DNA of 64,000 nucleotides from Pegethrix bostrychoides GSE-TBD4-15B. GTDB lineage: Bacteria > Cyanobacteriota > Cyanobacteriia > Elainellales > Elainellaceae. The stretch covers positions 1 to 64,000 of the forward strand of contig JAHHHV010000005.1 in the NCBI GenBank assembly GCA_019359155.1, in the 5' to 3' direction. Below, piece by piece: positions 1 through 64,000 of the stretch. Below the pieces are notes generated by a model. The model had not been told where the DNA came from. It saw only the letters and a list, made by a program, of their open reading frames with translations, and searched no databases. Made by a program: the position numbers and the translations under genes. Each line of letters opens with the position of its first letter. The first letter of the stretch is position 1.

Positions 1-186
1 CGGTGACGACTCAGTTCACGCCGCTTAACTCCCTTCTAGGTTACCCCTCAGGTGGCCTCGCTTTCGTTCCCCTCATCGCTGCTTAATTAATATAGCGAAC
101 AGCTCAGGAAACTGTCAACAAAAGTTTCCTGGAATTCTGGAAAAAGCTGGAATCACTCTGGAATCGCTGACGCATAAGATTTCTGG
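1..186. other. Window edge, no gene recognised
   Basis: About 190 bases precede the end of the first gene. I found no open frame with a recognisable product and no tRNA-like T-loop. On the minus strand a G/A-rich stretch at about 30-85 could be the 3' part of a structured RNA or leader that begins outside the window, but I cannot name it. Confidence 0.3.
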
Positions 187-921
187 CTAAGGAGGACAGA
201 CGTTGTTCTCGTAGTCGCACTTATATATATGCTGCGTCTGCCAGCTCAACGGGATTTCCAGCAGGTCGCGAGGGCCAGTCAAGCCCTGTCCTAGAAAAAA
301 CAGCGTGGCAATAATATTGAGGACAACGTGGGTTTTGCGCCAGCGCTGGCTGCGGTCTTTATAGATATCGGGGAAGATAGCGAGCGAGAAGATCATTAGC
401 AGGGCGGCTGCGATGCCATAGTAGTAGTGCGATAGGTACCACTCCTGCGTGAACCACTGCTTGTTCGTGAAATCGTAAATCTCTCCGCGCCGGTAAACTT
501 CAGGTTGGGAGCCTAAAATAATTAGTCCCATGCCAGTTAAAGTGGCGAATACACCCCGCCACAGCTGGGTTCTGGCACGGTTGAGGATGACCAGAGAGGC
601 AATTGTGGCGGCAATGATCAAAATGAGAAACCAGACTCGAAAGCTGTCAACAGTCGGTTCTTTGGAGAGCTTGGTAAAGATTGGGGCGGCGTTTCCGAGC
701 AGCGCAACGCCGACTACGGCATTGCTGAGCCAGCGTCCTAGCCTGAGATGTTCTGTGCCAACCGTAGGTGGAATTTTCTTACCTGCTTCTTTGGGCAGCA
801 ATCGTCGCTGTCGAGTCTGTGCCGCAAAATACAGAACGATACCTAATAAGGGAAAGACAACTGCAACTGCAAAAATTGGATGCAGTAGCAGGATGACATC
901 TTCCAGTTGCAAGTTTTTCAT
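187..921 (-). CDS. DUF4079-family membrane protein
   Basis: A 244-residue integral membrane protein with about six hydrophobic segments (near residues 10-32, 62-80, 92-112, 122-140, 163-183 and 198-214). The His after LLL near residue 14, the later HYYYG near residue 165 and the TH in segment 6 fit the cytochrome-b561-like pattern of the cyanobacterial DUF4079 family. The function of that family is not established, and haem binding is only an inference. The start ATG has AAAGG a few bases upstream on the minus strand. It is transcribed away from the glycan synthase gene, with a 484-bp shared upstream region. The C-terminus carries two Cys (near residues 236 and 242). Confidence 0.7.
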   Translation of the reverse strand: MKNLQLEDVILLLHPIFAVAVVFPLLGIVLYFAAQTRQRRLLPKEAGKKIPPTVGTEHLRLGRWLSNAVVGVALLGNAAPIFTKLSKEPTVDSFRVWFLILIIAATIASLVILNRARTQLWRGVFATLTGMGLIILGSQPEVYRRGEIYDFTNKQWFTQEWYLSHYYYGIAAALLMIFSLAIFPDIYKDRSQRWRKTHVVLNIIATLFFLGQGLTGPRDLLEIPLSWQTQHIYKCDYENNVCPP

Positions 922-1405
922 CTGATTAGACCTTTCTAGAGATGCTTATGATTGTCAGTATGCAGCGATTTAGGCGGGGTTCATAGCCTCTGTCCTTAAG
1001 AGATTTAGCAACCAGCAGCAACGCCGCTGCAATATGGTTAACAAATTAAGGCGACCAACTAAATCTAGGCTGAATTTAACCTGAGCTTAGGCTAAGGAAA
1101 TTACTTTCAAGCCGCGTCAGCTCTCAGCCCGATCTCAGTCAGTCTATAGGTTTAGCTCAGTCAGAATCGCTAGGGTGAATTAGGCAAGCAAATCAGGAAC
1201 TCAATGAGCCTAGGAACCGTCCTGCGGCTAAGGCAAGCTGTGCTTAATTAGGCTAACTCTGATTCAAGCAGGAGTTGAATCTACCGCTCGTTTGGATCGA
1301 ATGTCCCAAAACTTAAGTTCTTTGGGCATATTCTGTAGTCTAGGCAACGCTGTAGTAGCACTAATCCCACCCCGGTTTTAGGGTATCTGTGAGGAAGTTT
1401 CGGAT
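922..1405. other. 484-bp divergent intergenic region
   Basis: It lies between the divergent DUF4079 and glycan synthase genes and should hold both promoters. It is rich in repeated short words (taggct, ctcagtcag). I looked for a GEMM-type c-di-GMP riboswitch because of the PilZ-bearing gene downstream and saw no convincing core. No coding frame is recognisable. Confidence 0.4.
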
Positions 1406-3685
1406 ATGACCACGTCGATTGAGCAAAATCTGGTGCCTAACAGGCCGGAGCGATTTTTTCGCCCGCAAATCGCCACTGTGGTGTTGCTGACCGTGGTGGT
1501 GCTCTCAGGCGCAGTCGTAGCGGCTTGGTTTGCCGGACAGGGCACCATCAGCCGGATTTTTGCTCAGCTTAACGGCTTACAAAATCAGCCGCCGCTCTGG
1601 CTAGAAGTGCCAATGGTGGCAGGCGGCTATCTGCTGTTTCCGACCGTGGTGCTATTTCTGCTGGTGCTGCTAATTATGCGAGTTTCGCCTCGGCCTCAGC
1701 CCTGGTCGCGGTTTGTGGTAGTGGGGATTTTGCTGGCGCTAACCTTGCGTTACCTACTCTGGCGCTCACTCTCGACCTTAAATGTGAGCACACCGATGAA
1801 TGGGGTATTCAGTATTGGTCTATTTTTGCTAGAGATGTTAATGCTGGTGAGCAGCACGATCCAACTTTTTTTGATGCTGCGGGTGCGGGATCGGCGGCGC
1901 GAGGCGGACTGGCTGGCAATGGACGTGGAAGCAGGTCGCTATCTGCCCAGCGTTGATCTGCTGATTCCAACCTACAACGAGCCAGAATTTATTTTGCGCC
2001 GCACAATCATTGGCTGTCAGGCGATTGACTATACGCGCAAGCAGATTTTCTTATTAGACGATACGCACCGCCCGGAAATTAGAGCTTTGGCAGCAGACTT
2101 AGGCTGTCAATATATCACGCGACCTGATAACCGCTTTGCGAAGGCTGGCAACTTGAACCATGCGCTTCAACAGACGCAGGGCGACTTAATTGTGGTGTTT
2201 GATGCCGACTTTGTGCCGACTGCAAATTTTCTAATCCGCACGGTGGGCTTCTTCCAGGATGAGCAGGTAGCGTTGGTACAGACTCCACAGAGCTTTTACA
2301 ACGCTGACCCGATTGCCCGGAATTTGGGGCTGGAGAACGTGCTGACTCCAGAAGAAGAGGTATTTTATCGCCAGATTCAGCCGATTCGGGACGGGGCGGG
2401 CAGCGTAATTTGTTCAGGCACTTCGTTTGTGGCGCGGCGGTCGGCGCTGGAAGCGATGGGCGGCTTTGTCACAGACTCACTGAGCGAGGATTACTTTACC
2501 GGGATTCGGCTCTCGGCGCAGGGCTATCGGCTGGTCTATCTGGACGAAAAGCTGAGCGCAGGGCTAGCAGCCGAGAATATTGCAGCTCACGCGGTGCAGC
2601 GACTGCGCTGGGCGAGAGGTACGCTTCAGGCTTTTTTTATTCAGTCAAATCCGCTGACGATTCGTGGCCTTAACCCATTGCAGCGGCTGGCACATTTTGA
2701 GGGCTTGCTGCATTGGTTCACCAGCATTTCGCGGGTTGGCTTTTTGCTGATGCCGCTAGCCTACTCGTTTTTTGGCGTGATTCCGCTGAGAGCAGATCCA
2801 GCCGAGCTACTCTACTTTTTTCTGCCCTATTATTTAGTGCAGCTGATGGCGTTTTCCTGGCTCAACTACCGCTCGCGCTCTGCTCTACTCTCGGATATCT
2901 ATTCGCTGGTGCTTTGCTTTCCGCTGGCGGCAACTGTGATTCAGGTGATGCTGAATCCGTTCTCGAAGGGTTTCAAGGTAACGCCCAAAGGTACAGCGAG
3001 CGATCGGTTTTCGTTTAACTGGAATCTGGCTTGGCCGCTGATTTTGCTGTTTGGAGTGACAGCCATTAGCCTCTGGGTGAATTTCGGCAACTGCATGATC
3101 AAGGGAGCCTGGATGGAGACTGTGCCGCCAGAAGTAGCGATGCAGGCCAAAGGCGTGGATTTAGGCTGGATTTGGAGCGCCTATAACCTGATTATGCTGG
3201 GCATCTCGCTGCTGATTTTGCTGGATGTGCCGCGCCCTAGCCCCTACGAATGGTTTGACCTGCGGCGCACCGTTGAGCTGAAAATTGAGTCTGTGGATGG
3301 CGCAACAACTGCTTGGGGCGTGACCACCAGACTCTCAGAGGTTGGAGCAGAGGTGGCATTAACGCAGTCGGGGGCGATTGCCGCAGCGGCACCCGTTAGT
3401 GTACAGATGGAAATTCTGGAGCATCAGCTGGTTTTGCAGAGCCAGATTGTCCGAACAGGCAACGCCGATGGGTTTGCAACCATACAGGTGATCTTTGAGC
3501 CGCTCAATCTCGCTCAGCAGCGGCAACTCATCGAGATCTTGTTTTGTCGTCCCGGCCAGTGGAAAAATCGCTGTACGCCGGGAGAGCTTCAGTCGTTGCT
3601 GCTGCTGTTTCGGATTCTGCTGCGCCCGCGCGTCCTGTTTGATCGCGATGCTGAGGTCAGTGCAGTTTCGGTTTCACAAGTTTGA
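1406..3685 (+). CDS. BcsA-like cellulose/beta-glycan synthase with C-terminal PilZ-like domain
   Basis: A 759-residue family-2 processive glycosyltransferase of the inner membrane. It should polymerise a UDP-sugar into a beta-glycan and extrude it through its membrane helices. The synthase signature is complete: PTYNEP near 190, LLDDTHRPE near 215 (first Asp), DADF near 266, TPQSFYN near 296, SEDY near 360 in place of TED, and QRLRWARG near 398. Hydrophobic segments lie before residue 160 and between 430 and 610. A PilZ-like domain follows from about 620, but the RxxxR element reads RRTVE and the second motif reads RLSEVG, so c-di-GMP binding is doubtful. No bcsB- or bcsC-like gene is adjacent, as is usual in cyanobacteria. 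Cellulose is the likely product, but another beta-glucan is possible. Confidence 0.8.
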   Translation: MTTSIEQNLVPNRPERFFRPQIATVVLLTVVVLSGAVVAAWFAGQGTISRIFAQLNGLQNQPPLWLEVPMVAGGYLLFPTVVLFLLVLLIMRVSPRPQPWSRFVVVGILLALTLRYLLWRSLSTLNVSTPMNGVFSIGLFLLEMLMLVSSTIQLFLMLRVRDRRREADWLAMDVEAGRYLPSVDLLIPTYNEPEFILRRTIIGCQAIDYTRKQIFLLDDTHRPEIRALAADLGCQYITRPDNRFAKAGNLNHALQQTQGDLIVVFDADFVPTANFLIRTVGFFQDEQVALVQTPQSFYNADPIARNLGLENVLTPEEEVFYRQIQPIRDGAGSVICSGTSFVARRSALEAMGGFVTDSLSEDYFTGIRLSAQGYRLVYLDEKLSAGLAAENIAAHAVQRLRWARGTLQAFFIQSNPLTIRGLNPLQRLAHFEGLLHWFTSISRVGFLLMPLAYSFFGVIPLRADPAELLYFFLPYYLVQLMAFSWLNYRSRSALLSDIYSLVLCFPLAATVIQVMLNPFSKGFKVTPKGTASDRFSFNWNLAWPLILLFGVTAISLWVNFGNCMIKGAWMETVPPEVAMQAKGVDLGWIWSAYNLIMLGISLLILLDVPRPSPYEWFDLRRTVELKIESVDGATTAWGVTTRLSEVGAEVALTQSGAIAAAAPVSVQMEILEHQLVLQSQIVRTGNADGFATIQVIFEPLNLAQQRQLIEILFCRPGQWKNRCTPGELQSLLLLFRILLRPRVLFDRDAEVSAVSVSQV

Positions 3686-3780
3686 CTCGCAAGCTTGAGT
3701 TTAATCAGATGTCTGGATCTAGATTGCGTTTCCCACAGATTGTGGTAGGTTCGGTGCTGTGATCAGTTGGGTGAGTCAGC

Positions 3781-4851
3781 ATGAAGCTAAGACAAGATCG
3801 CTGGCAAGGTCGCTGGACGGCACCCCGCCAAAAGCTTGCCGCCGTGGGGCTGAGCGCCAGCATCGGCTGGATGGCAATATTAATGACGCTAGCTCCAAGC
3901 TGGGCACAGAGCGGTGGACGAGCCAGAGGCGGCTCGTTTAGTCAACCCTCTCAGCCTGCTCCACCCTCTCGAAGCGCGCCTAGCGGGGGCAGCGGAGGCG
4001 GGGGCTACTCTGCCCCCTACGACTATTCGGTGCCGCGCAACCGCGACTATTCCCCAGGCTCTTACCGCCGCCCTACGGTGATTGTAGCTCCACCGCAGTC
4101 TTATCCGATTGATCCATACGGCGGCTACGGCAGCAGCTACGGCACAAGCTCAGGCGGTGACGGACTGTTTTTGATCTTGGTTTTGGTTGGCGGCATGATT
4201 CTGATGCCGATTGCGATGTCGTATATGCGGCAGATGGGCGGGCGGAGTGGCAGTCCGGGCAGCGCCAGCGAACAGGCCAACGATATTGTCACCGTGACGC
4301 AGCTTCAGGTAGCGCTCTTGGCGCAGGCTCGCTACATCCAGGACTCTCTGACTCAGCTTAGCGCCCAAGCCAATTTAGAAAGTCAGGCTGGACTGAATCA
4401 GCTGTTGCAAGAGACGGTGCTGGCTCTACTGCGCTCGCCGGAGAACTGGAGCCATGCCAAAGTTAATTCCCAAACTGTGAGAAGCCGAGCGCAAGCCTCG
4501 CAGCTATTCGAGCAGCTCTCGATTCAGGAGCGTAGCAAGCTGACCTCGGAAACGCTAGTGAATATTGACGGACAGGTGCGACGACAGGCCGTGAAAGTGA
4601 GCGCCGAGGCCGATCCAGCTTCCTATATTGTGGTGACGCTGCTGGTGGGTACGGCAGATGACAAGCCTTTGATCAAGCCCGATTCGCTGCATTCTGCTGA
4701 AGAATTAACCGCGATATTAAAGCGGTTGGGCAGCATTACGCCCAGCTATCTAATGATCTACGAGCTGATTTGGACACCCCAAGATGCCACCGACAGCCTC
4801 TCGCGGGAACAGCTCTTGACGCACTATCCTGATTTAATTCAGATTGCTTAG
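3781..4851 (+). CDS. DUF1517-domain membrane protein
   Basis: A 356-residue protein with an N-terminal hydrophobic signal or anchor (about 18-40), a Gly/Ser/Pro/Tyr-rich low-complexity stretch (about 45-120), a second membrane helix (about 125-147) and a soluble C-terminal DUF1517 domain with conserved TVTQLQVALLA-like and VVTLLVGTADDKPL-like blocks. Homologues occur in cyanobacteria and chloroplasts, and I know no assigned biochemical function. The tautomerase gene starts 23 bp after its stop, so the two may be co-transcribed. Confidence 0.75.
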   Translation: MKLRQDRWQGRWTAPRQKLAAVGLSASIGWMAILMTLAPSWAQSGGRARGGSFSQPSQPAPPSRSAPSGGSGGGGYSAPYDYSVPRNRDYSPGSYRRPTVIVAPPQSYPIDPYGGYGSSYGTSSGGDGLFLILVLVGGMILMPIAMSYMRQMGGRSGSPGSASEQANDIVTVTQLQVALLAQARYIQDSLTQLSAQANLESQAGLNQLLQETVLALLRSPENWSHAKVNSQTVRSRAQASQLFEQLSIQERSKLTSETLVNIDGQVRRQAVKVSAEADPASYIVVTLLVGTADDKPLIKPDSLHSAEELTAILKRLGSITPSYLMIYELIWTPQDATDSLSREQLLTHYPDLIQIA

Positions 4852-4873
4852 CTCTATCCAGGAATCTCAAAAT

Positions 4874-5227
4874 ATGCCGCTGATCAAAGTTCAAAGTTCG
4901 GTCGCCAGTCCAGAGCCAGCTACCGTCGAAGCCCTGCTTAAACAACTATCTCAATGTTTAGCTTGGCACACAGGTAAACCGGAAGCTTATGTAATGACGG
5001 CGTTTGAGCCGGGAGTCGCAATGACCTTTGGCGGCACAACTGAGTCGACTTGCTACATCGAAGTCAAGAGCGTCGGCAGCATGAAGCCGGAGCAAACGCA
5101 GTCGATGAGTCAGGAATTTTGCCAAACTGTCAATCAGGCGCTGGGCGTGGCGTTAGATCGCACCTACATCGAATTTGCGGATGCTCAAGGCTATATGTGG
5201 GGCTGGAACGGCTCGACGTTTGGTTAA
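4874..5227 (+). CDS. MIF/4-oxalocrotonate-type tautomerase-superfamily protein
   Basis: 117 residues. I start at the ATG that gives MPLIKVQSS because this family uses the amino-terminal proline, exposed after Met removal, as catalytic base. An upstream in-frame start at 4844 would bury that proline and would overlap the preceding gene. The length and the YIEFADAQGYMWGWNGSTFG C-terminus match MIF-like phenylpyruvate tautomerases of cyanobacteria. The physiological substrate is unknown. Confidence 0.8.
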   Translation: MPLIKVQSSVASPEPATVEALLKQLSQCLAWHTGKPEAYVMTAFEPGVAMTFGGTTESTCYIEVKSVGSMKPEQTQSMSQEFCQTVNQALGVALDRTYIEFADAQGYMWGWNGSTFG

Positions 5228-5302
5228 TGTCACGACCGCAGCGACGCTAAAGATTTTGTTACAATCCACCTTGACTGCCCAGAATGACTCACCTCGAAAA
5301 TC

Positions 5303-5959
5303 ATGCTAAAAGCGCTCCTGTTCGACCTTGACGGCACGCTGGTCGAAACTGACTCGCTGCATTTTGTGATTTGGCAAGATTTTCTGCGCGAGCATGGGAT
5401 CGAGAGCGATCGAGATTTTTATCAGACCAAAATTAGCGGCAGGCTGAATCCCGATATTGTGGCGGATCTCTTGCCGCATCTCGATGCAGAAGCCACCGCC
5501 GATTTTATCTGGCGCAAAGAGGCCGAGTTTCGTAACCGAGCGACGGCGCTCCAGCCGATGCCGGGGTTGATGCAGATCTTGGACTGGGCAAGCGGGCAGG
5601 CGCTTCAGCTCGCTGTGGTCAGCAATGCGCCGCGCGAGAACGCCTGGTTTGCCCTGAAAGCGCTGAAGCTAGAGGGCGCTTTTGAGCAGGTGATTTTGGG
5701 CGATGATTTGCCCAGAGGCAAGCCCGATCCGCTGCCGTATCAAGAGGCGCTGCGGCAGCTTCAGGTTGCACCAGCCCAGGCGATGGCCTTTGAGGATTCG
5801 CCTTCGGGGATGCGCTCGGCGGTGGGCGCTGATATTTTTACAGTCGGGATTGCCTCAACGCATGAGCCAGCGGCGCTAGAGCAGCTTGGAGCCAAGCTGG
5901 TTGTGACCGACTTCACGGACGTTAGGCTAATGCAGCTTCTGGAGCGGTTGGCGGCCTGA
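5303..5959 (+). CDS. HAD-superfamily phosphatase (beta-phosphoglucomutase-like)
   Basis: 218 residues with all HAD motifs: the nucleophile motif FDLDGTLVETDSLH at the N-terminus, VVSNAPREN (motif II), the RGKPDPLPY lysine (motif III) and EDSPSGMRSA (motif IV). The helical cap at about 15-85 puts it in the CbbY/PGMB subgroup, which acts on small phosphorylated sugars or glycolytic intermediates. It ends 3 bp before the convergent GH15-like gene. That neighbour is also a carbohydrate protein, but the link is only suggestive. Confidence 0.85.
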   Translation: MLKALLFDLDGTLVETDSLHFVIWQDFLREHGIESDRDFYQTKISGRLNPDIVADLLPHLDAEATADFIWRKEAEFRNRATALQPMPGLMQILDWASGQALQLAVVSNAPRENAWFALKALKLEGAFEQVILGDDLPRGKPDPLPYQEALRQLQVAPAQAMAFEDSPSGMRSAVGADIFTVGIASTHEPAALEQLGAKLVVTDFTDVRLMQLLERLAA

Positions 5960-5961
5960 CC

Positions 5962-8900
5962 TCAGCTGATCAGCTCTGGCTCCGGCAGTTCCGACTCAAA
6001 CTCCCGCCCCAGCTCCGATAGATAGCGCAGCGCCTTGGCCACGTAAGCCGCACAGTCGTAGGGCGAAGTCTCATAGAACGACCGCCAAGCCCTGCCCTTC
6101 TGCTGATCGTAGTCGTCAGCCTGCTCCGGGTGATGGTCCAGCCAAGCCAGCCGGACTGCGTGACCCACCAGCACGTCCAGCACAATATACTGCTCAATTT
6201 GTAGCTCTGGGTTGCGCTCGGCAATGGCGGCTAGCTCCATCAGCGCCTCAATATTTACCTGACGATATTCGGGAGCCTGAATACTATTGAGCAGATGCTC
6301 AATCCGCAGCGCAAAGTTTTTTTCGCCGGGAGTCATTTCGGCCAGGATGATTTCGCTCTCTAATCGATTGCGGCGATCCAGCTTGTCGCCAATTACCACA
6401 CCCCGGCAATGCTGCATCACCTGCCAGACTTTTGGGTAGAAGCCAGAGGGCACTCGGTTTAGCGACCCGTCTCGCTGGCGCTGCTGCCACCAGTCAGTCG
6501 CGGTTGTCGTTTTAGCGGCGGCTTCGGGGGCAATCACCCACTCAATCGCCTCCTGCTGGCGAATCCGCAGCGACTCCTGTTGCAGCAAAGCTTGATCGAG
6601 GCTGTCGTATCCCGCCAGAACTCGGCTGAGCCGCTGCTTGACTTCAAACGGGTTGAGCTGCATCAGTTTTTCATAGGCTTCGTCCTGCGTCACCTCTAGC
6701 TCTTGCGCCAGGTTCGTGGTGATCAGCAGGATTAGATAGCCGACTCGCAGCGTCAGCAGGCCGTCAAATAATTGCGGATCGGTTTTGATCAGCAGGCTGA
6801 GGTAGATCAAAATCTCCTGCGTCAGCGGACGATCGCGCACGTCGTTGCCGCAGAAGATGGCGATTTTCTCCAAAATATCGTTGGGCTGCATCGGGGTCGT
6901 AATCAGCGACGCTTCGCTGTAGGCTTTGCCCACCGCAATTTGCTTGCCCCTGACCAAAATATCGGTGACGGCATCGGCCAGCGACATATCGCTTTTGTTC
7001 AGCAGCGCGGCTGAGCGGCGAATCACCGCCCAGAGGTGAATCTGGCTAGCCTTCCGGTAGACTTCATCCAGCAGATCGGCCACCGTCACCAGATGCTCAG
7101 CCATGCCTGTGTCAAATCCTAGCCCTGCTAACTGGCTCAGAGTTTCCAGAATATCGAGCTGCTCATAGAGATTTTGCGAATTGCGAAGATGGGTCAGCAG
7201 CTGCGAAATGTCGGTTTCGTAAGCCAAGAAGAAAGACTCTGTGTTGCTGAGCGGCGCGTTGCGTCCGGGGTCGGAGGTCAGGTAGTAGACTTCCGGCGCA
7301 AGCTCTAGCACAGACGGCTCAAACTTCAGATCATGTAGCTCGTCGATTCGCTCCAGCCCTGATGTCAGCAAAAACTGGTTGAGCTGCCCTAGCCGCACTG
7401 AGACATTGTTGCAGATGCCGCCTTTGAGATCTTTTAGCAGCTTCAGCAGCGACGATTGCTCAATGGCTGGACTGTTCTCGCCCGCAAACATAGCGTGGGT
7501 GAGCAGCAGTGTCAGAGTCGGACGACCGAGCTGATCCCAGTGGTGCTGGATGTAGGCCAGCTCGCCCTTAATTTGCGCCACTAAAAAGTTGTAGTCAAGC
7601 GTGATGTAAAACTGCTGCTGATCCAAAAACGAGGGCAGAAATACCACCATCTCGCCCCGCACTCGAAAGATCCGCGAGGTGGTGAGGCTTCGCAACCGCC
7701 GCACGGGTCGCCCGGTCAGGTGCAGCTTATCGTTGCGGCCAATCTGCTGATAGATGGCCGAAAGTGCTTCCGACTGGCGGATCTGAATTGGCGACATCTG
7801 GCTCAGCGTCTGGGTTTCAATGCCGTAGGTAGCTAGATCGGCCTGCAGGCGCTCATCTTCGGCTAATAGTGCGATCTGCACGAGCGGTTGCCGCAAATAG
7901 CTAGCGCGCTGATGTCGTCCCAACGGATCAATATCACCTAGCGCTAGCAGTCCTTCGCGCAGCAGTTCACCCAGTAAATAGAGGCTCTGCGCCCAGACCA
8001 GCGGCAGGTTTTCATTAGGAATGCGGATCTGGCTGCCCGGATTGGTGCGCTCGGCCTCAATGCTGTCAGCAGGCACCCAATACAGCTCTGGCAGCAGCTT
8101 CAAGCCGTTCTGCTCAACCAAGACCGCTTGCAGCTTCTGGTGATATTGCTCTACCTGCTCGGCATCGCCACGAAACAGCGCGTCAAGCATCAGATAAGTC
8201 AAAAACAGCGGCCACTCGCATTCGATATGCTCAAACTGCTTCAGCTCTTTGGGTTCGTAGTGCAGCCTTGTTGGGTCTTCAATGATGGTCTGGTGGCCGT
8301 CTCGCAAGAAGCGCTTGCAGCCGTATCGGCCTTGCAGCTTCTGGATAATTTCGCGGCGGGTGCGCTCTACGAGAGCCGGACTATCTACCGCAAAGGCCGG
8401 AAAGCCAATCACCGGCAGCACTGCCGCATCCACTTCTTTGGAGGCCGACTCTCTGGGCAGTAGCGACTCCAACGTGATCCGAGTGCGGGCGATTTCGTCG
8501 GGCAGCACATGCACCACCGAAGCCTGCGAGCCGTTCACTCCAAACAAATCCAGGCCGTTGATCGCCTCTAGCGCCGCTTTAGCCATCCCCACCGAGCTGG
8601 CGTTGAGTTCCGGGTTGCCGTGATTGATTTTGTTGCCGCGCTCCCAAATACCGTAGTCAGGGGTGCGGTAAGCGCGGCCAATGTAGTAAACCAGATTTTG
8701 AATAAAGTTAACTTCGTCGATGGTGAAGACAATTTTGAGTCCAGAAGCCGTCATCTGCGCCAGCATCAGCAGGTAGAGCGAGGTAGCATCGAGCTGTAAA
8801 TGCCCCCAGCCGTCATCGCCCACCACCACATCGCAGGTGCTAGTGTCATACTTGGCGTGCAGCGCATCCAATGGGGCCTGCGAATATTTGAACTGCTCAA

Positions 8901-9207
8901 CCTTCGCTGCCTGCCGCATCATTGCAAACAGCAGCCCCCGCATCAGCTTCACGACGCTATGCTCCAGCGCATAGGCTCGCCCCTGATGCTCGTCTTGCTT
9001 ACGGTAGGCCAGCGCCAACCCCCAAACAGCCAGAATGCTGTAAATATTGTCTCGCACCCAGGCATCTGTATAGTCACCATGCGTCGTGACAGCCGTACTG
9101 GCTGGCATCAGCCCGGTGATTGGGTTTTGCCGCGCCAAAATAATCGCCTCTACTTCTTTGTAGTAGTTTTCCAAGCGACGAGAAGAATCAGCAATGAGAA
9201 GATTCAT
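5962..9207 (-). CDS. Glycoside hydrolase family 15-related / phosphorylase-kinase-alpha-like protein
   Basis: A 1081-residue protein. The N-terminal two-thirds are an (alpha/alpha)6-barrel-like GH15 region beginning with a segment typical of these proteins (DAWVRDNIYSILAVWGLALA near residues 48-67) and including DGWGHLQLDA near 132 and FEHIECEWPLFLTYLM near 325. The C-terminal third is helical and resembles the regulatory extension of eukaryotic phosphorylase kinase alpha/beta. Cyanobacterial members are generally annotated GH15. Whether they hydrolyse alpha-glucans or act as regulatory, possibly calmodulin-like-binding, proteins is not settled. No signal peptide is seen, so it is probably cytoplasmic. 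Confidence 0.8.
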   Translation of the reverse strand: MNLLIADSSRRLENYYKEVEAIILARQNPITGLMPASTAVTTHGDYTDAWVRDNIYSILAVWGLALAYRKQDEHQGRAYALEHSVVKLMRGLLFAMMRQAAKVEQFKYSQAPLDALHAKYDTSTCDVVVGDDGWGHLQLDATSLYLLMLAQMTASGLKIVFTIDEVNFIQNLVYYIGRAYRTPDYGIWERGNKINHGNPELNASSVGMAKAALEAINGLDLFGVNGSQASVVHVLPDEIARTRITLESLLPRESASKEVDAAVLPVIGFPAFAVDSPALVERTRREIIQKLQGRYGCKRFLRDGHQTIIEDPTRLHYEPKELKQFEHIECEWPLFLTYLMLDALFRGDAEQVEQYHQKLQAVLVEQNGLKLLPELYWVPADSIEAERTNPGSQIRIPNENLPLVWAQSLYLLGELLREGLLALGDIDPLGRHQRASYLRQPLVQIALLAEDERLQADLATYGIETQTLSQMSPIQIRQSEALSAIYQQIGRNDKLHLTGRPVRRLRSLTTSRIFRVRGEMVVFLPSFLDQQQFYITLDYNFLVAQIKGELAYIQHHWDQLGRPTLTLLLTHAMFAGENSPAIEQSSLLKLLKDLKGGICNNVSVRLGQLNQFLLTSGLERIDELHDLKFEPSVLELAPEVYYLTSDPGRNAPLSNTESFFLAYETDISQLLTHLRNSQNLYEQLDILETLSQLAGLGFDTGMAEHLVTVADLLDEVYRKASQIHLWAVIRRSAALLNKSDMSLADAVTDILVRGKQIAVGKAYSEASLITTPMQPNDILEKIAIFCGNDVRDRPLTQEILIYLSLLIKTDPQLFDGLLTLRVGYLILLITTNLAQELEVTQDEAYEKLMQLNPFEVKQRLSRVLAGYDSLDQALLQQESLRIRQQEAIEWVIAPEAAAKTTTATDWWQQRQRDGSLNRVPSGFYPKVWQVMQHCRGVVIGDKLDRRNRLESEIILAEMTPGEKNFALRIEHLLNSIQAPEYRQVNIEALMELAAIAERNPELQIEQYIVLDVLVGHAVRLAWLDHHPEQADDYDQQKGRAWRSFYETSPYDCAAYVAKALRYLSELGREFESELPEPELIS

Positions 9208-9385
9208 GGCAGTAACCCAGAGCCACAGCGGCCTTAAACTTTCCTCAGAATAGATCTATCCCCAGGAAATTGTGTTCGCCAAGAGCGGTTGGAACTGAGA
9301 GTCTCAGAGACAGTCAACTCCTGATCGGCCTGACTGTCCCTAGATTTCCTCACCCTGGATTTCCTCAAGAGCCTTTAAAAAACCT

Positions 9386-10123
9386 TTAAAAGAAAGCTGG
9401 TCGATGGCGTGTCAGGCTGAGAAACTCTTCGCGCGTTTTGGAATCTTCCTGAAATACACCCAGCATGGCACTAGTCACTGTCCAAGAGCCAGGTTTCTGC
9501 ACGCCCCGCATTGCCATACACATATGGGTCGCCTCCATCACTACCGCCACGCCCCGCGGCTCCAACGCTTCTTGCAGCGCCTCAGCCACCTGACGAGTCA
9601 AGCGTTCCTGGACTTGCAGCCGCCGGGAATACATCTCGACGATCCGCGCTAGCTTGCTCAAGCCCACGACCTTTTGGTTGGGAATATAGGCAACATGCGC
9701 CCGACCCATGAACGGCAGCATGTGATGTTCACAGAGACTGAAGAAATCAATATCGCGCACCAAGACCATTTCGTTATGGCCTTCGTCGAAAATTGCGCCG
9801 TTGATTAGGTCTTCGAGCGACTGGTTGTAGCCGCTAGTGAGAAATCGCATCGCTTCAGCCACCCGCTTCGGGGTTTTCAGCAAACCCTCGCGGTCTGGAT
9901 CTTCGCCCAAATTCAGCAGCATCGTCCGCACTGCGCCCATCATTGCTTCGCCAGCATTTTCGGGCACCTGATAGGGCTTAGTTTCTTGACCTTCTTTCGT
10001 GGTGCGATCCGGGCGAACTGCGATCTTGGTGCGCTTATCAGGCATCGCATCAGAGAGATTGGCAGACGATGTGGCAGACGCACCGTTGGTGCCGTTTGAA
10101 GCAGAAGAGGCAGAAATAGTCAT
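9386..10123 (-). CDS. folE: GTP cyclohydrolase I
   Basis: 245 residues. It converts GTP to dihydroneopterin triphosphate, the first step of folate and tetrahydropterin synthesis. Core motifs are [12 protein letters not shown] (zinc Cys and catalytic His), [21 protein letters not shown] and the second zinc Cys in HMCMAMRGV. The first 50 or so residues are a Ser/Thr/Ala-rich extension absent from bacterial enzymes of usual length. An internal start is possible, but the ATG used has no better competitor before the core. The SDR gene ends 93 bp upstream on the same strand, so an SDR-folE transcript is possible. A putative RpaB-type site lies in that gap. Confidence 0.95.
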
Positions 10124-10160
10124 AAGTATCCCTTGAATGAACTCTCTAAAATGAAAAGCT

Positions 10161-10178
10161 GTTACAAACTGTTACAAG
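10161..10178 (+). promoter_or_regulatory. Putative HLR1 (RpaB-type) direct repeat upstream of folE
   Basis: The sequence is GTTACAAA-CT-GTTACAAG: two 8-bp direct repeats separated by 2 bp. This fits the known HLR1 consensus (G/T)TTACA(T/A)(T/A)-N2-repeat of the cyanobacterial response regulator RpaB except for the last base. It lies 38 bp upstream of the folE start, in reverse orientation relative to the gene. Binding is an inference. Confidence 0.45.
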
Positions 10179-10216
10179 GCGCAAGCCATCGCCACAATCA
10201 GGAAGCCCCAACCAAG

Positions 10217-10933
10217 CTACAGCGCGCCTGCACTCGGCATCACCGTCAGTTCCTCAATCACTGCGCCCGCAGGCAGCAAGGCCGTATGCAGAATTGACTG
10301 AGCCACGGTTTCAGGGGTGAGCATCCGCGAGCGGTCGAAGTCAGCCTGTACCGTATCGGTATCCCAGAGCGGCGTATTCACCGAGCCGGGGCAGAGCGTC
10401 ACGACGCGAACGCCATGCTGCCGCTCCTCTGCCGCCAAGGTCTTGGACAGCGCAATCAGTCCAGCCTTGCTGACGTTGTAAGCGCCCCAGCCCGGAAATG
10501 CCTGATAGCCTGCAATCGAAGCGACGTTGATCACCATACCCTGGCGCTGGCGCAGCATCGGCAGCAAGACCTGAATGCACTGAAACACACTGGTGAGATT
10601 TAGCGTCAGCACCTGCTGCCAGTCAGCTAGCGGGGTTTCTAGCAGGTTTCCGGTGTAGGCCATGCCCGCATTGTTGATCAAGAGATCAACAGGAAACTGC
10701 TCGATCGTTGTCTCTAGCGCAGGCCGAATCTGGCTGAGCTGACTCAGATCCAGCGTGATACTCTGGACATTTACCCCCAGCGCCTCGGCTTCAGCGACGG
10801 CAGACTGAAGATCGGCCTGAGAGCGGCTGACCAAAATTAAATCAATGCCCGCTTTTGCAAAGGCAATTGCCGTGGCTCGGCCAATGCCCCGACTTGCGCC
10901 TGTAATCAAGGCGCGATGATAGGTCAAAGTCAT
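10217..10933 (-). CDS. Short-chain dehydrogenase/reductase (SDR)
   Basis: 238 residues of classical SDR type: NAD(P)-binding TGASRGIG at residues 13-20, NNAG near 86, catalytic Ser in NVASIAGY near 136, and YNVSK near 151. The substrate is not readable from sequence. It lies directly upstream of folE on the same strand. Sepiapterin reductases, which complete biopterin synthesis from the FolE product, are SDRs, so a pterin role is a reasonable hypothesis. A generic 3-oxoacyl or sugar reductase is equally compatible. Confidence 0.85.
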   Translation of the reverse strand: MTLTYHRALITGASRGIGRATAIAFAKAGIDLILVSRSQADLQSAVAEAEALGVNVQSITLDLSQLSQIRPALETTIEQFPVDLLINNAGMAYTGNLLETPLADWQQVLTLNLTSVFQCIQVLLPMLRQRQGMVINVASIAGYQAFPGWGAYNVSKAGLIALSKTLAAEERQHGVRVVTLCPGSVNTPLWDTDTVQADFDRSRMLTPETVAQSILHTALLPAGAVIEELTVMPSAGAL

Positions 10934-11153
10934 AAAGGTTTTCTAATCTCTGCCGCAGCGACAGGATGAGAAGGTAGTTGAAAAGCAGATGAACGGCGCG
11001 GACACAGACGGCTGATCTGGTCAGCGGCTGAATGAATTAAGTTTAAAAAAATGAGAGAATGTAAAAAAATGTTACTAAATATTATAACTCGACAAAAGCT
11101 TCTCTGGCATTCAGTAGCGGATTGTCGCGATTGTAGTAATTTGAGATCGCCGC

Positions 11154-12137
11154 TTAGCTCACAGCCTCAGTGAACTTGCCGATGCTACGAAACTTCTCAT
11201 AGCGCCAGTCTTTGAGCTGCTGTCGCGTCATGCCGGTGAGCCGATCCAGATTGGCAATCAGCGCCTGCTTCAAGGTGGTGGCGGCTTGCAGCGGATCAGA
11301 GTGCGCGCCACCAACGGGTTCTGGCAAAATCTGATCGATGATGCCCAGCCCTTTAAGATCGGGAGCGGTGATCTTCAACGCCTCTGCAGCCTGAGATGCC
11401 TTCGCCGCATCGCGCCAGAGGATGGCCGCGCAGGCTTCGGGGCTAGCCACCATATAGACCGAATGCTCAAACATCATTAGCCAGTCGCCAATCCCAATGC
11501 CTAGCGCCCCGCCTGACCCGCCCTCGCCAATCACCGTGCAGAGAACGGGGACTTCTAAGCGAAACATCTCGCGCAGATTATAGGCAATCGCTTCGCCCTG
11601 CCCCAAGCGTTCAGACTCAGCTCCCGGATCGGCTCCGGCGGTGTCAATAAAGGTAATAATCGGCATCCCAAACCGATTGGCATGTTCCATCAGCCGCATC
11701 GCCTTGCGGTAGCCGCTGGGAGAAGCCATGCCAAAATTACGCCGAATGTTGTCTTTGGTGTCGCGGCCTTTTTGGTGCCCCAAGATTACCACCGGACGAC
11801 CCGCCAGCCTTGCCAAACCGCCCACCAGCGCCAAATCATCCAGGCCGGTACAGCGGTCGCCATGCAGCTCGATCCACTCGTCGGTAATGGCTTGGATATA
11901 GTCGAGCGTGCTGGGGCGACGGGGATGACGCGCCACCAAGAGCCGCTGAGCCGGAGTGAGGCTGCTAAAAATTTCTTGCCGCAGCTGGGTGGCGCGTAGC
12001 TCTAGCTGCTGGATTTGCTCAGAGACATCTACGTCATTTTCTTCGGCCAGCTCGCGAATTTGGCTGATGCGAGCATCTAGCTCAACTAGAGGCTTCTCAA
12101 ATTCAAGCAGAATCGGCTTGCGATCAGGGTTGGTCAT
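11154..12137 (-). CDS. accA: Acetyl-CoA carboxylase carboxyltransferase subunit alpha
   Basis: 327 residues, the usual length. AccA pairs with AccD to move the carboxyl group from carboxybiotin to acetyl-CoA, the committed step of fatty acid synthesis. Recognised by the N-terminal coiled segment ([17 protein letters not shown]), [11 protein letters not shown] near 90, [11 protein letters not shown] near 121, and the oxyanion-hole region [15 protein letters not shown] near 207. The start ATG lacks a strong ribosome-binding site, as is common in cyanobacteria. Confidence 0.97.
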
Positions 12138-12246
12138 GATTTAGGGAAAAATTGCAGGAGCTGCTTAGTCGTTGCGATCAGTTGCAACAGACATAAGCTA
12201 CAGAGCATTTTACCGCACTGGCTGGGCTGCTGACTGGGTTAGCGGC

Positions 12247-14079
12247 TTAAGGTGACTCAGCCAGATCCAACGCTGGCACGGCCATAACCGACAGCCGCAC
12301 CGCAAACGTGAGCTGATTTTCCGGGTTCGTCACCGTGATTTCTCCGCCCAGATGCTCCACGAGCCGTTTGATGATCGCCAAGCCCAGTCCGGTGCCACCC
12401 TGCTGCCGCTGATCGACCTCCACATTGCGATAAAAAGGCAAAAACAGCTTGGCCAACTCAGCCTCAGGCAGATTGATTCCAGAATTGCTCACCTGCATCT
12501 GCATCTGGGTTCCCGCCACCTGGATTTTGACGCTGATCAGCTGCTGCGCGGGCGTATATTTACAGGCGTTGTTCAATAGCTCAGTCAGGATGCGCCTGAG
12601 GCTCAGCCAGTCTAGATGCAAAGTCGGGCAGTCGGCTGTCACCTGAGCTTGCAGCCGCTGCTGATTGGCCTCGGCTCGATGCTGAAACGGCAGCAGCACT
12701 TCGCTCAGCCAGTCCTTCAGGTTCTGTGTTTCCAATTGCGCTGGCAGCTGGCTGCTCAGTCGCTGAAAATCCAGCAGGTCGTTGATAATTGCAAATTCCT
12801 GGCGGCATTCGTCTTCCAGAATTTGCAGATACTCCTCACGGTCTATGGGCGAATCGCTAATCTTGAGCAGCGTCACCGCGCACTGAATGTTGGCAACTGG
12901 CGCTCTCAGCTCATGCGAAGCCGTCCTGAGAAATTCAGCCTGCATCGCTTCATCAGCCTGAAGATGCGTGATCTGAGAGCGCAGCGCAGCTGATTCGCGC
13001 AGCCGATCGTTGAGGCCGACCGCCCCGCCTGTCAGCGTTACCAGCGCCAGCGGAGCCGCTAGCGGCAGCAATATCTGCGCTCTCAGCAGGCAGACAGACA
13101 AAATCAGCCAGACAGCCCAGAGGCCACCGACCGCTGCCACCTGCCGCAGCCAGCCCCGGCCGCTCAGCCCCCAGCTCAGCAGCGGCCCACCCAAGCTAAC
13201 CATTAGCAGCCAGCTCCAGCTCGGCAAAGGCCGCAGCGACTGCTGCTGAAGCAAATTTTGAATGATCGTGGCGTGCAGCATGACACTGCTGGCCGGCAAA
13301 TGCTGCCCGGAGTGCGGCGCAAACGGCATCATCAGCGGGTCAAGACCTGTGGCCGTCACGCCAACTAGGACAATTTTTCCAGCGAACTGCTGCGGGTCAA
13401 CCCGGCCCTGCACCACATCTGCAAAAGCATACTGCGGCAGGCTTTCGGCATTGCCAACCCAGTTAACGCCTAGCGGCTGATCGAGGTTTGGGGTCGGGAT
13501 TTGCTCCTGGATCAAATTACGGGCTTGCAGCGCTACTAGCCCTAGTACTGGCACAGCTGCAATCTGCGGCGACACCTGACGCACCAGACCATCACCATCA
13601 GGCTGCGTCAAGATATGTCCGGTTCCCAAGGCGTTTTGCCTCAGCGGCGCTACAGGCTCCAGCGGCGAACCCTGCTCATCCCAAGCCTGCGCCAAAATCA
13701 CCCGCCCATGTCGGCTAATTGCTTCAGCTAGCTGTAGGTCATCAGGGCTGGACTCAGAGAACAGCAGATCAAACACGGCAATGTTCTCTGGAGCCGCCGC
13801 CAAAACCTTGAGCAACTCTACGTAATATCGGCGCGGTAAGGGAAACCGACCGAGCTGCGCCAGACTCGCATCGTCAATTTTGATGAGAACCAACCGACTG
13901 TCCCAAGCCTGCTCGCCGCGCAGCCGAAACAGCGCCCGATAGCCGATTTGCTCCAGCGGCGTAAACAGCCCCAGCTTCAGCAGAATTAATAGCCCAGCGG
14001 CGGTTAGCATTCCCGGCAGCAGCCGAACCAGCTCGCTAGATTTTCTGCCTATCAGCCAACTAGATGAGTTCCAAATCAT
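12247..14079 (-). CDS. CHASE2-domain sensor histidine kinase
   Basis: 610 residues. One membrane helix near residues 20-37 is followed by an extracytoplasmic CHASE2 sensor (about 40-270), three closely spaced membrane helices (about 285-350), a HisKA dimerisation domain with phospho-acceptor SHELRAP near 390, and a HATPase with LLNNACKYT (N box) and GTGLGLAI (G2 box). The start overlaps the end of the FecR-domain gene by 20 bp, so the two are translationally coupled. FecR-CHASE2 pairs are common in cyanobacteria, and the FecR protein may be the periplasmic partner of the sensor. The ligand is unknown. Confidence 0.9.
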   Translation of the reverse strand: MIWNSSSWLIGRKSSELVRLLPGMLTAAGLLILLKLGLFTPLEQIGYRALFRLRGEQAWDSRLVLIKIDDASLAQLGRFPLPRRYYVELLKVLAAAPENIAVFDLLFSESSPDDLQLAEAISRHGRVILAQAWDEQGSPLEPVAPLRQNALGTGHILTQPDGDGLVRQVSPQIAAVPVLGLVALQARNLIQEQIPTPNLDQPLGVNWVGNAESLPQYAFADVVQGRVDPQQFAGKIVLVGVTATGLDPLMMPFAPHSGQHLPASSVMLHATIIQNLLQQQSLRPLPSWSWLLMVSLGGPLLSWGLSGRGWLRQVAAVGGLWAVWLILSVCLLRAQILLPLAAPLALVTLTGGAVGLNDRLRESAALRSQITHLQADEAMQAEFLRTASHELRAPVANIQCAVTLLKISDSPIDREEYLQILEDECRQEFAIINDLLDFQRLSSQLPAQLETQNLKDWLSEVLLPFQHRAEANQQRLQAQVTADCPTLHLDWLSLRRILTELLNNACKYTPAQQLISVKIQVAGTQMQMQVSNSGINLPEAELAKLFLPFYRNVEVDQRQQGGTGLGLAIIKRLVEHLGGEITVTNPENQLTFAVRLSVMAVPALDLAESP

Positions 14080-14971
14080 AGGACTGCTCTTGGCCTAGAG
14101 GGGTGATTACGGTAACCGTTAGCCGTAGTCGGGAAGGGGCAGGCAGCAGTAGGCTAAATCGCCCGTCTCGGTCAATTTCTTGCGGTTCGCCCTTGATCAA
14201 AACCGTGCTGGTCGGATCAACCTGTCCTTCCACCACAATCCGCCGAATGCTGCGCCGAATCACTCGCTCAACGCGGTACTCGAAGTTGGGCTGGTTGTTA
14301 AAAGGCACAGGCTGAGTTGGCGGCTCTCCCGGCAGCGTCACGTTCTGAAATCCGGCTGGAACCTCCACTTCCTCACCCTGAGCATCCGTCACAACCGAGC
14401 CTTCCAGCGTCGCTACACCCATTTTGCCAGTCGGCGATACCACCACCCCAAACTCAGTGCCTCTGACACCGCTCACGCCCGCTGGCGTTTCAATTTCTAG
14501 CCGAGAGTCTGGATTGGTGAAAGGACGCACCCGCAGCTGGACACGCCCTTTGTCAACCTGAAGCCGTGTGATTCGTCCATCGCTGGGCGTGATCTCTAGC
14601 GCCTTGATCAAAAGGCTAGTACGTTCCGCCACCTCTACAGTCCCAATCTGCGTATCGACTGCCAGCGTCGCGGTGGAATCACTACCCGTTGCCAGTCGAT
14701 CACCCACAGCTTGCAGCCGATCGCCCAAGCGAGCCGAGCGAGATCTGCTGCCCTGCTGATAGGTGACCGTGCCGCTAAGCTGCTGAACTTCTAGCCAGCG
14801 GTTGATCCGCACGTTCAGGCTGTCAGGCGCTGAGTAAATCGGAGAGATAACCAGCAGACTGAGCGCCCAGCCTAAGCCCAGCCAGAAGCCCAGCCGACGT
14901 AGTGAAGATCCCAGCAAGCCTAACAAACCTGGAAGCATTCGCGCTCGAATCGCCTGATTTACACTCAACAC
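14060..14971 (-). CDS. FecR-domain periplasmic protein
   Basis: 303 residues. An N-terminal membrane anchor (about 20-48) is followed by a FecR domain (about 60-175) with the typical GDRLQAVGDRLATG and ETPAGVSGVRGTEFGV blocks, then a beta-rich tail of FecR-associated or Big-like type. The start is a GTG at 14971; an ATG 33 bp further in is an alternative that would keep the anchor. The end overlaps the CHASE2 kinase start. A structural or signal-receiving partner of that kinase is the likeliest role. Confidence 0.85.
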   Translation of the reverse strand: MLSVNQAIRARMLPGLLGLLGSSLRRLGFWLGLGWALSLLVISPIYSAPDSLNVRINRWLEVQQLSGTVTYQQGSRSRSARLGDRLQAVGDRLATGSDSTATLAVDTQIGTVEVAERTSLLIKALEITPSDGRITRLQVDKGRVQLRVRPFTNPDSRLEIETPAGVSGVRGTEFGVVVSPTGKMGVATLEGSVVTDAQGEEVEVPAGFQNVTLPGEPPTQPVPFNNQPNFEYRVERVIRRSIRRIVVEGQVDPTSTVLIKGEPQEIDRDGRFSLLLPAPSRLRLTVTVITPLGQEQSYDLELI

Positions 14972-15140
14972 ACCTGCCTACTCTTTACACGTCGCTACAA
15001 CCTAACATCTAGCCTGTTTTAGCCTGTTTACTGCGAGTCTAGTGCTTGCAGCTGAGCATCGACAAGAATTGTTTACGCAATCTCTACAAATAGGGTCAAA
15101 ATTGTAGGAATCTACTGGTCAACTGCTGTCAGGAGTCGCT

Positions 15141-16325
15141 ATGTTAGCGCATCGCCCCATCTACTTAGACTGCCATGCTACCACGCCTCTTGATCCGCTG
15201 GTGCTGGAAGCCATGCTGCCCTACTTCACTGAGCAGTTCGGCAACCCGGCTAGCGCGCATCAGTATGGCTGGGAGGCAGAAGCTGCCCTAGAGCAGGCGC
15301 GCCGTAGCATCGCCAGCGCCATCCAGGCTGAGTCGGCTGAAATTTTGTTCACCAGCGGCGCAACTGAGGCCAATAATTTGGCGATCAAAGGCGTGGCCGA
15401 AGCCTATCTTGCAAAAGGTCGCCACTTGATCACGGTTGCCACTGAGCATAGTGCTGTCCTCGACCCCTGCCGCTACTTGCAGACCATGGGCTTTGAGGTA
15501 ACGATCCTGCCCGTCCAGCCCGATGGCCTGATCGATCTCGATCAGCTCACAGCAGCCCTTCGCCCCGATACCGTTTTGGTTTCGGTGATGGCGGCCAACA
15601 ACGAGATGGGCGTGATCCAGCCGCTGGCTGCAATTGGCAAGATCTGCCGCAGCGCAGACGTCTTGTTGCACACCGATGCGGCGCAGGCGATTGGCAAGAT
15701 CCCGCTGGATGTCAAGGCAATGCAGATCGATCTGATGTCGCTGACGGCACACAAGCTGTATGGGCCAAAGGGGATTGGGGCACTTTACGTGCGACGGCGC
15801 AGCCCCAGAGTTCAGCTCGCAGCCCAGCTTCACGGCGGCGCTCAGGAGCGAGGACTGCGAGCCGGAACGCTCTACCCGCCGCAGATCGTCGGTTTTGCCA
15901 AGGCGGTGGAGCTAGGCTTAGCCAATCTAGAAACCGAGGCAGCGCGAACAATAGCCTTGCGCGACCAGCTCTGGCAGCGGCTGCAAGTCCTAGACGGCGT
16001 TCATCTAAACGGACATCCCAGCCAGCGGCTACCTGGCAATCTCAACGTTAGCTTTGAGGGCATCAGCGGTCAGGCACTCTTGCTCGGTCTACAGCCTGTC
16101 GTTGCCGTCTCTTCTGGCTCAGCCTGTAGCTCGACTCGGACTCAGCCTTCGCATGTACTGACGGCGCTGGGTCGCGCTCCCGAACTAGCCTATGCCTCAA
16201 TTCGGTTTGGCATCGGGCGTTTGAACACAGCCGCAGAGCTAGAGCAGGTGGCCACAGCAACGCTAGACACAGTCCGGGCGCTCCGCACTGCTAATCTGGC
16301 ATCGGATCTGACATCTGCCCGCTAA
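15141..16325 (+). CDS. Cysteine desulfurase (NifS/IscS family)
   Basis: 394 residues. A PLP enzyme that mobilises sulfur from cysteine for Fe-S clusters or thiolation. It shows YLDCHATTPLD at the N-terminus, the GATEANNLAIKG phosphate-binding segment near 75, HTDAAQAIG near 177, the Schiff-base lysine in LTAHKLYGPKG near 198, and the active-site cysteine loop VSSGSACSS near 322. The RAGTLYPPQIVG element marks the group-I (NifS/IscS) branch. Preceded by GGAG at a sensible distance. No iscU or scaffold gene is adjacent. Confidence 0.92.
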   Translation: MLAHRPIYLDCHATTPLDPLVLEAMLPYFTEQFGNPASAHQYGWEAEAALEQARRSIASAIQAESAEILFTSGATEANNLAIKGVAEAYLAKGRHLITVATEHSAVLDPCRYLQTMGFEVTILPVQPDGLIDLDQLTAALRPDTVLVSVMAANNEMGVIQPLAAIGKICRSADVLLHTDAAQAIGKIPLDVKAMQIDLMSLTAHKLYGPKGIGALYVRRRSPRVQLAAQLHGGAQERGLRAGTLYPPQIVGFAKAVELGLANLETEAARTIALRDQLWQRLQVLDGVHLNGHPSQRLPGNLNVSFEGISGQALLLGLQPVVAVSSGSACSSTRTQPSHVLTALGRAPELAYASIRFGIGRLNTAAELEQVATATLDTVRALRTANLASDLTSAR

Positions 16326-16327
16326 AT

Positions 16328-16873
16328 TCAGGTAGAAGCTCGCAGCTTTTGAGTATTTTCAACCAGGCTTTGGGCAAAAGCCTCGAATCGCTGCGCCAGC
16401 TTTTGATCCGCCAAGCTGCCGTCTGGTTTGAAGGCATTCCAGGCTTGGCCAATCGCAATCTGTTCAGGAATTGTCCAGGCGTGAATCCAGCGCAGAATCG
16501 TTCGCAAATCGTTGAGAGCGTTGCTGTTGACCTGACCGCCTAAGACGCTGATCACGCCCGTCACCTTACCCGAAAAATGCTCAAACCCCATCAGATCCAG
16601 CGCGTTTTTTAACACGCCGCTGACGCTGCCATGATATTCGGGCGTGGCCAGAATGATACCGTCTGCTTGCAGCACCGCCTGCCGAAGTCGCTCTACATCC
16701 GGGTAGTCTGGGTAGCTGTCGCCGCCATCGCAAAACGGCAGATTGAGCGTCCGCAAGTCGAAGACCTCAACCTCTGCGCCTTTGTCCGCCACCAGTTTGG
16801 CCGCAACCTCCAGCGCCTGCTGACTATAGGAGTCTGAACGCAGGCTGCCGCCGATTCCCACAATCTTAACCAT
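16328..16873 (-). CDS. NADPH-dependent FMN reductase family protein
   Basis: About 181 residues, flavodoxin-like. It shows GIGGSLRSDSYSQQAL at the N-terminus (FMN phosphate site) and TPEYHGSVSGVLKNALD near residue 75, the ChrR/SsuE-like NAD(P)H:FMN or quinone reductase signature. I chose the second of two in-frame ATGs, five codons downstream of the first, because a GGAGG lies 8 bp in front of it. It converges with the desulfurase gene at a 2-bp distance. The physiological acceptor (FMN, quinone, chromate) cannot be told. Confidence 0.88.
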   Translation of the reverse strand: MVKIVGIGGSLRSDSYSQQALEVAAKLVADKGAEVEVFDLRTLNLPFCDGGDSYPDYPDVERLRQAVLQADGIILATPEYHGSVSGVLKNALDLMGFEHFSGKVTGVISVLGGQVNSNALNDLRTILRWIHAWTIPEQIAIGQAWNAFKPDGSLADQKLAQRFEAFAQSLVENTQKLRAST

Positions 16874-16960
16874 GCTCCCATCCTCCAACTATCGTTACTC
16901 TCATGCTAGCGTAAGCAAACTCATAACGACTTTGACCAGATGGGGCAGATCGGACAGGGA

Positions 16961-17902
16961 TCAGATTTTGACTTTTTCCGGAGCAACTGGCTCGACTGGC
17001 TCAGCCGGCTCAGTAGGCTCGACCGACTTGTGATGCAGGCGAATTCCCAGAAACAGATCATAGATGAAGCTCCAGAAGCTCTTGCCTTCCAGTAGCCCTA
17101 GCGACTGGTGGCAACCTTTGGCATCGAGCAGTGGGCGCGTAGCTTCGTAGGCAGGCTGATATTTGTACCAGGGAATTGAAGGCCAGAGGTGATGAATCAG
17201 GTGGTAGTTCTGCCCCATAATCAGCAGGTTGAGCCAAGCGCTAGGATACACTCTGGCGTTTTTCCAGCGGCTGCGCTCCTGAAATGGCCGATGCGGCAGA
17301 TAGTCAAAAAACAGCCCCAGCGCCAGCCCTACGACCAGAGCGGGCGAGAACCAGTAGTTCATGATATAGCCCAAAAAGTCGTACTGCACAGCCAGATAGA
17401 CCACAGTTCCGACAAACAGCCGACTCAAGAACCACTCCAGCAGCTCATATTTGCGCCAAAGACGGCGCTTAAAGAAAAAGACCTCGTGATAGAAAAACCG
17501 AGCTGCAATTAGCCAGAGCGGCCCGCCAGTTGAGACAAAGTGATCGGGATCGTTGTCTGGGTCATTCACGTTGGCGTGGTGCTGCATATGGACGCGCGTG
17601 AACACCGGAAAGGCAAACCCCAGCATTAGGGCGCTGCCATGCCCCAACAGAGCATTGACGATCCGGCTGCGATGCGCCACGTTATGCGAGGCATCGTGAA
17701 TAACTGTGCCAACCAGATGCAGGGCAATCACGTTAATTGAAAAGCAAATCCAGTTGGGCAAGTCCCAGCACCAGTAGCCCCAGGTTGAGAGCGTTGCCAT
17801 GGCTACCGCCACCAAGAAAATCAGCAGGGTGGGATTCCAAGCGCCCGGTGGCCCCAAGAATTCTTTTGGCACGGTCAGGGGCCTGACTGCCTCCGACATC
17901 AC
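16961..17902 (-). CDS. crtR: Beta-carotene hydroxylase (membrane di-iron, CrtR type)
   Basis: 313 residues. It hydroxylates beta-carotene rings toward zeaxanthin in thylakoid or cytoplasmic membranes. The N-terminal SEAVRPLTVPKEFLGPPG block and the three histidine boxes HDASH (near 88), HMQHH (near 126) and HLIHH (near 236) are those of cyanobacterial CrtR. The family is also related to CrtW ketolases and fatty acid desaturases, but the overall pattern favours CrtR. The C-terminus carries a short Pro/Glu/Val repeat tail (PTEPAEPVEPVAPEK). A TAAT-rich, A+T-rich upstream region precedes the start. Confidence 0.88.
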   Translation of the reverse strand: MMSEAVRPLTVPKEFLGPPGAWNPTLLIFLVAVAMATLSTWGYWCWDLPNWICFSINVIALHLVGTVIHDASHNVAHRSRIVNALLGHGSALMLGFAFPVFTRVHMQHHANVNDPDNDPDHFVSTGGPLWLIAARFFYHEVFFFKRRLWRKYELLEWFLSRLFVGTVVYLAVQYDFLGYIMNYWFSPALVVGLALGLFFDYLPHRPFQERSRWKNARVYPSAWLNLLIMGQNYHLIHHLWPSIPWYKYQPAYEATRPLLDAKGCHQSLGLLEGKSFWSFIYDLFLGIRLHHKSVEPTEPAEPVEPVAPEKVKI

Positions 17903-18472
17903 GTTTCCTCTCCTAATAAAGCCATCACTCTACTCAAACCACCTAATTCTTTATCTTATTAAAGCTGCGAGCCTCGGCTCTAAAATCATCTGATCAGCCG
18001 TCAATCCTTCCTTGCGTAGTATAGGATACGGCAGGCCAGAGAATAAAGTTTTGTGAAATCAGCGGATCTAATCAAACTGCGGACTGATGCTACAGGATTT
18101 CTAATCTTTTCGCTAGTTTGATCGTGACTTGACTTGAGTTCAAGCCGTCATTTCAAGCAGGTTCCCAAGCTTGAACCCAAGCCTTCACAAACTCTACCCC
18201 AACAGAACTGACCGCACAGGCTGATGCGCCTTGAGCCACTCCACCCAAACCACCTTACCGAAATTCACTGAATCTTCATAGTTTGATTTGATACCAATTA
18301 AGCTGAGTCAATGGGCTTGACGATCCGTATATCCAACAGATTAGATAAGTCGAAGCATCGTGTTTTCTCAGTAAATTTCCGTAGTTTTTACAGTGCGCTC
18401 ACCTTGAGTAGCGAGCTGCGAACAGGCCAAGATTTCGGCTAGAACTGCCCTTCATTTTCTAGCAATTTTCCC
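17903..18472. other. 570-bp intergenic region between divergent genes
   Basis: It should contain the promoters of crtR (minus) and the large secreted protein (plus). A variant of the phrase aagcttgaacccaag occurs twice near 18135-18185. I see no coding remnant, no tRNA and no clear operator. Confidence 0.35.
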
Positions 18473-21400
18473 ATGAGCCAAGCTTTATCTAGCAGTCCAG
18501 GGCTGTCTCCGGAGCAGATTCCCGCGCCCGTCTTCCGCTCTGCTGAGTTGCCGTCACTCGGATCTAACTCTAAGCATTTAGTTTTTATTGATACGTCAGT
18601 TGCCGAGCTGGACGCTCTGATTGCTCAGATCAAATCAGCCGAAATTATACTTTTAGACCCGCAGAAAAACGGCATTCAGCAAATTGCAGATGCGCTGAGC
18701 CAGCGCCAAAACCTGGAGAGCCTGCAAATCATTTCGCATGGTCAGGCAGGCGGAGTACAGCTCGGCAGTGTTTTGTTGGATCAGCAAAGTCTCGAAACCC
18801 ATGTAGCCAGCCTCAAAGCCTGGGGAAATACCCTGAGCGAGCAGGCCGATGTTTTGTTCTATGGCTGCAACATAGCCGCAGGCGCAGCGGGCACACAGTT
18901 TGTGCAGCGCCTCAGCCAAATCACAGGAGCTGATATTGCTGCCTCTGATGACCTGACGGGCAGCGCAGCTCTAGGCGGCAACTGGCAGCTCGAAGTTACC
19001 ACTGGCCAAATCGAGGCCGAAAGCGCCTTTCTGCCCGCAGTCGCCCAGATCTATCAGGCCATCCTGCCGCTCTACAACGGGCGGGAATATCTGCTGACGG
19101 GCAATCTCACCTGGGAACAAGCCGAAGCAGAAGCGCAGCGCCAAGGCGGGCACCTCGTCACCCTTAACAGCGCTGCCGAAGAAACCTGGCTGAAGCAAAC
19201 TTTTAGCGGCACTGAAGGACTCTGGATTGGCATCAATGACCGCCGCGTCGAAGGTCAGTTTGAGTGGGTTAGCGGCGAAGCGGTCACCTACAGCAACTGG
19301 GCAGTGGGCGAACCCAATAACTACAAAGGCAACGAAGATTTCGGCATGATGAATTTCGGCAGCAGCCGTCATTGGAATGATGAATCCCCGACTCGCAAGC
19401 TACGCGGCATCATCGAGCGCGATCCGGCCAGCGCCCCCATCTACAACGGCAATCAGTACCGCCTCACTGACAGCCTGACCTGGGAGCAGGCTCAAGCGGA
19501 AGCACAGCGGCAGGGCGGGCACCTCGTCACCCTCAACAGCGCTGCCGAAGAAACCTGGCTGAAGCAAACTTTTAGCGGCACTGAAGGACTCTGGATTGGC
19601 ATCAATGACCGCCGCATCGAAGGCCAGTTTGAGTGGGGCAGCGGCGAAGCAGTCACCTACAGCAATTGGGCAGCGGGTGAACCCAATAACTACAAAGGCA
19701 ACGAAGATTTTGGCATGATGAATTTCGGCAGTAGCCATCGTTGGAATGATGAATCCCCGACTCGCAAGCTACGCGGCATCATCGAAATTAACGGTGCACC
19801 GCAGCTAGGCAGCATTGCGCTAGAGCAAAACACCTACAGCCTCAACGAGAGGGCTGGGGCTGTCGAGATTGCTGTCTCGCGCAGCGGCCACAGCAGCGGT
19901 GCAGCCAGCGTTCAGTATCGAGCTGACAGCGGTACAGCGATATCGGGGCTAGATTTTGCCGCCACAGTCGGGACGCTCAGCTTTGCTGCTGGCGAAACCC
20001 GCAAGCTGGTGCGAATCCCGGTTATCAACGACGATCTAGACGAAGAAAACGAGAGCTTCACCTTGATTCTGCAGGCCCCGGAAGCAGCCAACCTGGGCAC
20101 CATCCGCACCGCGACGATCACAATTTTGGATGATGAAAATCCGGCGCTGACGGTAAATCCGGTGCAGGCCAGCGAAGCTTCGGGCGCAGCGCTCGTTACT
20201 GTAACCCGGGGTAGTGGCATCGGCAGTGCCAGCGTGGACTATGCCACCCAACCCGGCACGGCGCTACCCGTGAGTGACTATCAAAGCGCCACAGGAACGC
20301 TCAGCTTTGCCCCGGGCGAAACCAGCAAAACGATTCAGATTGCGCTGGTGAATGATGCGGTCGCAGAGAATCACGAATCCTTTCAGATCGGCTTCAGCAA
20401 CCCAATGAGCGTGACGCTCAACAGCCTCAATCCGGTGACGGTGACAATTTTGGATGACGACCCCGGCAGCTTTGTTAGAGAAACCGTGATAACCGGACTC
20501 GTCCAGCCGACGGCCTTTGCCCGCACGCCGCTCAAGGCTGGATTCCCAGAGCTGATGTTCATTGCCGAAAAGTCGGGGCTGGTAAAAGTCGCCCAGAACA
20601 ACAGCGTTGCGCCCGTGCCGTTCATTGATTTGCGAGATGAGGTGAACAACGTCCGCGACCGGGGGCTGCTGGGCATCGCCGTCCATCCCGACTTTTACAG
20701 TGGCCTGCCCTATCTCTATCTGGCCTACACCTACGATCCACCCGAAGCAGCGCTTAACCTCAACCCCAACACAACCCTCGATGAGCGCGACCAGCCCGGC
20801 AACCGCCCGGTGCGAGTCGTGCGGATCAAAGCTGACGCTGGCTCCGGCTACCGACAGGCTGTATCCAGCAGCGATCCAGATAGACAGGTGGTTATCCTGG
20901 GCAAAAACAGCAGTTGGGCAAACACCAGCCGTCCAGACGGTAACAGCACCGCCGACTTCTCGATTCCGGAATCAGGACGCAATCCAGACGGCAGCTATCT
21001 GCAAGACTACATCAAGACCGACAGCGAATCGCACAGCGTCGGGCAGTTAGGCTTTGGGGCAGATGGCGCACTCTACGTCAGCATTGGAGACGGGGCTTCC
21101 TACAATTCTGTTGACCCCAGAGCAGTATCCGTGCTGAACCCAGATAGCCTGTCGGGCAAAATTCTGCGGGTCGATCCGCTCACCGGACAGGGATTTGCCG
21201 ACAACCCGTTTTCTGACGGCAACCTGGAGAGCAACCGCTCAAAAGTCTGGAATCTGGGGCTGCGGAATCCGTTCCGCTTCACCTTCCAACCGGGAACCAG
21301 CACGCCGTTTATTAGTGACGTGGGCTGGGATACCTGGGAAGAGGTAAACGTGGGGCAGCGCGGCGCGAACTTTGGCTGGCCAGCGTACGAGGGCGGCAAT

Positions 21401-21763
21401 GGCAATAGCCTGCTGCAAAGCCAATACGGCGGCCTCAGTACGGTGCAAGATTTCCTGAGCAGCGGCCAACCTGTCACGGCAGCCATCTACAGCCGCCGCC
21501 ACTCCGAAGGAGCTAGGGCAATTATCATGGGCGACTTCTATGACGGCAGCAGCTTTGTCGGCTACAGCGGGGCGCTGTTTGTGGCTGACGTGAATGAAGG
21601 CACGGTCGATGCCCTGACCCTGAACAGCCAAAACCAGGTGACGGCAGTACAGCGGTTTGCGACAGGCGCTCAGGGCATTGTCTATCTGGAAACTGGCTCA
21701 GACGGCAATCTCTACTTTGTCAATTTAGGCACAGGCACGATTGGCCGCTGGCGGCCAGCCTAG
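18473..21763 (+). CDS. Secreted mosaic protein: DUF4347, two C-type lectin domains, two Calx-beta, PQQ-type sugar dehydrogenase domain
   Basis: 1096 residues. Order: DUF4347 (about 38-200; SHGQAGGVQLG and FYGCNIAAGAAG), C-type lectin-like domain 1 (about 200-318), a near-identical lectin domain 2 (about 323-441) with WIGINDR and EPNNYKGNED calcium/sugar-site-like motifs, two Calx-beta domains (about 448-560 and 563-665), and a glucose/sorbosone dehydrogenase-type beta-propeller (about 670-1096; GLLGIAVHPDF, LGFGADGALYVSIGDG, GLRNPFRF). DUF4347 is typical of very large cyanobacterial surface proteins and probably marks export. The whole suggests a carbohydrate-binding, Ca-dependent extracellular protein with a possible oxidoreductase head. 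Catalysis is inferred from fold only. No cleavable signal peptide is visible. Confidence 0.85.
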   Translation: MSQALSSSPGLSPEQIPAPVFRSAELPSLGSNSKHLVFIDTSVAELDALIAQIKSAEIILLDPQKNGIQQIADALSQRQNLESLQIISHGQAGGVQLGSVLLDQQSLETHVASLKAWGNTLSEQADVLFYGCNIAAGAAGTQFVQRLSQITGADIAASDDLTGSAALGGNWQLEVTTGQIEAESAFLPAVAQIYQAILPLYNGREYLLTGNLTWEQAEAEAQRQGGHLVTLNSAAEETWLKQTFSGTEGLWIGINDRRVEGQFEWVSGEAVTYSNWAVGEPNNYKGNEDFGMMNFGSSRHWNDESPTRKLRGIIERDPASAPIYNGNQYRLTDSLTWEQAQAEAQRQGGHLVTLNSAAEETWLKQTFSGTEGLWIGINDRRIEGQFEWGSGEAVTYSNWAAGEPNNYKGNEDFGMMNFGSSHRWNDESPTRKLRGIIEINGAPQLGSIALEQNTYSLNERAGAVEIAVSRSGHSSGAASVQYRADSGTAISGLDFAATVGTLSFAAGETRKLVRIPVINDDLDEENESFTLILQAPEAANLGTIRTATITILDDENPALTVNPVQASEASGAALVTVTRGSGIGSASVDYATQPGTALPVSDYQSATGTLSFAPGETSKTIQIALVNDAVAENHESFQIGFSNPMSVTLNSLNPVTVTILDDDPGSFVRETVITGLVQPTAFARTPLKAGFPELMFIAEKSGLVKVAQNNSVAPVPFIDLRDEVNNVRDRGLLGIAVHPDFYSGLPYLYLAYTYDPPEAALNLNPNTTLDERDQPGNRPVRVVRIKADAGSGYRQAVSSSDPDRQVVILGKNSSWANTSRPDGNSTADFSIPESGRNPDGSYLQDYIKTDSESHSVGQLGFGADGALYVSIGDGASYNSVDPRAVSVLNPDSLSGKILRVDPLTGQGFADNPFSDGNLESNRSKVWNLGLRNPFRFTFQPGTSTPFISDVGWDTWEEVNVGQRGANFGWPAYEGGNGNSLLQSQYGGLSTVQDFLSSGQPVTAAIYSRRHSEGARAIIMGDFYDGSSFVGYSGALFVADVNEGTVDALTLNSQNQVTAVQRFATGAQGIVYLETGSDGNLYFVNLGTGTIGRWRPA
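19069..19794 (+). repeat. Tandem duplication of lectin-domain DNA (period 369 bp)
   Basis: The two lectin domains are encoded by direct repeats offset by 369 bp (123 codons). Long stretches are identical, for example from the AGCGCTGCCGAAGAAACC block through ATCAATGACCGCCGC. Synonymous positions are also conserved, so the duplication is recent or kept uniform by gene conversion. Confidence 0.9.
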
Positions 21764-22156
21764 ACAAGCGGGGGGCAAGCCTGTCTTGCCTCGCCTCCCT
21801 AAATTGCAAAAGTTCATCCTGACTTAATCAAATTTGGCCAATAGCAGAAGATTATTCCAAATAATTTCACCATTCCTCGGCGGTTTCTCCGCGATACTAC
21901 TGGCATGGGCAGCGATGCCAACTGTATGGCAAAAGCAGATAGATCCCCCATCCAGACTGGATTATCAGCCATTAGCCAGCCAATTGAGGTCAGCTAGAGT
22001 TCCGTGATTTCAACCTTACCCTGCCCATCGCTGACAGCTTAAATGACCTAGAGAAGGAGTTAATTTGGGGTTTCGGCCCAGATACTAGAGCCAAATCGGC
22101 CATCCTTAGGTACAATCCACAAGCCCATCAGGCGGTCGAGCAAAAGTGAGGATGAG
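21764..22156. other. 393-bp intergenic region with a small hairpin
   Basis: Just after the stop at 21763 a perfect 6-bp stem (GGCAAG/CTTGCC, 21774-21790, 5-nt loop) could help end transcription, but no T-run follows. The rest holds no recognisable gene. A GAGGATGAG ribosome-binding site lies immediately before the TPR gene start. Confidence 0.4.
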
Positions 22157-22930
22157 ATGGACAGATATTCGGTAGAACCCAATCGGCCAACAGGACGCAG
22201 CAAGCAGTTGCAGTCGCGCTCCCAGGCGCAGCGGAAAGCTCCTAGCCATCTGCAAAAGCGCTGGCAGCCCAAGTCGATGCGTTCCCCCTATGAGAAGCCA
22301 GCCGTGCTGTTGAGTCAAACCGAACGAGAGGCCATCCTGCGTCAGCGAGCGCTGCTCGAAACCCAGCATGGCAATCATGCCGAGGCAATCGATATTTTTA
22401 GCGAGCTGATTGGCCGCAGCCCTGACAACGCCAATCACTACTGCAATCGCGGCCTAGTCTATTTCAAAAACGGTCAGCTGGAAGCCGCCATGTCTGACTA
22501 CAACCGCGCCATTGCCCTCAATCCCCGCCTCGACAGCGCCTACAACAACCGCGCCAACTACTACGCCGCTCAAGGACTCTACCTCGAAGCAATTCTGGAC
22601 TACGACGTGGCCCTCGACCTCAACCCGGCTAACGTCCGCGCCTGGATCAACCAGGGCATCACCTTCCGCGAGGTGGAAATGTACGACCGCGCCCTAGAAA
22701 GCCTCGATTTGGCGCTCTGTCTGGGCAAATTAGAAGGCCATGTCTACGCCGAGCGAGGCCGCACCTATCACCTGCGCGGCGACTGGAACTGTGCGGTGGG
22801 TGAATATCACCGTGCCTTGAGTCAGCTCGCTCTCAGCAATGCTGAAAGCCAGAATGCCTCCATGCTACGGCTATATCTCCAAGTCGAGTCTTGGCTAGAT
22901 GAACTGTTGGCTCCGCTAAACCCGGCCTAA
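22157..22930 (+). CDS. TPR-repeat protein
   Basis: 257 residues. A basic, Arg/Lys/Ser-rich first 55 residues precede about five tetratricopeptide repeats (ANHYCNRGLVYFKNGQLEAA, DSAYNNRANYYAAQGLYLEA, VRAWINQGITFREVEMYDRA, GHVYAERGRTYHLRGDWNCA). No membrane segment is seen, so it is a cytoplasmic protein-protein adaptor. The partner is unknown. It stands alone and converges with the cytochrome gene 16 bp away. Confidence 0.85.
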   Translation: MDRYSVEPNRPTGRSKQLQSRSQAQRKAPSHLQKRWQPKSMRSPYEKPAVLLSQTEREAILRQRALLETQHGNHAEAIDIFSELIGRSPDNANHYCNRGLVYFKNGQLEAAMSDYNRAIALNPRLDSAYNNRANYYAAQGLYLEAILDYDVALDLNPANVRAWINQGITFREVEMYDRALESLDLALCLGKLEGHVYAERGRTYHLRGDWNCAVGEYHRALSQLALSNAESQNASMLRLYLQVESWLDELLAPLNPA

Positions 22931-22946
22931 CGCTCAGCCCATACGG

Positions 22947-23369
22947 CTACTTCCAATTCTGGTTGGCCTGCTCCAGCACATAGTCAGTCACCGCCTGAAT
23001 CTCTGCCGGACTAAGTCGATCTTGATAAGCCGACATATTGCCCTTCCCCTGCGCCACGATTTCAGCGATCGCCGCAGTCGAGTCCATCTGATATCGCTGC
23101 AACGCCTTCAGTTTCAGGGTTTTGCCGCGCCGCACAATGTTACCCCCCTGAGCGTGACAGCCCGCACAATGCAGTTCAAATAGCTGAACGCCGCTAGACT
23201 GAGCTGCTTGTACGCTCAACTCTGCGGCTAACCCCACAGGCGTTAAAGCTGATGCTGAGACTATTGTGAGCAGAACACTCAGCGCTAACACCGCCATCAC
23301 ATTTAATTTCATCGCAATTAATTTCATCGCAATTAATTTCATCGCAATTAATTTTATAGTTGCCCGCAT
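22947..23369 (-). CDS. Cytochrome c6-like c-type cytochrome
   Basis: 140 residues, exported to the lumen or periplasm. One haem site CAGCH lies near residue 69, with the c6-type sequence GGNIVRRGKTLKLKALQRY following and the axial Met in GKGNMSAYQDRLSP near 111. The RRGKTLK variant fits the c6-like (c6B/c6C) proteins of cyanobacteria better than plastocyanin-replacing PetJ. The signal peptide is odd: its basic n-region is KLIAMKLIAMKLIAMKL, made by a 15-bp tandem repeat that creates three additional in-frame ATG codons after the first. Which ATG is used is undetermined. The C39-like gene lies upstream on the same strand with a 17-bp gap. Confidence 0.88.
   Translation of the reverse strand: MRATIKLIAMKLIAMKLIAMKLNVMAVLALSVLLTIVSASALTPVGLAAELSVQAAQSSGVQLFELHCAGCHAQGGNIVRRGKTLKLKALQRYQMDSTAAIAEIVAQGKGNMSAYQDRLSPAEIQAVTDYVLEQANQNWK
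23304..23355 (-). repeat. 15-bp tandem repeat (3.4 copies) in the cytochrome signal-peptide region
   Basis: The plus-strand unit TAATTTCATCGCAAT is repeated three times exactly and then partially. Each unit contains CAT, that is, an in-frame ATG on the coding strand, so copy number changes both the n-region length and the number of possible start codons without shifting frame. Confidence 0.95.
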
Positions 23370-23386
23370 CAGGTCGCAGCTTGATC

Positions 23387-24448
23387 CTACCGCTTCGTTT
23401 TGAGCTGTGGAGCAGCCAGGGTTGGCAAACCTTTGAGATATGGGCCGCTCAGCAGCAGCGCCGTCTTAGCATCCATACTGCCAGTTGCCTGTACGCCCAT
23501 TGCCGTTTGAAACTGAGTTAACGCCTGTTTCAAAGCAGTTCCAGTGGCGCTGGGCTGCGGCAAAAAGCCAGACTGGTGCAGGTAATCAGCCACCTGCGTC
23601 TGGGATAGCTGGATCTCGGCGGGGCGGAAAATGGGCACATACTGCTGTCGCCAGATTCGATCAAACTGTTGAGGTGTCAACTCATAAAATTTGCCCAGGG
23701 CGGGATCGGCCACCGTCACGGTTCCTGCGGTCATAGCAACTAGGCTAATCGCGTGCTGATCTCGACCTCGCTCTGAATAGAGCCAGGAGGCCAGCACGCC
23801 GGGACGGTTAATTCGGCGCATCTGCTCCCAGGTCGGAGACAGCTCCAGACCGTCGAGCCCCAGGGTGCGGCTCGCCGTGATCAGCTGCGGCATCGAGGTA
23901 CCCAGCCGACTCGTCCCGGCCAGCTTAGCCACGCTCGATTCGGTTGCGTCCAGGTTCCAGAGACGCAAAATCGTGGCGAGCGCTGAAGGAGCGCAGCTGC
24001 TGTTAGAAGTCTGCTGAAAAATACCGTTGGGCAGCAGGTTGTCTTCTAGAGAGGCATAGATTGGAGCCAGAAAATAGCGTTCGCTAACTGTGAATCCGGC
24101 CAGCCCCAAGCATCCCAGTAGCAGTACGCCAATCACCTGCAGCCGCGCTGTCTGCCAGCTCACCACAAACGCCATGCCGCAGAAGCCCAGCAGCAGCACC
24201 CGCATAATGCTCCAGGTAATCTGCATCCCATAGCTGCGCCATTCAAGCGGTAGCCCCTGCATTTGAGGCAAATTCAGCGCCAGCAGCAGGAGCAAAAAAT
24301 AGCCACCCAAAAAGGCTAGAGACTCGATGTTTTTGCCTGTGAATAAATTGTTGGCCGTCGCGCCCCGGCGCAGCAGCAGCCGCCCCCAACCCAGCCCCAG
24401 CCGCACGGCGAGCAGGCCAAACAGCAGCGTCATCCCAAATTCCAGCAT
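23387..24448 (-). CDS. C39-like cysteine peptidase with peptidoglycan-binding-like C-terminus
   Basis: About 353 residues from the ATG at 24448, which has AAAGG 4 bp upstream; a TTG at 24490 is less likely. Four hydrophobic helices occupy the first 135 residues. A C39-type papain-like domain follows, with Cys in NSSCAPSALATILRLW, His in RDQHAISLVAM and Asp in VADPALGKF. The C-terminal segment (about 270-340, FLPQPSATGTALKQALTQFQ) resembles a peptidoglycan-binding helical domain. C39 peptidases cut double-glycine leaders of exported peptides, but without an ABC transporter core the role may instead lie in envelope processing. Confidence 0.75.
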   Translation of the reverse strand: MLEFGMTLLFGLLAVRLGLGWGRLLLRRGATANNLFTGKNIESLAFLGGYFLLLLLALNLPQMQGLPLEWRSYGMQITWSIMRVLLLGFCGMAFVVSWQTARLQVIGVLLLGCLGLAGFTVSERYFLAPIYASLEDNLLPNGIFQQTSNSSCAPSALATILRLWNLDATESSVAKLAGTSRLGTSMPQLITASRTLGLDGLELSPTWEQMRRINRPGVLASWLYSERGRDQHAISLVAMTAGTVTVADPALGKFYELTPQQFDRIWRQQYVPIFRPAEIQLSQTQVADYLHQSGFLPQPSATGTALKQALTQFQTAMGVQATGSMDAKTALLLSGPYLKGLPTLAAPQLKTKR

Positions 24449-24544
24449 CGCGCCTTTTATGCCTGATTTTCCCCAATCTAGGCGATTCAAGCTCGGCTGC
24501 CCACAGCAATTCTGCTATGCTAAACGAAAAAGTTGGCTAAGTTC

Positions 24545-25042
24545 ATGTCTCTCAGCGCACTGTTCGATGCAGCCAATCTCTTCGTCTTGCCCTTCTGGGC
24601 GCTGATGATCCTCTTGCCCAACTGGCAGGCGACGCGCAAAGTCATGGCCTCGTTTCTGCCGTTTGTGGCGCTGGCGGCTCTTTATCTATACCTATTTATC
24701 AATAGCCTCGACCCAGAGTCAGCCGAGGCGTTTGCAAATCCGCAGCTAGCCGACTTGGCGCGTCTGTTTGCAGATGAGCGAGTGACGGCGACGGGCTGGG
24801 TGCATTTTTTGGCGATGGATCTGTTTGTGGGGCGCTGGATTTATTGGCAAGGGCAGCAAACCGGTATCTGGACGGTACATTCGCTGGTGTTCTGTCTGTT
24901 TGCTGGACCGCTAGGTCTGCTGAGCCATATCGTGACGGGTTGGATTACGCAGGCTCTGCGCGGCAGGTCGGCTGAGCTTGAGGACTTGACTCATCAACCA
25001 GCCGAGCAGTCAACTCCAGAGGCCGGAGTTTCGGAGCGCTAA
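24545..25042 (+). CDS. ABA4-like (DUF4281) membrane protein
   Basis: 165 residues from ATG 24545; a TTG 12 bp earlier is in frame. Four hydrophobic segments and the block TGWVHFLAMDLFVGRWIYW identify the ABA4-like family. In plants ABA4 is needed for neoxanthin synthesis; the cyanobacterial role is not defined. The gene is divergent from the C39-like gene with under 100 bp between starts, so the promoters overlap. A polar tail of about 30 residues follows the last helix. Confidence 0.8.
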   Translation: MSLSALFDAANLFVLPFWALMILLPNWQATRKVMASFLPFVALAALYLYLFINSLDPESAEAFANPQLADLARLFADERVTATGWVHFLAMDLFVGRWIYWQGQQTGIWTVHSLVFCLFAGPLGLLSHIVTGWITQALRGRSAELEDLTHQPAEQSTPEAGVSER

Positions 25043-25177
25043 TCGAGGTTTTCTTGCGCTATTGCATCTGATCCCTCTATAGTTTCTAGTGATCCCTGCT
25101 GTCACTTTGCTTTGCAAAAAGCTACTGTGACTTGGTGCGGAATTCAGAGTTGGGGTGCTTCTTCAATTGCTTTTAGC

Positions 25178-26344
25178 ATGATTCAGGTGAGTAAGCAGAG
25201 CGATCAGTCAACCGCTGATTTAGCCTCTGAGCAGCCTACAGGACTCTCGCAGCATCAGCCTAGCATCTGGGTTTGGCTAGTTTTGCTGGGCGGGTCAGTT
25301 TTGCTGCATTTGCCGCTGCTAGGCTGGCTAGGAGCCATTATCCTGCCTGGATCAGCAGCCGTGACGGTGGCCATTGATCTCGTTGAGCTTCCAGATGATC
25401 CGGCTCTCTCGCCTAACCAGCCTAAGCAATCAAGCCCCTCAACTAGTCAAAATACTGGCTCGCAGGCAGACTCGCGAGTAACCTCACAGGCTCAGACTTC
25501 GCTTCCGCAGCTCGCTCCGGCTCTGGTTCAGCAGCCTGAAGTCGCTGCTCAGCTTCGTCCTGCTCCAGTCCCCAATCGTCAGTTCGCAGCAGTGATTTCT
25601 GCGGCAGTCGCGCCTGTCTCTCCAGATTCTCAGCCTGCTCCAGCACCTCAAGCTTCGCTGCCCGCAGTCCCTGCCCCCAGTCCTCAGGTTGAGCCAATCA
25701 CCAAGCCAACGTCAGGAAGCAGAATTCAGCCAAATTCTGAGCCAGTTGCCGCCGCTTCACCGGCCCGTTCACCCACCGCTCAGCCCATTACTCAGCCTGT
25801 TACCCAGCCCATTACCCAGCCTCTCGTCGAGCAGTCGCCGACTGTAAGTCAGCCGACTGTAAATCAGCCGATTATGAGTCAGCCGATTGCTCCGCCTGTG
25901 CCTAATCTGTTGCCTTCGCCAGATAATTCTCAATCTGACGAGCAGCTAGGAACAGCTATGCTCGACGCGACGCTGGTTCCCAACTATCTCACTGCCCGCC
26001 TTGTAGCTGCCTCATCTCCCGATCTGCCAGATCTGCCGCCGCTCGAACAGGCCGCTCAGCCCCAGCCTGATGTACAGCGCTTCCTGACGAATTCTCAGCT
26101 GCCGCCCTGCGATGTCACACCAGAGGCCGTATTTTTCCTGGGCAAGACGGTGGCGCTGCGAGTCACCACAGATGCCGCAGGGCAGGTTGTGCAGACTGCT
26201 ACAGAAGTATCGAGCCAAAACTTAGCCTACGACGAGCTAGCCGCCTGCCTGGTGCAAAACTGGAGCTTCAAACCCGCTATCGTTCGAGGTCAGCCTGCAA
26301 GGAGCGACGGATTGATTATTCAGATCAAGATTGACCACAGCTAA
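25178..26344 (+). CDS. TonB-like energy-transducer family protein
   Basis: About 388 residues from ATG 25178; an in-frame TTG at 25112 would add 22 residues. One membrane helix (WVWLVLLGGSVLLHLPLLGW, about residues 27-46) is followed by a very long Pro/Gln/Ser-rich spacer with degenerate repeats (QPITQPVTQPITQP; QPTVNQPIMSQPI) that could span the periplasm. A small C-terminal domain (about 320-388; ALRVTTDAAGQVVQTATEVSS and LVQNWSFKPA) has the TonB C-terminal look. No exbB/exbD or TonB receptor gene is adjacent. Confidence 0.7.
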   Translation: MIQVSKQSDQSTADLASEQPTGLSQHQPSIWVWLVLLGGSVLLHLPLLGWLGAIILPGSAAVTVAIDLVELPDDPALSPNQPKQSSPSTSQNTGSQADSRVTSQAQTSLPQLAPALVQQPEVAAQLRPAPVPNRQFAAVISAAVAPVSPDSQPAPAPQASLPAVPAPSPQVEPITKPTSGSRIQPNSEPVAAASPARSPTAQPITQPVTQPITQPLVEQSPTVSQPTVNQPIMSQPIAPPVPNLLPSPDNSQSDEQLGTAMLDATLVPNYLTARLVAASSPDLPDLPPLEQAAQPQPDVQRFLTNSQLPPCDVTPEAVFFLGKTVALRVTTDAAGQVVQTATEVSSQNLAYDELAACLVQNWSFKPAIVRGQPARSDGLIIQIKIDHS

Positions 26345-26384
26345 GGTCAACGTAATAGATATAGAGCAAAAGTCAAGGCCAAAG

Positions 26385-26843
26385 TTAGCGCTGCTGTGCC
26401 AGCTGATCCATCCGGCGAGCCAGCGCCAGATCTAGCTCGGTAATGCCACCTGCATCGTGGGTCGTTAGGTCAACTGTCACTCGGTTGTAAACGTTAAACC
26501 ATTCTGGGTGATGCCCCATCGATTCTGCAACCAGCGCCACGCTCGACATAAACCCAAAGGCATCAACGAAGGACTGGAACCGAAACTGACGGTGCAGCTT
26601 GTTGTCTTGAACGCTCCAGTCGGGCAGATCGCTCAGAGCAGTCTTGAGAGCATCGGGCGACAGAACTGTGGGCATGGTAGTTGGCGGGGTAGAGGCTTGA
26701 GCGATCTGAGCTGTGACTGGCGCGGGTTGAGCTAGGGCAACCACAGGTTGCATAACCCACAGCCCTAATGCTACAGCAGTCTGAAACAGCTTGGATAGGT
26801 ATTGGGATGCATACATGAGTCTAAAAATCTGATGATAGCGCAT
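26385..26843 (-). CDS. 4a-hydroxytetrahydrobiopterin dehydratase with N-terminal export signal
   Basis: 152 residues. The PCD core (about 58-150) has [19 protein letters not shown] and the active-site block [27 protein letters not shown] with the three conserved His. PCD recycles 4a-hydroxy-tetrahydropterin; in bacteria it can also be a cofactor of transcription factors. Residues 15-45 form a hydrophobic segment ending in Ala-rich sequence ([23 protein letters not shown]), a plausible signal peptide. That is unusual for a cytosolic enzyme. A later start would remove it, but no ATG with a ribosome-binding site is obvious before the core. Confidence 0.85.
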
Positions 26844-27007
26844 GAGTGAGAGCCGACGCTTATTGTGTTACCACTATTTGCTTCAAGAATATCCTCAAGA
26901 AATATAATCAAATGAGATTGACCAGATAAAACGAATGCACAACTAAATCAACAGACAGCATTTCACAAAGATTCAAGAGAATTTTAGTATAGATGCTGTT
27001 TTGTATT

Positions 27008-27036
27008 GAAATCATATGGTTTCAGAAACAGTTTCT
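27008..27036. promoter_or_regulatory. Adjacent palindromes upstream of the pterin dehydratase gene
   Basis: An imperfect palindrome GAAATCATATGGTTTC (27008-27023) is followed directly by a perfect one, AGAAAC-A-GTTTCT (27024-27036). The site lies in the 291-bp gap between the Spx/ArsC-like gene and the dehydratase gene, both on the minus strand. It could be an operator or part of a terminator; no T-run follows. The rest of the gap holds no gene. Confidence 0.35.
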
Positions 27037-27134
27037 TAACAAATTCTTAGGCTAATTGCTAGCGACAGACTGAAGCTCGACTAAGCCTCGACTAAGACGC
27101 TACAACTGAACGAGGTCAGCATTTACTGATTCAA

Positions 27135-27485
27135 CTACCGATCCAGCGTCTGCCGCAGCGTCTCTGGCTTGAAGCCAACCGCTACCGCATGCCCTGCTTT
27201 GACGAACAGCGGACGCTTTAGCAGCATGGCATCTTGGGCAAACGCCCGTATCCACTCGGCTTCTGTCCAGCTCTCTTTTTCTGACCCAATTGCCCGATAA
27301 GACTGGCCAGAGGTATTTCGCAATGGCTTAAATCCCAGCGTCTCCACCCAGACTTGAATCATTGCCTGGGTAGGTGGATGCTCTTTGGTATTAATAAACT
27401 CATATTCAATATCGTTCACTGTTAGCCACTGCAAAGCTTTTTTGCAGGTTGTGCAAGTGGGTATTCCGTAAACCTGAACTGCCAT
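27135..27485 (-). CDS. Spx/MgsR/ArsC-family thioredoxin-fold protein
   Basis: 116 residues. An N-terminal CTTC redox pair (residues 11-14, GIPTCTTCKKALQWL) and the LLKRPLFVKAGHAVAVGFKPE C-terminal block are typical of the ArsC/Spx superfamily. It lacks the arrangement of classical arsenate reductases, and cyanobacterial members are usually called Spx/MgsR or YffB-like. A regulator of transcription under stress or a glutathione-dependent reductase are both possible. Confidence 0.82.
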   Translation of the reverse strand: MAVQVYGIPTCTTCKKALQWLTVNDIEYEFINTKEHPPTQAMIQVWVETLGFKPLRNTSGQSYRAIGSEKESWTEAEWIRAFAQDAMLLKRPLFVKAGHAVAVGFKPETLRQTLDR

Positions 27486-27570
27486 TATTTTTTCTCTAGA
27501 CTGCGTTTCAATTTACCAAGTTTTGGGGTCGCTTGAATTAGGATAGATGAGATCTGCCTAACTTAGCTCC

Positions 27571-28677
27571 ATGCATCTGTTGTCCCACTCATCGTCTCAC
27601 TCATCGCCTCATTCATCGCCTCACTCATGGCCACATCTAGCCTATTGCCCACCCTGGAACCTGCAAAACGGCCTTGCGATGACGCTCTATGCAGCGCTCA
27701 AAATGAGCCAAGATTGGGAAACACATACTCATGAGCCGGAGCCAGCTTACCTGCCGCAGATTTTTACAGGCGCTCAGAGCGTGCCGATTTTTGGCAAGCT
27801 GGCGATGCCCGAAAACCCTAGAGGCACAATTATTGCCACCTACGGCATCACGGGCGATTTAGACAACCAGTGGTTTCTGAAGATTTTAGGCCGCAAAGCC
27901 TATGCCCAAAACTATGCGGTGGTGCTGTTTGACTGGCGGGCGCATGGCAAAACGGCAGAACTCTCGCCAGCGCTCACCTCAGATGGACTCTATGAGGGCG
28001 AAGATTTTGTGCGGATTGCGGCTGGAGCCAAGGCGCTGGGCTGTCCGCCGCCCTACTGGTTCGCGGGCTATTCTCTGGGCGCTCAGCTGGCGCTCTGGGG
28101 CGTGAAGGCTGCCCAGACGGTGGCAGACTGGGGCGCAGATCTAGACTTGACGGCGGCGGAGCTGGGCGGCGGGGCGGCAATTTGTCCTAGCTTGGAGTCG
28201 CAGCGCTCGCTTAGCTATCTCGATAAAAGCTGGGTGGGCAGGGCGCTAGACCAGGCGATTACCCGCCAGCTGAAGATCTTGGCGGCGCGGATTGCGGAAT
28301 GGCATCCGGCAGCGATTGACTTGGCAGCAGTCGAGCGGGTTCACAATATCTGGACGTTTGACGAGGAGCTGGTGATTGGCAAGCTCGGCTTTGATTCGGT
28401 GCCAGCCTACTATCAGGCCAGCAGTCCGCTCTATCAGCTAGCCTCGTTCCAGAAGCCAACGCTGATCCTCTATGCTGCCGACGACCCGATGTTTGACCCG
28501 ACCCTAGTGCCTGATCTACAGTCCGCCTGCGCCGAGAATCCGGCAATTGAGCTAGTGCTAACTCAGCAGGGAGGACATGTCGGCTATCTCAGCAGTGCAG
28601 CCTGCCAACGCCAGTTCAAAGATGCCGATCCGTGGTGGGCTTGGAACCGCGTCTTGGAGTGGATTAATTCTCGCTAG
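27571..28677 (+). CDS. YheT-family alpha/beta hydrolase
   Basis: 368 residues. Core features: ATYGITGDLDN oxyanion region near 90, VVLFDWRAHGKT near 113, nucleophile elbow GYSLGAQLALWG near 165, acid DDPMFDP near 306 and His in GGHVGYL near 332. The PPWNLQNGLAMTLYAAL stretch corresponds to the PPWWLRNGHLQT-like entry of the YheT family, so the upstream ATG is right even though residues 5-22 are a Ser-Pro-His repeat made by 12-bp tandem duplication. The substrate is unknown; family members hydrolyse esters. The stop overlaps the convergent gene by 14 bp. Confidence 0.82.
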   Translation: MHLLSHSSSHSSPHSSPHSWPHLAYCPPWNLQNGLAMTLYAALKMSQDWETHTHEPEPAYLPQIFTGAQSVPIFGKLAMPENPRGTIIATYGITGDLDNQWFLKILGRKAYAQNYAVVLFDWRAHGKTAELSPALTSDGLYEGEDFVRIAAGAKALGCPPPYWFAGYSLGAQLALWGVKAAQTVADWGADLDLTAAELGGGAAICPSLESQRSLSYLDKSWVGRALDQAITRQLKILAARIAEWHPAAIDLAAVERVHNIWTFDEELVIGKLGFDSVPAYYQASSPLYQLASFQKPTLILYAADDPMFDPTLVPDLQSACAENPAIELVLTQQGGHVGYLSSAACQRQFKDADPWWAWNRVLEWINSR

Positions 28678-29164
28678 GGTTACTGGGTTTTGGATCGCTG
28701 GGCTTTGGGCTAGCTTCAGGCAAAATCTGCTTCAGAGCGCGGACGGTAACAGCGCGGCTCGCGACTGTGATCTGCGCTGTTTTAGTCTGAGCTTCAGGCT
28801 GGGATCCAATCTGAGCTTCAATCTGGACAAAAATCCGTCCCGAAAACCATTTGCTCCAGCCTGAACGCTCGTAAATCCGCAGGTCATCTTCGGTGGAGGT
28901 GAGCTGATAGCCATACTGCGCCAGCGCTGAATCCAGAGCGTTCAGCCACTTTTTTCGCCCCTGTACCGAGAGACTAACTTGAGCGGTACGGTTAAAATAA
29001 ACGCCAATTACCCCCGCTACCAGCCCACCAACGGCTCCAAACTGCTGCGGAATCCCAGTTTCAATTCCCAGCCCGGTAGAGCGCGCCACCACAAAGCTAA
29101 TTGCGACCGCAGCGCTGGTGAAATAGTAGAGAAATGTGGCGGCTAGCCCCGGCCCAAACTGCAT
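28664..29164 (-). CDS. Conserved two-helix membrane protein, function unknown
   Basis: About 166 residues from ATG 29164; an in-frame TTG would add 11. Two hydrophobic segments (LAATFLYYFTSAAVAISFVV and FGAVGGLVAGVIGVYF) are followed by a soluble alpha/beta domain of about 100 residues (WLNALDSALAQYGYQLTS; WSKWFSGRIFVQIEAQIG) and a Pro/Ser tail. I do not recognise a named family. The gene stops 2 bp before the end of mtnA's minus-strand stop region, so mtnA and this gene are probably one transcript. Confidence 0.6.
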   Translation of the reverse strand: MQFGPGLAATFLYYFTSAAVAISFVVARSTGLGIETGIPQQFGAVGGLVAGVIGVYFNRTAQVSLSVQGRKKWLNALDSALAQYGYQLTSTEDDLRIYERSGWSKWFSGRIFVQIEAQIGSQPEAQTKTAQITVASRAVTVRALKQILPEASPKPSDPKPSNPSEN

Positions 29165-29199
29165 CGCTTTATCCTGTTTATCTTCCGCCAATCCCAACT

Positions 29200-30258
29200 C
29201 TATCCCAACTGCTTCGCCTTCAGCTGAATCAAGTCAGCAGGCTGCATTGCCCCATGCTCTGTAATAATCGCGGTAATCAAATCGGCAGGCGTGACATCAA
29301 AAGCTGGATTGTAAAACTCCGTGCCCGCCGGACAGATTAAAGTCTGGCCAATTTGATAGATCTCAGAGGGGTCGCGCTCTTCAATCGGGATGGCAACGCC
29401 AGTTTCTAGCTTGAAATCCACCGTCGAGAGCGGAGCCGCCACAAAAAACGGAATGCTGTGCGCCTTCGAGACCAGCGCCAGACTGTAGGTGCCAATTTTG
29501 TTAGCCGTGTCGCCGTTAGCCGCAATCCGATCTGCGCCCACCACCACCGCATCGACCAGCCCGCGCTTCATGCAGTGAGCCGCCATGCTGTCGGTAATCA
29601 GCGTCACCGGGATGCCTTCTTGAACACATTCCCAGGCCGTCAGTCTGGCCCCCTGTAACCGAGGTCGGGTTTCGTCGGCATAGAGGCGCTCTAGACGATT
29701 GGCCTGCCAAGCTGAGCGCACCACGCCCAGCGAAGTGCCGTAGCCAGCAGTCGCCAGCGCGCCGGCGTTACAGTGGGTCAGCAGCCGCAGCTGAGCGGGC
29801 TGCGGCGGCAGGGCAGCTAGCCCATGTTCGCCAATCGCCTCGCAGGTGGCAATATCTTCAGCGTTGATGGTTTGGGCAGTGGTCAGCAGAACGGCTTTGA
29901 TGGAGCTAACGCTGCCCACGGTTTGGCGCGCCGTTTTCAGCATCCGGTCAATCGCCCAGAACAGATTGACCGCCGTGGGTCGGGTTTCCCGCAGCTTTTG
30001 CGCTACGCTTTCCATCTGCGCCAAAAACGAGTCGCGGTCATCGGTAGCAATTTCTCTGGCTCCCAAATACATACCGTAGGCCGCAGCTACCCCAATCGCA
30101 GGCGCACCGCGCACAATCATCGTCTTGATGGCGGTTGCCATATCGTCACAGCGGCTAATCTCAACGATCTCGTAGCTGTTGGGCAGGTGGTTTTGGTCAA
30201 TTAGCCGGACGTGATCTTGATACCAAAAAACCGGGAAAACCTGGGATGAGAGTGACAT
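29200..30258 (-). CDS. mtnA: S-methyl-5-thioribose-1-phosphate isomerase
   Basis: 352 residues. It isomerises methylthioribose-1-phosphate to methylthioribulose-1-phosphate in methionine salvage. Key motifs: [19 protein letters not shown] near 48, NLFWAIDRM near 98, [16 protein letters not shown] near 160 (catalytic Cys), [20 protein letters not shown] near 240 (catalytic Asp), and PLSTVDF near 275. The length and motif set separate it from eIF2B-type relatives. No other salvage gene is adjacent. Confidence 0.95.
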
Positions 30259-30448
30259 GACGCTGGGGGAAGTCGCAGGGTGAACGGTTCGGTGAACTAC
30301 TGCATGGGCAAGTGTCTACACTATAGGCTGGGACTGTCCTGCTTGTCACATTTTTCCGACTTAAGCGGGGAGCTTTACCGTTTGCCGTAAGATCAGAGAG
30401 ATTAAAACCGGAACCTTTGACTGATCGATTTTGACATTTAATATTAAT

Positions 30449-31384
30449 ATGCGCCGATTTTCGTCACCTAGCTCCACCCGTCGGTTTCCCTGGCTCTCGG
30501 CATTCTGGAAATTTGCCCGCCCGCATACCGTGATTGGCACAAGCCTGAGCGCAGTCGGACTGATGATCATGGCGCTAGCGCACAGCCACAGCAGCATCCC
30601 ACTACTGGAGCTAGCAGGAACGCTGGCTGGCGTATTGTTGGCCTGTCTTTGCGGCAATCTTTACATCGTGGGGCTGAATCAGCTAGAAGATGTGGCGATT
30701 GACCGAGTCAACAAGCCACACCTGCCGCTGGCTTCTGGAGAATTCACGCAACGACAGGGACAAATCATTGTGGCAGTCACAGGGCTGCTAGCGCTGGGGC
30801 TGTCGGCTGGGCAGGGCTGGTTTTTGATAGCTACCGTCTGGTCGAGTCTGCTGATCGGTACGGCCTATTCGCTGCCGCCAATTCGGCTCAAGCGTTTTCC
30901 AGTCTGGGCAGCGCTCTGCATCTTTTCAGTGCGGGGCGCAATTGTCAATCTGGGGCTATTTTTGCATTTCAACCAGCGCCTGGGCAATCCACCGCAGATT
31001 CCGGCGACGGTCTGGGTTTTAACGCTGTTTGTTGTAGTTTTCACAGTTGCAATTGCCATTTTCAAAGATATTCCTGACCTAGAAGGCGATCGCCGCTATC
31101 AGATCAGCACCTTTACCGTTCAGCTAGGCGCTCAGACCGTGTTCCGACTGGCTTTGGGGCTACTGACAGTTTGCTACCTGGGAATGCTGGCGGCAATATT
31201 TTTGCCGGGGCTGAATCTGGTCTGGCTGGGCGTGAGTCATCTGCTGCTGCTGGGCTGGCTCTGGTGGCGCAGCGCTCAGGTCGATCTCGGCTCGAAGGCA
31301 GAAGTTGCCCGCTTCTATCAGCTAATCTGGAAGCTGTTTTTTCTAGAGTACCTGCTGTTTCCGCTGATCTGTTTGCTGGGCTAG
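30449..31384 (+). CDS. hpt: Homogentisate phytyltransferase
   Basis: About 311 residues from ATG 30449; an in-frame TTG 18 bp upstream is possible. A UbiA-superfamily prenyltransferase with about eight membrane helices that joins homogentisate to phytyl diphosphate, the committed step of tocopherol synthesis. FWKFARPHTVIGTSLSA at the N-terminus, the Mg-diphosphate motif NQLEDVAIDRVNKP near 82 and the second motif KDIPDLEGDRRYQI near 210 match cyanobacterial HPT. The last 42 bp overlap the convergent histidine kinase gene, within a 14-bp tandem duplication. Confidence 0.9.
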   Translation: MRRFSSPSSTRRFPWLSAFWKFARPHTVIGTSLSAVGLMIMALAHSHSSIPLLELAGTLAGVLLACLCGNLYIVGLNQLEDVAIDRVNKPHLPLASGEFTQRQGQIIVAVTGLLALGLSAGQGWFLIATVWSSLLIGTAYSLPPIRLKRFPVWAALCIFSVRGAIVNLGLFLHFNQRLGNPPQIPATVWVLTLFVVVFTVAIAIFKDIPDLEGDRRYQISTFTVQLGAQTVFRLALGLLTVCYLGMLAAIFLPGLNLVWLGVSHLLLLGWLWWRSAQVDLGSKAEVARFYQLIWKLFFLEYLLFPLICLLG

Positions 31385-32566
31385 ATTGGCTGGGCTAGAT
31401 TGGCTGGGGGCGCGCAGCAGCGGCAGACGAACTCGAACCGTTGTCCCCTGCCCCACCTGACTGACTATCTCAATCGCTCCACCGCAGATATCCAGGCATT
31501 TTTTCACGACCGCCAGCCCTAGTCCGGTGCCTTTTACCAGACCCACGTTATTGGATCGATAGAACGTTTTGAATAGATGCTGCTGACTCTCTGGCGGGAT
31601 ACCAATCCCGTGATCGATGATCTCAAAAGTCATTTCCTGTTCAGAGGATCTCACGTTAAAAATCACCTCAGCGTCAGCCCGCGAGTATTTTACAGCATTC
31701 GAGAGCAGATTCGTCAAGATGCGGTGCAGCAAGATCTGATCGGTTTCGATTTGGCTACAGCCTGTACAGCAAAACTGAATCACCTGACTGTTTCTAAGCC
31801 GAAGCGTTTCACACAGATCCTGACAGAACTGCTGGATATCGGTTGACACGGGCTGATAGAGCGTTTGACCCGCCTCAATGCTGCCAATGATGAGCACCTC
31901 ATCTAGCAGATAGAGCAGCTGCTCAATTGCCGTATCGATTTTGCCAAAATAGCGCTCGCGGATCTCTGGTGTCAGCGCTGCACCGCCATGCCGCAGCAGA
32001 TCTGCAAAGCCCTGAATGCTGGTCAGCGGCGTGCGAAAATCATGCGAAACCATCGAGACAAACTCAGACTTGAGCCGATTTAGCTCCTGCTCTTGCTCCA
32101 GTGCCCTCAGAGCTTCCGCCTTAGCCCGCTGAAGCTCAATCTGCATCCGCCGCAGTGTCAAATGATTTTCGATGCGGGCGAGCACTTCTTCCACCTGAAA
32201 CGGTTTGGTGATGTAATCAACGCCTCCCACCTGAAACGCCTGCACTTTGTCGAGCGGTTCGCCCAGCGCGCTCAAGAAAATCACTGGAATGTCGCAGGTT
32301 TGCGGATCGGCCTTGAGCTGCTGGCAGACCTCGTAGCCGTTCATTGTCGGCATGTTGATATCCAGCAAGATTAAATCTAGAGCCACGGTTCGCACCGCCA
32401 TGAGTGCCACCGAGCCACTGATCGCGCTCCGCACCTCATAGCCCTGCCTGTTGAGCATTGAGGAGAGCAGCCGCAGATTGTTGGGCGTGTCATCCACAAT
32501 CAGAATATTGCCCTTAACGCCAGCCTCGGGCAAGGCTGTGGGCAAGGTAGAGAGAGAGTTACTCAT
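31343..32566 (-). CDS. Hybrid sensor kinase: receiver-HisKA-HATPase
   Basis: 407 residues, soluble. The N-terminal receiver is intact: acidic VDD near 24-26, phospho-acceptor in LILLDINMPTMNGYEV near 70, and Lys in YITKPF near 120. A coiled linker leads to HisKA with phospho-acceptor VSHDFRTPL near 180, then a HATPase with LLSNAVKYS, DHGIGIP and GTGLGLAV. Its start overlaps the end of the 1470-aa kinase gene by 8 bp, so the two are translationally coupled and probably interact. The architecture is common in cyanobacteria; no specific signal can be named. Confidence 0.92.
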   Translation of the reverse strand: MSNSLSTLPTALPEAGVKGNILIVDDTPNNLRLLSSMLNRQGYEVRSAISGSVALMAVRTVALDLILLDINMPTMNGYEVCQQLKADPQTCDIPVIFLSALGEPLDKVQAFQVGGVDYITKPFQVEEVLARIENHLTLRRMQIELQRAKAEALRALEQEQELNRLKSEFVSMVSHDFRTPLTSIQGFADLLRHGGAALTPEIRERYFGKIDTAIEQLLYLLDEVLIIGSIEAGQTLYQPVSTDIQQFCQDLCETLRLRNSQVIQFCCTGCSQIETDQILLHRILTNLLSNAVKYSRADAEVIFNVRSSEQEMTFEIIDHGIGIPPESQQHLFKTFYRSNNVGLVKGTGLGLAVVKKCLDICGGAIEIVSQVGQGTTVRVRLPLLRAPSQSSPANLAQQTDQRKQQVL

Positions 32567-35500
32567 CGGATCTGAGAGATTGGATCTGAAAATTACAGGA
32601 CATCTGAGCAGTCAGGCCAAGAATCGCTTCAAACTGAAAATTTGAGGCGAGATCGGCCAGGGTTTTGGCAAGATCAGACTGCTCTGCCGGAATTTTCTCA
32701 ACAAGCTGGAACACCTGACGCTCACTACAACCGCTAGCGGCTTGAGCGAGTTGCTCCACCCAATCTTGCGGCATCAGATCAAGTGCAGCCCGCGCAGTCT
32801 GCAAAGCCATCTGAGGCAAAGTCTTGGCTACAGGCTGGGCTACACTGAGCGCTTCATATATGCAGTGTACTCCGAGATCTAGAGGGCGTGAGTCCGCGGA
32901 CGGCATCTGCACGAAAATTTCAAATTTAAACTGCGATCCGACTCCCATCTGGCTGCTGACCTGAAGGCGGCTACCCATTAGCTCAACGAGGCGGCGGCTA
33001 ATTCCCAGTCCCAGCCCCGTGCCTTGATTCGACTGTCGCCCCGCCTCTAACTGGACAAAGGCTTCAAACATCAGCTCGATTTCTTCAGGTGCAATGCCAT
33101 AGCCTGTATCGCTGACGGTAAACTCGATCCCCATGAGATCTGCTCGATCTGGCTCCTTCGCCCCACCTGTTGGCTCAGCATGCAGCGTGATGCTGCCCTG
33201 CTGCGTGAATTTAATGGCGTTATCGAGCAGGTTAAGCAAGATCTGGCGCAGCTTGCCTGCATCTGCAATCACATAGCGCGGCAGATCAGCTGCAATGATG
33301 AAGTTGAGGTGAAGCTGCTTCTCAGCGGCAGCCAGCCTAAACATGCCTTCAACGCGCTCCAGCAGCAGCAGCAGGTCAAACTGATCGACTTGCAAACCAG
33401 CATGATGGGTTTCTAGCCGCGCTAGCTCCAGCACGTTGTTGATTAGCTCTAGCAAATGCTGACCGCTGGAGCTGACAATCTGCAAATAGTCCCGATGCTC
33501 TGGGCTGAGCGATCCTTCTTGCCCAACAATCTGGGTAAAGCCCAAAATCGAGTTGAGCGGCGTGCGTAGCTCATGGCTCATATGGGCAAGAAACTGCGTC
33601 TTGGCACGGTTAGCCGACTCAGCTGCGTCTTTAGCCTTCTCTAAATCTGCCGACTGCTGCTGCGTTTGAGCTAGCAAATCAGCCTGCTGGATTGCCACGC
33701 CTAGCTGCGTACTAATATGTGTCACTAAGTTGATTTCACTGGGCTGCCAGTTGCGCGGGCCGCTGTTTTGATAGACTGCCAGCAGCCCCCAAAGCCGCTG
33801 CCCCTGAAAAATTGGCACAGTCAGATAGGCTTTGGCCTGGAGCTGATTCAGCAAAACGCGATAGCAGTCGGTCAATTCAGCTTGCTGTACATTGCGAACG
33901 CAGAGATACTTGGTTCCCTGGCGATAAACACCGCCCTGCGTATCTTGCAGATAGGTATCGACGAGGTGGCTAGAGCTGGCTGCGGCTGCGGCACTAGTCG
34001 GTTCTCTCCAGGTTCTGACCACACAAAGCTCATCACCTGTCGCATCTGCAAGTTCTAGCGGTGTCTCGGCTTCCAGCGACCCGTCCAGCGACCTGTCCAG
34101 CGCATCTCTTAGCACAGGCCGCCAGCAGCTTGAAACCGCTTCAGCCACGATTTCGCCGCTCCAGTCTGGATTGAAGCGATAGATCAAAACGCGGTCGCAC
34201 TTGAGCAGCTGGTGCAGCTCTTCGGCAGTCGTGCGGAAAATCTGCTCAATATCCAGCGTTTGCCGCATCCGTTCAATCACTCGCAGCAACGTCTGCTCTC
34301 GCTCGGCACTCTGACGCAGGGCATCTTCGGCCTGCTTTTGCGCTAGCACCGCGCCAAGCTGCATCGCCACGCCTGACACCAGCTGAATCAGCCGCTGCTC
34401 TTGCGGTCGGGCTTCCAACGCAAAAAACACCATCACCGCCAGCACGGTCGAGCGCTGCGTCGAATCGCGCTCGGTAGTCAGAATCGGCACGCCCAGTCGA
34501 GCCTTGATGCCGTAGTGATTGACCAGCTGAAATCGATACTGAAACTGACTGTCCTGAAACTGACTGTCCTGAAACTGACTGTCATTCAACGATTTGCCCA
34601 GAGCCGCACCTGGATCGACCGAGTTGAACGGTTCGAGTGGCTCTGGCTCTGGCCACCCCTGGTCGTCAGTTGTCCATTCTGGCTGCTGCTGACTCCAGAC
34701 TCGCCCAGCAATGCCTTGATTGGGTTGAAAGGTGACAGCTCGCGAACTCTGGCGAAATTGCTGCACTGCGGCAATCGTTGAATCTGGTATTGAGCCTGAG
34801 CCTGAGCTGCAATACCAAACCGCACTTGATTCCAGCACAGCTCCATCCGCAGCAGGTAGCCAGACCTCACCATAGACCCAGCCTGTGGTTTGGCAAAGGG
34901 CGCTGAGGGCTTCATAGAGCGCGGCATTGAAGTCGGGGGCTGCCGTGATTGCCTGCGTAATGTTGAGCAGGAGCTGTATCTCCTCTTCGGCCTGCTGCCG
35001 CTTGGCCCGCACTTGGTGACTGCTGATAAACTTACCGATGCTCTGCGCCATCAGCTCAATGATGTCAGACTCATGATGCTCATAGCCCTGCCTCCGGCCT
35101 CGCGCTGAGAAAAAACAGAGCTGGCCGTAGATTTCACCATCCACCCAGACAGGCGTTGTCAGGTAAGAAGCAACCGATCGCTCAGCGTAGACTGGCAGAG
35201 CTTGAGCTAAGCTCTGCCCATCAAAAACCGTCTGCCGGGACTGCAACAGTGTATGGCCATCTGTCCAGGAAAGCGTCCGCCCAGCCAGCAGCAGCGTCGG
35301 CTGACTCGACTCGACGGCCAACACCCGGTATTGCGTTTGGGCTGGCTCCTGATCTGCCGTCACCTGAATCACAGCCCCCGTCATAAAGCCAAGGATATCG
35401 CAGCCGGTTTTGAGATAGTCAGCGCAGATTGTCTCAATGCTGTCAAAGTCAGTCAGGCTAAGGCGATGAAGCTGCTCCAGACTCAGGCTAAATTCGCTGA

Positions 35501-36971
35501 GGGCAGCTGACTTATGGCGCAGTTCGGCTTCCGTCTGGCGGCGAGCCGTGATATCGCGCGCCACCCAGAGCACTGCATCGGTGCCAATCGGCGAAATCTT
35601 GGCGTTAAACCAAACTTCTTGGGCTTGAATGATCAGGCTATATTCCAGCTCTAGCGTCTGCTGACTGACGAGACTAGTGCGAATCGCCTCCAAAAATCGA
35701 TCGGCCTGCGCTGGCTCAAATACCTGGTGCAGCCTCTGGCCAACCAGCTCCGGGATGGGACGGTAGAGGTTTTCCTGACTGGTGGGCGCAACGCGCAGGT
35801 AGTGTCCCTGCCAGTCGAGGACTATCACCACATCGACCATGGCGGCAAACAGCCCCCGCAGCTCGGCATCTGAGGCTTTCAGTGCCGCCTCGATCTGACG
35901 GCGCTCGCAGATCTCTTGCCGCAGCACCAGATTTTGATAGCCCAGAGCTTCCAGCTGCTTTTGCTCTTGCTCCAGCGTCTTCGCCTGAGCCAACGCCAGA
36001 CCAATCTGAGCGGCAACCATCTCAAGGGAGGCCGTTTCGTCCGCTGTCCACTGCCGATGCCCGTCGCACTGCTGAAGCGTAATCACGCCATTAGCCTGGT
36101 TGCGGTAGGAAGTGCGAATCGCCAGCAGCGACTTAATCTGACTCAACTCACAGAGCTGCTGCATGGCTTCCACCCGACAGTCACCGCGCACATCAACGGC
36201 AGCTACGGCTCGATCCTGCGCCAAGACTTCGGGCAAAAATAGGCCGTCTTCCAGGACAAAGCTGATCTGGCGCATTGAGACATAGCCCGCTTCAACATAC
36301 TCTGCAATCAGCGGAATCTCCGGGATGGGGGGCGGCACGTAGATATGAATCGAGGCGCGATTCACGCGAAAAGTCTGGCCAATTTGGGCAATTGCGGCCT
36401 CCAGCGCGAGCTGGCTATCCATCTGGGAGCAAATCGCGGCGGTCACCTGCTGCAACAGCAGATTGCGCTGCGACTGTCGGGCAAGTGTCTGTTCAGCCTG
36501 TTGTCGCTGCTGCCGCTCTTGCTCTAGGGCGAACTGCTGTGCCTCCAGGGCTCTGCGTAACCGCAGCACTTGGAGCTGATATTCAATCCGACCCAGCACC
36601 AGTTCCAGATGCAATGGCTGCGGAATCCAGTCTACCGCCGCGATTTGAGCCGCGATTTGGGCGCTGATGCGGCTGCTTTCAACCGGATCATCCAGCGCAG
36701 CACCCAGCAGAATCACGGGAAGATTGGCGGTGAGCGGTGCAGCCTTGAGGCGCTGGCAGAAGCGATAACCGTCGAGATCAGGCGTTTCTAGGCTGAGTAG
36801 AATTAGATTGGGCAGGCTGACCTGAATTGACTTCAGCGCAAAACCCGCGTTCGGCGCAAATCGCACCTGACAGCCTTGCTCAGCGAGCGCAGTCGCCAAC
36901 AGCCGGAGTTTGCGAGGCGCTGCACCAACAATTAAAATGCTCTCCTTGGATCGACCTGAATGGGTTGACAT
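32559..36971 (-). CDS. Giant multi-GAF sensor kinase with degenerate receiver
   Basis: About 1470 residues from ATG 36971; a TTG 18 bp earlier is in frame. Order: receiver-like domain (about 5-125), coiled coil (135-175), GAF (180-340), PAS (375-490), GAF (500-660), GAF (680-890), phytochrome-type GAF (910-1115; CDRVLIYRFNPDWSGEIVAE), coiled coil, HisKA with MSHELRTPLNS near 1160, HATPase (DTGYGIAPEE, GTGLGLGIS), and a helical tail of about 90 residues. The first receiver has LILLSLETPDLDGY, with Ser at the phospho-Asp position, and lacks the acidic pair, so it is a pseudo-receiver. In the last GAF a Cys (DCYRVLL) sits where bilin-binding domains have CH; bilin binding is uncertain. It follows the EAL gene closely and overlaps the next kinase by 8 bp. 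No membrane helix is seen. Confidence 0.9.
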   Translation of the reverse strand: MSTHSGRSKESILIVGAAPRKLRLLATALAEQGCQVRFAPNAGFALKSIQVSLPNLILLSLETPDLDGYRFCQRLKAAPLTANLPVILLGAALDDPVESSRISAQIAAQIAAVDWIPQPLHLELVLGRIEYQLQVLRLRRALEAQQFALEQERQQRQQAEQTLARQSQRNLLLQQVTAAICSQMDSQLALEAAIAQIGQTFRVNRASIHIYVPPPIPEIPLIAEYVEAGYVSMRQISFVLEDGLFLPEVLAQDRAVAAVDVRGDCRVEAMQQLCELSQIKSLLAIRTSYRNQANGVITLQQCDGHRQWTADETASLEMVAAQIGLALAQAKTLEQEQKQLEALGYQNLVLRQEICERRQIEAALKASDAELRGLFAAMVDVVIVLDWQGHYLRVAPTSQENLYRPIPELVGQRLHQVFEPAQADRFLEAIRTSLVSQQTLELEYSLIIQAQEVWFNAKISPIGTDAVLWVARDITARRQTEAELRHKSAALSEFSLSLEQLHRLSLTDFDSIETICADYLKTGCDILGFMTGAVIQVTADQEPAQTQYRVLAVESSQPTLLLAGRTLSWTDGHTLLQSRQTVFDGQSLAQALPVYAERSVASYLTTPVWVDGEIYGQLCFFSARGRRQGYEHHESDIIELMAQSIGKFISSHQVRAKRQQAEEEIQLLLNITQAITAAPDFNAALYEALSALCQTTGWVYGEVWLPAADGAVLESSAVWYCSSGSGSIPDSTIAAVQQFRQSSRAVTFQPNQGIAGRVWSQQQPEWTTDDQGWPEPEPLEPFNSVDPGAALGKSLNDSQFQDSQFQDSQFQYRFQLVNHYGIKARLGVPILTTERDSTQRSTVLAVMVFFALEARPQEQRLIQLVSGVAMQLGAVLAQKQAEDALRQSAEREQTLLRVIERMRQTLDIEQIFRTTAEELHQLLKCDRVLIYRFNPDWSGEIVAEAVSSCWRPVLRDALDRSLDGSLEAETPLELADATGDELCVVRTWREPTSAAAAASSSHLVDTYLQDTQGGVYRQGTKYLCVRNVQQAELTDCYRVLLNQLQAKAYLTVPIFQGQRLWGLLAVYQNSGPRNWQPSEINLVTHISTQLGVAIQQADLLAQTQQQSADLEKAKDAAESANRAKTQFLAHMSHELRTPLNSILGFTQIVGQEGSLSPEHRDYLQIVSSSGQHLLELINNVLELARLETHHAGLQVDQFDLLLLLERVEGMFRLAAAEKQLHLNFIIAADLPRYVIADAGKLRQILLNLLDNAIKFTQQGSITLHAEPTGGAKEPDRADLMGIEFTVSDTGYGIAPEEIELMFEAFVQLEAGRQSNQGTGLGLGISRRLVELMGSRLQVSSQMGVGSQFKFEIFVQMPSADSRPLDLGVHCIYEALSVAQPVAKTLPQMALQTARAALDLMPQDWVEQLAQAASGCSERQVFQLVEKIPAEQSDLAKTLADLASNFQFEAILGLTAQMSCNFQIQSLRSDE
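34539..34583 (-). repeat. 15-bp tandem repeat x3 inside the giant kinase gene
   Basis: Three exact copies of CTGAAACTGACTGTC (plus strand) encode a repeated DSQFQ pentapeptide inside the third GAF domain, probably a surface loop. The frame is kept. Confidence 0.95.
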
Positions 36972-37008
36972 GATTAAGCGAGGCTGCAAGATGGCTCGCG
37001 CAGCGTGA

Positions 37009-38070
37009 TCAAAGCGGCAGGGGCAGCGGACAGATCAGCAGAGGTACGCCTTGACTGTCGAGCGGACGGGCAAACAGAAAGCCCTGTCCCCGATGACAAC
37101 CCAACGACTGAAGCTTCAACGCCTGCTCCTCGGTTTCTACACCTTCGGCAATCACGTCGATGCCCAAGCTCTGAGCCAAGTTGGCAATAGCTCGCACCAG
37201 GTATTCGCCGCGCTCGGAGGACAGCTGCTGCACAAATGATCGATCAATTTTTAGGACATCCAACGGCAGCTCCAGCAGACGGCTGAGCGAAGAGTAGCCT
37301 GTACCAAAGTCATCGATATAGAGCTGTACGCCCAGCACCTGAAGCTGACTCAGCACTAGCTCAATCACGTCAGTATTGCTCATAATCGAGCTTTCGGTAA
37401 TCTCCAGCTTCAAGCTCTGGGCAGACAGTCCGGTTTCTTGTAAGATTTGCTCAATTTGCTCTGGCAGATCGGGGCAGGCAATCTGGTGGCAGGAGAGATT
37501 GACGCTAATCGTGAGGGAGTTGAAAGCCGGAAACTTCTGCCGCCAGATTTGCAGCTGCTGGCAGGCTTCTCGAATTACCCAGGTACCAATGTCAATGATT
37601 GAGCCGGACGCTTCAGCCAGCGGAATAAACTGCGTGGGTGAAACGATTCCTAGCGTCGGGTGATGCCAGCGTGCCAGTACTTCAAAGCCGGTAACTTCGC
37701 CATTGTTGAGCGCAACAATCGGCTGATATTGCAGCCGCAGCTGACGGTGCGGCAAAGCTAGCATCAAATCGCGCTCTAGCCGCAGCCGCCCTAGCTCTTC
37801 GCTAGACAGACTCACAACGCAGTCTGACTCTTGCTCTAGTGCCGCAGTCAGCCGCATCAGCCGCTCGACGTTATTGGCGGCAATCTTGACCATTCGCTGT
37901 CCCTGATCAGAGAGTGATCCGAGCTTACCACTCCCCAACAGATCCAGCGCCCCCTGAATCACCGTCAGCGGCGTTCGCAGCTCATGGCTGATATCTAAAG
38001 AAGTCTCATCTGGCGAAACAGCATAGTGAGAGCTAGAACTTGTGGAACAGTGAAACTTACGGGTTGTCAT
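37009..38070 (-). CDS. HisKA phospho-acceptor helix fused to EAL phosphodiesterase, no ATPase domain
   Basis: 353 residues. Residues 20-85 are a HisKA-like helical hairpin with a complete H-box (ISHELRTP, His29). It is closely similar in pattern (GKLGSLSDQG, KIAANNVERLMRLT) to the HisKA of the neighbouring PAS kinase. There is no HATPase; instead an EAL domain spans about 100-345. Catalytic motifs look intact: FEVLARW at 129-135 (EVL for EAL), SVNLS, LEITESS, YIDDFGTGYSS, LKIDRSF, AEGVETEEQ and GQGFLFARPL. It should hydrolyse c-di-GMP to pGpG. It may take phosphate from a kinase in trans or dimerise with one. A gap of about 37 bp leads to the giant kinase gene on the same strand. Confidence 0.88.
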   Translation of the reverse strand: MTTRKFHCSTSSSSHYAVSPDETSLDISHELRTPLTVIQGALDLLGSGKLGSLSDQGQRMVKIAANNVERLMRLTAALEQESDCVVSLSSEELGRLRLERDLMLALPHRQLRLQYQPIVALNNGEVTGFEVLARWHHPTLGIVSPTQFIPLAEASGSIIDIGTWVIREACQQLQIWRQKFPAFNSLTISVNLSCHQIACPDLPEQIEQILQETGLSAQSLKLEITESSIMSNTDVIELVLSQLQVLGVQLYIDDFGTGYSSLSRLLELPLDVLKIDRSFVQQLSSERGEYLVRAIANLAQSLGIDVIAEGVETEEQALKLQSLGCHRGQGFLFARPLDSQGVPLLICPLPLPL

Positions 38071-38559
38071 AAATATGCTGCTCTAGCGCTGCTTCAGGTC
38101 ACCTGCAACTAGGCTAATCGAACCAGAAGCTTCAGTCCAGATCAATCTGCATCCGGCTCGTCAGATTCGACCCAAATCTGGATCAGTCAGGATTTAGAAT
38201 CGGTTTACTGGCAAGTTAGCTCAGGAAGTTGGTTCAGAAGGTTGGTTCAGAAGATCAGTCTGGCTGTAGGCTGGTCTGACTAAAACTGTCTGGCCAAATC
38301 CATCTGGCCTCTGGCTATAGGCTCGCTTGACCGCTGCTCAATAACCAGCTTGAGACAAGGCGGTATTGGGGGCTGTGCCTGTATCAAGTCTATATAAGGT
38401 CAAGCTTGGTAAGGTCAAGCTTGAGAGTTCGAGAATTAGCGTCGAGATTTCAACCTCATCCATATAGATATTAAGGGTCCAATGGTGAAAAAGTCGGGAA
38501 GGCAAGTCATTAACAGCCGGCGACCTGTCTTTGCAAGCTGAGCAGCAGTTGGCCGCCAA
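38071..38559. other. 489-bp spacer with several short tandem repeats
   Basis: It lies between the receiver gene and the EAL gene. It contains GTTGGTTCAGAAG twice in tandem (about 38223-38251) and AAGGTCAAGCTTG twice (about 38396-38425), plus many gcttga and gtctgg words. A 73-codon open frame (38338-38559, minus) exists, but it has no family resemblance and is built partly from these repeats. It probably holds the EAL-kinase promoter. Confidence 0.4.
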
Positions 38560-38940
38560 TTAAGCGTTCCAGCCCAGGACGCTGAGCAGCTGGTCGGCCA
38601 AGCGGGCAGGCTTAAAAGGCTTGGCGATCATGGCTTTCACGCCAAGTTCGGCAAAGCGGCGCTGGTCAGAGATTTGCACTTTTGCAGTCAGCAAAATTAC
38701 GGGGATATGCTGCGTGGCTGGATTGGCCTGTAAATGCTGAAAAACAGTCAGCCCGTCCATATCAGGCAGCATGACATCTAGCAAAATGGCATCAGGCTGC
38801 TCAGTTTCTGCCTTTTCTAATCCTTCTTGACTGGAGCAAGCCACGATCACATCTAGCCCAGCCATAATCTCTAGGCTAGCCTGAGCGACTTCGCGAATAT
38901 CATCTTCATCGTCGATCACTAAAATACATCTACCGGGCAC
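38560..38940 (-). CDS. Single-domain response regulator
   Basis: 126 residues, one complete receiver: VIDDEDD near 7-13, phospho-acceptor in AILLDVMLPDMDG near 53, Thr in LLTAK near 83, and Lys in IAKPFKP near 105. The start is GTG at 38940, supported by GGAGG 7 bp upstream. It has no output domain, so it acts as a CheY-like phosphate shuttle or docking protein. The PAS kinase lies 95 bp upstream on the same strand. Confidence 0.92.
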   Translation of the reverse strand: MPGRCILVIDDEDDIREVAQASLEIMAGLDVIVACSSQEGLEKAETEQPDAILLDVMLPDMDGLTVFQHLQANPATQHIPVILLTAKVQISDQRRFAELGVKAMIAKPFKPARLADQLLSVLGWNA

Positions 38941-39035
38941 TCAACACCTCCACAAGCTCATTGGCTTCAGTCTTCCCCATCCATATCTCCATCCCTCCAT
39001 GTCTCTGTAGCTCCGTTTCTCTATATTCCAATTCT

Positions 39036-40646
39036 CTATACCTCCACCGCAACGCGCTGCATCGGTAGCGCCAGATAGAAGGTGCTGCCCTGCCCCAAAA
39101 CGCTCTCAGCCCAGAGCCGCCCCTGATGATACTGCACAATGCTGCGGCAGATCGTTAGCCCCAGCCCAGCCCCGCCTTGCCGCCTGCTGTCAGAGGCATC
39201 GACCTGCTGAAACTGCCCAAAAATTGTTTCTAGCTTGTCTGCTGGAATGCCTAGCCCCTGGTCTTTGACACTGATTATCAGATGAGGAATCGGCGGCAAA
39301 TCGCGGCAGCGAGCCTGCTCTGGAGATTGAACTTCAGCCGTCAGCCAGATGCTGCCACCGGGCTGAGAAGACTGGACTGCGTTCAAAATCAAATGATTTA
39401 GCACCTGAATCGTGCGCTGAGGATCCACGAAAATTTCTGTAGGCTGATGTGTTGGCTGGAGATTGGGCTGGAGGGCGCCTTGAGACAAAGGCGTAACCAG
39501 CAGGCGCACCCCATGCCGATCGGCCATCGGTGAGTTTTGTTCAGCAGCAAGACTCAATAGATGTTCGACATCGCAGGGCTGCTTTTGAATCACGATGTTG
39601 CCGATGCTTAGCCCTTCTAGATCCAAGATATTGCCCGTGAGCTGAACCAGCCTGTCGATATTGTTAGCGGCAATTTCCAGCATTCGTAGCCCCTGCCCAG
39701 ACAGCTCGCCAAGCTTACCCGTAAGCAGCAGCTCGATTGAGCCTTGCAGGGAGGCAAGTGGCGTTCGCAGCTCATGATTAATAATCGAGATGAATTCGTC
39801 TTTCATCCGCTGCACCATTTGCCGCTCGCTAATATCGCGTGCGATCATCGCCAGCCCCTCAATTGCGCCATCTGCATCTTTTACTAGAGAAACTGTCAGC
39901 GAAACTTCGATGAGTTCGCCTGTTTTGCGCCGCTGCACCACTTGTTGGCAATCAATCTGCTGACAGCCAATCTGCTGACAGCCAATCGCCTGCCGAGATG
40001 CAGCGGCGGCCTGGCTTTGAGGCTCGGCAGGATGGGCTGCACCAAAATCGAGCTGAACGGGGCGAGCTGAGCTGACGTGAGGGTAGATTAAGCTGGCCAG
40101 CGGCTGACCGATCACTTCAGCAGCGCTATAGCCATAGAGCTGCTCTGCCCCCGGATTCCAGGTGAGTACCGCTCCCTGCAAATCGGTGCTGACAATCGCA
40201 TCTTCCGACGACTCGACAATTGCCGCCAGCCGAGAGAGAGCCGCCTCAGCCGCTCGCTTAGCTCGCCGACTCTCAGCATCTTTTAGCTCGCGCGCAATGG
40301 CCGGAACCAGTCGCTTGATCTGCCCCTTGAATAAGTAGTCGTTTGCTCCAGCTCGCATCATCTCAACGGCAACATCTTCACCCATCATGCCTGAAAGCAC
40401 AATAAAGGGAATGTCAAGCTGGGCGGCCTGCAAGATTTTCAGCGCGTCGGGAGCGCTAAATGCGGGCATTAAATAGTCGCAGATCAGCAGATCCCAGGAC
40501 TGGCGCTGCAGGGCCAGCTGCATTGTAGCTGCGCCATCCACCCGCTGATAGTCGGGAGCGTAGCCGCCGTTGCGGAGCGCCTGCAAAATAATCTGCATGT
40601 CTGCTTCAGAATCTTCAACAAATAAGACTCGCAAAGGAGTGTTCAT
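39036..40646 (-). CDS. Hybrid sensor kinase: receiver-PAS-HisKA-HATPase
   Basis: About 536 residues from ATG 40646; a TTG 9 bp upstream is in frame. Receiver (about 8-125; FVEDSEAD, LLICDYLMP phospho-Asp, YLFKGQ lysine), PAS (about 140-275; SSEDAIVSTDLQGAVLTWN), HisKA with INHELRTPLASL near 292, and HATPase (about 390-530; LNHLILNAVQ, DQGLGIP, GAGLGLTI). A repeat-derived insertion CQQIGCQQIDCQQ lies inside the PAS domain. Its HisKA is the closest in-window relative of the helical part of the EAL protein. It is divergent from hetR with a 371-bp shared region, and the single-domain receiver follows it. Confidence 0.9.
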   Translation of the reverse strand: MNTPLRVLFVEDSEADMQIILQALRNGGYAPDYQRVDGAATMQLALQRQSWDLLICDYLMPAFSAPDALKILQAAQLDIPFIVLSGMMGEDVAVEMMRAGANDYLFKGQIKRLVPAIARELKDAESRRAKRAAEAALSRLAAIVESSEDAIVSTDLQGAVLTWNPGAEQLYGYSAAEVIGQPLASLIYPHVSSARPVQLDFGAAHPAEPQSQAAAASRQAIGCQQIGCQQIDCQQVVQRRKTGELIEVSLTVSLVKDADGAIEGLAMIARDISERQMVQRMKDEFISIINHELRTPLASLQGSIELLLTGKLGELSGQGLRMLEIAANNIDRLVQLTGNILDLEGLSIGNIVIQKQPCDVEHLLSLAAEQNSPMADRHGVRLLVTPLSQGALQPNLQPTHQPTEIFVDPQRTIQVLNHLILNAVQSSQPGGSIWLTAEVQSPEQARCRDLPPIPHLIISVKDQGLGIPADKLETIFGQFQQVDASDSRRQGGAGLGLTICRSIVQYHQGRLWAESVLGQGSTFYLALPMQRVAVEV

Positions 40647-42085
<1,439 letters not shown>

Positions 42086-42162
42086 TTCATACCCAAATCA
42101 GCACCGCATCAATATCGAAATTCTTACCGAGTCAGAGCTTCAATATCTGGCCGAAATCTAGC

Positions 42163-44079
42163 CTACATTTGACGGCTCGACAGCTGGATCGGTTTCAAGG
42201 GTGCTGGTGAACTGCGGCGTAGCCGATTTAGGATGCGGATCGAGAATTCTGCGGGTTGGACAGGTTTGAGCAGCAGATCATCTGCACCCGCTGCAAAAAT
42301 TTGCTGTTCGGTTTGCGGATCGCATTGAGCTGTCAAAAATACAATCGGCAGCCAGTTCCACTGAAGGTCACAGCGCACAGTCTGGCATAGCTCAATGCCG
42401 TTAATCTCAGGCATGTTGACATCAAGGATAAGCAAATCAGGATTAACTTGGTTGAGGACATCCCAGAGCCGAACCGAGTCTGTTAGCTCGCTCAGATGAA
42501 TTGAGTCATCCAGCCAGACTGCTAGAAGTTGAGCAATCAGCGGATCATCGTCAACAACTAGGACTCTAAATGCAGCTTTAGGGGCTGGATACCGCAGATT
42601 TAACGCCGACTCTAGCGCCGACTGGAGCAAAGCTTGTGAAGCTGACCTGGGCAGAAACAGCTGCCCACCCGCCTGCAGGGCATTGACTCGGGTGCGCGCA
42701 GTGGTCTGCTCAGACAGAAACACGATGGGCACAGAGGGATCTGCCTGCAACAACTCTAGTAGCTCTATTGCCCGTTGATCTGACTCTAGACAGGCATAGT
42801 CGATGAAGGCAATCTGAGGTCGCAGCAGCTGGCATTGCGCGATGGCGCTCTCAACTGTGGTGACGGTGATCAGATGCAACGCCTGCTCAGCCATCTGAGC
42901 CGCAATAGCTGAAACGCAGGTTTGGTCTTGAGCCAAGAGCAGCAGCGGTTCAGCCTCAGGGTGAGCAGCCAAGCTGCGAGAAATTCGCTCAGCTCTATCG
43001 CCTGTTGCAGCCCTACTACCTTGCTGAAGCAATGCCTGTAACGACTGCACCCACTGTTCAAACTGGGCGAGCTGAGTCGAGTCGGGCAAGCGATCTGAAC
43101 TAGTCGGGATAGAAAGCTGGTGCAGCGCAGTTTCCAGCCGCTGAGCGATTTTTGAACCAGACTCAAAGCCAAACGTACCGAGCGAGCCAACCAGCTTGTG
43201 AGCAGACTGTATGGCAGCTTGATGTAGACCTGGACTCAGCGCTGCCGCTTTCAGCGCCTCTAAAGCCTGTTCTAATAGAGTGACTCGCTCCAGATTAACG
43301 CTTTTGGTGCGCTGCCAAATCATAGACATAGAGCGGCTAAGATCGGCCTGCCGCGCTGAATTCGAGCCGAAATCAGGGCGTTGCGCTAGTTTGGATTCTG
43401 CCAGGTAAGCTGGATTAATCCGATAGCCCTGCCCATAGAGCGTTTCGATCAAATGACCAGCCCCAACCGCATCCAGCTTGCGACGAATGCTTTTGATGTG
43501 AGACTTAACGGTATCTTCATTCGGCGGATCTTCGTTAAACGACCAGATTTGATCAACAATTGCGCTGCGGCTAAACACCCGATGCTGATGGCGCAAAAAC
43601 AGCTCCAGCAGCAAATATTCTTTGCGGCTAAAGCGCAGCAGCTGAGTTCCATAGGTAATCTCGCAGGCCACTGGATTGAGGCAAAGGTCACCGCAGCGCA
43701 GCACAGTCTCTGTGATCGGATTACCGCGACGCAGCAGTGCATGGATGCGGGCAGCTAGCTCTTGAATGTCAAACGGCTTGACAAGATAGTCATCTGCGCC
43801 TGACTGCAAGCCTAGCAGCTTGTCGCTAATCGCATCTTGAGCGGTTAGCAGCATAATCAAAGACTGTTTTTTGTGATCTCGCAATCTCCGGCAGAGGTTA
43901 ATCCCGTCCAGTTTCGGCAGCACAATGTCGAGCAAAACCAGATCATAGGGGAATGATTCGGCCATCTCCCAGCCCATCTCGCCATCTGTAGCCGTATCCA
44001 CAATGTAATTCTGCTGCGCTAAAGCTGTAGTCACAAGGTCAAGAATGCTTTCATCATCTTCCACCAGCAGAATTCTCAT
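42163..44079 (-). CDS. Multidomain response regulator: receiver, OmpR DNA-binding, HPt, pseudo-receiver, receiver
   Basis: 638 residues. Receiver 1 (about 1-118; VEDDES, VLLDIVLPKLDG, YLVKPF); OmpR/PhoB winged helix (about 130-226; SRKEYLLLELFLRH, VKSHIKSIRRKL, GQGYRI); HPt (about 260-350) with phospho-His in SAHKLVGSLGTFG; a second receiver-like domain (about 365-485) that keeps an Asp (AFIDY) but lacks the acidic pair and the Lys; and receiver 3 (about 495-620; VVDDDP, LILDVNMPEING, LLLKPV). It can bind DNA and take phosphate at Asp and His sites, so it is a natural end or hub of a relay with the three kinases nearby. It is convergent with hetR, 77 bp away. Confidence 0.92.
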   Translation of the reverse strand: MRILLVEDDESILDLVTTALAQQNYIVDTATDGEMGWEMAESFPYDLVLLDIVLPKLDGINLCRRLRDHKKQSLIMLLTAQDAISDKLLGLQSGADDYLVKPFDIQELAARIHALLRRGNPITETVLRCGDLCLNPVACEITYGTQLLRFSRKEYLLLELFLRHQHRVFSRSAIVDQIWSFNEDPPNEDTVKSHIKSIRRKLDAVGAGHLIETLYGQGYRINPAYLAESKLAQRPDFGSNSARQADLSRSMSMIWQRTKSVNLERVTLLEQALEALKAAALSPGLHQAAIQSAHKLVGSLGTFGFESGSKIAQRLETALHQLSIPTSSDRLPDSTQLAQFEQWVQSLQALLQQGSRAATGDRAERISRSLAAHPEAEPLLLLAQDQTCVSAIAAQMAEQALHLITVTTVESAIAQCQLLRPQIAFIDYACLESDQRAIELLELLQADPSVPIVFLSEQTTARTRVNALQAGGQLFLPRSASQALLQSALESALNLRYPAPKAAFRVLVVDDDPLIAQLLAVWLDDSIHLSELTDSVRLWDVLNQVNPDLLILDVNMPEINGIELCQTVRCDLQWNWLPIVFLTAQCDPQTEQQIFAAGADDLLLKPVQPAEFSIRILNRLRRSSPAPLKPIQLSSRQM

Positions 44080-44805
44080 ATCGGTTCTTATCTTTGTTCT
44101 GATTTCAGGTTAAATCTTATATTTCTGATCAATATCTTAACTAATGGCAACTCCAGAGCGAGCCTAGAGCTAGGCTGAGCGCTGCTGATCAGGCTCAAAC
44201 CGGCTGTTCTGGGAGTCTCAGTGGGCTGTATTTGACAGCTAAGTAATTTCCACTTTTTTGCCAAACCGTTTAGAAATTCATTTAGAAATCCATGCTGAGA
44301 CTGCCAATTTTTTTTACCGCCTGAGTCTTAATCCTGAGCCTCGCTCCCACCCTTTAACCCAAACGCTAGGCCACTGAGATAGTTACAGTAGCTTGGGATA
44401 GTTACAACAACTTTAATTTTCCACAGATTTTCCACTTTTTAACTATATATTCTTTAGCTAGACTGTTGATTAAGACGCATGTTGGTGAAGCTAGATTGGC
44501 GGCGGCTGATTAAAGCGGCTGAATGAGCCGACCGAACGAGACGATTTAGGAAAAGATGTCAGCGGAGATTACTCCCTTAAAGTTGATTACCGGCTCCCTG
44601 CTAGAAGATGCGGCTGTAGCGCCGCTGGGTTGAGTTTTATCTTGTGAGGCTTGAGCCTAATTGATTTGCAACGGCTAGGCAAATCTGGGCTCGCAGTTGC
44701 GACCTTAGACAGTGTTCGGGGAGCAATAGAATCATCACAATCAACAGCAAGGTCAGAGTAAGGTCAGAGCAAGGCCAAAAGAGAGCCACAGTAAGGGTAG
44801 AAACC
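44080..44805. other. 726-bp intergenic region with GTTACA repeats and a small frame
   Basis: Upstream of the multidomain regulator and of the 112-aa gene. GATAGTTACA occurs twice as a direct repeat (44378-44387 and 44397-44406), resembling half-sites for OmpR-type regulators. An A+T-rich ACTATATATTCTTT lies at about 44442. A 25-codon frame with its own AGGA site starts at 44556. AAGGTCAGAG-type 12-bp repeats precede the next gene. No larger gene or RNA is recognised. Confidence 0.4.
44556..44633 (+). CDS. Possible 25-residue small protein
   Basis: The frame begins MSAEITPLKL and ends in EDAAVAPLG before TGA. AGGA sits at a good distance (about 5 bp) before the ATG, which is better than for most genes in this window. 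There is no homology that I can name and chance is not excluded. Confidence 0.25.
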   Translation: MSAEITPLKLITGSLLEDAAVAPLG

Positions 44806-45144
44806 ATGGAAACGCTGTTAATTAACGAGCAATTTGTCTCTCAGTTCAAGTACTGGCAAGCAGGGCAGATTCGCACGGGCATGAGATTTCGCAATAACCT
44901 CTTTGAACATGTTGCTCAGTTTAAGGCCAACCAGCGACCTCAAGCTTTTGAGCTAGCCTGGAAACTTACCCAGGCGGGTCAAGAGGCAATCGTGACGGCT
45001 TCTACAGCCCAATATACAGTTTGGGTCAGTCTGCGCTCTAAAGAGTTAATCTTACCCATTCGCGAACAGCCACAGATTGCACCGTTTGAGCAGGTTACTC
45101 CAGACAATCAGCAGCATCAGCTGAAAATTGCGCTCTCAGCCTAG
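44806..45144 (+). CDS. Hypothetical protein, 112 residues
   Basis: A soluble protein with no signal or membrane segment and no motif I recognise. It starts METLLINEQFVSQFKYW and contains an amphipathic helix-rich first half and a beta-like second half (TAQYTVWVSLRSKELILPI). The ATG follows AGGGTAGAAACC. It stands alone, followed 100 bp later by the redoxin/oxygenase gene on the same strand. Confidence 0.55.
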   Translation: METLLINEQFVSQFKYWQAGQIRTGMRFRNNLFEHVAQFKANQRPQAFELAWKLTQAGQEAIVTASTAQYTVWVSLRSKELILPIREQPQIAPFEQVTPDNQQHQLKIALSA

Positions 45145-45252
45145 CGCGGTCGGCAGCCTGAGTTGTCCCTAAGTTGTCTCTGGGTTGATCGCTGAGTTGA
45201 CAGCCTGCAATCAATCAGAAATACTGGGTTTGCTGTGCATTCTGCATTGACT

Positions 45253-46383
45253 ATGCCTGCGCTAACCGTCGGCGATCCGGCTCCCTGGTTTGTCTCTGCC
45301 TCATCTATTGCAGCAGGTCAAGATTTCGTGATGGGCGGCTATCGGGCGGTGCTCTGCTTTTTAGGCAGCGCAGGTCAGCCGCAAACTCAGGCGGTTCTGC
45401 AAAATTTTTACAGTGCTAGAGCGCAGTTTGTGGCATGGGACATTCACTTTTTTGCGATCAGCATTGATCCCAACGACCGTGGCCTAGAGCAATCGCTTCA
45501 GCCTTGCAGCCACTTTCATCTACTCTGGGACTTCTCAGGAGAAATCAGCATTCGCTACGAGCTGTGTCAAATGGGGCAGTCGAGCGGCATCTCCTATGAC
45601 CCAACCACTTTTGTCCTAGACGAAAATCTACGGATCTTAAATCTATTTGCGCTAGAGACACAGGTCTCGCACGCTCAGCAGGTGCTGCAATATCTGCAAA
45701 CAATACCCGCAGCCCAAGCAACTCAGAGAATTAGCCAGCAGGCTCCAGTTCTGCTGATCCCAAACGTGCTTTCTGCTCAGCTTTGTCAGCAGCTGATCGC
45801 AAGCTACCGTCAGACGGGCGGCGCTGAGTCGGGCATCATGCAGCAACAAGGCGACAAAACAGTGGTCGTACTTCAGCCGACCGTGAAGCGACGGCGAGAC
45901 TGGCTGATTACTGAGCCAGACTTGCTCAACGCGATCAATTTGGCGCTGAGTCGGCGCGTGGTTCCGGAAATTGCCAAAGTATTTCAGTCTCGCGTCACCT
46001 GCTTTGAGCGCTATGTCGTGGCCTGCTACGAAGCTGCCAACCAAGGCTTTTTCCGACCTCATCGGGACAATACTGCCCAAGGCAACCAGCACCGTCGCTT
46101 TGCCCTGACATTAAACCTTAACAACAGCTACAAGGGCGGAGCGCTGCGGTTCCCAGAATACAGCAATCACCTGTACTGCCCTGAGCCGGGAGGAGCAGCA
46201 ATATTTTCCTGCTCGCTGCTCCATGAAGCCACGCCCGTCACGGTAGGCGAACGCTTTGTGCTGCTGTCTTTTCTGTATGGTGACGAAGACGCAAAGCTGC
46301 GTCAGCAGACTCAGGATCAGATTATCCGCACGGGCGTAGCTCAAAACCTGCCCGCCAGCGGTAGAATTGCAGCCAAGCTCTAG
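45253..46383 (+). CDS. Redoxin-like domain fused to 2-oxoglutarate/Fe(II) prolyl-hydroxylase-like domain
   Basis: About 376 residues from ATG 45253; a GTG 18 bp earlier is in frame. Residues 1-150 have a peroxiredoxin/AhpC-like thioredoxin fold (VGDPAPWFV, YRAVLCFLGSAGQ, FVLDENLRI), but the peroxidatic TxxC is absent; the Cys near YRAVLCFL is in the strand. Residues 165-360 are a 2OG-Fe(II) dioxygenase: HRDN (H-x-D iron ligands) near 279, HEATPV (distal His) near 330 and Arg in GERFVLLSF for 2-oxoglutarate. A protein or peptide hydroxylase is the general expectation; the substrate is unknown. Confidence 0.82.
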   Translation: MPALTVGDPAPWFVSASSIAAGQDFVMGGYRAVLCFLGSAGQPQTQAVLQNFYSARAQFVAWDIHFFAISIDPNDRGLEQSLQPCSHFHLLWDFSGEISIRYELCQMGQSSGISYDPTTFVLDENLRILNLFALETQVSHAQQVLQYLQTIPAAQATQRISQQAPVLLIPNVLSAQLCQQLIASYRQTGGAESGIMQQQGDKTVVVLQPTVKRRRDWLITEPDLLNAINLALSRRVVPEIAKVFQSRVTCFERYVVACYEAANQGFFRPHRDNTAQGNQHRRFALTLNLNNSYKGGALRFPEYSNHLYCPEPGGAAIFSCSLLHEATPVTVGERFVLLSFLYGDEDAKLRQQTQDQIIRTGVAQNLPASGRIAAKL

Positions 46384-46384
46384 A

Positions 46385-46606
46385 TCAAGCTCGGCTTATG
46401 TTCAACTTGTAATCAGCATCAAACCAGCATAGGGGCAGCGCTTCACCAGAGGGAAACAGTAGCTCAGCTTTAGTAAATTCTTCTGGGTCTTGCTCTTCCT
46501 CACCGTTTTGTACTTGGCCTGAAACCATCGGGTCTTGCGGGTTGATCAAGGCTTCCACATCAATCACTTTGATTAACGCATCGGAGTCTTTGCTTTTGAG
46601 CAGCAT
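46385..46606 (-). CDS. Small conserved cyanobacterial protein
   Basis: 73 residues, acidic: MLLKSKDSDALIKVIDVEAL at the start, a GEEEQDPEEFTKAELLFPSG core and CWFDADYK near the end. I recall very similar short proteins in many cyanobacteria, sometimes mislabelled acetyltransferase; no function is established. It converges with the oxygenase gene 2 bp away. It lies downstream of hisC on the same strand, separated by a 15-bp tandem repeat. Confidence 0.7.
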   Translation of the reverse strand: MLLKSKDSDALIKVIDVEALINPQDPMVSGQVQNGEEEQDPEEFTKAELLFPSGEALPLCWFDADYKLNISRA

Positions 46607-46668
46607 AGATTTTTGAAGTAATGTTCTATTCCTGATTATCTCGAATCAGGGAAGCGCTGACTTCTATC

Positions 46669-46701
46669 GCTAGAGGGGTTGGCGCTAGAGGGGTTGGCGC
46701 T
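46669..46701. repeat. 15-bp tandem duplication between hisC and the small gene
   Basis: GCTAGAGGGGTTGGC is present twice exactly and then GCT begins a third copy. It lies just downstream of the hisC stop. Confidence 0.95.
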
Positions 46702-46709
46702 GGCAGAGG

Positions 46710-47759
46710 CTAAACCAGGTGAATCAGGGCTTCTAGAAGACTTTGGTTTTGGGTGTCGGTGCCCACCGTGATCCGCAGCTTATCGTCTAGACCAGGCTGG
46801 TTGAAGTATCGAACCAGAATGCCGCATTCCTTGAGTCCAAGATAGAGCGCTTCCGCATGGCCTTTGGGTGAGGTGACAAACAGAAAGTTGGTTTGTGAAT
46901 GGGGCACCTGAAACCCCAGCTGCTTTAGATCAACAGCTAGCTTGGCGCGCGAGGCTTTCACCCGCTCAGAGCAGAGCGTTTTGTAATCCTGATCCCGCAT
47001 TGCCGCAGATCCGACCGCGCAGGCAATCGCGTCAATGTTGTAGCTGTCTTTTACTTTGAACAGGCCGCTGAGCAACTCTGGCTGAGCGATCCCAAACCCT
47101 AGCCGCAGCCCTGCCAGCGAGTAGCCTTTGGAGAGCGTGCGGCTGATGATCACGTTGGGGCAATCCTGCACAAGCGACAGCGCCGAGGACTCGGCAAAAT
47201 CGACGTAAGCTTCGTCAATCACTAGCAGGCCATTCAAGCGAGAAGCCAGCTGCCGTAGCGCTGCATTGTCCACCGAATGTCCAGAGGGGCTGTTGGGGGA
47301 GGCAATAAAGGTGACGGCTCCGTTGGCGGCGATCAGCGCCTCGATTGGGAGCTGATAATTTTCGCCGTAGGGAATTTCGATCAGATCCGCAGGCTGCATG
47401 GCGGCTAGCGTTTTGTAGAGCACGTAGGTTGGCGTGGGATAGACCACCGGACGCTGCTGCTCAGCGCAGGCGCGAATAATCACGTTGAGAATTTCGTCGC
47501 TGCCGTTGCCAACAATAATCCAGTCGAGCGGCAGATCCAGCACCTCGCTAATCGCCTGCCGGAAGTCATTGGCGAAGGGATGTGGGTAGCGCCGCAGCTG
47601 CTCCGCATCTATTGATTGCAAGGCCTGCATCGCAGCCGGAGAGGGTGGATAGGGATTTTCGTTGGTGTTGAGCTTAATAATTGGCGTGCCGGGCTTGGGC
47701 TGCTCGCCTGGAATATAGCCCGTCATAGCCTCAATGCTGGGGCGGAAATAGCTGCTCAT
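46710..47759 (-). CDS. hisC: Histidinol-phosphate aminotransferase
   Basis: 349 residues. A PLP enzyme of histidine synthesis that converts imidazole-acetol phosphate and glutamate to histidinol phosphate. Motifs: KLNTNENPYPPSP near 28, VGNGSDEILN near 83, SPNSPSG near 154, VIDEAYVDF near 181, the Schiff-base Lys in SRTLSKGYSLAGLRLG near 212, and RITVGT near the end. It is divergent from the GT2 gene with about 125 bp between starts. The family also contains aromatic aminotransferases, but the HisC pattern is clear. Confidence 0.93.
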   Translation of the reverse strand: MSSYFRPSIEAMTGYIPGEQPKPGTPIIKLNTNENPYPPSPAAMQALQSIDAEQLRRYPHPFANDFRQAISEVLDLPLDWIIVGNGSDEILNVIIRACAEQQRPVVYPTPTYVLYKTLAAMQPADLIEIPYGENYQLPIEALIAANGAVTFIASPNSPSGHSVDNAALRQLASRLNGLLVIDEAYVDFAESSALSLVQDCPNVIISRTLSKGYSLAGLRLGFGIAQPELLSGLFKVKDSYNIDAIACAVGSAAMRDQDYKTLCSERVKASRAKLAVDLKQLGFQVPHSQTNFLFVTSPKGHAEALYLGLKECGILVRYFNQPGLDDKLRITVGTDTQNQSLLEALIHLV

Positions 47760-47884
47760 GGAGTCGCGGCAAAAACGGCAAATCAGATCTCTATCTTAAA
47801 GCAGACTCGTCAGCCCTATGATATAAACCAGGTTTATGCTCGATTGCGCTACTCGCTGCCCCCTGCCAAGATGTCCTGAGATTC

Positions 47885-48880
47885 ATGACGAAGCTGATTA
47901 TCCAAATTCCTTGCTACAACGAAGAGCGAACGCTGGGCATCACGCTGTCGGCCTTGCCACGCCAGCTTCCCGGCGTTGATCGGATTGAGTGGCTGATCAT
48001 CAACGACGGCAGCCGCGACCGGACGCTAGAAGTGGCGAAGGAATTTGGGGTCGACCACATTGTCAGCTTCCCGACCAATCAGGGGCTAGCGCGGGGCTTC
48101 ATGGCGGGACTGGAAGCCTGCTTGAGAGCCGGAGCCGATATTATTGTCAACACCGATGCCGACAACCAGTACTGCGCCGAGGATATTCCGCTGCTAATCC
48201 AGCCAATTCTGCTGGGGCAAGCCGAGATGGTGATCGGGGCACGGCCAATCTGGGAAACCAAGCATTTTTCGGTCTTCAAAAAGCTGTTGCAAAACCTGGG
48301 TAGCGGCATGGTGCGTCTGGCGAGCAGCACGGATATTCCGGACGCGCCCAGCGGCTTTCGCGCCTTTAGCCGCAGTGCCGCCATGCAGCTCAACGTCTTT
48401 AGCCGCTATACCTACACGCTAGAAACCATCATCCAGGCAGGGCAAAAGGGGATTGCCATCGCCTCTGTGCCAATCCGCACTAACCCGAATCTGCGAAAGT
48501 CGCGACTGGTCAAGAGCATTCCGTCTTACGTGTTCCGCTCAGCTACGACAATTTTGCGGATTTTTATGCTTTACAAGCCGCTGCGGTTTTTCACGGCGCT
48601 GGGCAGTCTGCCACTGAGTTTGGGGATGCTGATTGGGCTGCGCTGGCTGTTTCTATTTTTCTTTGTTGATCCAACGCGCTCCCGCACGCCGAGCTTGATC
48701 TTGGCCGCGATTTTGATTTTGATTGGCTTTCAGCTCTGGATGTTCGGCCTAATTGCCGATCTGATGGCGGCCAATCGTCGTCTGCTAGAAGAAAATCGGC
48801 TGCGACTACGCCGAATTGAGTTTGAGCAACACAATATACGGCAGTCAAAGCAACCGCGCCAGACTCGCAAAAATTGCTAG
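47885..48880 (+). CDS. Family-2 glycosyltransferase with C-terminal membrane helices
   Basis: 331 residues. A GT-A domain (about 1-230) with [12 protein letters not shown], the nucleotide-binding [16 protein letters not shown] and the PSGFRAFSR acceptor loop is followed by two membrane helices (about 240-262 and 275-297). The pattern is that of dolichyl-phosphate or undecaprenyl-phosphate sugar transferases used in polysaccharide or lipid-linked glycan synthesis. The basic tail ([21 protein letters not shown]) ends inside the recR start region. Confidence 0.88.
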
Positions 48881-49512
48881 GATCAGAAATCAGACTGCAA
48901 AATGGAGGCAATCCGACGGTTTACACACGCCCTTTAGCTCGACTGATCGAGCAGCTTCAAAAACTTCCTGGCATCGGCCCTAAAACCGCGCAGCGGCTAG
49001 CGCTCTATATCCTGAAGCGACCCGAAGTAGAGGTGCAGGCACTCGCCCAAGCGCTAGTTGAGGCCAAGCAGCAGGTCGGCTTCTGCTCTGTCTGCTTCCA
49101 CCTCTCGGCTGAGCCAGTCTGCGAAATCTGCCGCGACCCTAACCGAGAGCAAAACACAATCTGCGTGGTGGCTGACTCGCGCGATGTCATCGCGCTAGAG
49201 CGCACCCGCGAATATCGTGGCAAATATCACGTTCTAGGCGGCCTGATTTCGCCGATGGACGGCATTGGTCCCGATCAGCTCTCGATTACGCAGCTCGTGC
49301 GTCGCGTTAGTCAGCAGCAGATCAAAGAGGTGATTTTAGCCATCAACCCGAGCGTCGAAGGCGAAACCACCACGCTCTACACAGGGCAACTATTGAAACC
49401 CTTCACCCGCGTTACCCGTATTGCCTTTGGTCTGCCCATGGGCGGCGATTTAGAATATGCCGACGAGGTAACGCTGGCGCGGGCGCTCGAAGGTCGCCGC
49501 GAGCTAGAGTGA
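48874..49512 (+). CDS. recR: Recombination mediator RecR
   Basis: 212 residues. It acts with RecF/RecO to load RecA at gaps. Helix-hairpin-helix [13 protein letters not shown] near 32, a four-Cys zinc motif ([16 protein letters not shown], about 70-86), Toprim [10 protein letters not shown] and [16 protein letters not shown], and the Walker-like tail [22 protein letters not shown]. No ATG fits the frame before the first conserved residues; the only good start is a TTG that overlaps the GT2 stop by 7 bp, so initiation is probably coupled to the upstream gene. Confidence 0.95.
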
Positions 49513-49525
49513 CCTAGAGAGTGAC

Positions 49526-49731
49526 CTAGAGTGACAGGGTTTGCGCTGCTAGATGCTCCATCAGGGTTACCACTCGCCGCTCCAGATCAGGCGCAAAATT
49601 GGGAAGCTGCCGCCGTATGCCGCTGCCAGCAGGCATCCAAAAACTGCTGCTGCTCAGCTAGACTAGCGCTGAAATCGGCTGCGGTGCGGATCTGACTGTG
49701 AAACTGCCAGTCGAGCGCGGACAATATAGGC
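49526..49731 (-). pseudogene. Frameshifted coding remnant, family unknown
   Basis: On the minus strand two frames join into one protein-like sequence: ALDWQFHSQIRTAADFSASL-AEQQQFLDACWQRH, then after a shift near 49600-49625 RRQLPNFAPDLERRVV-TLMEHLAAQTLSL and stop. The codon use and amphipathic pattern look coding. No start is present, so it is the decayed C-terminal part of a gene. I do not recognise the family. Confidence 0.5.
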
Positions 49732-49732
49732 C

Positions 49733-49933
49733 GTGACTAAAGGAATTAACGCGCTAGGAACCGTCACAGTGAAGCTGAGAGCGAACGAGAAACTATTCTC
49801 TGGATAAGCTTCCGATACCGATATTTTGGTAGCCACAGCACATGCCTACGCGAACGCAATCAATCGGCTCAATCAAGACTGGCAGGCTCAGACTCAGCAG
49901 ACTCAACCCAGTCCAGCAGGCATTCTGTTTTAA
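49733..49933 (+). pseudogene. C-terminal remnant of 2-isopropylmalate synthase (leuA)
   Basis: The frame reads VTKGINALGTVTVKLRAN-EKLFSG, then an in-frame TAA, then ASDTDILVATAHAYANAINRL and a Gln/Thr-rich tail ending GILF-stop. This is the pattern of the LeuA regulatory C-terminus (TVTVRL...GRG..TDIIVASAKAYVNALNRL). The upstream catalytic barrel is missing. Functional leuA, if present, must lie elsewhere. Confidence 0.75.
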
Positions 49934-49981
49934 GCAGATAAGCTTTTGAGCAGAGAGTTTAGGCTCGATTCAGGTTGCAGG

Positions 49982-50182
49982 TCAAGTCTCCAAAATTTGA
50001 TGCTCAACCACGTGCGGATCGTCAATCAACTCTGAAGCTTTTTGGATTTCGATGGCCACGAGCTGATCATCCACGTCATAATCCACCTTGATGCCGGGTC
50101 GATCTTCGCTGTAGTCGTCTACCAACGCATCGCGAAAGACAATCCGGATCACGTCTGTAGCAGGGTCATAGATAATTTTCAT
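49982..50182 (-). CDS. DUF2283-domain protein
   Basis: 66 residues from ATG 50182, chosen because GGAG lies 7 bp upstream; a longer frame begins at 50221. MKIIYDPATDVIRIVF, then YSEDRPGIKVDYD and LVAIEIQKASELI are the DUF2283 signature. Members are often found in toxin-antitoxin-like or DUF4258 pairs, but no partner is adjacent here, so the role is open. Confidence 0.85.
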   Translation of the reverse strand: MKIIYDPATDVIRIVFRDALVDDYSEDRPGIKVDYDVDDQLVAIEIQKASELIDDPHVVEHQILET

Positions 50183-50372
50183 GCGTATCTCCTCACCTGA
50201 ACGGTTCCAAAGCGCCATCATAATGACAGGATCTGTCTGAAAATTGTAGTCAGCGCATCACAATACTCAACTGAACTGCCAATGATCGGACTGCTCAGGG
50301 TCAATGAGCCATAAATCGGCAGGAGCTTTTATTCTAGAAGACACTGAGTACCACAACTGGGAGCTATATCTA

Positions 50373-50543
50373 ATGAGCAGTGCAATTGAATGGACGGCTG
50401 AGGCTGAGGCTCGGCTCAAGGAGATTCCGTTTTTTGTGCGTCCAGCCGCCCGCAAAAAGATCGAGAAGTTTGCTCAAGAGGCGGGCGCAACCCGAATTAC
50501 AGTCGAACTCTATGAGCAGGCAAAGCAGAAGTTTGGCTCCTAG
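50373..50543 (+). CDS. Stand-alone PCP_red domain protein
   Basis: 56 residues from ATG 50373 (GGAG 9 bp upstream). WTAEAEARLKEIPFFVRPAA, RKKIEKFAQEAGATRI and TVELYEQAKQ match the small domain that ends the ChlB/BchB subunit of light-independent protochlorophyllide reductase. Free-standing copies are widespread in cyanobacteria with no established function. A longer frame from 50304 lacks a ribosome-binding site. Confidence 0.85.
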   Translation: MSSAIEWTAEAEARLKEIPFFVRPAARKKIEKFAQEAGATRITVELYEQAKQKFGS

Positions 50544-50592
50544 AGCCTGCTGCTCTGGAAATCCGTTGTGGAAATTGCTGCTTGGAAATCCG

Positions 50593-51006
50593 CTACTCCG
50601 GCGACTTAGCGAGCGCTTCGGCCAGCACCAGCTTGGTTTTAGCAACCTGAAGCCGCACCTGCTCTAGCTGCGAGTCGTAGGCGGCCTGCTGCTCTGGCTT
50701 AGCAGAACTCTGCACGCCTAGCATTTGCTCGTAGGAGCGAAAAATCGTGAACGCATAGCTGGCGACTGCATTTTGGGCTGGGGTAAGTGTCTCGATTCGC
50801 TGGACTAAGCTTGAGCAAGTTGTGGCGATAGGCAGGCCAAATACGTCAGCATAGAGCGGCGGCACCAGATCGGGTCGATGCCGAAGCTGATTGAGTAGGG
50901 CAGCAGCTTCAGCCGAGATTTCGCCGTCAAAGTCTGCCAAGAGGTGCAGCAGCTTCAGCAGCTTTCTGTCATATCTGTCGCTGGATTTATCGCGGGGAGA
51001 TACCAT
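50593..51006 (-). CDS. Hypothetical helical protein, 137 residues
   Basis: No signal or membrane segment. Predominantly helical by eye, with a possible coiled coil at the C-terminus (YDSQLEQVRLQVAKTKLVLA) and a central segment YADVFGLPIATTCSSLVQRI. I do not recognise a family. The start ATG follows GATATGG-type sequence without a clear ribosome-binding site. It converges with the PCP_red gene. Confidence 0.5.
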   Translation of the reverse strand: MVSPRDKSSDRYDRKLLKLLHLLADFDGEISAEAAALLNQLRHRPDLVPPLYADVFGLPIATTCSSLVQRIETLTPAQNAVASYAFTIFRSYEQMLGVQSSAKPEQQAAYDSQLEQVRLQVAKTKLVLAEALAKSPE

Positions 51007-51544
51007 ATATGTCTGCGGGGCTAGAGCTTATTCAACTCGTCTATTAATGTATCGCAGTATCGCGCATCTTACTTTGCAGTAGCGCTAGCGACGAAGATTT
51101 TGAAGCTGTACTTTTGAGATATGGCTGAGCTATGGCAAAGATGGAGTGATTCCAAGCTATTTTTTGGGAACTCTACTCCGTAAACCCCAGTTATTGGCAA
51201 CCCAGTTATTGCAGATGGTTGTTTTCCTTCCGGAAGATTAGCCGAGATTCATGCAAACAGCATAGTCATCATCTAAGCAGCGAGCTGGAAATCCCCCGTC
51301 GTGCAGCTGTTCTCAGATAATTCTGCAAAATATAGCATTCACAAAAGCATATTTTTTCTATGAACTACTGGCATCAGATATCTGTGGTTGAATAGACTGG
51401 AAAAACATTTGGATATGCGAACACTTATACATCCAAGACAGATGAGATAGCTTTGCTGTTTCTTAGGCTAACTATGCAGATTTCAACTATTCTTTAACTC
51501 GCCCAACCTTCTAGTCCTAAATTTTCAGCACAGAGGTCTTAGTC
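51007..51544. other. 538-bp intergenic region
   Basis: Noticeably A+T-richer than its left flank, like the glycosyltransferase that follows. CCCAGTTATTG is repeated within 20 bp (about 51187-51208). I found no gene, RNA or insertion-element end. Confidence 0.35.
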
Positions 51545-52717
51545 ATGCTACTCACCAGAATTAGAAATCTAGTATGGACAGCTAATCAATCGGATACTTC
51601 AGCGGCTTATTCAGTAGCGAATAGTTCTGCTGTCGCCGAAAATCATTATAGGCAGACTGTCTCGGACAGGAGATCAGAAGCATCTACCCCAACTCAACAG
51701 GCCAATGTTGTCTGCTGCACAATGAACGACAATGCTGATCAGAGATGGTTTTGTGATCAGATCGAATCAGATCAAATCAGCTGGCATTTCACCTATCGCA
51801 AGCCGCTTGGGCTTCTAGGAAAATTGATTAAACGCCCTAATTTGCAGAAGATTTACTCTAGCTTCTGGGCCGTTAAAATGGCTAAAGCAAAAAATGCAGA
51901 TTTGCTGATCAGTCATGAAGCTGAGCTAACCTTTTGGTGCGCTTTCTTTAGCAGGGTTTTGCGAGTCAAAGTAGAGCATATCGCTTTTGCATTTAACTAT
52001 CCATTCCAGCCCAGTCGATTGCGGCGCTTCTTGATGACTCAAGTTTTGGATAGCGTCAACCGCTTTGTCGTATCTTCTAGCATAGAAAAACAGCTTTACC
52101 AGCAGTATTTTAAGCTTCCTGCGGATCGGATAGAAGTACAGCTTTGGAAGATGGGTCATATCGACTATGCTCCTGAGCAGCCGATTGAGTTAGGTGACTA
52201 TATCTGTGCAGTTGGACAATATGGTCGAGATTATCCAACTCTAATATCGGCAATGGAGCAGTTACCTGACATCAAGCTAATTTTAATTAATAGATCACAT
52301 AACTCAGCCGAGCTACCAGTCCCGCCAAACGTCAAGGTTTTGACCGATGTTGAAGGCGATCAGGCGATGAATATGCTGAATTTCTCTCGATTCATGGTTT
52401 TACCTCTGATGAATTCCCAGATGCCAACAGGGCACATTACATTAGTAGCGGCAATGAAGTTAAGTAAGGCAATCATCATTACTCGCTCTCGCGGGATTCT
52501 TGACTATGTTGAAGATGGGCATACAGCATTGACTTATCAACCTGCTGATGTTGATGCGCTGGCTCGACTGATCCGTAACCTCTGGACTGATCCGGCCAAG
52601 TCTCAGCTTATTGGAGAGAACGCTAAAGCTTTTGCAGAGCAAAACTGTTCCGAAGTCTCTGCAATCAACCATCTGAAAAATATGCTAGTCGAACGAGGTC
52701 TTCTAGCACCTAGCTAG
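51545..52717 (+). CDS. Group-1 (GT4-like) glycosyltransferase
   Basis: 390 residues, soluble, GT-B fold. C-terminal Rossmann features: ICAVGQYGRDYPTLISAMEQ near 220, the MNMLNFSRFMVLPLMNSQMP and GHITLVAAMKLSKAIIITRS donor-site region, and NAKAFAEQNCSE near the end. The first 50 residues are poorly conserved in type. Codon use and base composition are A+T-richer than neighbours and no sugar gene is next to it, which suggests separate acquisition. The donor and acceptor are unknown. Confidence 0.78.
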   Translation: MLLTRIRNLVWTANQSDTSAAYSVANSSAVAENHYRQTVSDRRSEASTPTQQANVVCCTMNDNADQRWFCDQIESDQISWHFTYRKPLGLLGKLIKRPNLQKIYSSFWAVKMAKAKNADLLISHEAELTFWCAFFSRVLRVKVEHIAFAFNYPFQPSRLRRFLMTQVLDSVNRFVVSSSIEKQLYQQYFKLPADRIEVQLWKMGHIDYAPEQPIELGDYICAVGQYGRDYPTLISAMEQLPDIKLILINRSHNSAELPVPPNVKVLTDVEGDQAMNMLNFSRFMVLPLMNSQMPTGHITLVAAMKLSKAIIITRSRGILDYVEDGHTALTYQPADVDALARLIRNLWTDPAKSQLIGENAKAFAEQNCSEVSAINHLKNMLVERGLLAPS

Positions 52718-53132
52718 TTTGTCCTATCAACGGTAGTCCTATCACCGATGGATCTAGATAGCTAGCAATCTCGATTAAGTTGCCGTCTGGGTCGCGGATA
52801 TAGACCGACTGAATTGCGCCAACTGCCCCTGTGCGCTGAACAATACCCTGTTCAACAGCAACTGCACAAGTCTGCAAATGGTTCAACACTTCCGGCAGCG
52901 GCGTGGACGTGATTAAACAGAGATCAGTTGCGCCGGGAGTCGGACAGAGTGCCTTTGGCTCAAATTCGGCGCCAGCCTGATGCAAGTTCAGCTTTTGCTG
53001 CCCAAATCGCAGCGCCTTACGCCCATTGCCAAAGCTGACTACCTGCATTCCTAGCACTCTGACATAGAACTCACAGGTCGTCGGGATATCCCGCACGGTC
53101 AGCACTAGATGGTCGATTGAGTCAATCTGCAT
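52710..53132 (-). CDS. VOC-family (glyoxalase/dioxygenase-like) protein
   Basis: 140 residues from ATG 53132, which gives the canonical MQIDSIDHLVLTVRDI start; a longer frame from 53171 lacks support. A paired beta-alpha-beta-beta-beta fold with His in DHLVLTV, FYVRVLGMQVVSFG, LNLHQAG and YIRDPDGNLIEIA (metal Glu). The virulence-protein or fosfomycin/glyoxalase-like subgroup is possible. Its stop overlaps the glycosyltransferase stop by 8 bp. Confidence 0.85.
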   Translation of the reverse strand: MQIDSIDHLVLTVRDIPTTCEFYVRVLGMQVVSFGNGRKALRFGQQKLNLHQAGAEFEPKALCPTPGATDLCLITSTPLPEVLNHLQTCAVAVEQGIVQRTGAVGAIQSVYIRDPDGNLIEIASYLDPSVIGLPLIGQTS

Positions 53133-53211
53133 CAGCCAAAAACTCCTGATGATAGAGGCAAAAGCCGACAACCTATGCGGTAATTAGGTATCAAGGTATC
53201 GAGTTTAAGCC

Positions 53212-54819
53212 ATGCCGAAGCGACCTGTCTCTCGAACTGAACAGCTTAACTCGTTTGTGGTGACAGCCCAGCAGATGCAGCAGATTGAGGCGCGCATCTT
53301 TGCAGCCGGAATGCCTGTGGCAGCGCTGATGGAAAAAGTCGGCGGCTTGCTGAGCCAGTGGATTTGCGTTCACTACCCGCAGCCAATTCAAGTCGGGCTG
53401 CTGGTCGGCTCAGGTCATAACGGCGGCGATGCGCTGGTTGTGGCTCGCGAGCTACATCTAGCTGGCTACAAAGTGCGACGCTATCAGCCATTTGATCACT
53501 TTAAAGAACTGACTCAAGCTCACGCCCAATATGCTGATCATCTTGAAATTCCGGTCGCCCACCAGATTAACGATCTGCAAGACTGCGACCTGATCATTGA
53601 TGGACTGTTTGGTTTTGGCCTGTCTCGCCCAATCACAGGCGATTTGGCCGCAGCAATTGAGCAGCTCAACGCCGGGTCAAAGCCAGTCATTAGCATCGAT
53701 CTACCTTCTGGCATCCAGACCGATACGGGTGCTGTTCTAGGAACTGCCGTTTGCGCTAGCCATACGCTCTGTCTAGGACTGTGGAAACGCGCTTTTCTCC
53801 AAGATGCTGCCGCAGACTACATTGGCAAGGCCGAGCTGCTGGATTTTGGACTTCCTCTCAGCGATATTCAAGCCGTATTGAACGAGCCATGCCTCCAGCG
53901 AATCACGCTGCAACTGGCGCTCAGCGGCCTGCCCTTACCCCGCTCCGCCACAACGCATAAATACAGGCAAGGCCACCTGCTGCTAGTCTGCGGCTCCCGC
54001 CAATATATGGGTGCGGCTATTCTGAGCGGACTTGCAGCGCGAGCGAGCGGTGTGGGGATGCTGTCAATTGCCGTACCCGAAGCTCTGCGCCCACTGCTGA
54101 TTGCCCAACTCCCGGACGCGCTGATCCTGGGCTGCCCCGAAACGCCCACCGGAGCCATAGCCGATCTGCCGCCTGAGCTCGACTTAGCCAGCTATCAGGC
54201 GATTGCCTGCGGCCCAGGGCTAACGCTGGAGGCGATGCCTGTGGTACAGAAGCTGCTAGAGAGCGATCGGCTATTGCTGTTAGATGCAGATGGCCTGAAT
54301 GCTCTCGCAAAACTGGGCATAGATCTGCTAAAGTCACGTCCAGCTAGCACCGTGTTAACCCCACATTTGGGCGAATTCAAGCGCCTGTTTCCAGAACTGC
54401 AATTGCCCGATCGAATGGAGCTAGCTCAAGCAGCAGCTCGACAGGGGGCAATTTTGTTGCTCAAGGGCGCAAAAACTGTGATTGCCAATCCCGCAGGCCA
54501 AATCTGGCTGAATCCAGACAGCACGCCCGCTTTGGCTCGTGGCGGTAGTGGCGATGTACTAACGGGCTTAATGGGTGGACTGCTGGCTCAGGCTGCAGCA
54601 CAGGGTATCTCTCCGGAGCAAGCTGCTGTGAGCGCCGCTTGGTGGCACGCGCAGGCTGGCATTTTGGCGGCGCAGCAGCGTACTGAGCTCGGCGTAGATG
54701 CTTCTACGCTCGTACAGTTTCTGATTCCGGCGCTGGCTCATGCTTTAGGAAGCGAGGAATCACCCGCTGAGGTGAGCCAGCAGAGCGAAGTCCCATCCCA
54801 GGTTCAGCACCTATCTTAG
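53212..54819 (+). CDS. nnr: Bifunctional NAD(P)HX epimerase/dehydratase
   Basis: 535 residues. It repairs hydrated NAD(P)H: the N-terminal epimerase domain (about 15-235) has VGSGHNGGDALVVAREL and DGLFGFGLSRP; the C-terminal ADP- or ATP-dependent dehydratase domain (about 245-515) has HKYRQGHLLLVCGS, ACGPGL, LDADGLNAL, LTPHLGEFKRL, LLKGAKTVI and GGSGDVLTG. The length and fusion are those of bacterial YjeF/Nnr. A strong hairpin terminator follows the stop. Confidence 0.95.
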   Translation: MPKRPVSRTEQLNSFVVTAQQMQQIEARIFAAGMPVAALMEKVGGLLSQWICVHYPQPIQVGLLVGSGHNGGDALVVARELHLAGYKVRRYQPFDHFKELTQAHAQYADHLEIPVAHQINDLQDCDLIIDGLFGFGLSRPITGDLAAAIEQLNAGSKPVISIDLPSGIQTDTGAVLGTAVCASHTLCLGLWKRAFLQDAAADYIGKAELLDFGLPLSDIQAVLNEPCLQRITLQLALSGLPLPRSATTHKYRQGHLLLVCGSRQYMGAAILSGLAARASGVGMLSIAVPEALRPLLIAQLPDALILGCPETPTGAIADLPPELDLASYQAIACGPGLTLEAMPVVQKLLESDRLLLLDADGLNALAKLGIDLLKSRPASTVLTPHLGEFKRLFPELQLPDRMELAQAAARQGAILLLKGAKTVIANPAGQIWLNPDSTPALARGGSGDVLTGLMGGLLAQAAAQGISPEQAAVSAAWWHAQAGILAAQQRTELGVDASTLVQFLIPALAHALGSEESPAEVSQQSEVPSQVQHLS

Positions 54820-54841
54820 ATATAGATAAGTGACGTTCATC

Positions 54842-54872
54842 AAAGACCTGGCGGGGGGCTGCCAGGTCTTTT
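54842..54872 (+). terminator. Rho-independent terminator after the NAD(P)HX repair gene
   Basis: A perfect 11-bp stem AAAGACCTGGC/GCCAGGTCTTT with an 8-nt G-rich loop, running into TTTTCCTGTCT. It lies 23 bp after the stop at 54819 and is the clearest intrinsic terminator in the window. Confidence 0.85.
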
Positions 54873-54956
54873 CCTGTCTAATTTCTTGTCTAATCATCAA
54901 CTGACTGAACGAATTCACCCAGGTAGGGAAGCCTGGGCAGGGTTGATTCGTTGTCG

Positions 54957-55122
54957 ATGAGAAGTGTTCAGCCATGCGGCTTTGAGGAGGTTTGAGCAGA
55001 TTACTCCACTCAGAGAGGGCTTCGAGAGCTGAACCTGTGAGGAATAGGCTGTCAAAGTCAACCCTAGTTGTTTTCCAGCTAGACGATTCTCAAATCCAAC
55101 TTATCTACAGCTGTAATACTAA
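54957..55122 (-). mobile_element. Remnant of an IS701-like element (left end and transposase N-terminus)
   Basis: Read on the minus strand from 55122: a terminal sequence TTAGTATTACAGCTGTAGAT, about 45 bp of leader, then a frame VDFDSLFLTGSALEALSEWS-NLLK that matches the N-terminus of the transposase at 59312 both in protein and DNA, and diverges after about residue 36. No right end is present. The terminal sequence matches 21 of 22 positions at the right end of the other copy, as expected for inverted terminal repeats. Confidence 0.75.
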
Positions 55123-55160
55123 ATCTGCAATCTGCCGTAAAAAATACTTTGCATGAAACA

Positions 55161-56654
55161 TCAAAACTGGCGCGACCAGTCTTTCTGACTCCAGCGCTCA
55201 ACGACTACTTTCGTCTGGGTAAAAAACTCAACCGCATGTTGGCCTTGCCCGTGCAGATCGCCGAAGAAGCTGTCTTTCCAGCCGCTAAACGGAAAGAAGG
55301 CCATGGGAGCCGCCACGCCAATATTGATGCCGATGTTGCCTGCTTCTGCCTCGTAGCGAAATTTGCGAGCCGCCGCGCCGCTGTTGGTGAACAGACAGGC
55401 CATGTTGCCATACTGGCCGCTGTTGACGAGGGCAATGGCTGCGTCAATGCTGTCAAGGTGAATCAAGCTGAGTACAGGGCCGAAGATTTCGGTTTTGACA
55501 ATTTCGCTGGCTGGATCAACGTTTTGCAAGATCGTTGGCCGGACAAAATGCCCCTGCTCATATCCGGCAATTTCTGGCGAGCGTCCGTCTACTAGCGGGG
55601 TTGCGCCTTCGTCAATGCCGAGCTGAATCAACGACTCGATCCGCTGGCGGCTCTGGGCGGTGATTACGGGTCCCATCTGCACGGATGCCTCTAGGCCATT
55701 CCCGACTCTGCGACTCACTGCAGCTTCAGCAATGGCCTCAGTATAGGTATGACGAGCTTCCCCCACCATGATCGCCAGCGAGGCCGCTAAACAGCGCTGC
55801 CCAGCACAGCCAAAGGCGCTGTCGGCGGTGATCCGGGTGGTCATGTCGATGTCAGCATCGGGGAGGATAATCACCGGATTTTTAGCGCCACCCTGACACT
55901 GGACGCGCTTGCCGTTGGCGGCGGCTCGACTGTAGAGATAGCGCGCCACGGGCGTAGAGCCAACGAAACTGATGGCGCGAATTGCCGGATGATCTAAGAT
56001 TGCGTCAACGATTTGCTTATCGCCGTTCACCAGATTGATCACGCCTTTGGGGAGATCAATCTGGTCGATCAGCGCAAATATTTTCTGCATGGTCAGGGGG
56101 ACGCGCTCAGAAGGCTTGACGATATAGGTGTTGCCGCAGGCCAGCGCATAGGGCAGAAACCAAAAGGGAATCATACTGGGAAAATTGAAGGGCGCAATCA
56201 CAGCGGCTACTCCCAACGGCTGACGAATCATAAATTCATCGATGCCGCTGGCGATATCTTCAAAGTTGCTGCCCTGCATCATCATTGGAATTCCGCAGGC
56301 TACCTCGACGTTTTCGATAGCGCGTCGCAGTTCACCCCTCGATTCATCGAGCGTTTTGCCACATTCCTGCGTGATGGTCTGAGCAATTGGCTCAAACTGC
56401 TCCTCCATCAGTGTTTTTAGCCGAAACAAGTACTGGATGCGCTGCGTGGCGGGTGTCCGTCGCCAAGTCTGGAATGCTGCTGCTGCCGCCTCTGCCGCCT
56501 GATTAAGTTCTGCTGCTGTGGAGAGCGGGACTTGGGCAAGAACTTGAGCGGTAGCTGGATTGATCACCTCTAGTGGCTCTCCAGCAGAAGCGTACCACTG
56601 GCCGTTGATGTAGTTTTTTAGCGTGGTTTCCAAGGAGGAATTGGCTTGAGTCAT
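55161..56654 (-). CDS. mmsA: CoA-acylating methylmalonate-semialdehyde dehydrogenase
   Basis: 497 residues, ALDH superfamily. [12 protein letters not shown] at the N-terminus, [24 protein letters not shown] near 160, [12 protein letters not shown] near 235, catalytic Cys in [12 protein letters not shown] near 285, and [12 protein letters not shown] near 390 identify MMSDH (IolA/MmsA) rather than other ALDHs. It converts malonate or methylmalonate semialdehyde to acetyl- or propionyl-CoA in valine, inositol or beta-alanine breakdown. No other gene of these routes is adjacent. Confidence 0.92.
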
Positions 56655-56727
56655 GCGAGCAGATGGCAGAAGATTGCTCTTATCCTATCGCGTCTTTAGT
56701 CTCAGCCAGAGCATGAATCTGGAGGTT

Positions 56728-58185
56728 TTAGGCCGACAGATTGCGATTGGCTGTCTCAATCAGGATCTGCTCAAGCTGGTCAGGGGTGAGATTTGGGTTG
56801 GCGCTCAGCATCAAAGCCGCAACGCCTGCAATCGCGGGCGCGGCGAACGACGTACCTGAGGCTTCAGCCGGAGTGCCGCTGTTAAGGGTGGTGGAATAGA
56901 CATCTACACCGGGCGCAACTAGGTAGTCGAGCGGCGGCTGACCTGCCGGATTGGAGAAGCTGGCGAAGCGATTGGCCGAATCAACTGCTCCAGCCACAGT
57001 GCCCAGATGATTTCTGGCGGCATAGAGCGCCGGGTTGAGCGGCTGAGTTGCTCCCGACTGGCGCTCGTTACCAGCAGCGGCCACAAAGAACACGCCCTGC
57101 TGACGCGCAAACTGCATGGCCTGCTGAAGCCTCAGCGTTGGGACTGCGAGTCCACCAAAGCTGAGGTTAATGATTTTCGCGCCATTTCTGACTGCATAGT
57201 AGATGCCGTCTGCGACCCGATCATCAGAAACCGAAAACCCGGAGGCATCCGCTGTTTTTAGCAGCATTACCTGCGCGTCGGGCGCAACGCCAAAATCTGT
57301 ATCTGTAATGATTCCAGATACAAACGTGCCGTGACCATCGCTGCTATTATCAGCTGGATTATTGTTGTTCGAGACAAAGTTCCAGCCAATGTCATCATCA
57401 ATATAGCCATTTCGATCATTATCAATGCCATCAAAGGCAATCTCGCCCGGATTCTTCCAGAGGCTATCACTCAAGAAGCTACTGCTGTAATCCGCCCCGG
57501 TATCTAGAACAGCCACCACCACGCCCTGACCGCGATAGCCTTTTGCCCAAGCTTCAGGGGCGCTGATCTGATCAAGCGAAGATTTTTGGGAGCCGCTGTT
57601 GGCAACCTCAGCAAATGCAGGCTGGCCAATCGATTTGGCTACCGCAGCTGAGGCGTTGACCAGGCCGTAGCCAAATCGATTGCTGTAAGGCAGAGGGCTA
57701 GGAGTTGGCACGGGTGCGGGGCTAGGTACAATAGGCGCAGGGTTGCTGGCAGTGGGGCTGGCAGTGGGGCTGGCTATGGCTGTGGCAGCAACCGTGAGCC
57801 GATAGCGGCTTTGACCTGAGCGGCGCGCCACCCGCAGAAAATACCTGCCGGATGTCAGCGTTTGGGTAATTGGCTGCGCGCCGGGACTAACCCCGCTCTG
57901 CAATAGCTGAAGGCCACGCCGCTGGCTCGTCTTGAGCCGACTAAACGGTTGATCTCCGGTTCGACGCAAGAGTTGATTAAGCGAACCCTGCACCCGAAGC
58001 AGCTGGAGGCTCAGGCGCGAACGGGGCGCGATACCCGATAGGCTAGCGCTTACCTGACTGGACTGCCGTACCTGAAACCGAAACAGATCTTCGGAATCGC
58101 TAAACTGGACGCGGTCGCTCAAACTGCGCTGGAGAGATAGCCTCAAATTACGAGCGCCACGCAGGCTGTTGTCGCGTGATGACAT
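56728..58185 (-). CDS. Subtilisin-family serine peptidase with N-terminal pre-peptidase-like domain
   Basis: 485 residues. Residues 1-135 form a beta-rich PPC-like domain (LFRFQVRQSSQVSASLSGI), then a Pro/Ala/Ser linker with SPTASPTAS repeats (about 138-170), then a subtilase domain with Asp in VVAVLDTGADYSS near 232, His in DGHGTFVSGI near 288, oxyanion AAAGNERQSG near 374 and Ser in ASGTSFAAPAIAGVA near 446. No classic signal peptide; cyanobacterial proteins with this N-domain are often exported by other routes or lie at the surface. About 485 bp upstream is open to the next gene's promoter. Confidence 0.92.
   Translation of the reverse strand: MSSRDNSLRGARNLRLSLQRSLSDRVQFSDSEDLFRFQVRQSSQVSASLSGIAPRSRLSLQLLRVQGSLNQLLRRTGDQPFSRLKTSQRRGLQLLQSGVSPGAQPITQTLTSGRYFLRVARRSGQSRYRLTVAATAIASPTASPTASNPAPIVPSPAPVPTPSPLPYSNRFGYGLVNASAAVAKSIGQPAFAEVANSGSQKSSLDQISAPEAWAKGYRGQGVVVAVLDTGADYSSSFLSDSLWKNPGEIAFDGIDNDRNGYIDDDIGWNFVSNNNNPADNSSDGHGTFVSGIITDTDFGVAPDAQVMLLKTADASGFSVSDDRVADGIYYAVRNGAKIINLSFGGLAVPTLRLQQAMQFARQQGVFFVAAAGNERQSGATQPLNPALYAARNHLGTVAGAVDSANRFASFSNPAGQPPLDYLVAPGVDVYSTTLNSGTPAEASGTSFAAPAIAGVAALMLSANPNLTPDQLEQILIETANRNLSA
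57746..57774 (-). repeat. 12-bp tandem repeat in the subtilase linker
   Basis: CTGGCAGTGGGG (plus strand) occurs twice exactly and begins again. It encodes the SPTA linker repeat and keeps frame. Confidence 0.9.
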
Positions 58186-58432
58186 CTGGGTTGGGGAGGG
58201 GTGAGAGTGACGCGATCAGGACGCGATCAGGATGTAACTAGGTGAAGCTGGGAGTGATCAAGAATGGCTGCGGTGAATGTGATTTAGGCTGATCAGCCTC
58301 ACTATCGAGTTTAGCGAATTGCTGATGCGATTTACAGGTACTATTTTCCTCTGCTCTTTTGTAAAATAACACCGCATAGACCTACTTGTATCGCCACGTT
58401 CAGGCTAATCTAGGCTTGGACGGTCGTTAATA

Positions 58433-59233
58433 ATGAGTGAGCAACTATTGATGCCGCAATCCATTTATCTCAAATGGGGGATCTTGCTCAAGGTCTTGCC
58501 CTTCACGCTGCTGTTTTGCGGGGTCAAGTGGGGAATTCACATGGAGAATCTTGAACTCTGGAAATTTGATCGGATGACAGGCTCACTGTTTGGGGCAGCT
58601 ACCTTTGTAATTGCCTTCATCCTCAGCGGCACTCTGGCTGACTACCGCATCAGCGAAGACTTGGTTTGCCAGCTGGCCAGTGCGGTCGAGTCGATTCAAG
58701 ATACTGCCTTTTTTGCTGCCGTCAACCATGAAACCTATGACTCCAAACCTTTAACTCAAACGCTGACGCAAATTTTAGAGCGGTTCCTAGACTGGCTGAA
58801 GGACGATGCTCCCGCTCTGAATTTCATCTCGGCCATTGAGGAGCTCAACCTACAGTTTGCCAGTCTCGAACCCCATGTGAGTGGCCCTGTACTCAGCCGG
58901 GTTCAGAGCGAACAGGCCAAGCTGCGATTTATTACGAGCCGGATGAAGCTGATCCGAGACACCGAGTTTATCCCGCCTGCTTATGTGCTGCTGAACCTAT
59001 TTTTAGTAGGGGCAGTCATAGCGCTGCTGCTCACTAGCGGCGATCAGTTTAGCAAGACGCTGGTAGTCTCTGGCTTTTTGTTCACCTCATTTCTCTATCT
59101 AGTCGCGCTGATTCGTAATTTGGACAATCCGTTTCGCTATGGCGAAAGATCCTGCCTCGCTGTAGATCTAATGCTGCTAGACGGCGTGCTTGACCGCCTG
59201 CGGGCTAATTTACAGCATCAGCAGATCGAGTAG
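58433..59233 (+). CDS. Four-helix membrane protein, bestrophin/DUF4239-like
   Basis: 266 residues. Membrane segments at about 12-32, 47-68, 183-203 and 208-228 surround a large soluble middle domain with a helical pattern (ERFLDWLKDDAPALNFISAI; SRMKLIRDTEFIPP). The closing LVALIRNLDNPFRYGERS motif resembles the DUF4239/bestrophin-like family, proposed anion channels. That call is tentative. It stands beside the deleted insertion element. Confidence 0.6.
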   Translation: MSEQLLMPQSIYLKWGILLKVLPFTLLFCGVKWGIHMENLELWKFDRMTGSLFGAATFVIAFILSGTLADYRISEDLVCQLASAVESIQDTAFFAAVNHETYDSKPLTQTLTQILERFLDWLKDDAPALNFISAIEELNLQFASLEPHVSGPVLSRVQSEQAKLRFITSRMKLIRDTEFIPPAYVLLNLFLVGAVIALLLTSGDQFSKTLVVSGFLFTSFLYLVALIRNLDNPFRYGERSCLAVDLMLLDGVLDRLRANLQHQQIE

Positions 59234-59259
59234 TGCATTAGTCTGCTATGGGTTTGGTG

Positions 59260-59761
59260 GGGATAACAGGTTTTATGACCGATTGGATTTTACCCTAGAT
59301 AGAGAACAATCATGGTTGACTTTGAGAGCCCATTTCTCACAGGCTCCGCCCTCGAAGCCCTCTGTGAGTGGAGTCATCTACTCAAATCTTTTCAAACTCG
59401 TCTAGCCCAGCACTTCTCAAGGTCAGAGACTCGTCAGACTGTCTGTGATTATCTGCAAGCCCTCCTTAGTCCAGTCGAACGTAAAAATGGCTGGCAGATG
59501 GCAGAACAGGTTGGACATCAAACTCCTTATCGCTTCCAGCATCTGCTAGGACGTGCCCGGTGGCAAGCAGATGCTATTGTGCCGCTGAGTATTGCTGAGT
59601 TACAGAGGTGGGTTTGGAGACTGCTGTTTTCAGTTGCTTGGTCGTTGGAGGATGTTCTGCATTGGTCGTTATGGCGCAGGGCGCATCAGGCCACGGCTCG
59701 TTTCTTCCACTACAAAAAGTGGGCAGGTTTATCATCTGATTATCTACAACTGTAATACTAA
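59260..59761 (+). mobile_element. Internally deleted IS701-like element
   Basis: The right terminal repeat is TTATCTACAACTGTAATACT (59740-59761), inverted relative to the 55-kb copy's left end. The left end near 59262 (ATAACAGGTTTTA) is a degenerate match. It encloses a 147-codon fused transposase fragment. The total is about 0.5 kb against roughly 1.4-1.5 kb for a complete IS701-family element, so it is non-autonomous. Confidence 0.7.
59312..59755 (+). pseudogene. IS701-family transposase, N- and C-terminal ends joined, catalytic core deleted
   Basis: 147 codons. Residues 1-90 are the IS701 N-terminus (FSRSETRQTVCDYLQALLSP, VERKNGWQMAEQ, TPYRFQHLLGRARWQADAI). Residues 91-147 are the typical C-terminus (PLSIAELQRWVWRLLF, VLHWSLWRRAHQATARFFHY). 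The DDE core of about 280 residues between ADAI and VPLS is missing with frame preserved. It cannot be an active transposase. Confidence 0.85.
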
Positions 59762-59813
59762 GCGACCTGCCAGTGGATTGGGGATAAACCCCGCAAGAAT
59801 CAGCAATTGCTAG

Positions 59814-60491
59814 CTACCAATCGATCGAAACAAGGCGCGCCCATGCGGCCAATCGAATACCGAACCCTCGCTCCGCTTTATCGTTCCAAGCACGAGTCAG
59901 GTAAACAACATCTTTCACCTCCCATTTCAGCGATTGCTGTAGTTCAAGTAGTTCTTGTTGAAGCGGAACTTCCGCTTTATCAAATCCAATCAGCAACAAT
60001 AGCTCAATATATTGGTTTGTTTCTAATTCGGATGGCTTCCATAGTCTGTTAATGTACTGCTTTATATCGGCATCATTCCATCGCTCGGCTCGTTTTTCGT
60101 GAATATCTACCTTGTAGGCTGATCCATATTTCCGCACCTTGATTTTGGAGAGGCGTACAACAGTGCAATTGACTGAGCCAAGCTTCGGAACGTCAAACCG
60201 GATGCTGTAGGCAGAGTGGCTTTTAGGGTTATGGTAAGATGCACCTATTGAACAGCCCTGCATTTCCAGATAGGGCACAAGCGCTTTATGCAATTCTTGA
60301 CGAGATGGCTCTCGACGACGTGACTTTGTGTACCATTCTTGACGAGGTGGCTTTTGACGAAGTGGCTTTTGACGAAGTGGCTTATTTTCCGCCGCTAAAT
60401 CATCGCTGGCATACAGGCCAAAGGGGAGAATAGCCTCGTCAAACTGCTCTAAGACAGTTAGTAAATCGTTGCAAAGTGCAGCTAGTTCCAT
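59814..60491 (-). CDS. Unrecognised protein next to the NACHT gene
   Basis: 225 residues from ATG 60491; the open frame continues to a TTG at 60602 (262 residues) and another ATG at 60536 is possible. A basic middle with in-frame 15-bp repeats (PLRQKPLRQKPPRQ) is followed by a well-packed alpha/beta domain: GCSIGASYHNPKSHSAYSIR, VVRLSKIKVRKYGSAYKVDI, then helices (YINRLWKPSELETNQYIELL) and a final RAWNDKAERGFGIRLAAWAR. I know no family with this pattern. Asp/Lys spacing (RFDVPK ... VDIHEK) is loosely nuclease-like but not diagnostic. It lies back to back with the NACHT gene. Confidence 0.65.
   Translation of the reverse strand: MELAALCNDLLTVLEQFDEAILPFGLYASDDLAAENKPLRQKPLRQKPPRQEWYTKSRRREPSRQELHKALVPYLEMQGCSIGASYHNPKSHSAYSIRFDVPKLGSVNCTVVRLSKIKVRKYGSAYKVDIHEKRAERWNDADIKQYINRLWKPSELETNQYIELLLLIGFDKAEVPLQQELLELQQSLKWEVKDVVYLTRAWNDKAERGFGIRLAAWARLVSIDW
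60344..60383 (-). repeat. 15-bp tandem repeat in the unrecognised gene
   Basis: GA(G/A)GTGGCTTTTGAC occurs 2.7 times in tandem and encodes the LRQKP repeat. The frame is preserved. Confidence 0.9.
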
Positions 60492-60710
60492 AAATTTTCT
60501 CTTGACAGGTCGCTTTTTTGATAAACGTGGCTGCATAAGCCCATCTGCGGTTGATGATTCTAGATTAGGCAATGCCCCTGCCCCGAGGCGAATTGCATTC
60601 AAACAGGCTAAGATGCAGACACCGCCAATCTTTTAGGGCTAGGGATACCTGTTCACCCAGGGGAATCCCTGCACTTTTCGCCCGCTGCATCCTATGCTGC
60701 ATCCTGGCCT

Positions 60711-63587
60711 ATGCCTCGCCCCAACTACAGCTCTGAAGTCCAAAAGCGCAGTCAAACCCTGCTGGCTCTGCTGCTGGGCTTTGCCAACGACGCGCTAGAC
60801 TGCGACGAGGCGGCTTTAGATCGGCTGCGGCCTCAGATTCAGGCGCACTGGCAGCAGGAGCGTCGGCTGGTGATTCGCACCAAAGTTCGGTTTCTAGAAG
60901 CGCTGAGTCAGCTAGCCGCCACGCCGCTGAATGCCGAGCAGATCAAAGAGAGCCTGAAGCGACTAGAAGATTTTGTCGGCGTTTTGGAAGATAATCGCCC
61001 CAGTCGCGGTGGTTCTGAGGTTTGGCACTTCACGCTGAATCTGTGGCATGGTCGCAACGAGCAGACGGCCAACCTGAGCCGATTTGCGGCGGAGTGGGAG
61101 TCGCGCCGGTCGCAGAAAACGCTAGCCTCACCCCTAGCCCCAGCCGCATCACCCGCAGCAGAAATCACCGACTGGCTGAGCCTCTGCCAAACCAGTTTGC
61201 AAGCCCAGCAGTACGAGCGACTGACCACCAATCCGCTGACGGTGGGCGATGGCCTCAGCTTTGCGCTGGAGCAAATTTACCTACCGCTGGAGCTAGTGGA
61301 GCGCCGACAGCAGACACGCCAGGAGCAGGAGATTAGTCCAGCTCGCGGCTCGCAGCTCTACGAGGTTGAAGAGGCTGCTGAGCGGATTTCGGCTGAAGAT
61401 TTTTTAGCGCAGCTGCTGCAAGCCGACTCGCCGCAGCGACTGGCAATTATTGGCGAACCGGGCGCAGGCAAAACGACGCTGCTGCAAAAAACGGCGGCTT
61501 GGCTGCTGAGTCAGCAAGCGTTGCCCATCTGGATTTCGCTGGCCGATTTGCAGGGCGCAACGCTGGAAAACTATTTACTCAACGACTGGCTGAAAGCTGC
61601 CACTCGCAAAGTCAGCGTACCGTCAGAGCTACAAGAGGCGCTGGGTGAGCAGTTTAATCAGGGGCGCTGCTGGCTGTTGCTGGATGCAATCGACGAAATG
61701 GCAATTGAGCCAAGCGTGGCACTGTCGCTGATTGCCCATCAGCTACGCGGCTGGGTGGCTGATGCTCACGTAATTCTCACCTGCCGCTCTAATCTTTGGG
61801 ATGCTGGTAAGAACACACTAGAGGATTTTAAAGTCTATCGAAATTCGGGCTTGAGCGAAACGGATGCAGCCGATCAAATTGGCCAGTTCATTCAGCGCTG
61901 GTTTGCGACAGATCCTGAGCTGGGAGCTAGCCTGCAAGCCGAACTGTCCCAACGTCGTCGCATTCAGGACACGGTACGCAATCCGCTGCGGTTGGCGCTA
62001 CTCTGTCGGGCTTGGTCAATGGCGCGTCGCCTGCCGCAAACTAAAGCGATGCTCTATCAGCAGTTTGTGGAGGCGATCTATGGCTGGAAGCAGGATCGCT
62101 TTCCGACAACGCTGCGCCAGCGACAGCAGCTCAACTCAGCGCTGGCGCAGCTGGCACTCAAGGCGCTGACCCAAGATGACATCAAGTTTCGCCTGCCTCA
62201 GCGCTTTGTGGATCGAGCGCTGGAATCCTGCGAGCTGTTGGAGCTAGCGCTACAGCTGGGCTGGCTGAACCAGGTGGGTGTTGCGATTACCGCCAACGGT
62301 CGTGAAACCATCTACGCTTTCTATCACCCCACCTTTCAGGAATACTTCGCAGCTCAGGCGGTCACAGACTGGCATTGGTTTATTGACACATCTGCGATCT
62401 TTAGCCCTCAGTGGCGACAGCCGATCTTGCTCTGGCTGGGTCGTATCGAGGTGCAGCCCAGCGACAAAGAGGACTTCATGGCGGCGCTCTGTCAGTTTGC
62501 TGATGACTGCGGCGGCTTCTATTGCCATCAGGCTTATTTGCTGGCTGCGGTTGGCTTAGCCGAGTTCCCAGAGGCCAGTCAGGCCACCGCGATTATTCAG
62601 CAGCTGATTCGCTGGCGGTTCGGCGAATTTGACCCGGAGCGCGGAACCTGGAAAACATACCCCTCGCCGCTGCAAGAAGCCGCTAGAGTGGCGCTGCTGC
62701 AAACCGATCGAGCGGCGGCGGTGGCAGGGCTAGAGCAGTTTCTCACCAGCGACAGCAGCAAATTTGCCCGCTGGACAGCCGCCTACAGTCTGGGCAAAAC
62801 GCTCGACCCCGGAAATTCAACCGCAGTTCGCACGCTGATAGAGCTCCTGAAGACTTTGCAGCAGCCGATCTTTCAAATTCAGCTCAGCGAAGGCTTGGCC
62901 AAAATCAGTCCGGGTCACAAAACTGGCATCGCTAAGCTGGAGCATCTGACAACCACGCTGGAATCTAACGCTTTGCGACGCAAAGCTGCCTACAGCCTTG
63001 CAAAGCTCGCTCCAGATAACCCAACCGCAGTTCAGGCGCTGCGGCAAATCGCCCAGTCGGCTCCCAGCAGCGTTCAGCAGCAGGCCGTGGAAAACCTGCG
63101 TCAGCTTGAGTTATGCCCAAAAAATAGTTCTGAAAATAATGCTGCTGAGCCGAAGCAGCCAAAATCAAAGTCGCGCAACCGGGCAATTGCTATCAGCGAT
63201 CCGGCCATAGTAGTCTCCAGACTGGAAACGCGCCTGCAAACAACCCAAAATCCTGAGTCGCAGCGTCGCTTTGCCCATCAGCTAGGATTACTTCAGCCCG
63301 GACATCCACAGGCGACAGCAACGCTGCTGATGCTGATGCTAAGTGAGCTGATACTGAGAGAACAGTCACGGCAGTTTTACAAGCGCACCGCCGATTGTCT
63401 GCAAGCCATCATCCTGCCTGAACAGCTCGCCCCGATGGTTGTTCAACTACGGCAGCAGGCTGAGATCGGAGCATCTGGCGCAGGCAGAGAGCAGGCGCTA
63501 GAGTGCTACAAGCTGCTCTGGCAGGCTGCTCAAAAGCTTCCCTACGCTGAGTTTCGGCAGGCTTGGCAGGCTGGAGCAAGGCAATGA
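60711..63587 (+). CDS. NACHT-domain STAND NTPase with HEAT-like repeats
   Basis: 958 residues. A helical N-terminal domain (about 1-140, ending EVWHFTLNLWHGRNEQTANL) of a type often placed before cyanobacterial NTPases is followed by a linker. The NACHT has Walker A GEPGAGKTTLL at 248-258, Walker B WLLLDAIDEM near 321-330, sensor-like LTCRSNLWD near 363 and a winged-helix/helical region to about 600. HEAT/Armadillo-type repeats then span about 640-800 and a helical C-terminus 830-950. STAND NTPases of this build (bNACHT, Avs-like) often act in phage defence or programmed death. No obvious toxic effector domain is visible, so the N-terminal helical domain may recruit one. The 12-bp repeat GCTGCATCCTAT lies just upstream. 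Confidence 0.88.
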   Translation: MPRPNYSSEVQKRSQTLLALLLGFANDALDCDEAALDRLRPQIQAHWQQERRLVIRTKVRFLEALSQLAATPLNAEQIKESLKRLEDFVGVLEDNRPSRGGSEVWHFTLNLWHGRNEQTANLSRFAAEWESRRSQKTLASPLAPAASPAAEITDWLSLCQTSLQAQQYERLTTNPLTVGDGLSFALEQIYLPLELVERRQQTRQEQEISPARGSQLYEVEEAAERISAEDFLAQLLQADSPQRLAIIGEPGAGKTTLLQKTAAWLLSQQALPIWISLADLQGATLENYLLNDWLKAATRKVSVPSELQEALGEQFNQGRCWLLLDAIDEMAIEPSVALSLIAHQLRGWVADAHVILTCRSNLWDAGKNTLEDFKVYRNSGLSETDAADQIGQFIQRWFATDPELGASLQAELSQRRRIQDTVRNPLRLALLCRAWSMARRLPQTKAMLYQQFVEAIYGWKQDRFPTTLRQRQQLNSALAQLALKALTQDDIKFRLPQRFVDRALESCELLELALQLGWLNQVGVAITANGRETIYAFYHPTFQEYFAAQAVTDWHWFIDTSAIFSPQWRQPILLWLGRIEVQPSDKEDFMAALCQFADDCGGFYCHQAYLLAAVGLAEFPEASQATAIIQQLIRWRFGEFDPERGTWKTYPSPLQEAARVALLQTDRAAAVAGLEQFLTSDSSKFARWTAAYSLGKTLDPGNSTAVRTLIELLKTLQQPIFQIQLSEGLAKISPGHKTGIAKLEHLTTTLESNALRRKAAYSLAKLAPDNPTAVQALRQIAQSAPSSVQQQAVENLRQLELCPKNSSENNAAEPKQPKSKSRNRAIAISDPAIVVSRLETRLQTTQNPESQRRFAHQLGLLQPGHPQATATLLMLMLSELILREQSRQFYKRTADCLQAIILPEQLAPMVVQLRQQAEIGASGAGREQALECYKLLWQAAQKLPYAEFRQAWQAGARQ

Positions 63588-63697
63588 ATTCCTTCTTAGA
63601 AAAAATAAAGCGTCGAGAGTAGTACAATTAGATCAGGCATGACTCGCGCTCCAACCTATATCAGTTGATTACTCGATTAAAAATTGAGCCTGCGCCC

Positions 63698-64000
63698 TTG
63701 ACTCCCCCGCTGAAATGGGCTGGGGGGAAGCGATGGCTTGTGCCAACTTTGCAGCAGATCTGGCAAAATCACGTCCAGAATCACGCTCAAAATCACGCGC
63801 CGTGCAGATTAGTAGAACCCTTTGTCGGCGGAATGGCGGTAGCGCTGGGCCTACAGCCTAAAACTGCCTTGCTCAACGATCTCAACCCGCACTTAATCAA
63901 CTTCTATCGCTGGCTACAACGTGGGCTAGAAATCGACAGCGACCTAGAAAACGATGCGGTCTATTACTATGCCTGCCGCGAGCGCTTTAATCAGCTCGTG
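63698..64000 (+). CDS. D12-class DNA adenine methyltransferase (partial, runs off the window)
   Basis: About 101 codons are visible. TTG at 63698 gives MTPPLKWAGGKRWLVPTLQQ, the usual Dam/D12 start (PLKWAGGK); a TTG at 63665 is an alternative and no ATG fits. LVEPFVGGMAVALGL is the AdoMet motif I and LLNDLNPHLINFY the following strand. It should methylate adenine N6 in a short target. The catalytic DPPY lies beyond the edge. It follows the NACHT gene by 110 bp on the same strand. Confidence 0.88.
   Translation, partial: MTPPLKWAGGKRWLVPTLQQIWQNHVQNHAQNHAPCRLVEPFVGGMAVALGLQPKTALLNDLNPHLINFYRWLQRGLEIDSDLENDAVYYYACRERFNQLV

Follow-up and report, generated by a model that had tools for sequence, protein, structure and literature searches.

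The question raised by this locus is what a hetR gene is doing among genes for a phosphorelay and for turnover of c-di-GMP, and what might switch it on there. The DNA analyzed (the window) is a stretch of 64,000 nucleotides from a 5.72 Mb cyanobacterial genome, referred to here as G000, which also carries nifD. An initial annotation had read the region as a relay cluster built around hetR. The observation is confirmed and that interpretation is partly supported; the region looks like a conserved relay and c-di-GMP locus that holds a recruited, altered HetR under what is apparently the locus's own promoter.

Genes and domains of the locus

Pfam searches find three HisKA kinases, a HisKA-EAL protein, a receiver, a hetR and an HPt-containing regulator just where the initial annotation had placed them. 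The minus strand encodes a REC-HisKA-HATPase kinase (31343..32566), a GAF/PAS histidine kinase with HisKA and HATPase domains and a degenerate N-terminal REC (32559..36989), a DHp(HisKA)-EAL protein without HATPase (37009..38070), a free receiver (38560..38940) that is 85-90% identical in the related genomes G010, G012 and G023, and a REC-PAS-HisKA-HATPase kinase (39036..40655; TTG start at 40655, first ATG at 40646). The hetR gene, called hetR2 below, lies on the plus strand (41018..42085) and encodes a 355-residue HetR paralogue, assigned by its Pfam matches, clade and signature residues. On the minus strand beside it is the gene for an OmpR-type regulator with the architecture REC-wHTH-HPt-REC(degenerate)-REC (42163..44079). 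Two plus-strand genes follow: the 44806 ORF (44806..45144) for a 112-residue protein that accompanies relay genes in other families too, for which Pfam gave no match, and a gene for a 2OG-Fe(II) oxygenase protein (45235..46383; its AhpC-TSA match is marginal, 25.6 versus 26 bits), the last of the conserved block.

Alignment by eye was used with Pfam for the 31343 and 32559 kinases and for the regulator. By eye, the acidic pocket, Asp and Lys are retained in the receivers of the 38560, 39036 and 31343 proteins and in REC1 and REC3 of the 42163 regulator, while Arg replaces Lys in REC2 of the regulator and the REC of the 32559 kinase is degenerate. The HPt domain of the regulator was detected by Pfam and contains, again by eye, an AHKLVGS-type motif that we take to be its histidine motif. 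The domain set of a complete His-Asp-His-Asp relay, as had been claimed, is therefore present by Pfam and alignment: the predicted phosphate-accepting residues are the His of a kinase, the Asp of a receiver, the His of the HPt and the Asp of a terminal receiver, and their pockets are conserved.

A second, divergent HetR

What had been annotated simply as hetR does encode a HetR-family protein, but it is a second and extended copy. Two HetR_C matches occur in the genome, one in the window and one on another contig, C88, where the ordinary HetR of 299 residues is encoded (G000:C88:49098-49970) with an RGSGR (patX-like) frame upstream; its presence rules out the window gene as the main hetR of the genome. 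HetR2 is well recognized by Pfam (Peptidase_S48, 247.3 bits, and HetR_C, 103.9 bits; cut-offs 27), and its 484.3 bits against the NCBIfam HetR equivalog PRK13245 fall under the 489-bit cut-off, which leaves it outside that equivalog. The reading frame of hetR2 is open from a TTG at 40976, and the protein has an N-terminal extension of about 62 residues.

All 36 genomes searched within the order have a HetR match, and HetR2 was found in six of them: complete in G000, G010, G012, G023 and G019, and truncated by a contig end in G018. The five complete HetR2s form one group in a 67-row tree with support 100/99, in which the bootstrap was not settled, G019 sits on a long branch and one row with a very long branch (G014_b) was dropped. 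An earlier 48-row tree had joined four HetR2s (98/92) and left that of G019 unplaced.

The group has its own signature. Position 256 is Asn in all five HetR2s, as compared with 60 Asp, 2 Asn and 1 Glu among 63 other HetRs, and near the DNA-binding helices all five share Q57E, M63L and H66Q (Q57 is found in 62 of the 63 others, M63 in 58 and H66 in 58). The DNA-contact residues R62, H69, E71, K73, R74 and K76 are retained in all five, as are the PatS-site residues R223, E253, E254 and D270; D278 is retained in three. PMC4649674, which names the DNA-contact residues, describes contact of Asp256 with the PatS hexapeptide, and a D256A change in Anabaena HetR is given there as shifting the Kd for the hexapeptide from 12 to 427 nM; from that contact and that loss of affinity, a changed response of HetR2 to the peptide may be inferred. 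The linkage to patX also appears to have been lost. Of the order's 36 main hetR copies, 33 have an RG(S/T)GR frame in the 900 bp upstream (a hand tally, in which contig ends cut some upstream stretches), and none of the five complete HetR2 genes has one over the same distance; with neither this frame nor D256, HetR2 does not make a HetR-PatX pair. On tree and signature residues, the window hetR is a divergent paralogue belonging to one lineage.

Conservation and age of the cluster

The 45 ORFs of the window were compared with stretches from G010 (55 kb), G012 (46 kb), G023 (60 kb) and G019 (40 kb); G010 is placed in the same genus as G000. The sole collinear piece in G010, G012 and G023 is the block of nine genes from 31343 to 46383, and the flanks are unrelated. 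Among the remaining 36 ORFs, 55161 alone was matched (29% identity, in G023); further matches in G023 are paralogous copies of relay proteins. The initial annotation had staked its proposal on synteny in relatives, and such collinearity in three of them indicates that the arrangement is more than chance.

Other relatives keep parts of the block. hetR2, the kinase, the receiver, the DHp-EAL gene and the promoter boxes described below are kept in G019, where the 42163 gene is absent from the locus and has homologues elsewhere; hetR2, kinase and receiver are kept in G018, with no adjoining DHp-EAL gene. The divergent kinase of G010 is a frame-broken remnant, so that the relay chain as drawn below is not obligatory. 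hetR2 adjoins the kinase-receiver pair in all six HetR2 genomes (the kinase being broken in one and hetR2 truncated in one).

In other families, the OmpR-HPt regulator, kinase, free receiver and DHp-EAL genes of the relay are found with no hetR among them. G041, from another family, has a 44806 homologue, a 42163-like regulator, a kinase, a receiver and a DHp-EAL gene grouped together, and no hetR match at E<=1e-50; sets of regulator, kinase and receiver are present in further families. Of 388 genomes of the class, 11 have DHp-EAL orthologues (E<=1e-100), 179 have members of the 42163 family (E<=1e-90) and 194 have hetR (E<=1e-50). Among the matches listed, 19 same-contig pairs of hetR and a 42163-type regulator were picked by eye; the two lie within 2 kb of each other only in G000, G010, G012 and G023, and in the next closest pair 59 kb separate them. 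A cluster built around hetR is not what these loci describe: relay loci without hetR, that of G041 included, rule it out as the defining gene, and the hetR at hand is the divergent paralogue. Since the relay genes exist without hetR, even in a genome that gave no HetR match, HetR2 was probably recruited later into an older relay cluster.

A promoter box common to hetR2 and the relay genes

Promoters activated by PhoB/OmpR-type proteins have an 11-bp direct repeat in place of the -35 element, at a fixed distance from the -10 element. A box of this layout was first seen as a conserved CCCGACTTTTCCACCTTT in aligned hetR2 upstream regions; it is an 11-bp direct repeat of GTGGAAAAnTT that is followed, after 6-7 nt, by a -10 element. 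The box resembles PhoB/OmpR-type promoters in its tandem repeat at the -35 position and its fixed -10 spacing, and differs from them in the repeat itself; binding by such a protein is predicted.

Four promoters are predicted in the window. That of hetR2 (40906..40935, plus strand) has the operator CCCGACTTTTCCACCTTT at 40906-40923, six nucleotides, and the -10 TATGAT at 40930-40935. The kinase promoter (40822..40851, minus strand) has its operator at 40834-40851 and TACAGT at +6, and the DHp-EAL promoter (38468..38498, minus strand) has its operator at 38481-38498 and TAATAT at +7. Ahead of the 44806 ORF (44422..44451, plus strand), GTGGAAAA is repeated at 11 bp with TATATT at +6, with a matrix score of just 11.4 bits. 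The orientation of each box agrees with its gene: 40906 faces hetR2, 40834 the kinase, 38481 the DHp-EAL gene and 44422 the 44806 ORF. In G000, G010, G012 and G023, a site of at least 20 bits stands at a constant position ahead of the DHp-EAL gene, and the interval that separates 42163 from 44806 has sites ranging from weaker ones to strong (11.4 to 24.6 bits). The 42163 gene of the window itself lacks such a box. Weaker boxes (12-13 bits, -10 at +6) precede the DHp-EAL gene and the 44806 homologue of G041.

The matrix was trained on nine sites from hetR2-kinase intergenic regions, with the -10 element excluded. Among the 18 sites of at least 20 bits, a count that takes in the training sites, TANNNT follows the box by 6 nt at 13, and no other offset has more than one case; among the 15 that score 16-20 bits it does so at 4. 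Non-training sites of at least 16 bits number 24, of which 10 have the -10 at +6, all at relay loci (10/16); the other 8, in control DNA (3 of them in stretches fetched because of a box core), have none, and thus the box without a -10 at +6 also occurs outside such loci. The mean match to GTGnAAAA is 4.82 of 7 at an offset of +11 and at most 3.25 at the other offsets (4 to 14; n=28), although the matrix extends three bases into the second unit and so itself produces part of this peak.

When a joint site is defined as a box of at least 10 bits plus a -10 at +6, HetR2 loci have 16 in 152,772 bases (9 not in training), and hetR-free relay stretches have 12 in 405,416 bases, in 7 of the 22 stretches, which represent 19 places. 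The controls have none in 401,355 bases; these include stretches L191-L194, fetched for their box cores, and two relay-type stretches, L195 (the own-genome paralogous regulator-kinase-receiver locus) and L086 (a G023 flank), from both of which the joint site is absent.

A search of the source genome for CTTTTNCACNTTT-N6-TANNNT with at most one mismatch gave two matches, both in the cluster (ahead of hetR2 and 44806), versus three for the reversed control pattern; because the control count is not below the real one, it is only the location of the matches that is telling here. The genome has two further exact box cores (C67, C73), neither of them followed by a -10 at +6. The class-wide pattern search gave at least 61 matches in 50 of 388 genomes versus about 30 control matches (hand tally), 18 of the 61 listed being one identical site in a single genus. 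In this class-wide search, made with a shorter, exact pattern, family f1 has 10 matches, 8 of them at the cluster (hand tally).

A box of at least 12 bits with a -10 at +6 lies upstream of hetR2 in five of five cases and upstream of none of 44 other hetRs (four of the five sites also trained the matrix; the -10 did not), and box and -10 at +6 precede hetR2 in all six HetR2 genomes. The idea that the box is common to ordinary hetRs was rejected on this count; one ordinary upstream region reaches 17.1 bits, without a -10 at +6. Coupling of hetR to the relay, earlier argued from position only, is supported, and position is no longer the sole link now that a common operator/promoter box joins them. 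Control of hetR2 through exact sites for NtcA, HetR or DIF1 was also considered. The patterns were GGGN5CCC for HetR and what we take to be those of NtcA (GTAN8TAC) and DIF1 (TCCGGA); an intergenic scan spoke against them, with no such site between hetR2 and the kinase in the window, G012 or G019, and one GGGN5CCC match in G023.

The DHp-EAL protein

The 37009 protein fuses a HisKA hairpin region to an EAL domain. Pfam found no HATPase, so that by domain content it is not a histidine kinase. The SHELRTPLT phospho-histidine box and the EAL catalytic motifs, for which we assumed the usual list of catalytic residues, are conserved in 10 of 10 aligned orthologues, and the protein is by motif a candidate c-di-GMP phosphodiesterase. 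Its nearest DHp in the same genome is that of the neighboring kinase (58%, 60.8 bits; the next scores 48.5). At three sister loci the DHp His is replaced by Tyr; two of these (L129, L133) encode DHp-GGDEF-EAL proteins and the third (L131) resembles a split form of the same. Because of this Tyr, the DHp may be a docking surface rather than a phosphate carrier in some lineages.

Control of hetR2

Most likely, it is the OmpR-type regulator of the relay that drives hetR2. An older locus (OmpR-HPt regulator, sensor kinases, free receiver and DHp-EAL phosphodiesterase) would have gained a second hetR, arisen by duplication, in the common ancestor of three genera within one family. HetR2 lies in the divergent promoter region, where one copy of the box precedes it, as other copies precede the kinase-receiver, DHp-EAL and 44806 units. 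Phosphate from the kinases would pass to receivers, then to the HPt, and then to REC1 of the 42163 regulator, which, once phosphorylated, would activate the locus as well as hetR2 by binding the 11-bp direct repeats that immediately precede the -10. Levels of c-di-GMP would meanwhile be adjusted by the DHp-EAL protein together with its receiver, and HetR2 would act on DNA with altered specificity and a reduced response to RGSGR peptides. That an older phosphorelay locus acquired a duplicated hetR, which the relay regulator activates along with the locus through the box, is held with moderate confidence. The regulator is the best candidate binder since it is of OmpR type and accompanies the box, and as hetR2 carries the distinctive promoter of its neighbors, the relay probably switches it on; the lack of a box at the window's own 42163 gene and of a 42163 neighbor in G019 makes another OmpR-type binder possible. 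More tentatively, and with confidence falling somewhat short of even, HetR2 may be a peptide-desensitized HetR rewired from patX to the phosphorelay, with the OmpR-HPt regulator co-activating hetR2 and the c-di-GMP phosphodiesterase. Were this so, a differentiation-type regulator would have a sensor relay as its input rather than an intercellular peptide.

The direction of control could also be reversed, with HetR2 binding the shared intergenic region to control the relay genes and the box serving as a HetR-type operator. HetR is a DNA-binding protein whose DNA-contacting residues HetR2 retains, the intergenic region is common to hetR2 and the kinase, and there is the GGGN5CCC match in G023. 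Yet the box, a direct repeat at the -35 position, is unlike the HetR consensus GGGN5CCC as given in PMC4649674, which the corresponding regions of the window, G012 and G019 lack, and the weaker box in G041, which gave no hetR match, makes HetR2 less likely as the binder; this reading is considered unlikely. It is quite unlikely, too, that chance placed the paralogue here and that it is functionally unconnected with the relay. Relay genes without hetR elsewhere, and the missing parts of the neighborhood in G019 and G018, would fit such hitch-hiking; they must be set against a position beside the kinase-receiver pair that is kept in six HetR2 genomes while the flanks of the block are rearranged, and against the box with its -10 at +6 ahead of hetR2 in all six.

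A relay component might instead act directly on HetR2 through its N-terminal extension. The extensions of the five complete HetR2s begin with a common M-x-hydrophobic-S/N/G-K-L/F stretch (which in G010 starts from a Met inside a longer ORF), and this lends the idea some appeal; beyond it, however, neither their length nor their sequence is constant, and no domain of receiver or HPt-like type was detected by Pfam in the window copy. Coupling at the protein level seems very unlikely. Under the preferred reading, activation by the OmpR-type regulator, the upstream regulator of a hetR paralogue and its exact promoter can be predicted, and candidates for co-regulation with it can be named, a c-di-GMP enzyme among them; one input to HetR thereby becomes testable.

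Relation to described systems

HetR of Anabaena and Fischerella with PatS/PatX (PDB 3qod, 4hri, 4ynl) belongs to the same Pfam families as HetR2, which scores over their cut-offs and keeps the DNA-contact residues and most of the PatS-site residues. HetR2 differs in its N-terminal extension, in D256N, Q57E, M63L and H66Q, in having no adjoining patX-like frame and a different predicted promoter, and in being a second genome copy. PMC12756182 treats patX-hetR as a module of filamentous clades, and according to PMC11298460 Leptolyngbya BL0902 has three hetR-like ORFs, one of them behind patX. An effect of c-di-GMP on heterocyst development in Anabaena is described in PMC8682488. Among the matches listed, titles and abstract openings of the open-licence literature contained no report of a hetR inside a relay or of a HisKA-EAL protein.

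The closest relay to c-di-GMP found in filamentous cyanobacteria, going by the account in PMC9927289, is CdgK-CdgS of Anabaena, in which kinase, receiver and HPt likewise form a relay that feeds a c-di-GMP enzyme. CdgK is a single protein that unites kinase, receivers and HPt, and its target is a GGDEF receiver protein, whereas in the window the HPt lies within the OmpR-type regulator and the enzyme is DHp-EAL, so that the locus is not of the CdgK-CdgS type. The 37009 protein shares a DHp without HATPase with the stand-alone HisKA phosphotransfer proteins of cyanobacteria, as counted in PMC9953108, but its DHp is fused to EAL, and at the sister loci it is joined to GGDEF-EAL with the His changed to Tyr. 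The two forms, DHp-EAL and DHp(His to Tyr)-GGDEF-EAL, offer a natural comparison of DHps able and unable to carry phosphate.

The genome of P. bostrychoides carries nifD (G000:C82:75084-76493), with a score above the family cut-off, and the organism is therefore probably a nitrogen fixer.

Other cyanobacteria encode HetR-type proteins besides HetR2, the N-terminally extended copy of the phosphorelay locus. Two hetR paralogues lie near each other in genome G025 (L055 7347-8216, minus strand, and 11149-12138, plus strand); both have N at positions 256 and 278, and they fall outside HetR2 in the tree. A very divergent HetR-like protein of genome G014 (L053 8801-9646) has about 55% identity to HetR2.

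In the relative G010, the kinase adjoining hetR2 (L042 12170-13400) is a frame-broken remnant, while the genes for the receiver, the DHp-EAL protein, HetR2 and the regulator are still open. The conserved block ends in the window with a 2OG-Fe(II) oxygenase protein (45235-46383; its AhpC-TSA match is marginal), whose gene is adjoined by ORF 44806, of 112 amino acids and with no Pfam match.

The core of the "box", the direct repeat before hetR2, occurs exactly at two other sites in the P. bostrychoides genome (L191 near 4355 and L192 near 3994), and both lack the -10 at +6. One of them is upstream of a 465-aa ORF with no Pfam match; the other is flanked by genes for an ARC6-like division protein and a dehydrogenase E1. 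A class-wide pattern search found an identical TTTTCCACTTTTTATTATTATTGT site in 18 genomes of genus g44, family f24.

Sister modules of the relay locus encode DHp-GGDEF-EAL proteins (L129 9939-11603; L131 4574-6297, apparently split into two ORFs; L133 10018-11700), and in these Tyr replaces the phospho-acceptor His of the DHp domain.
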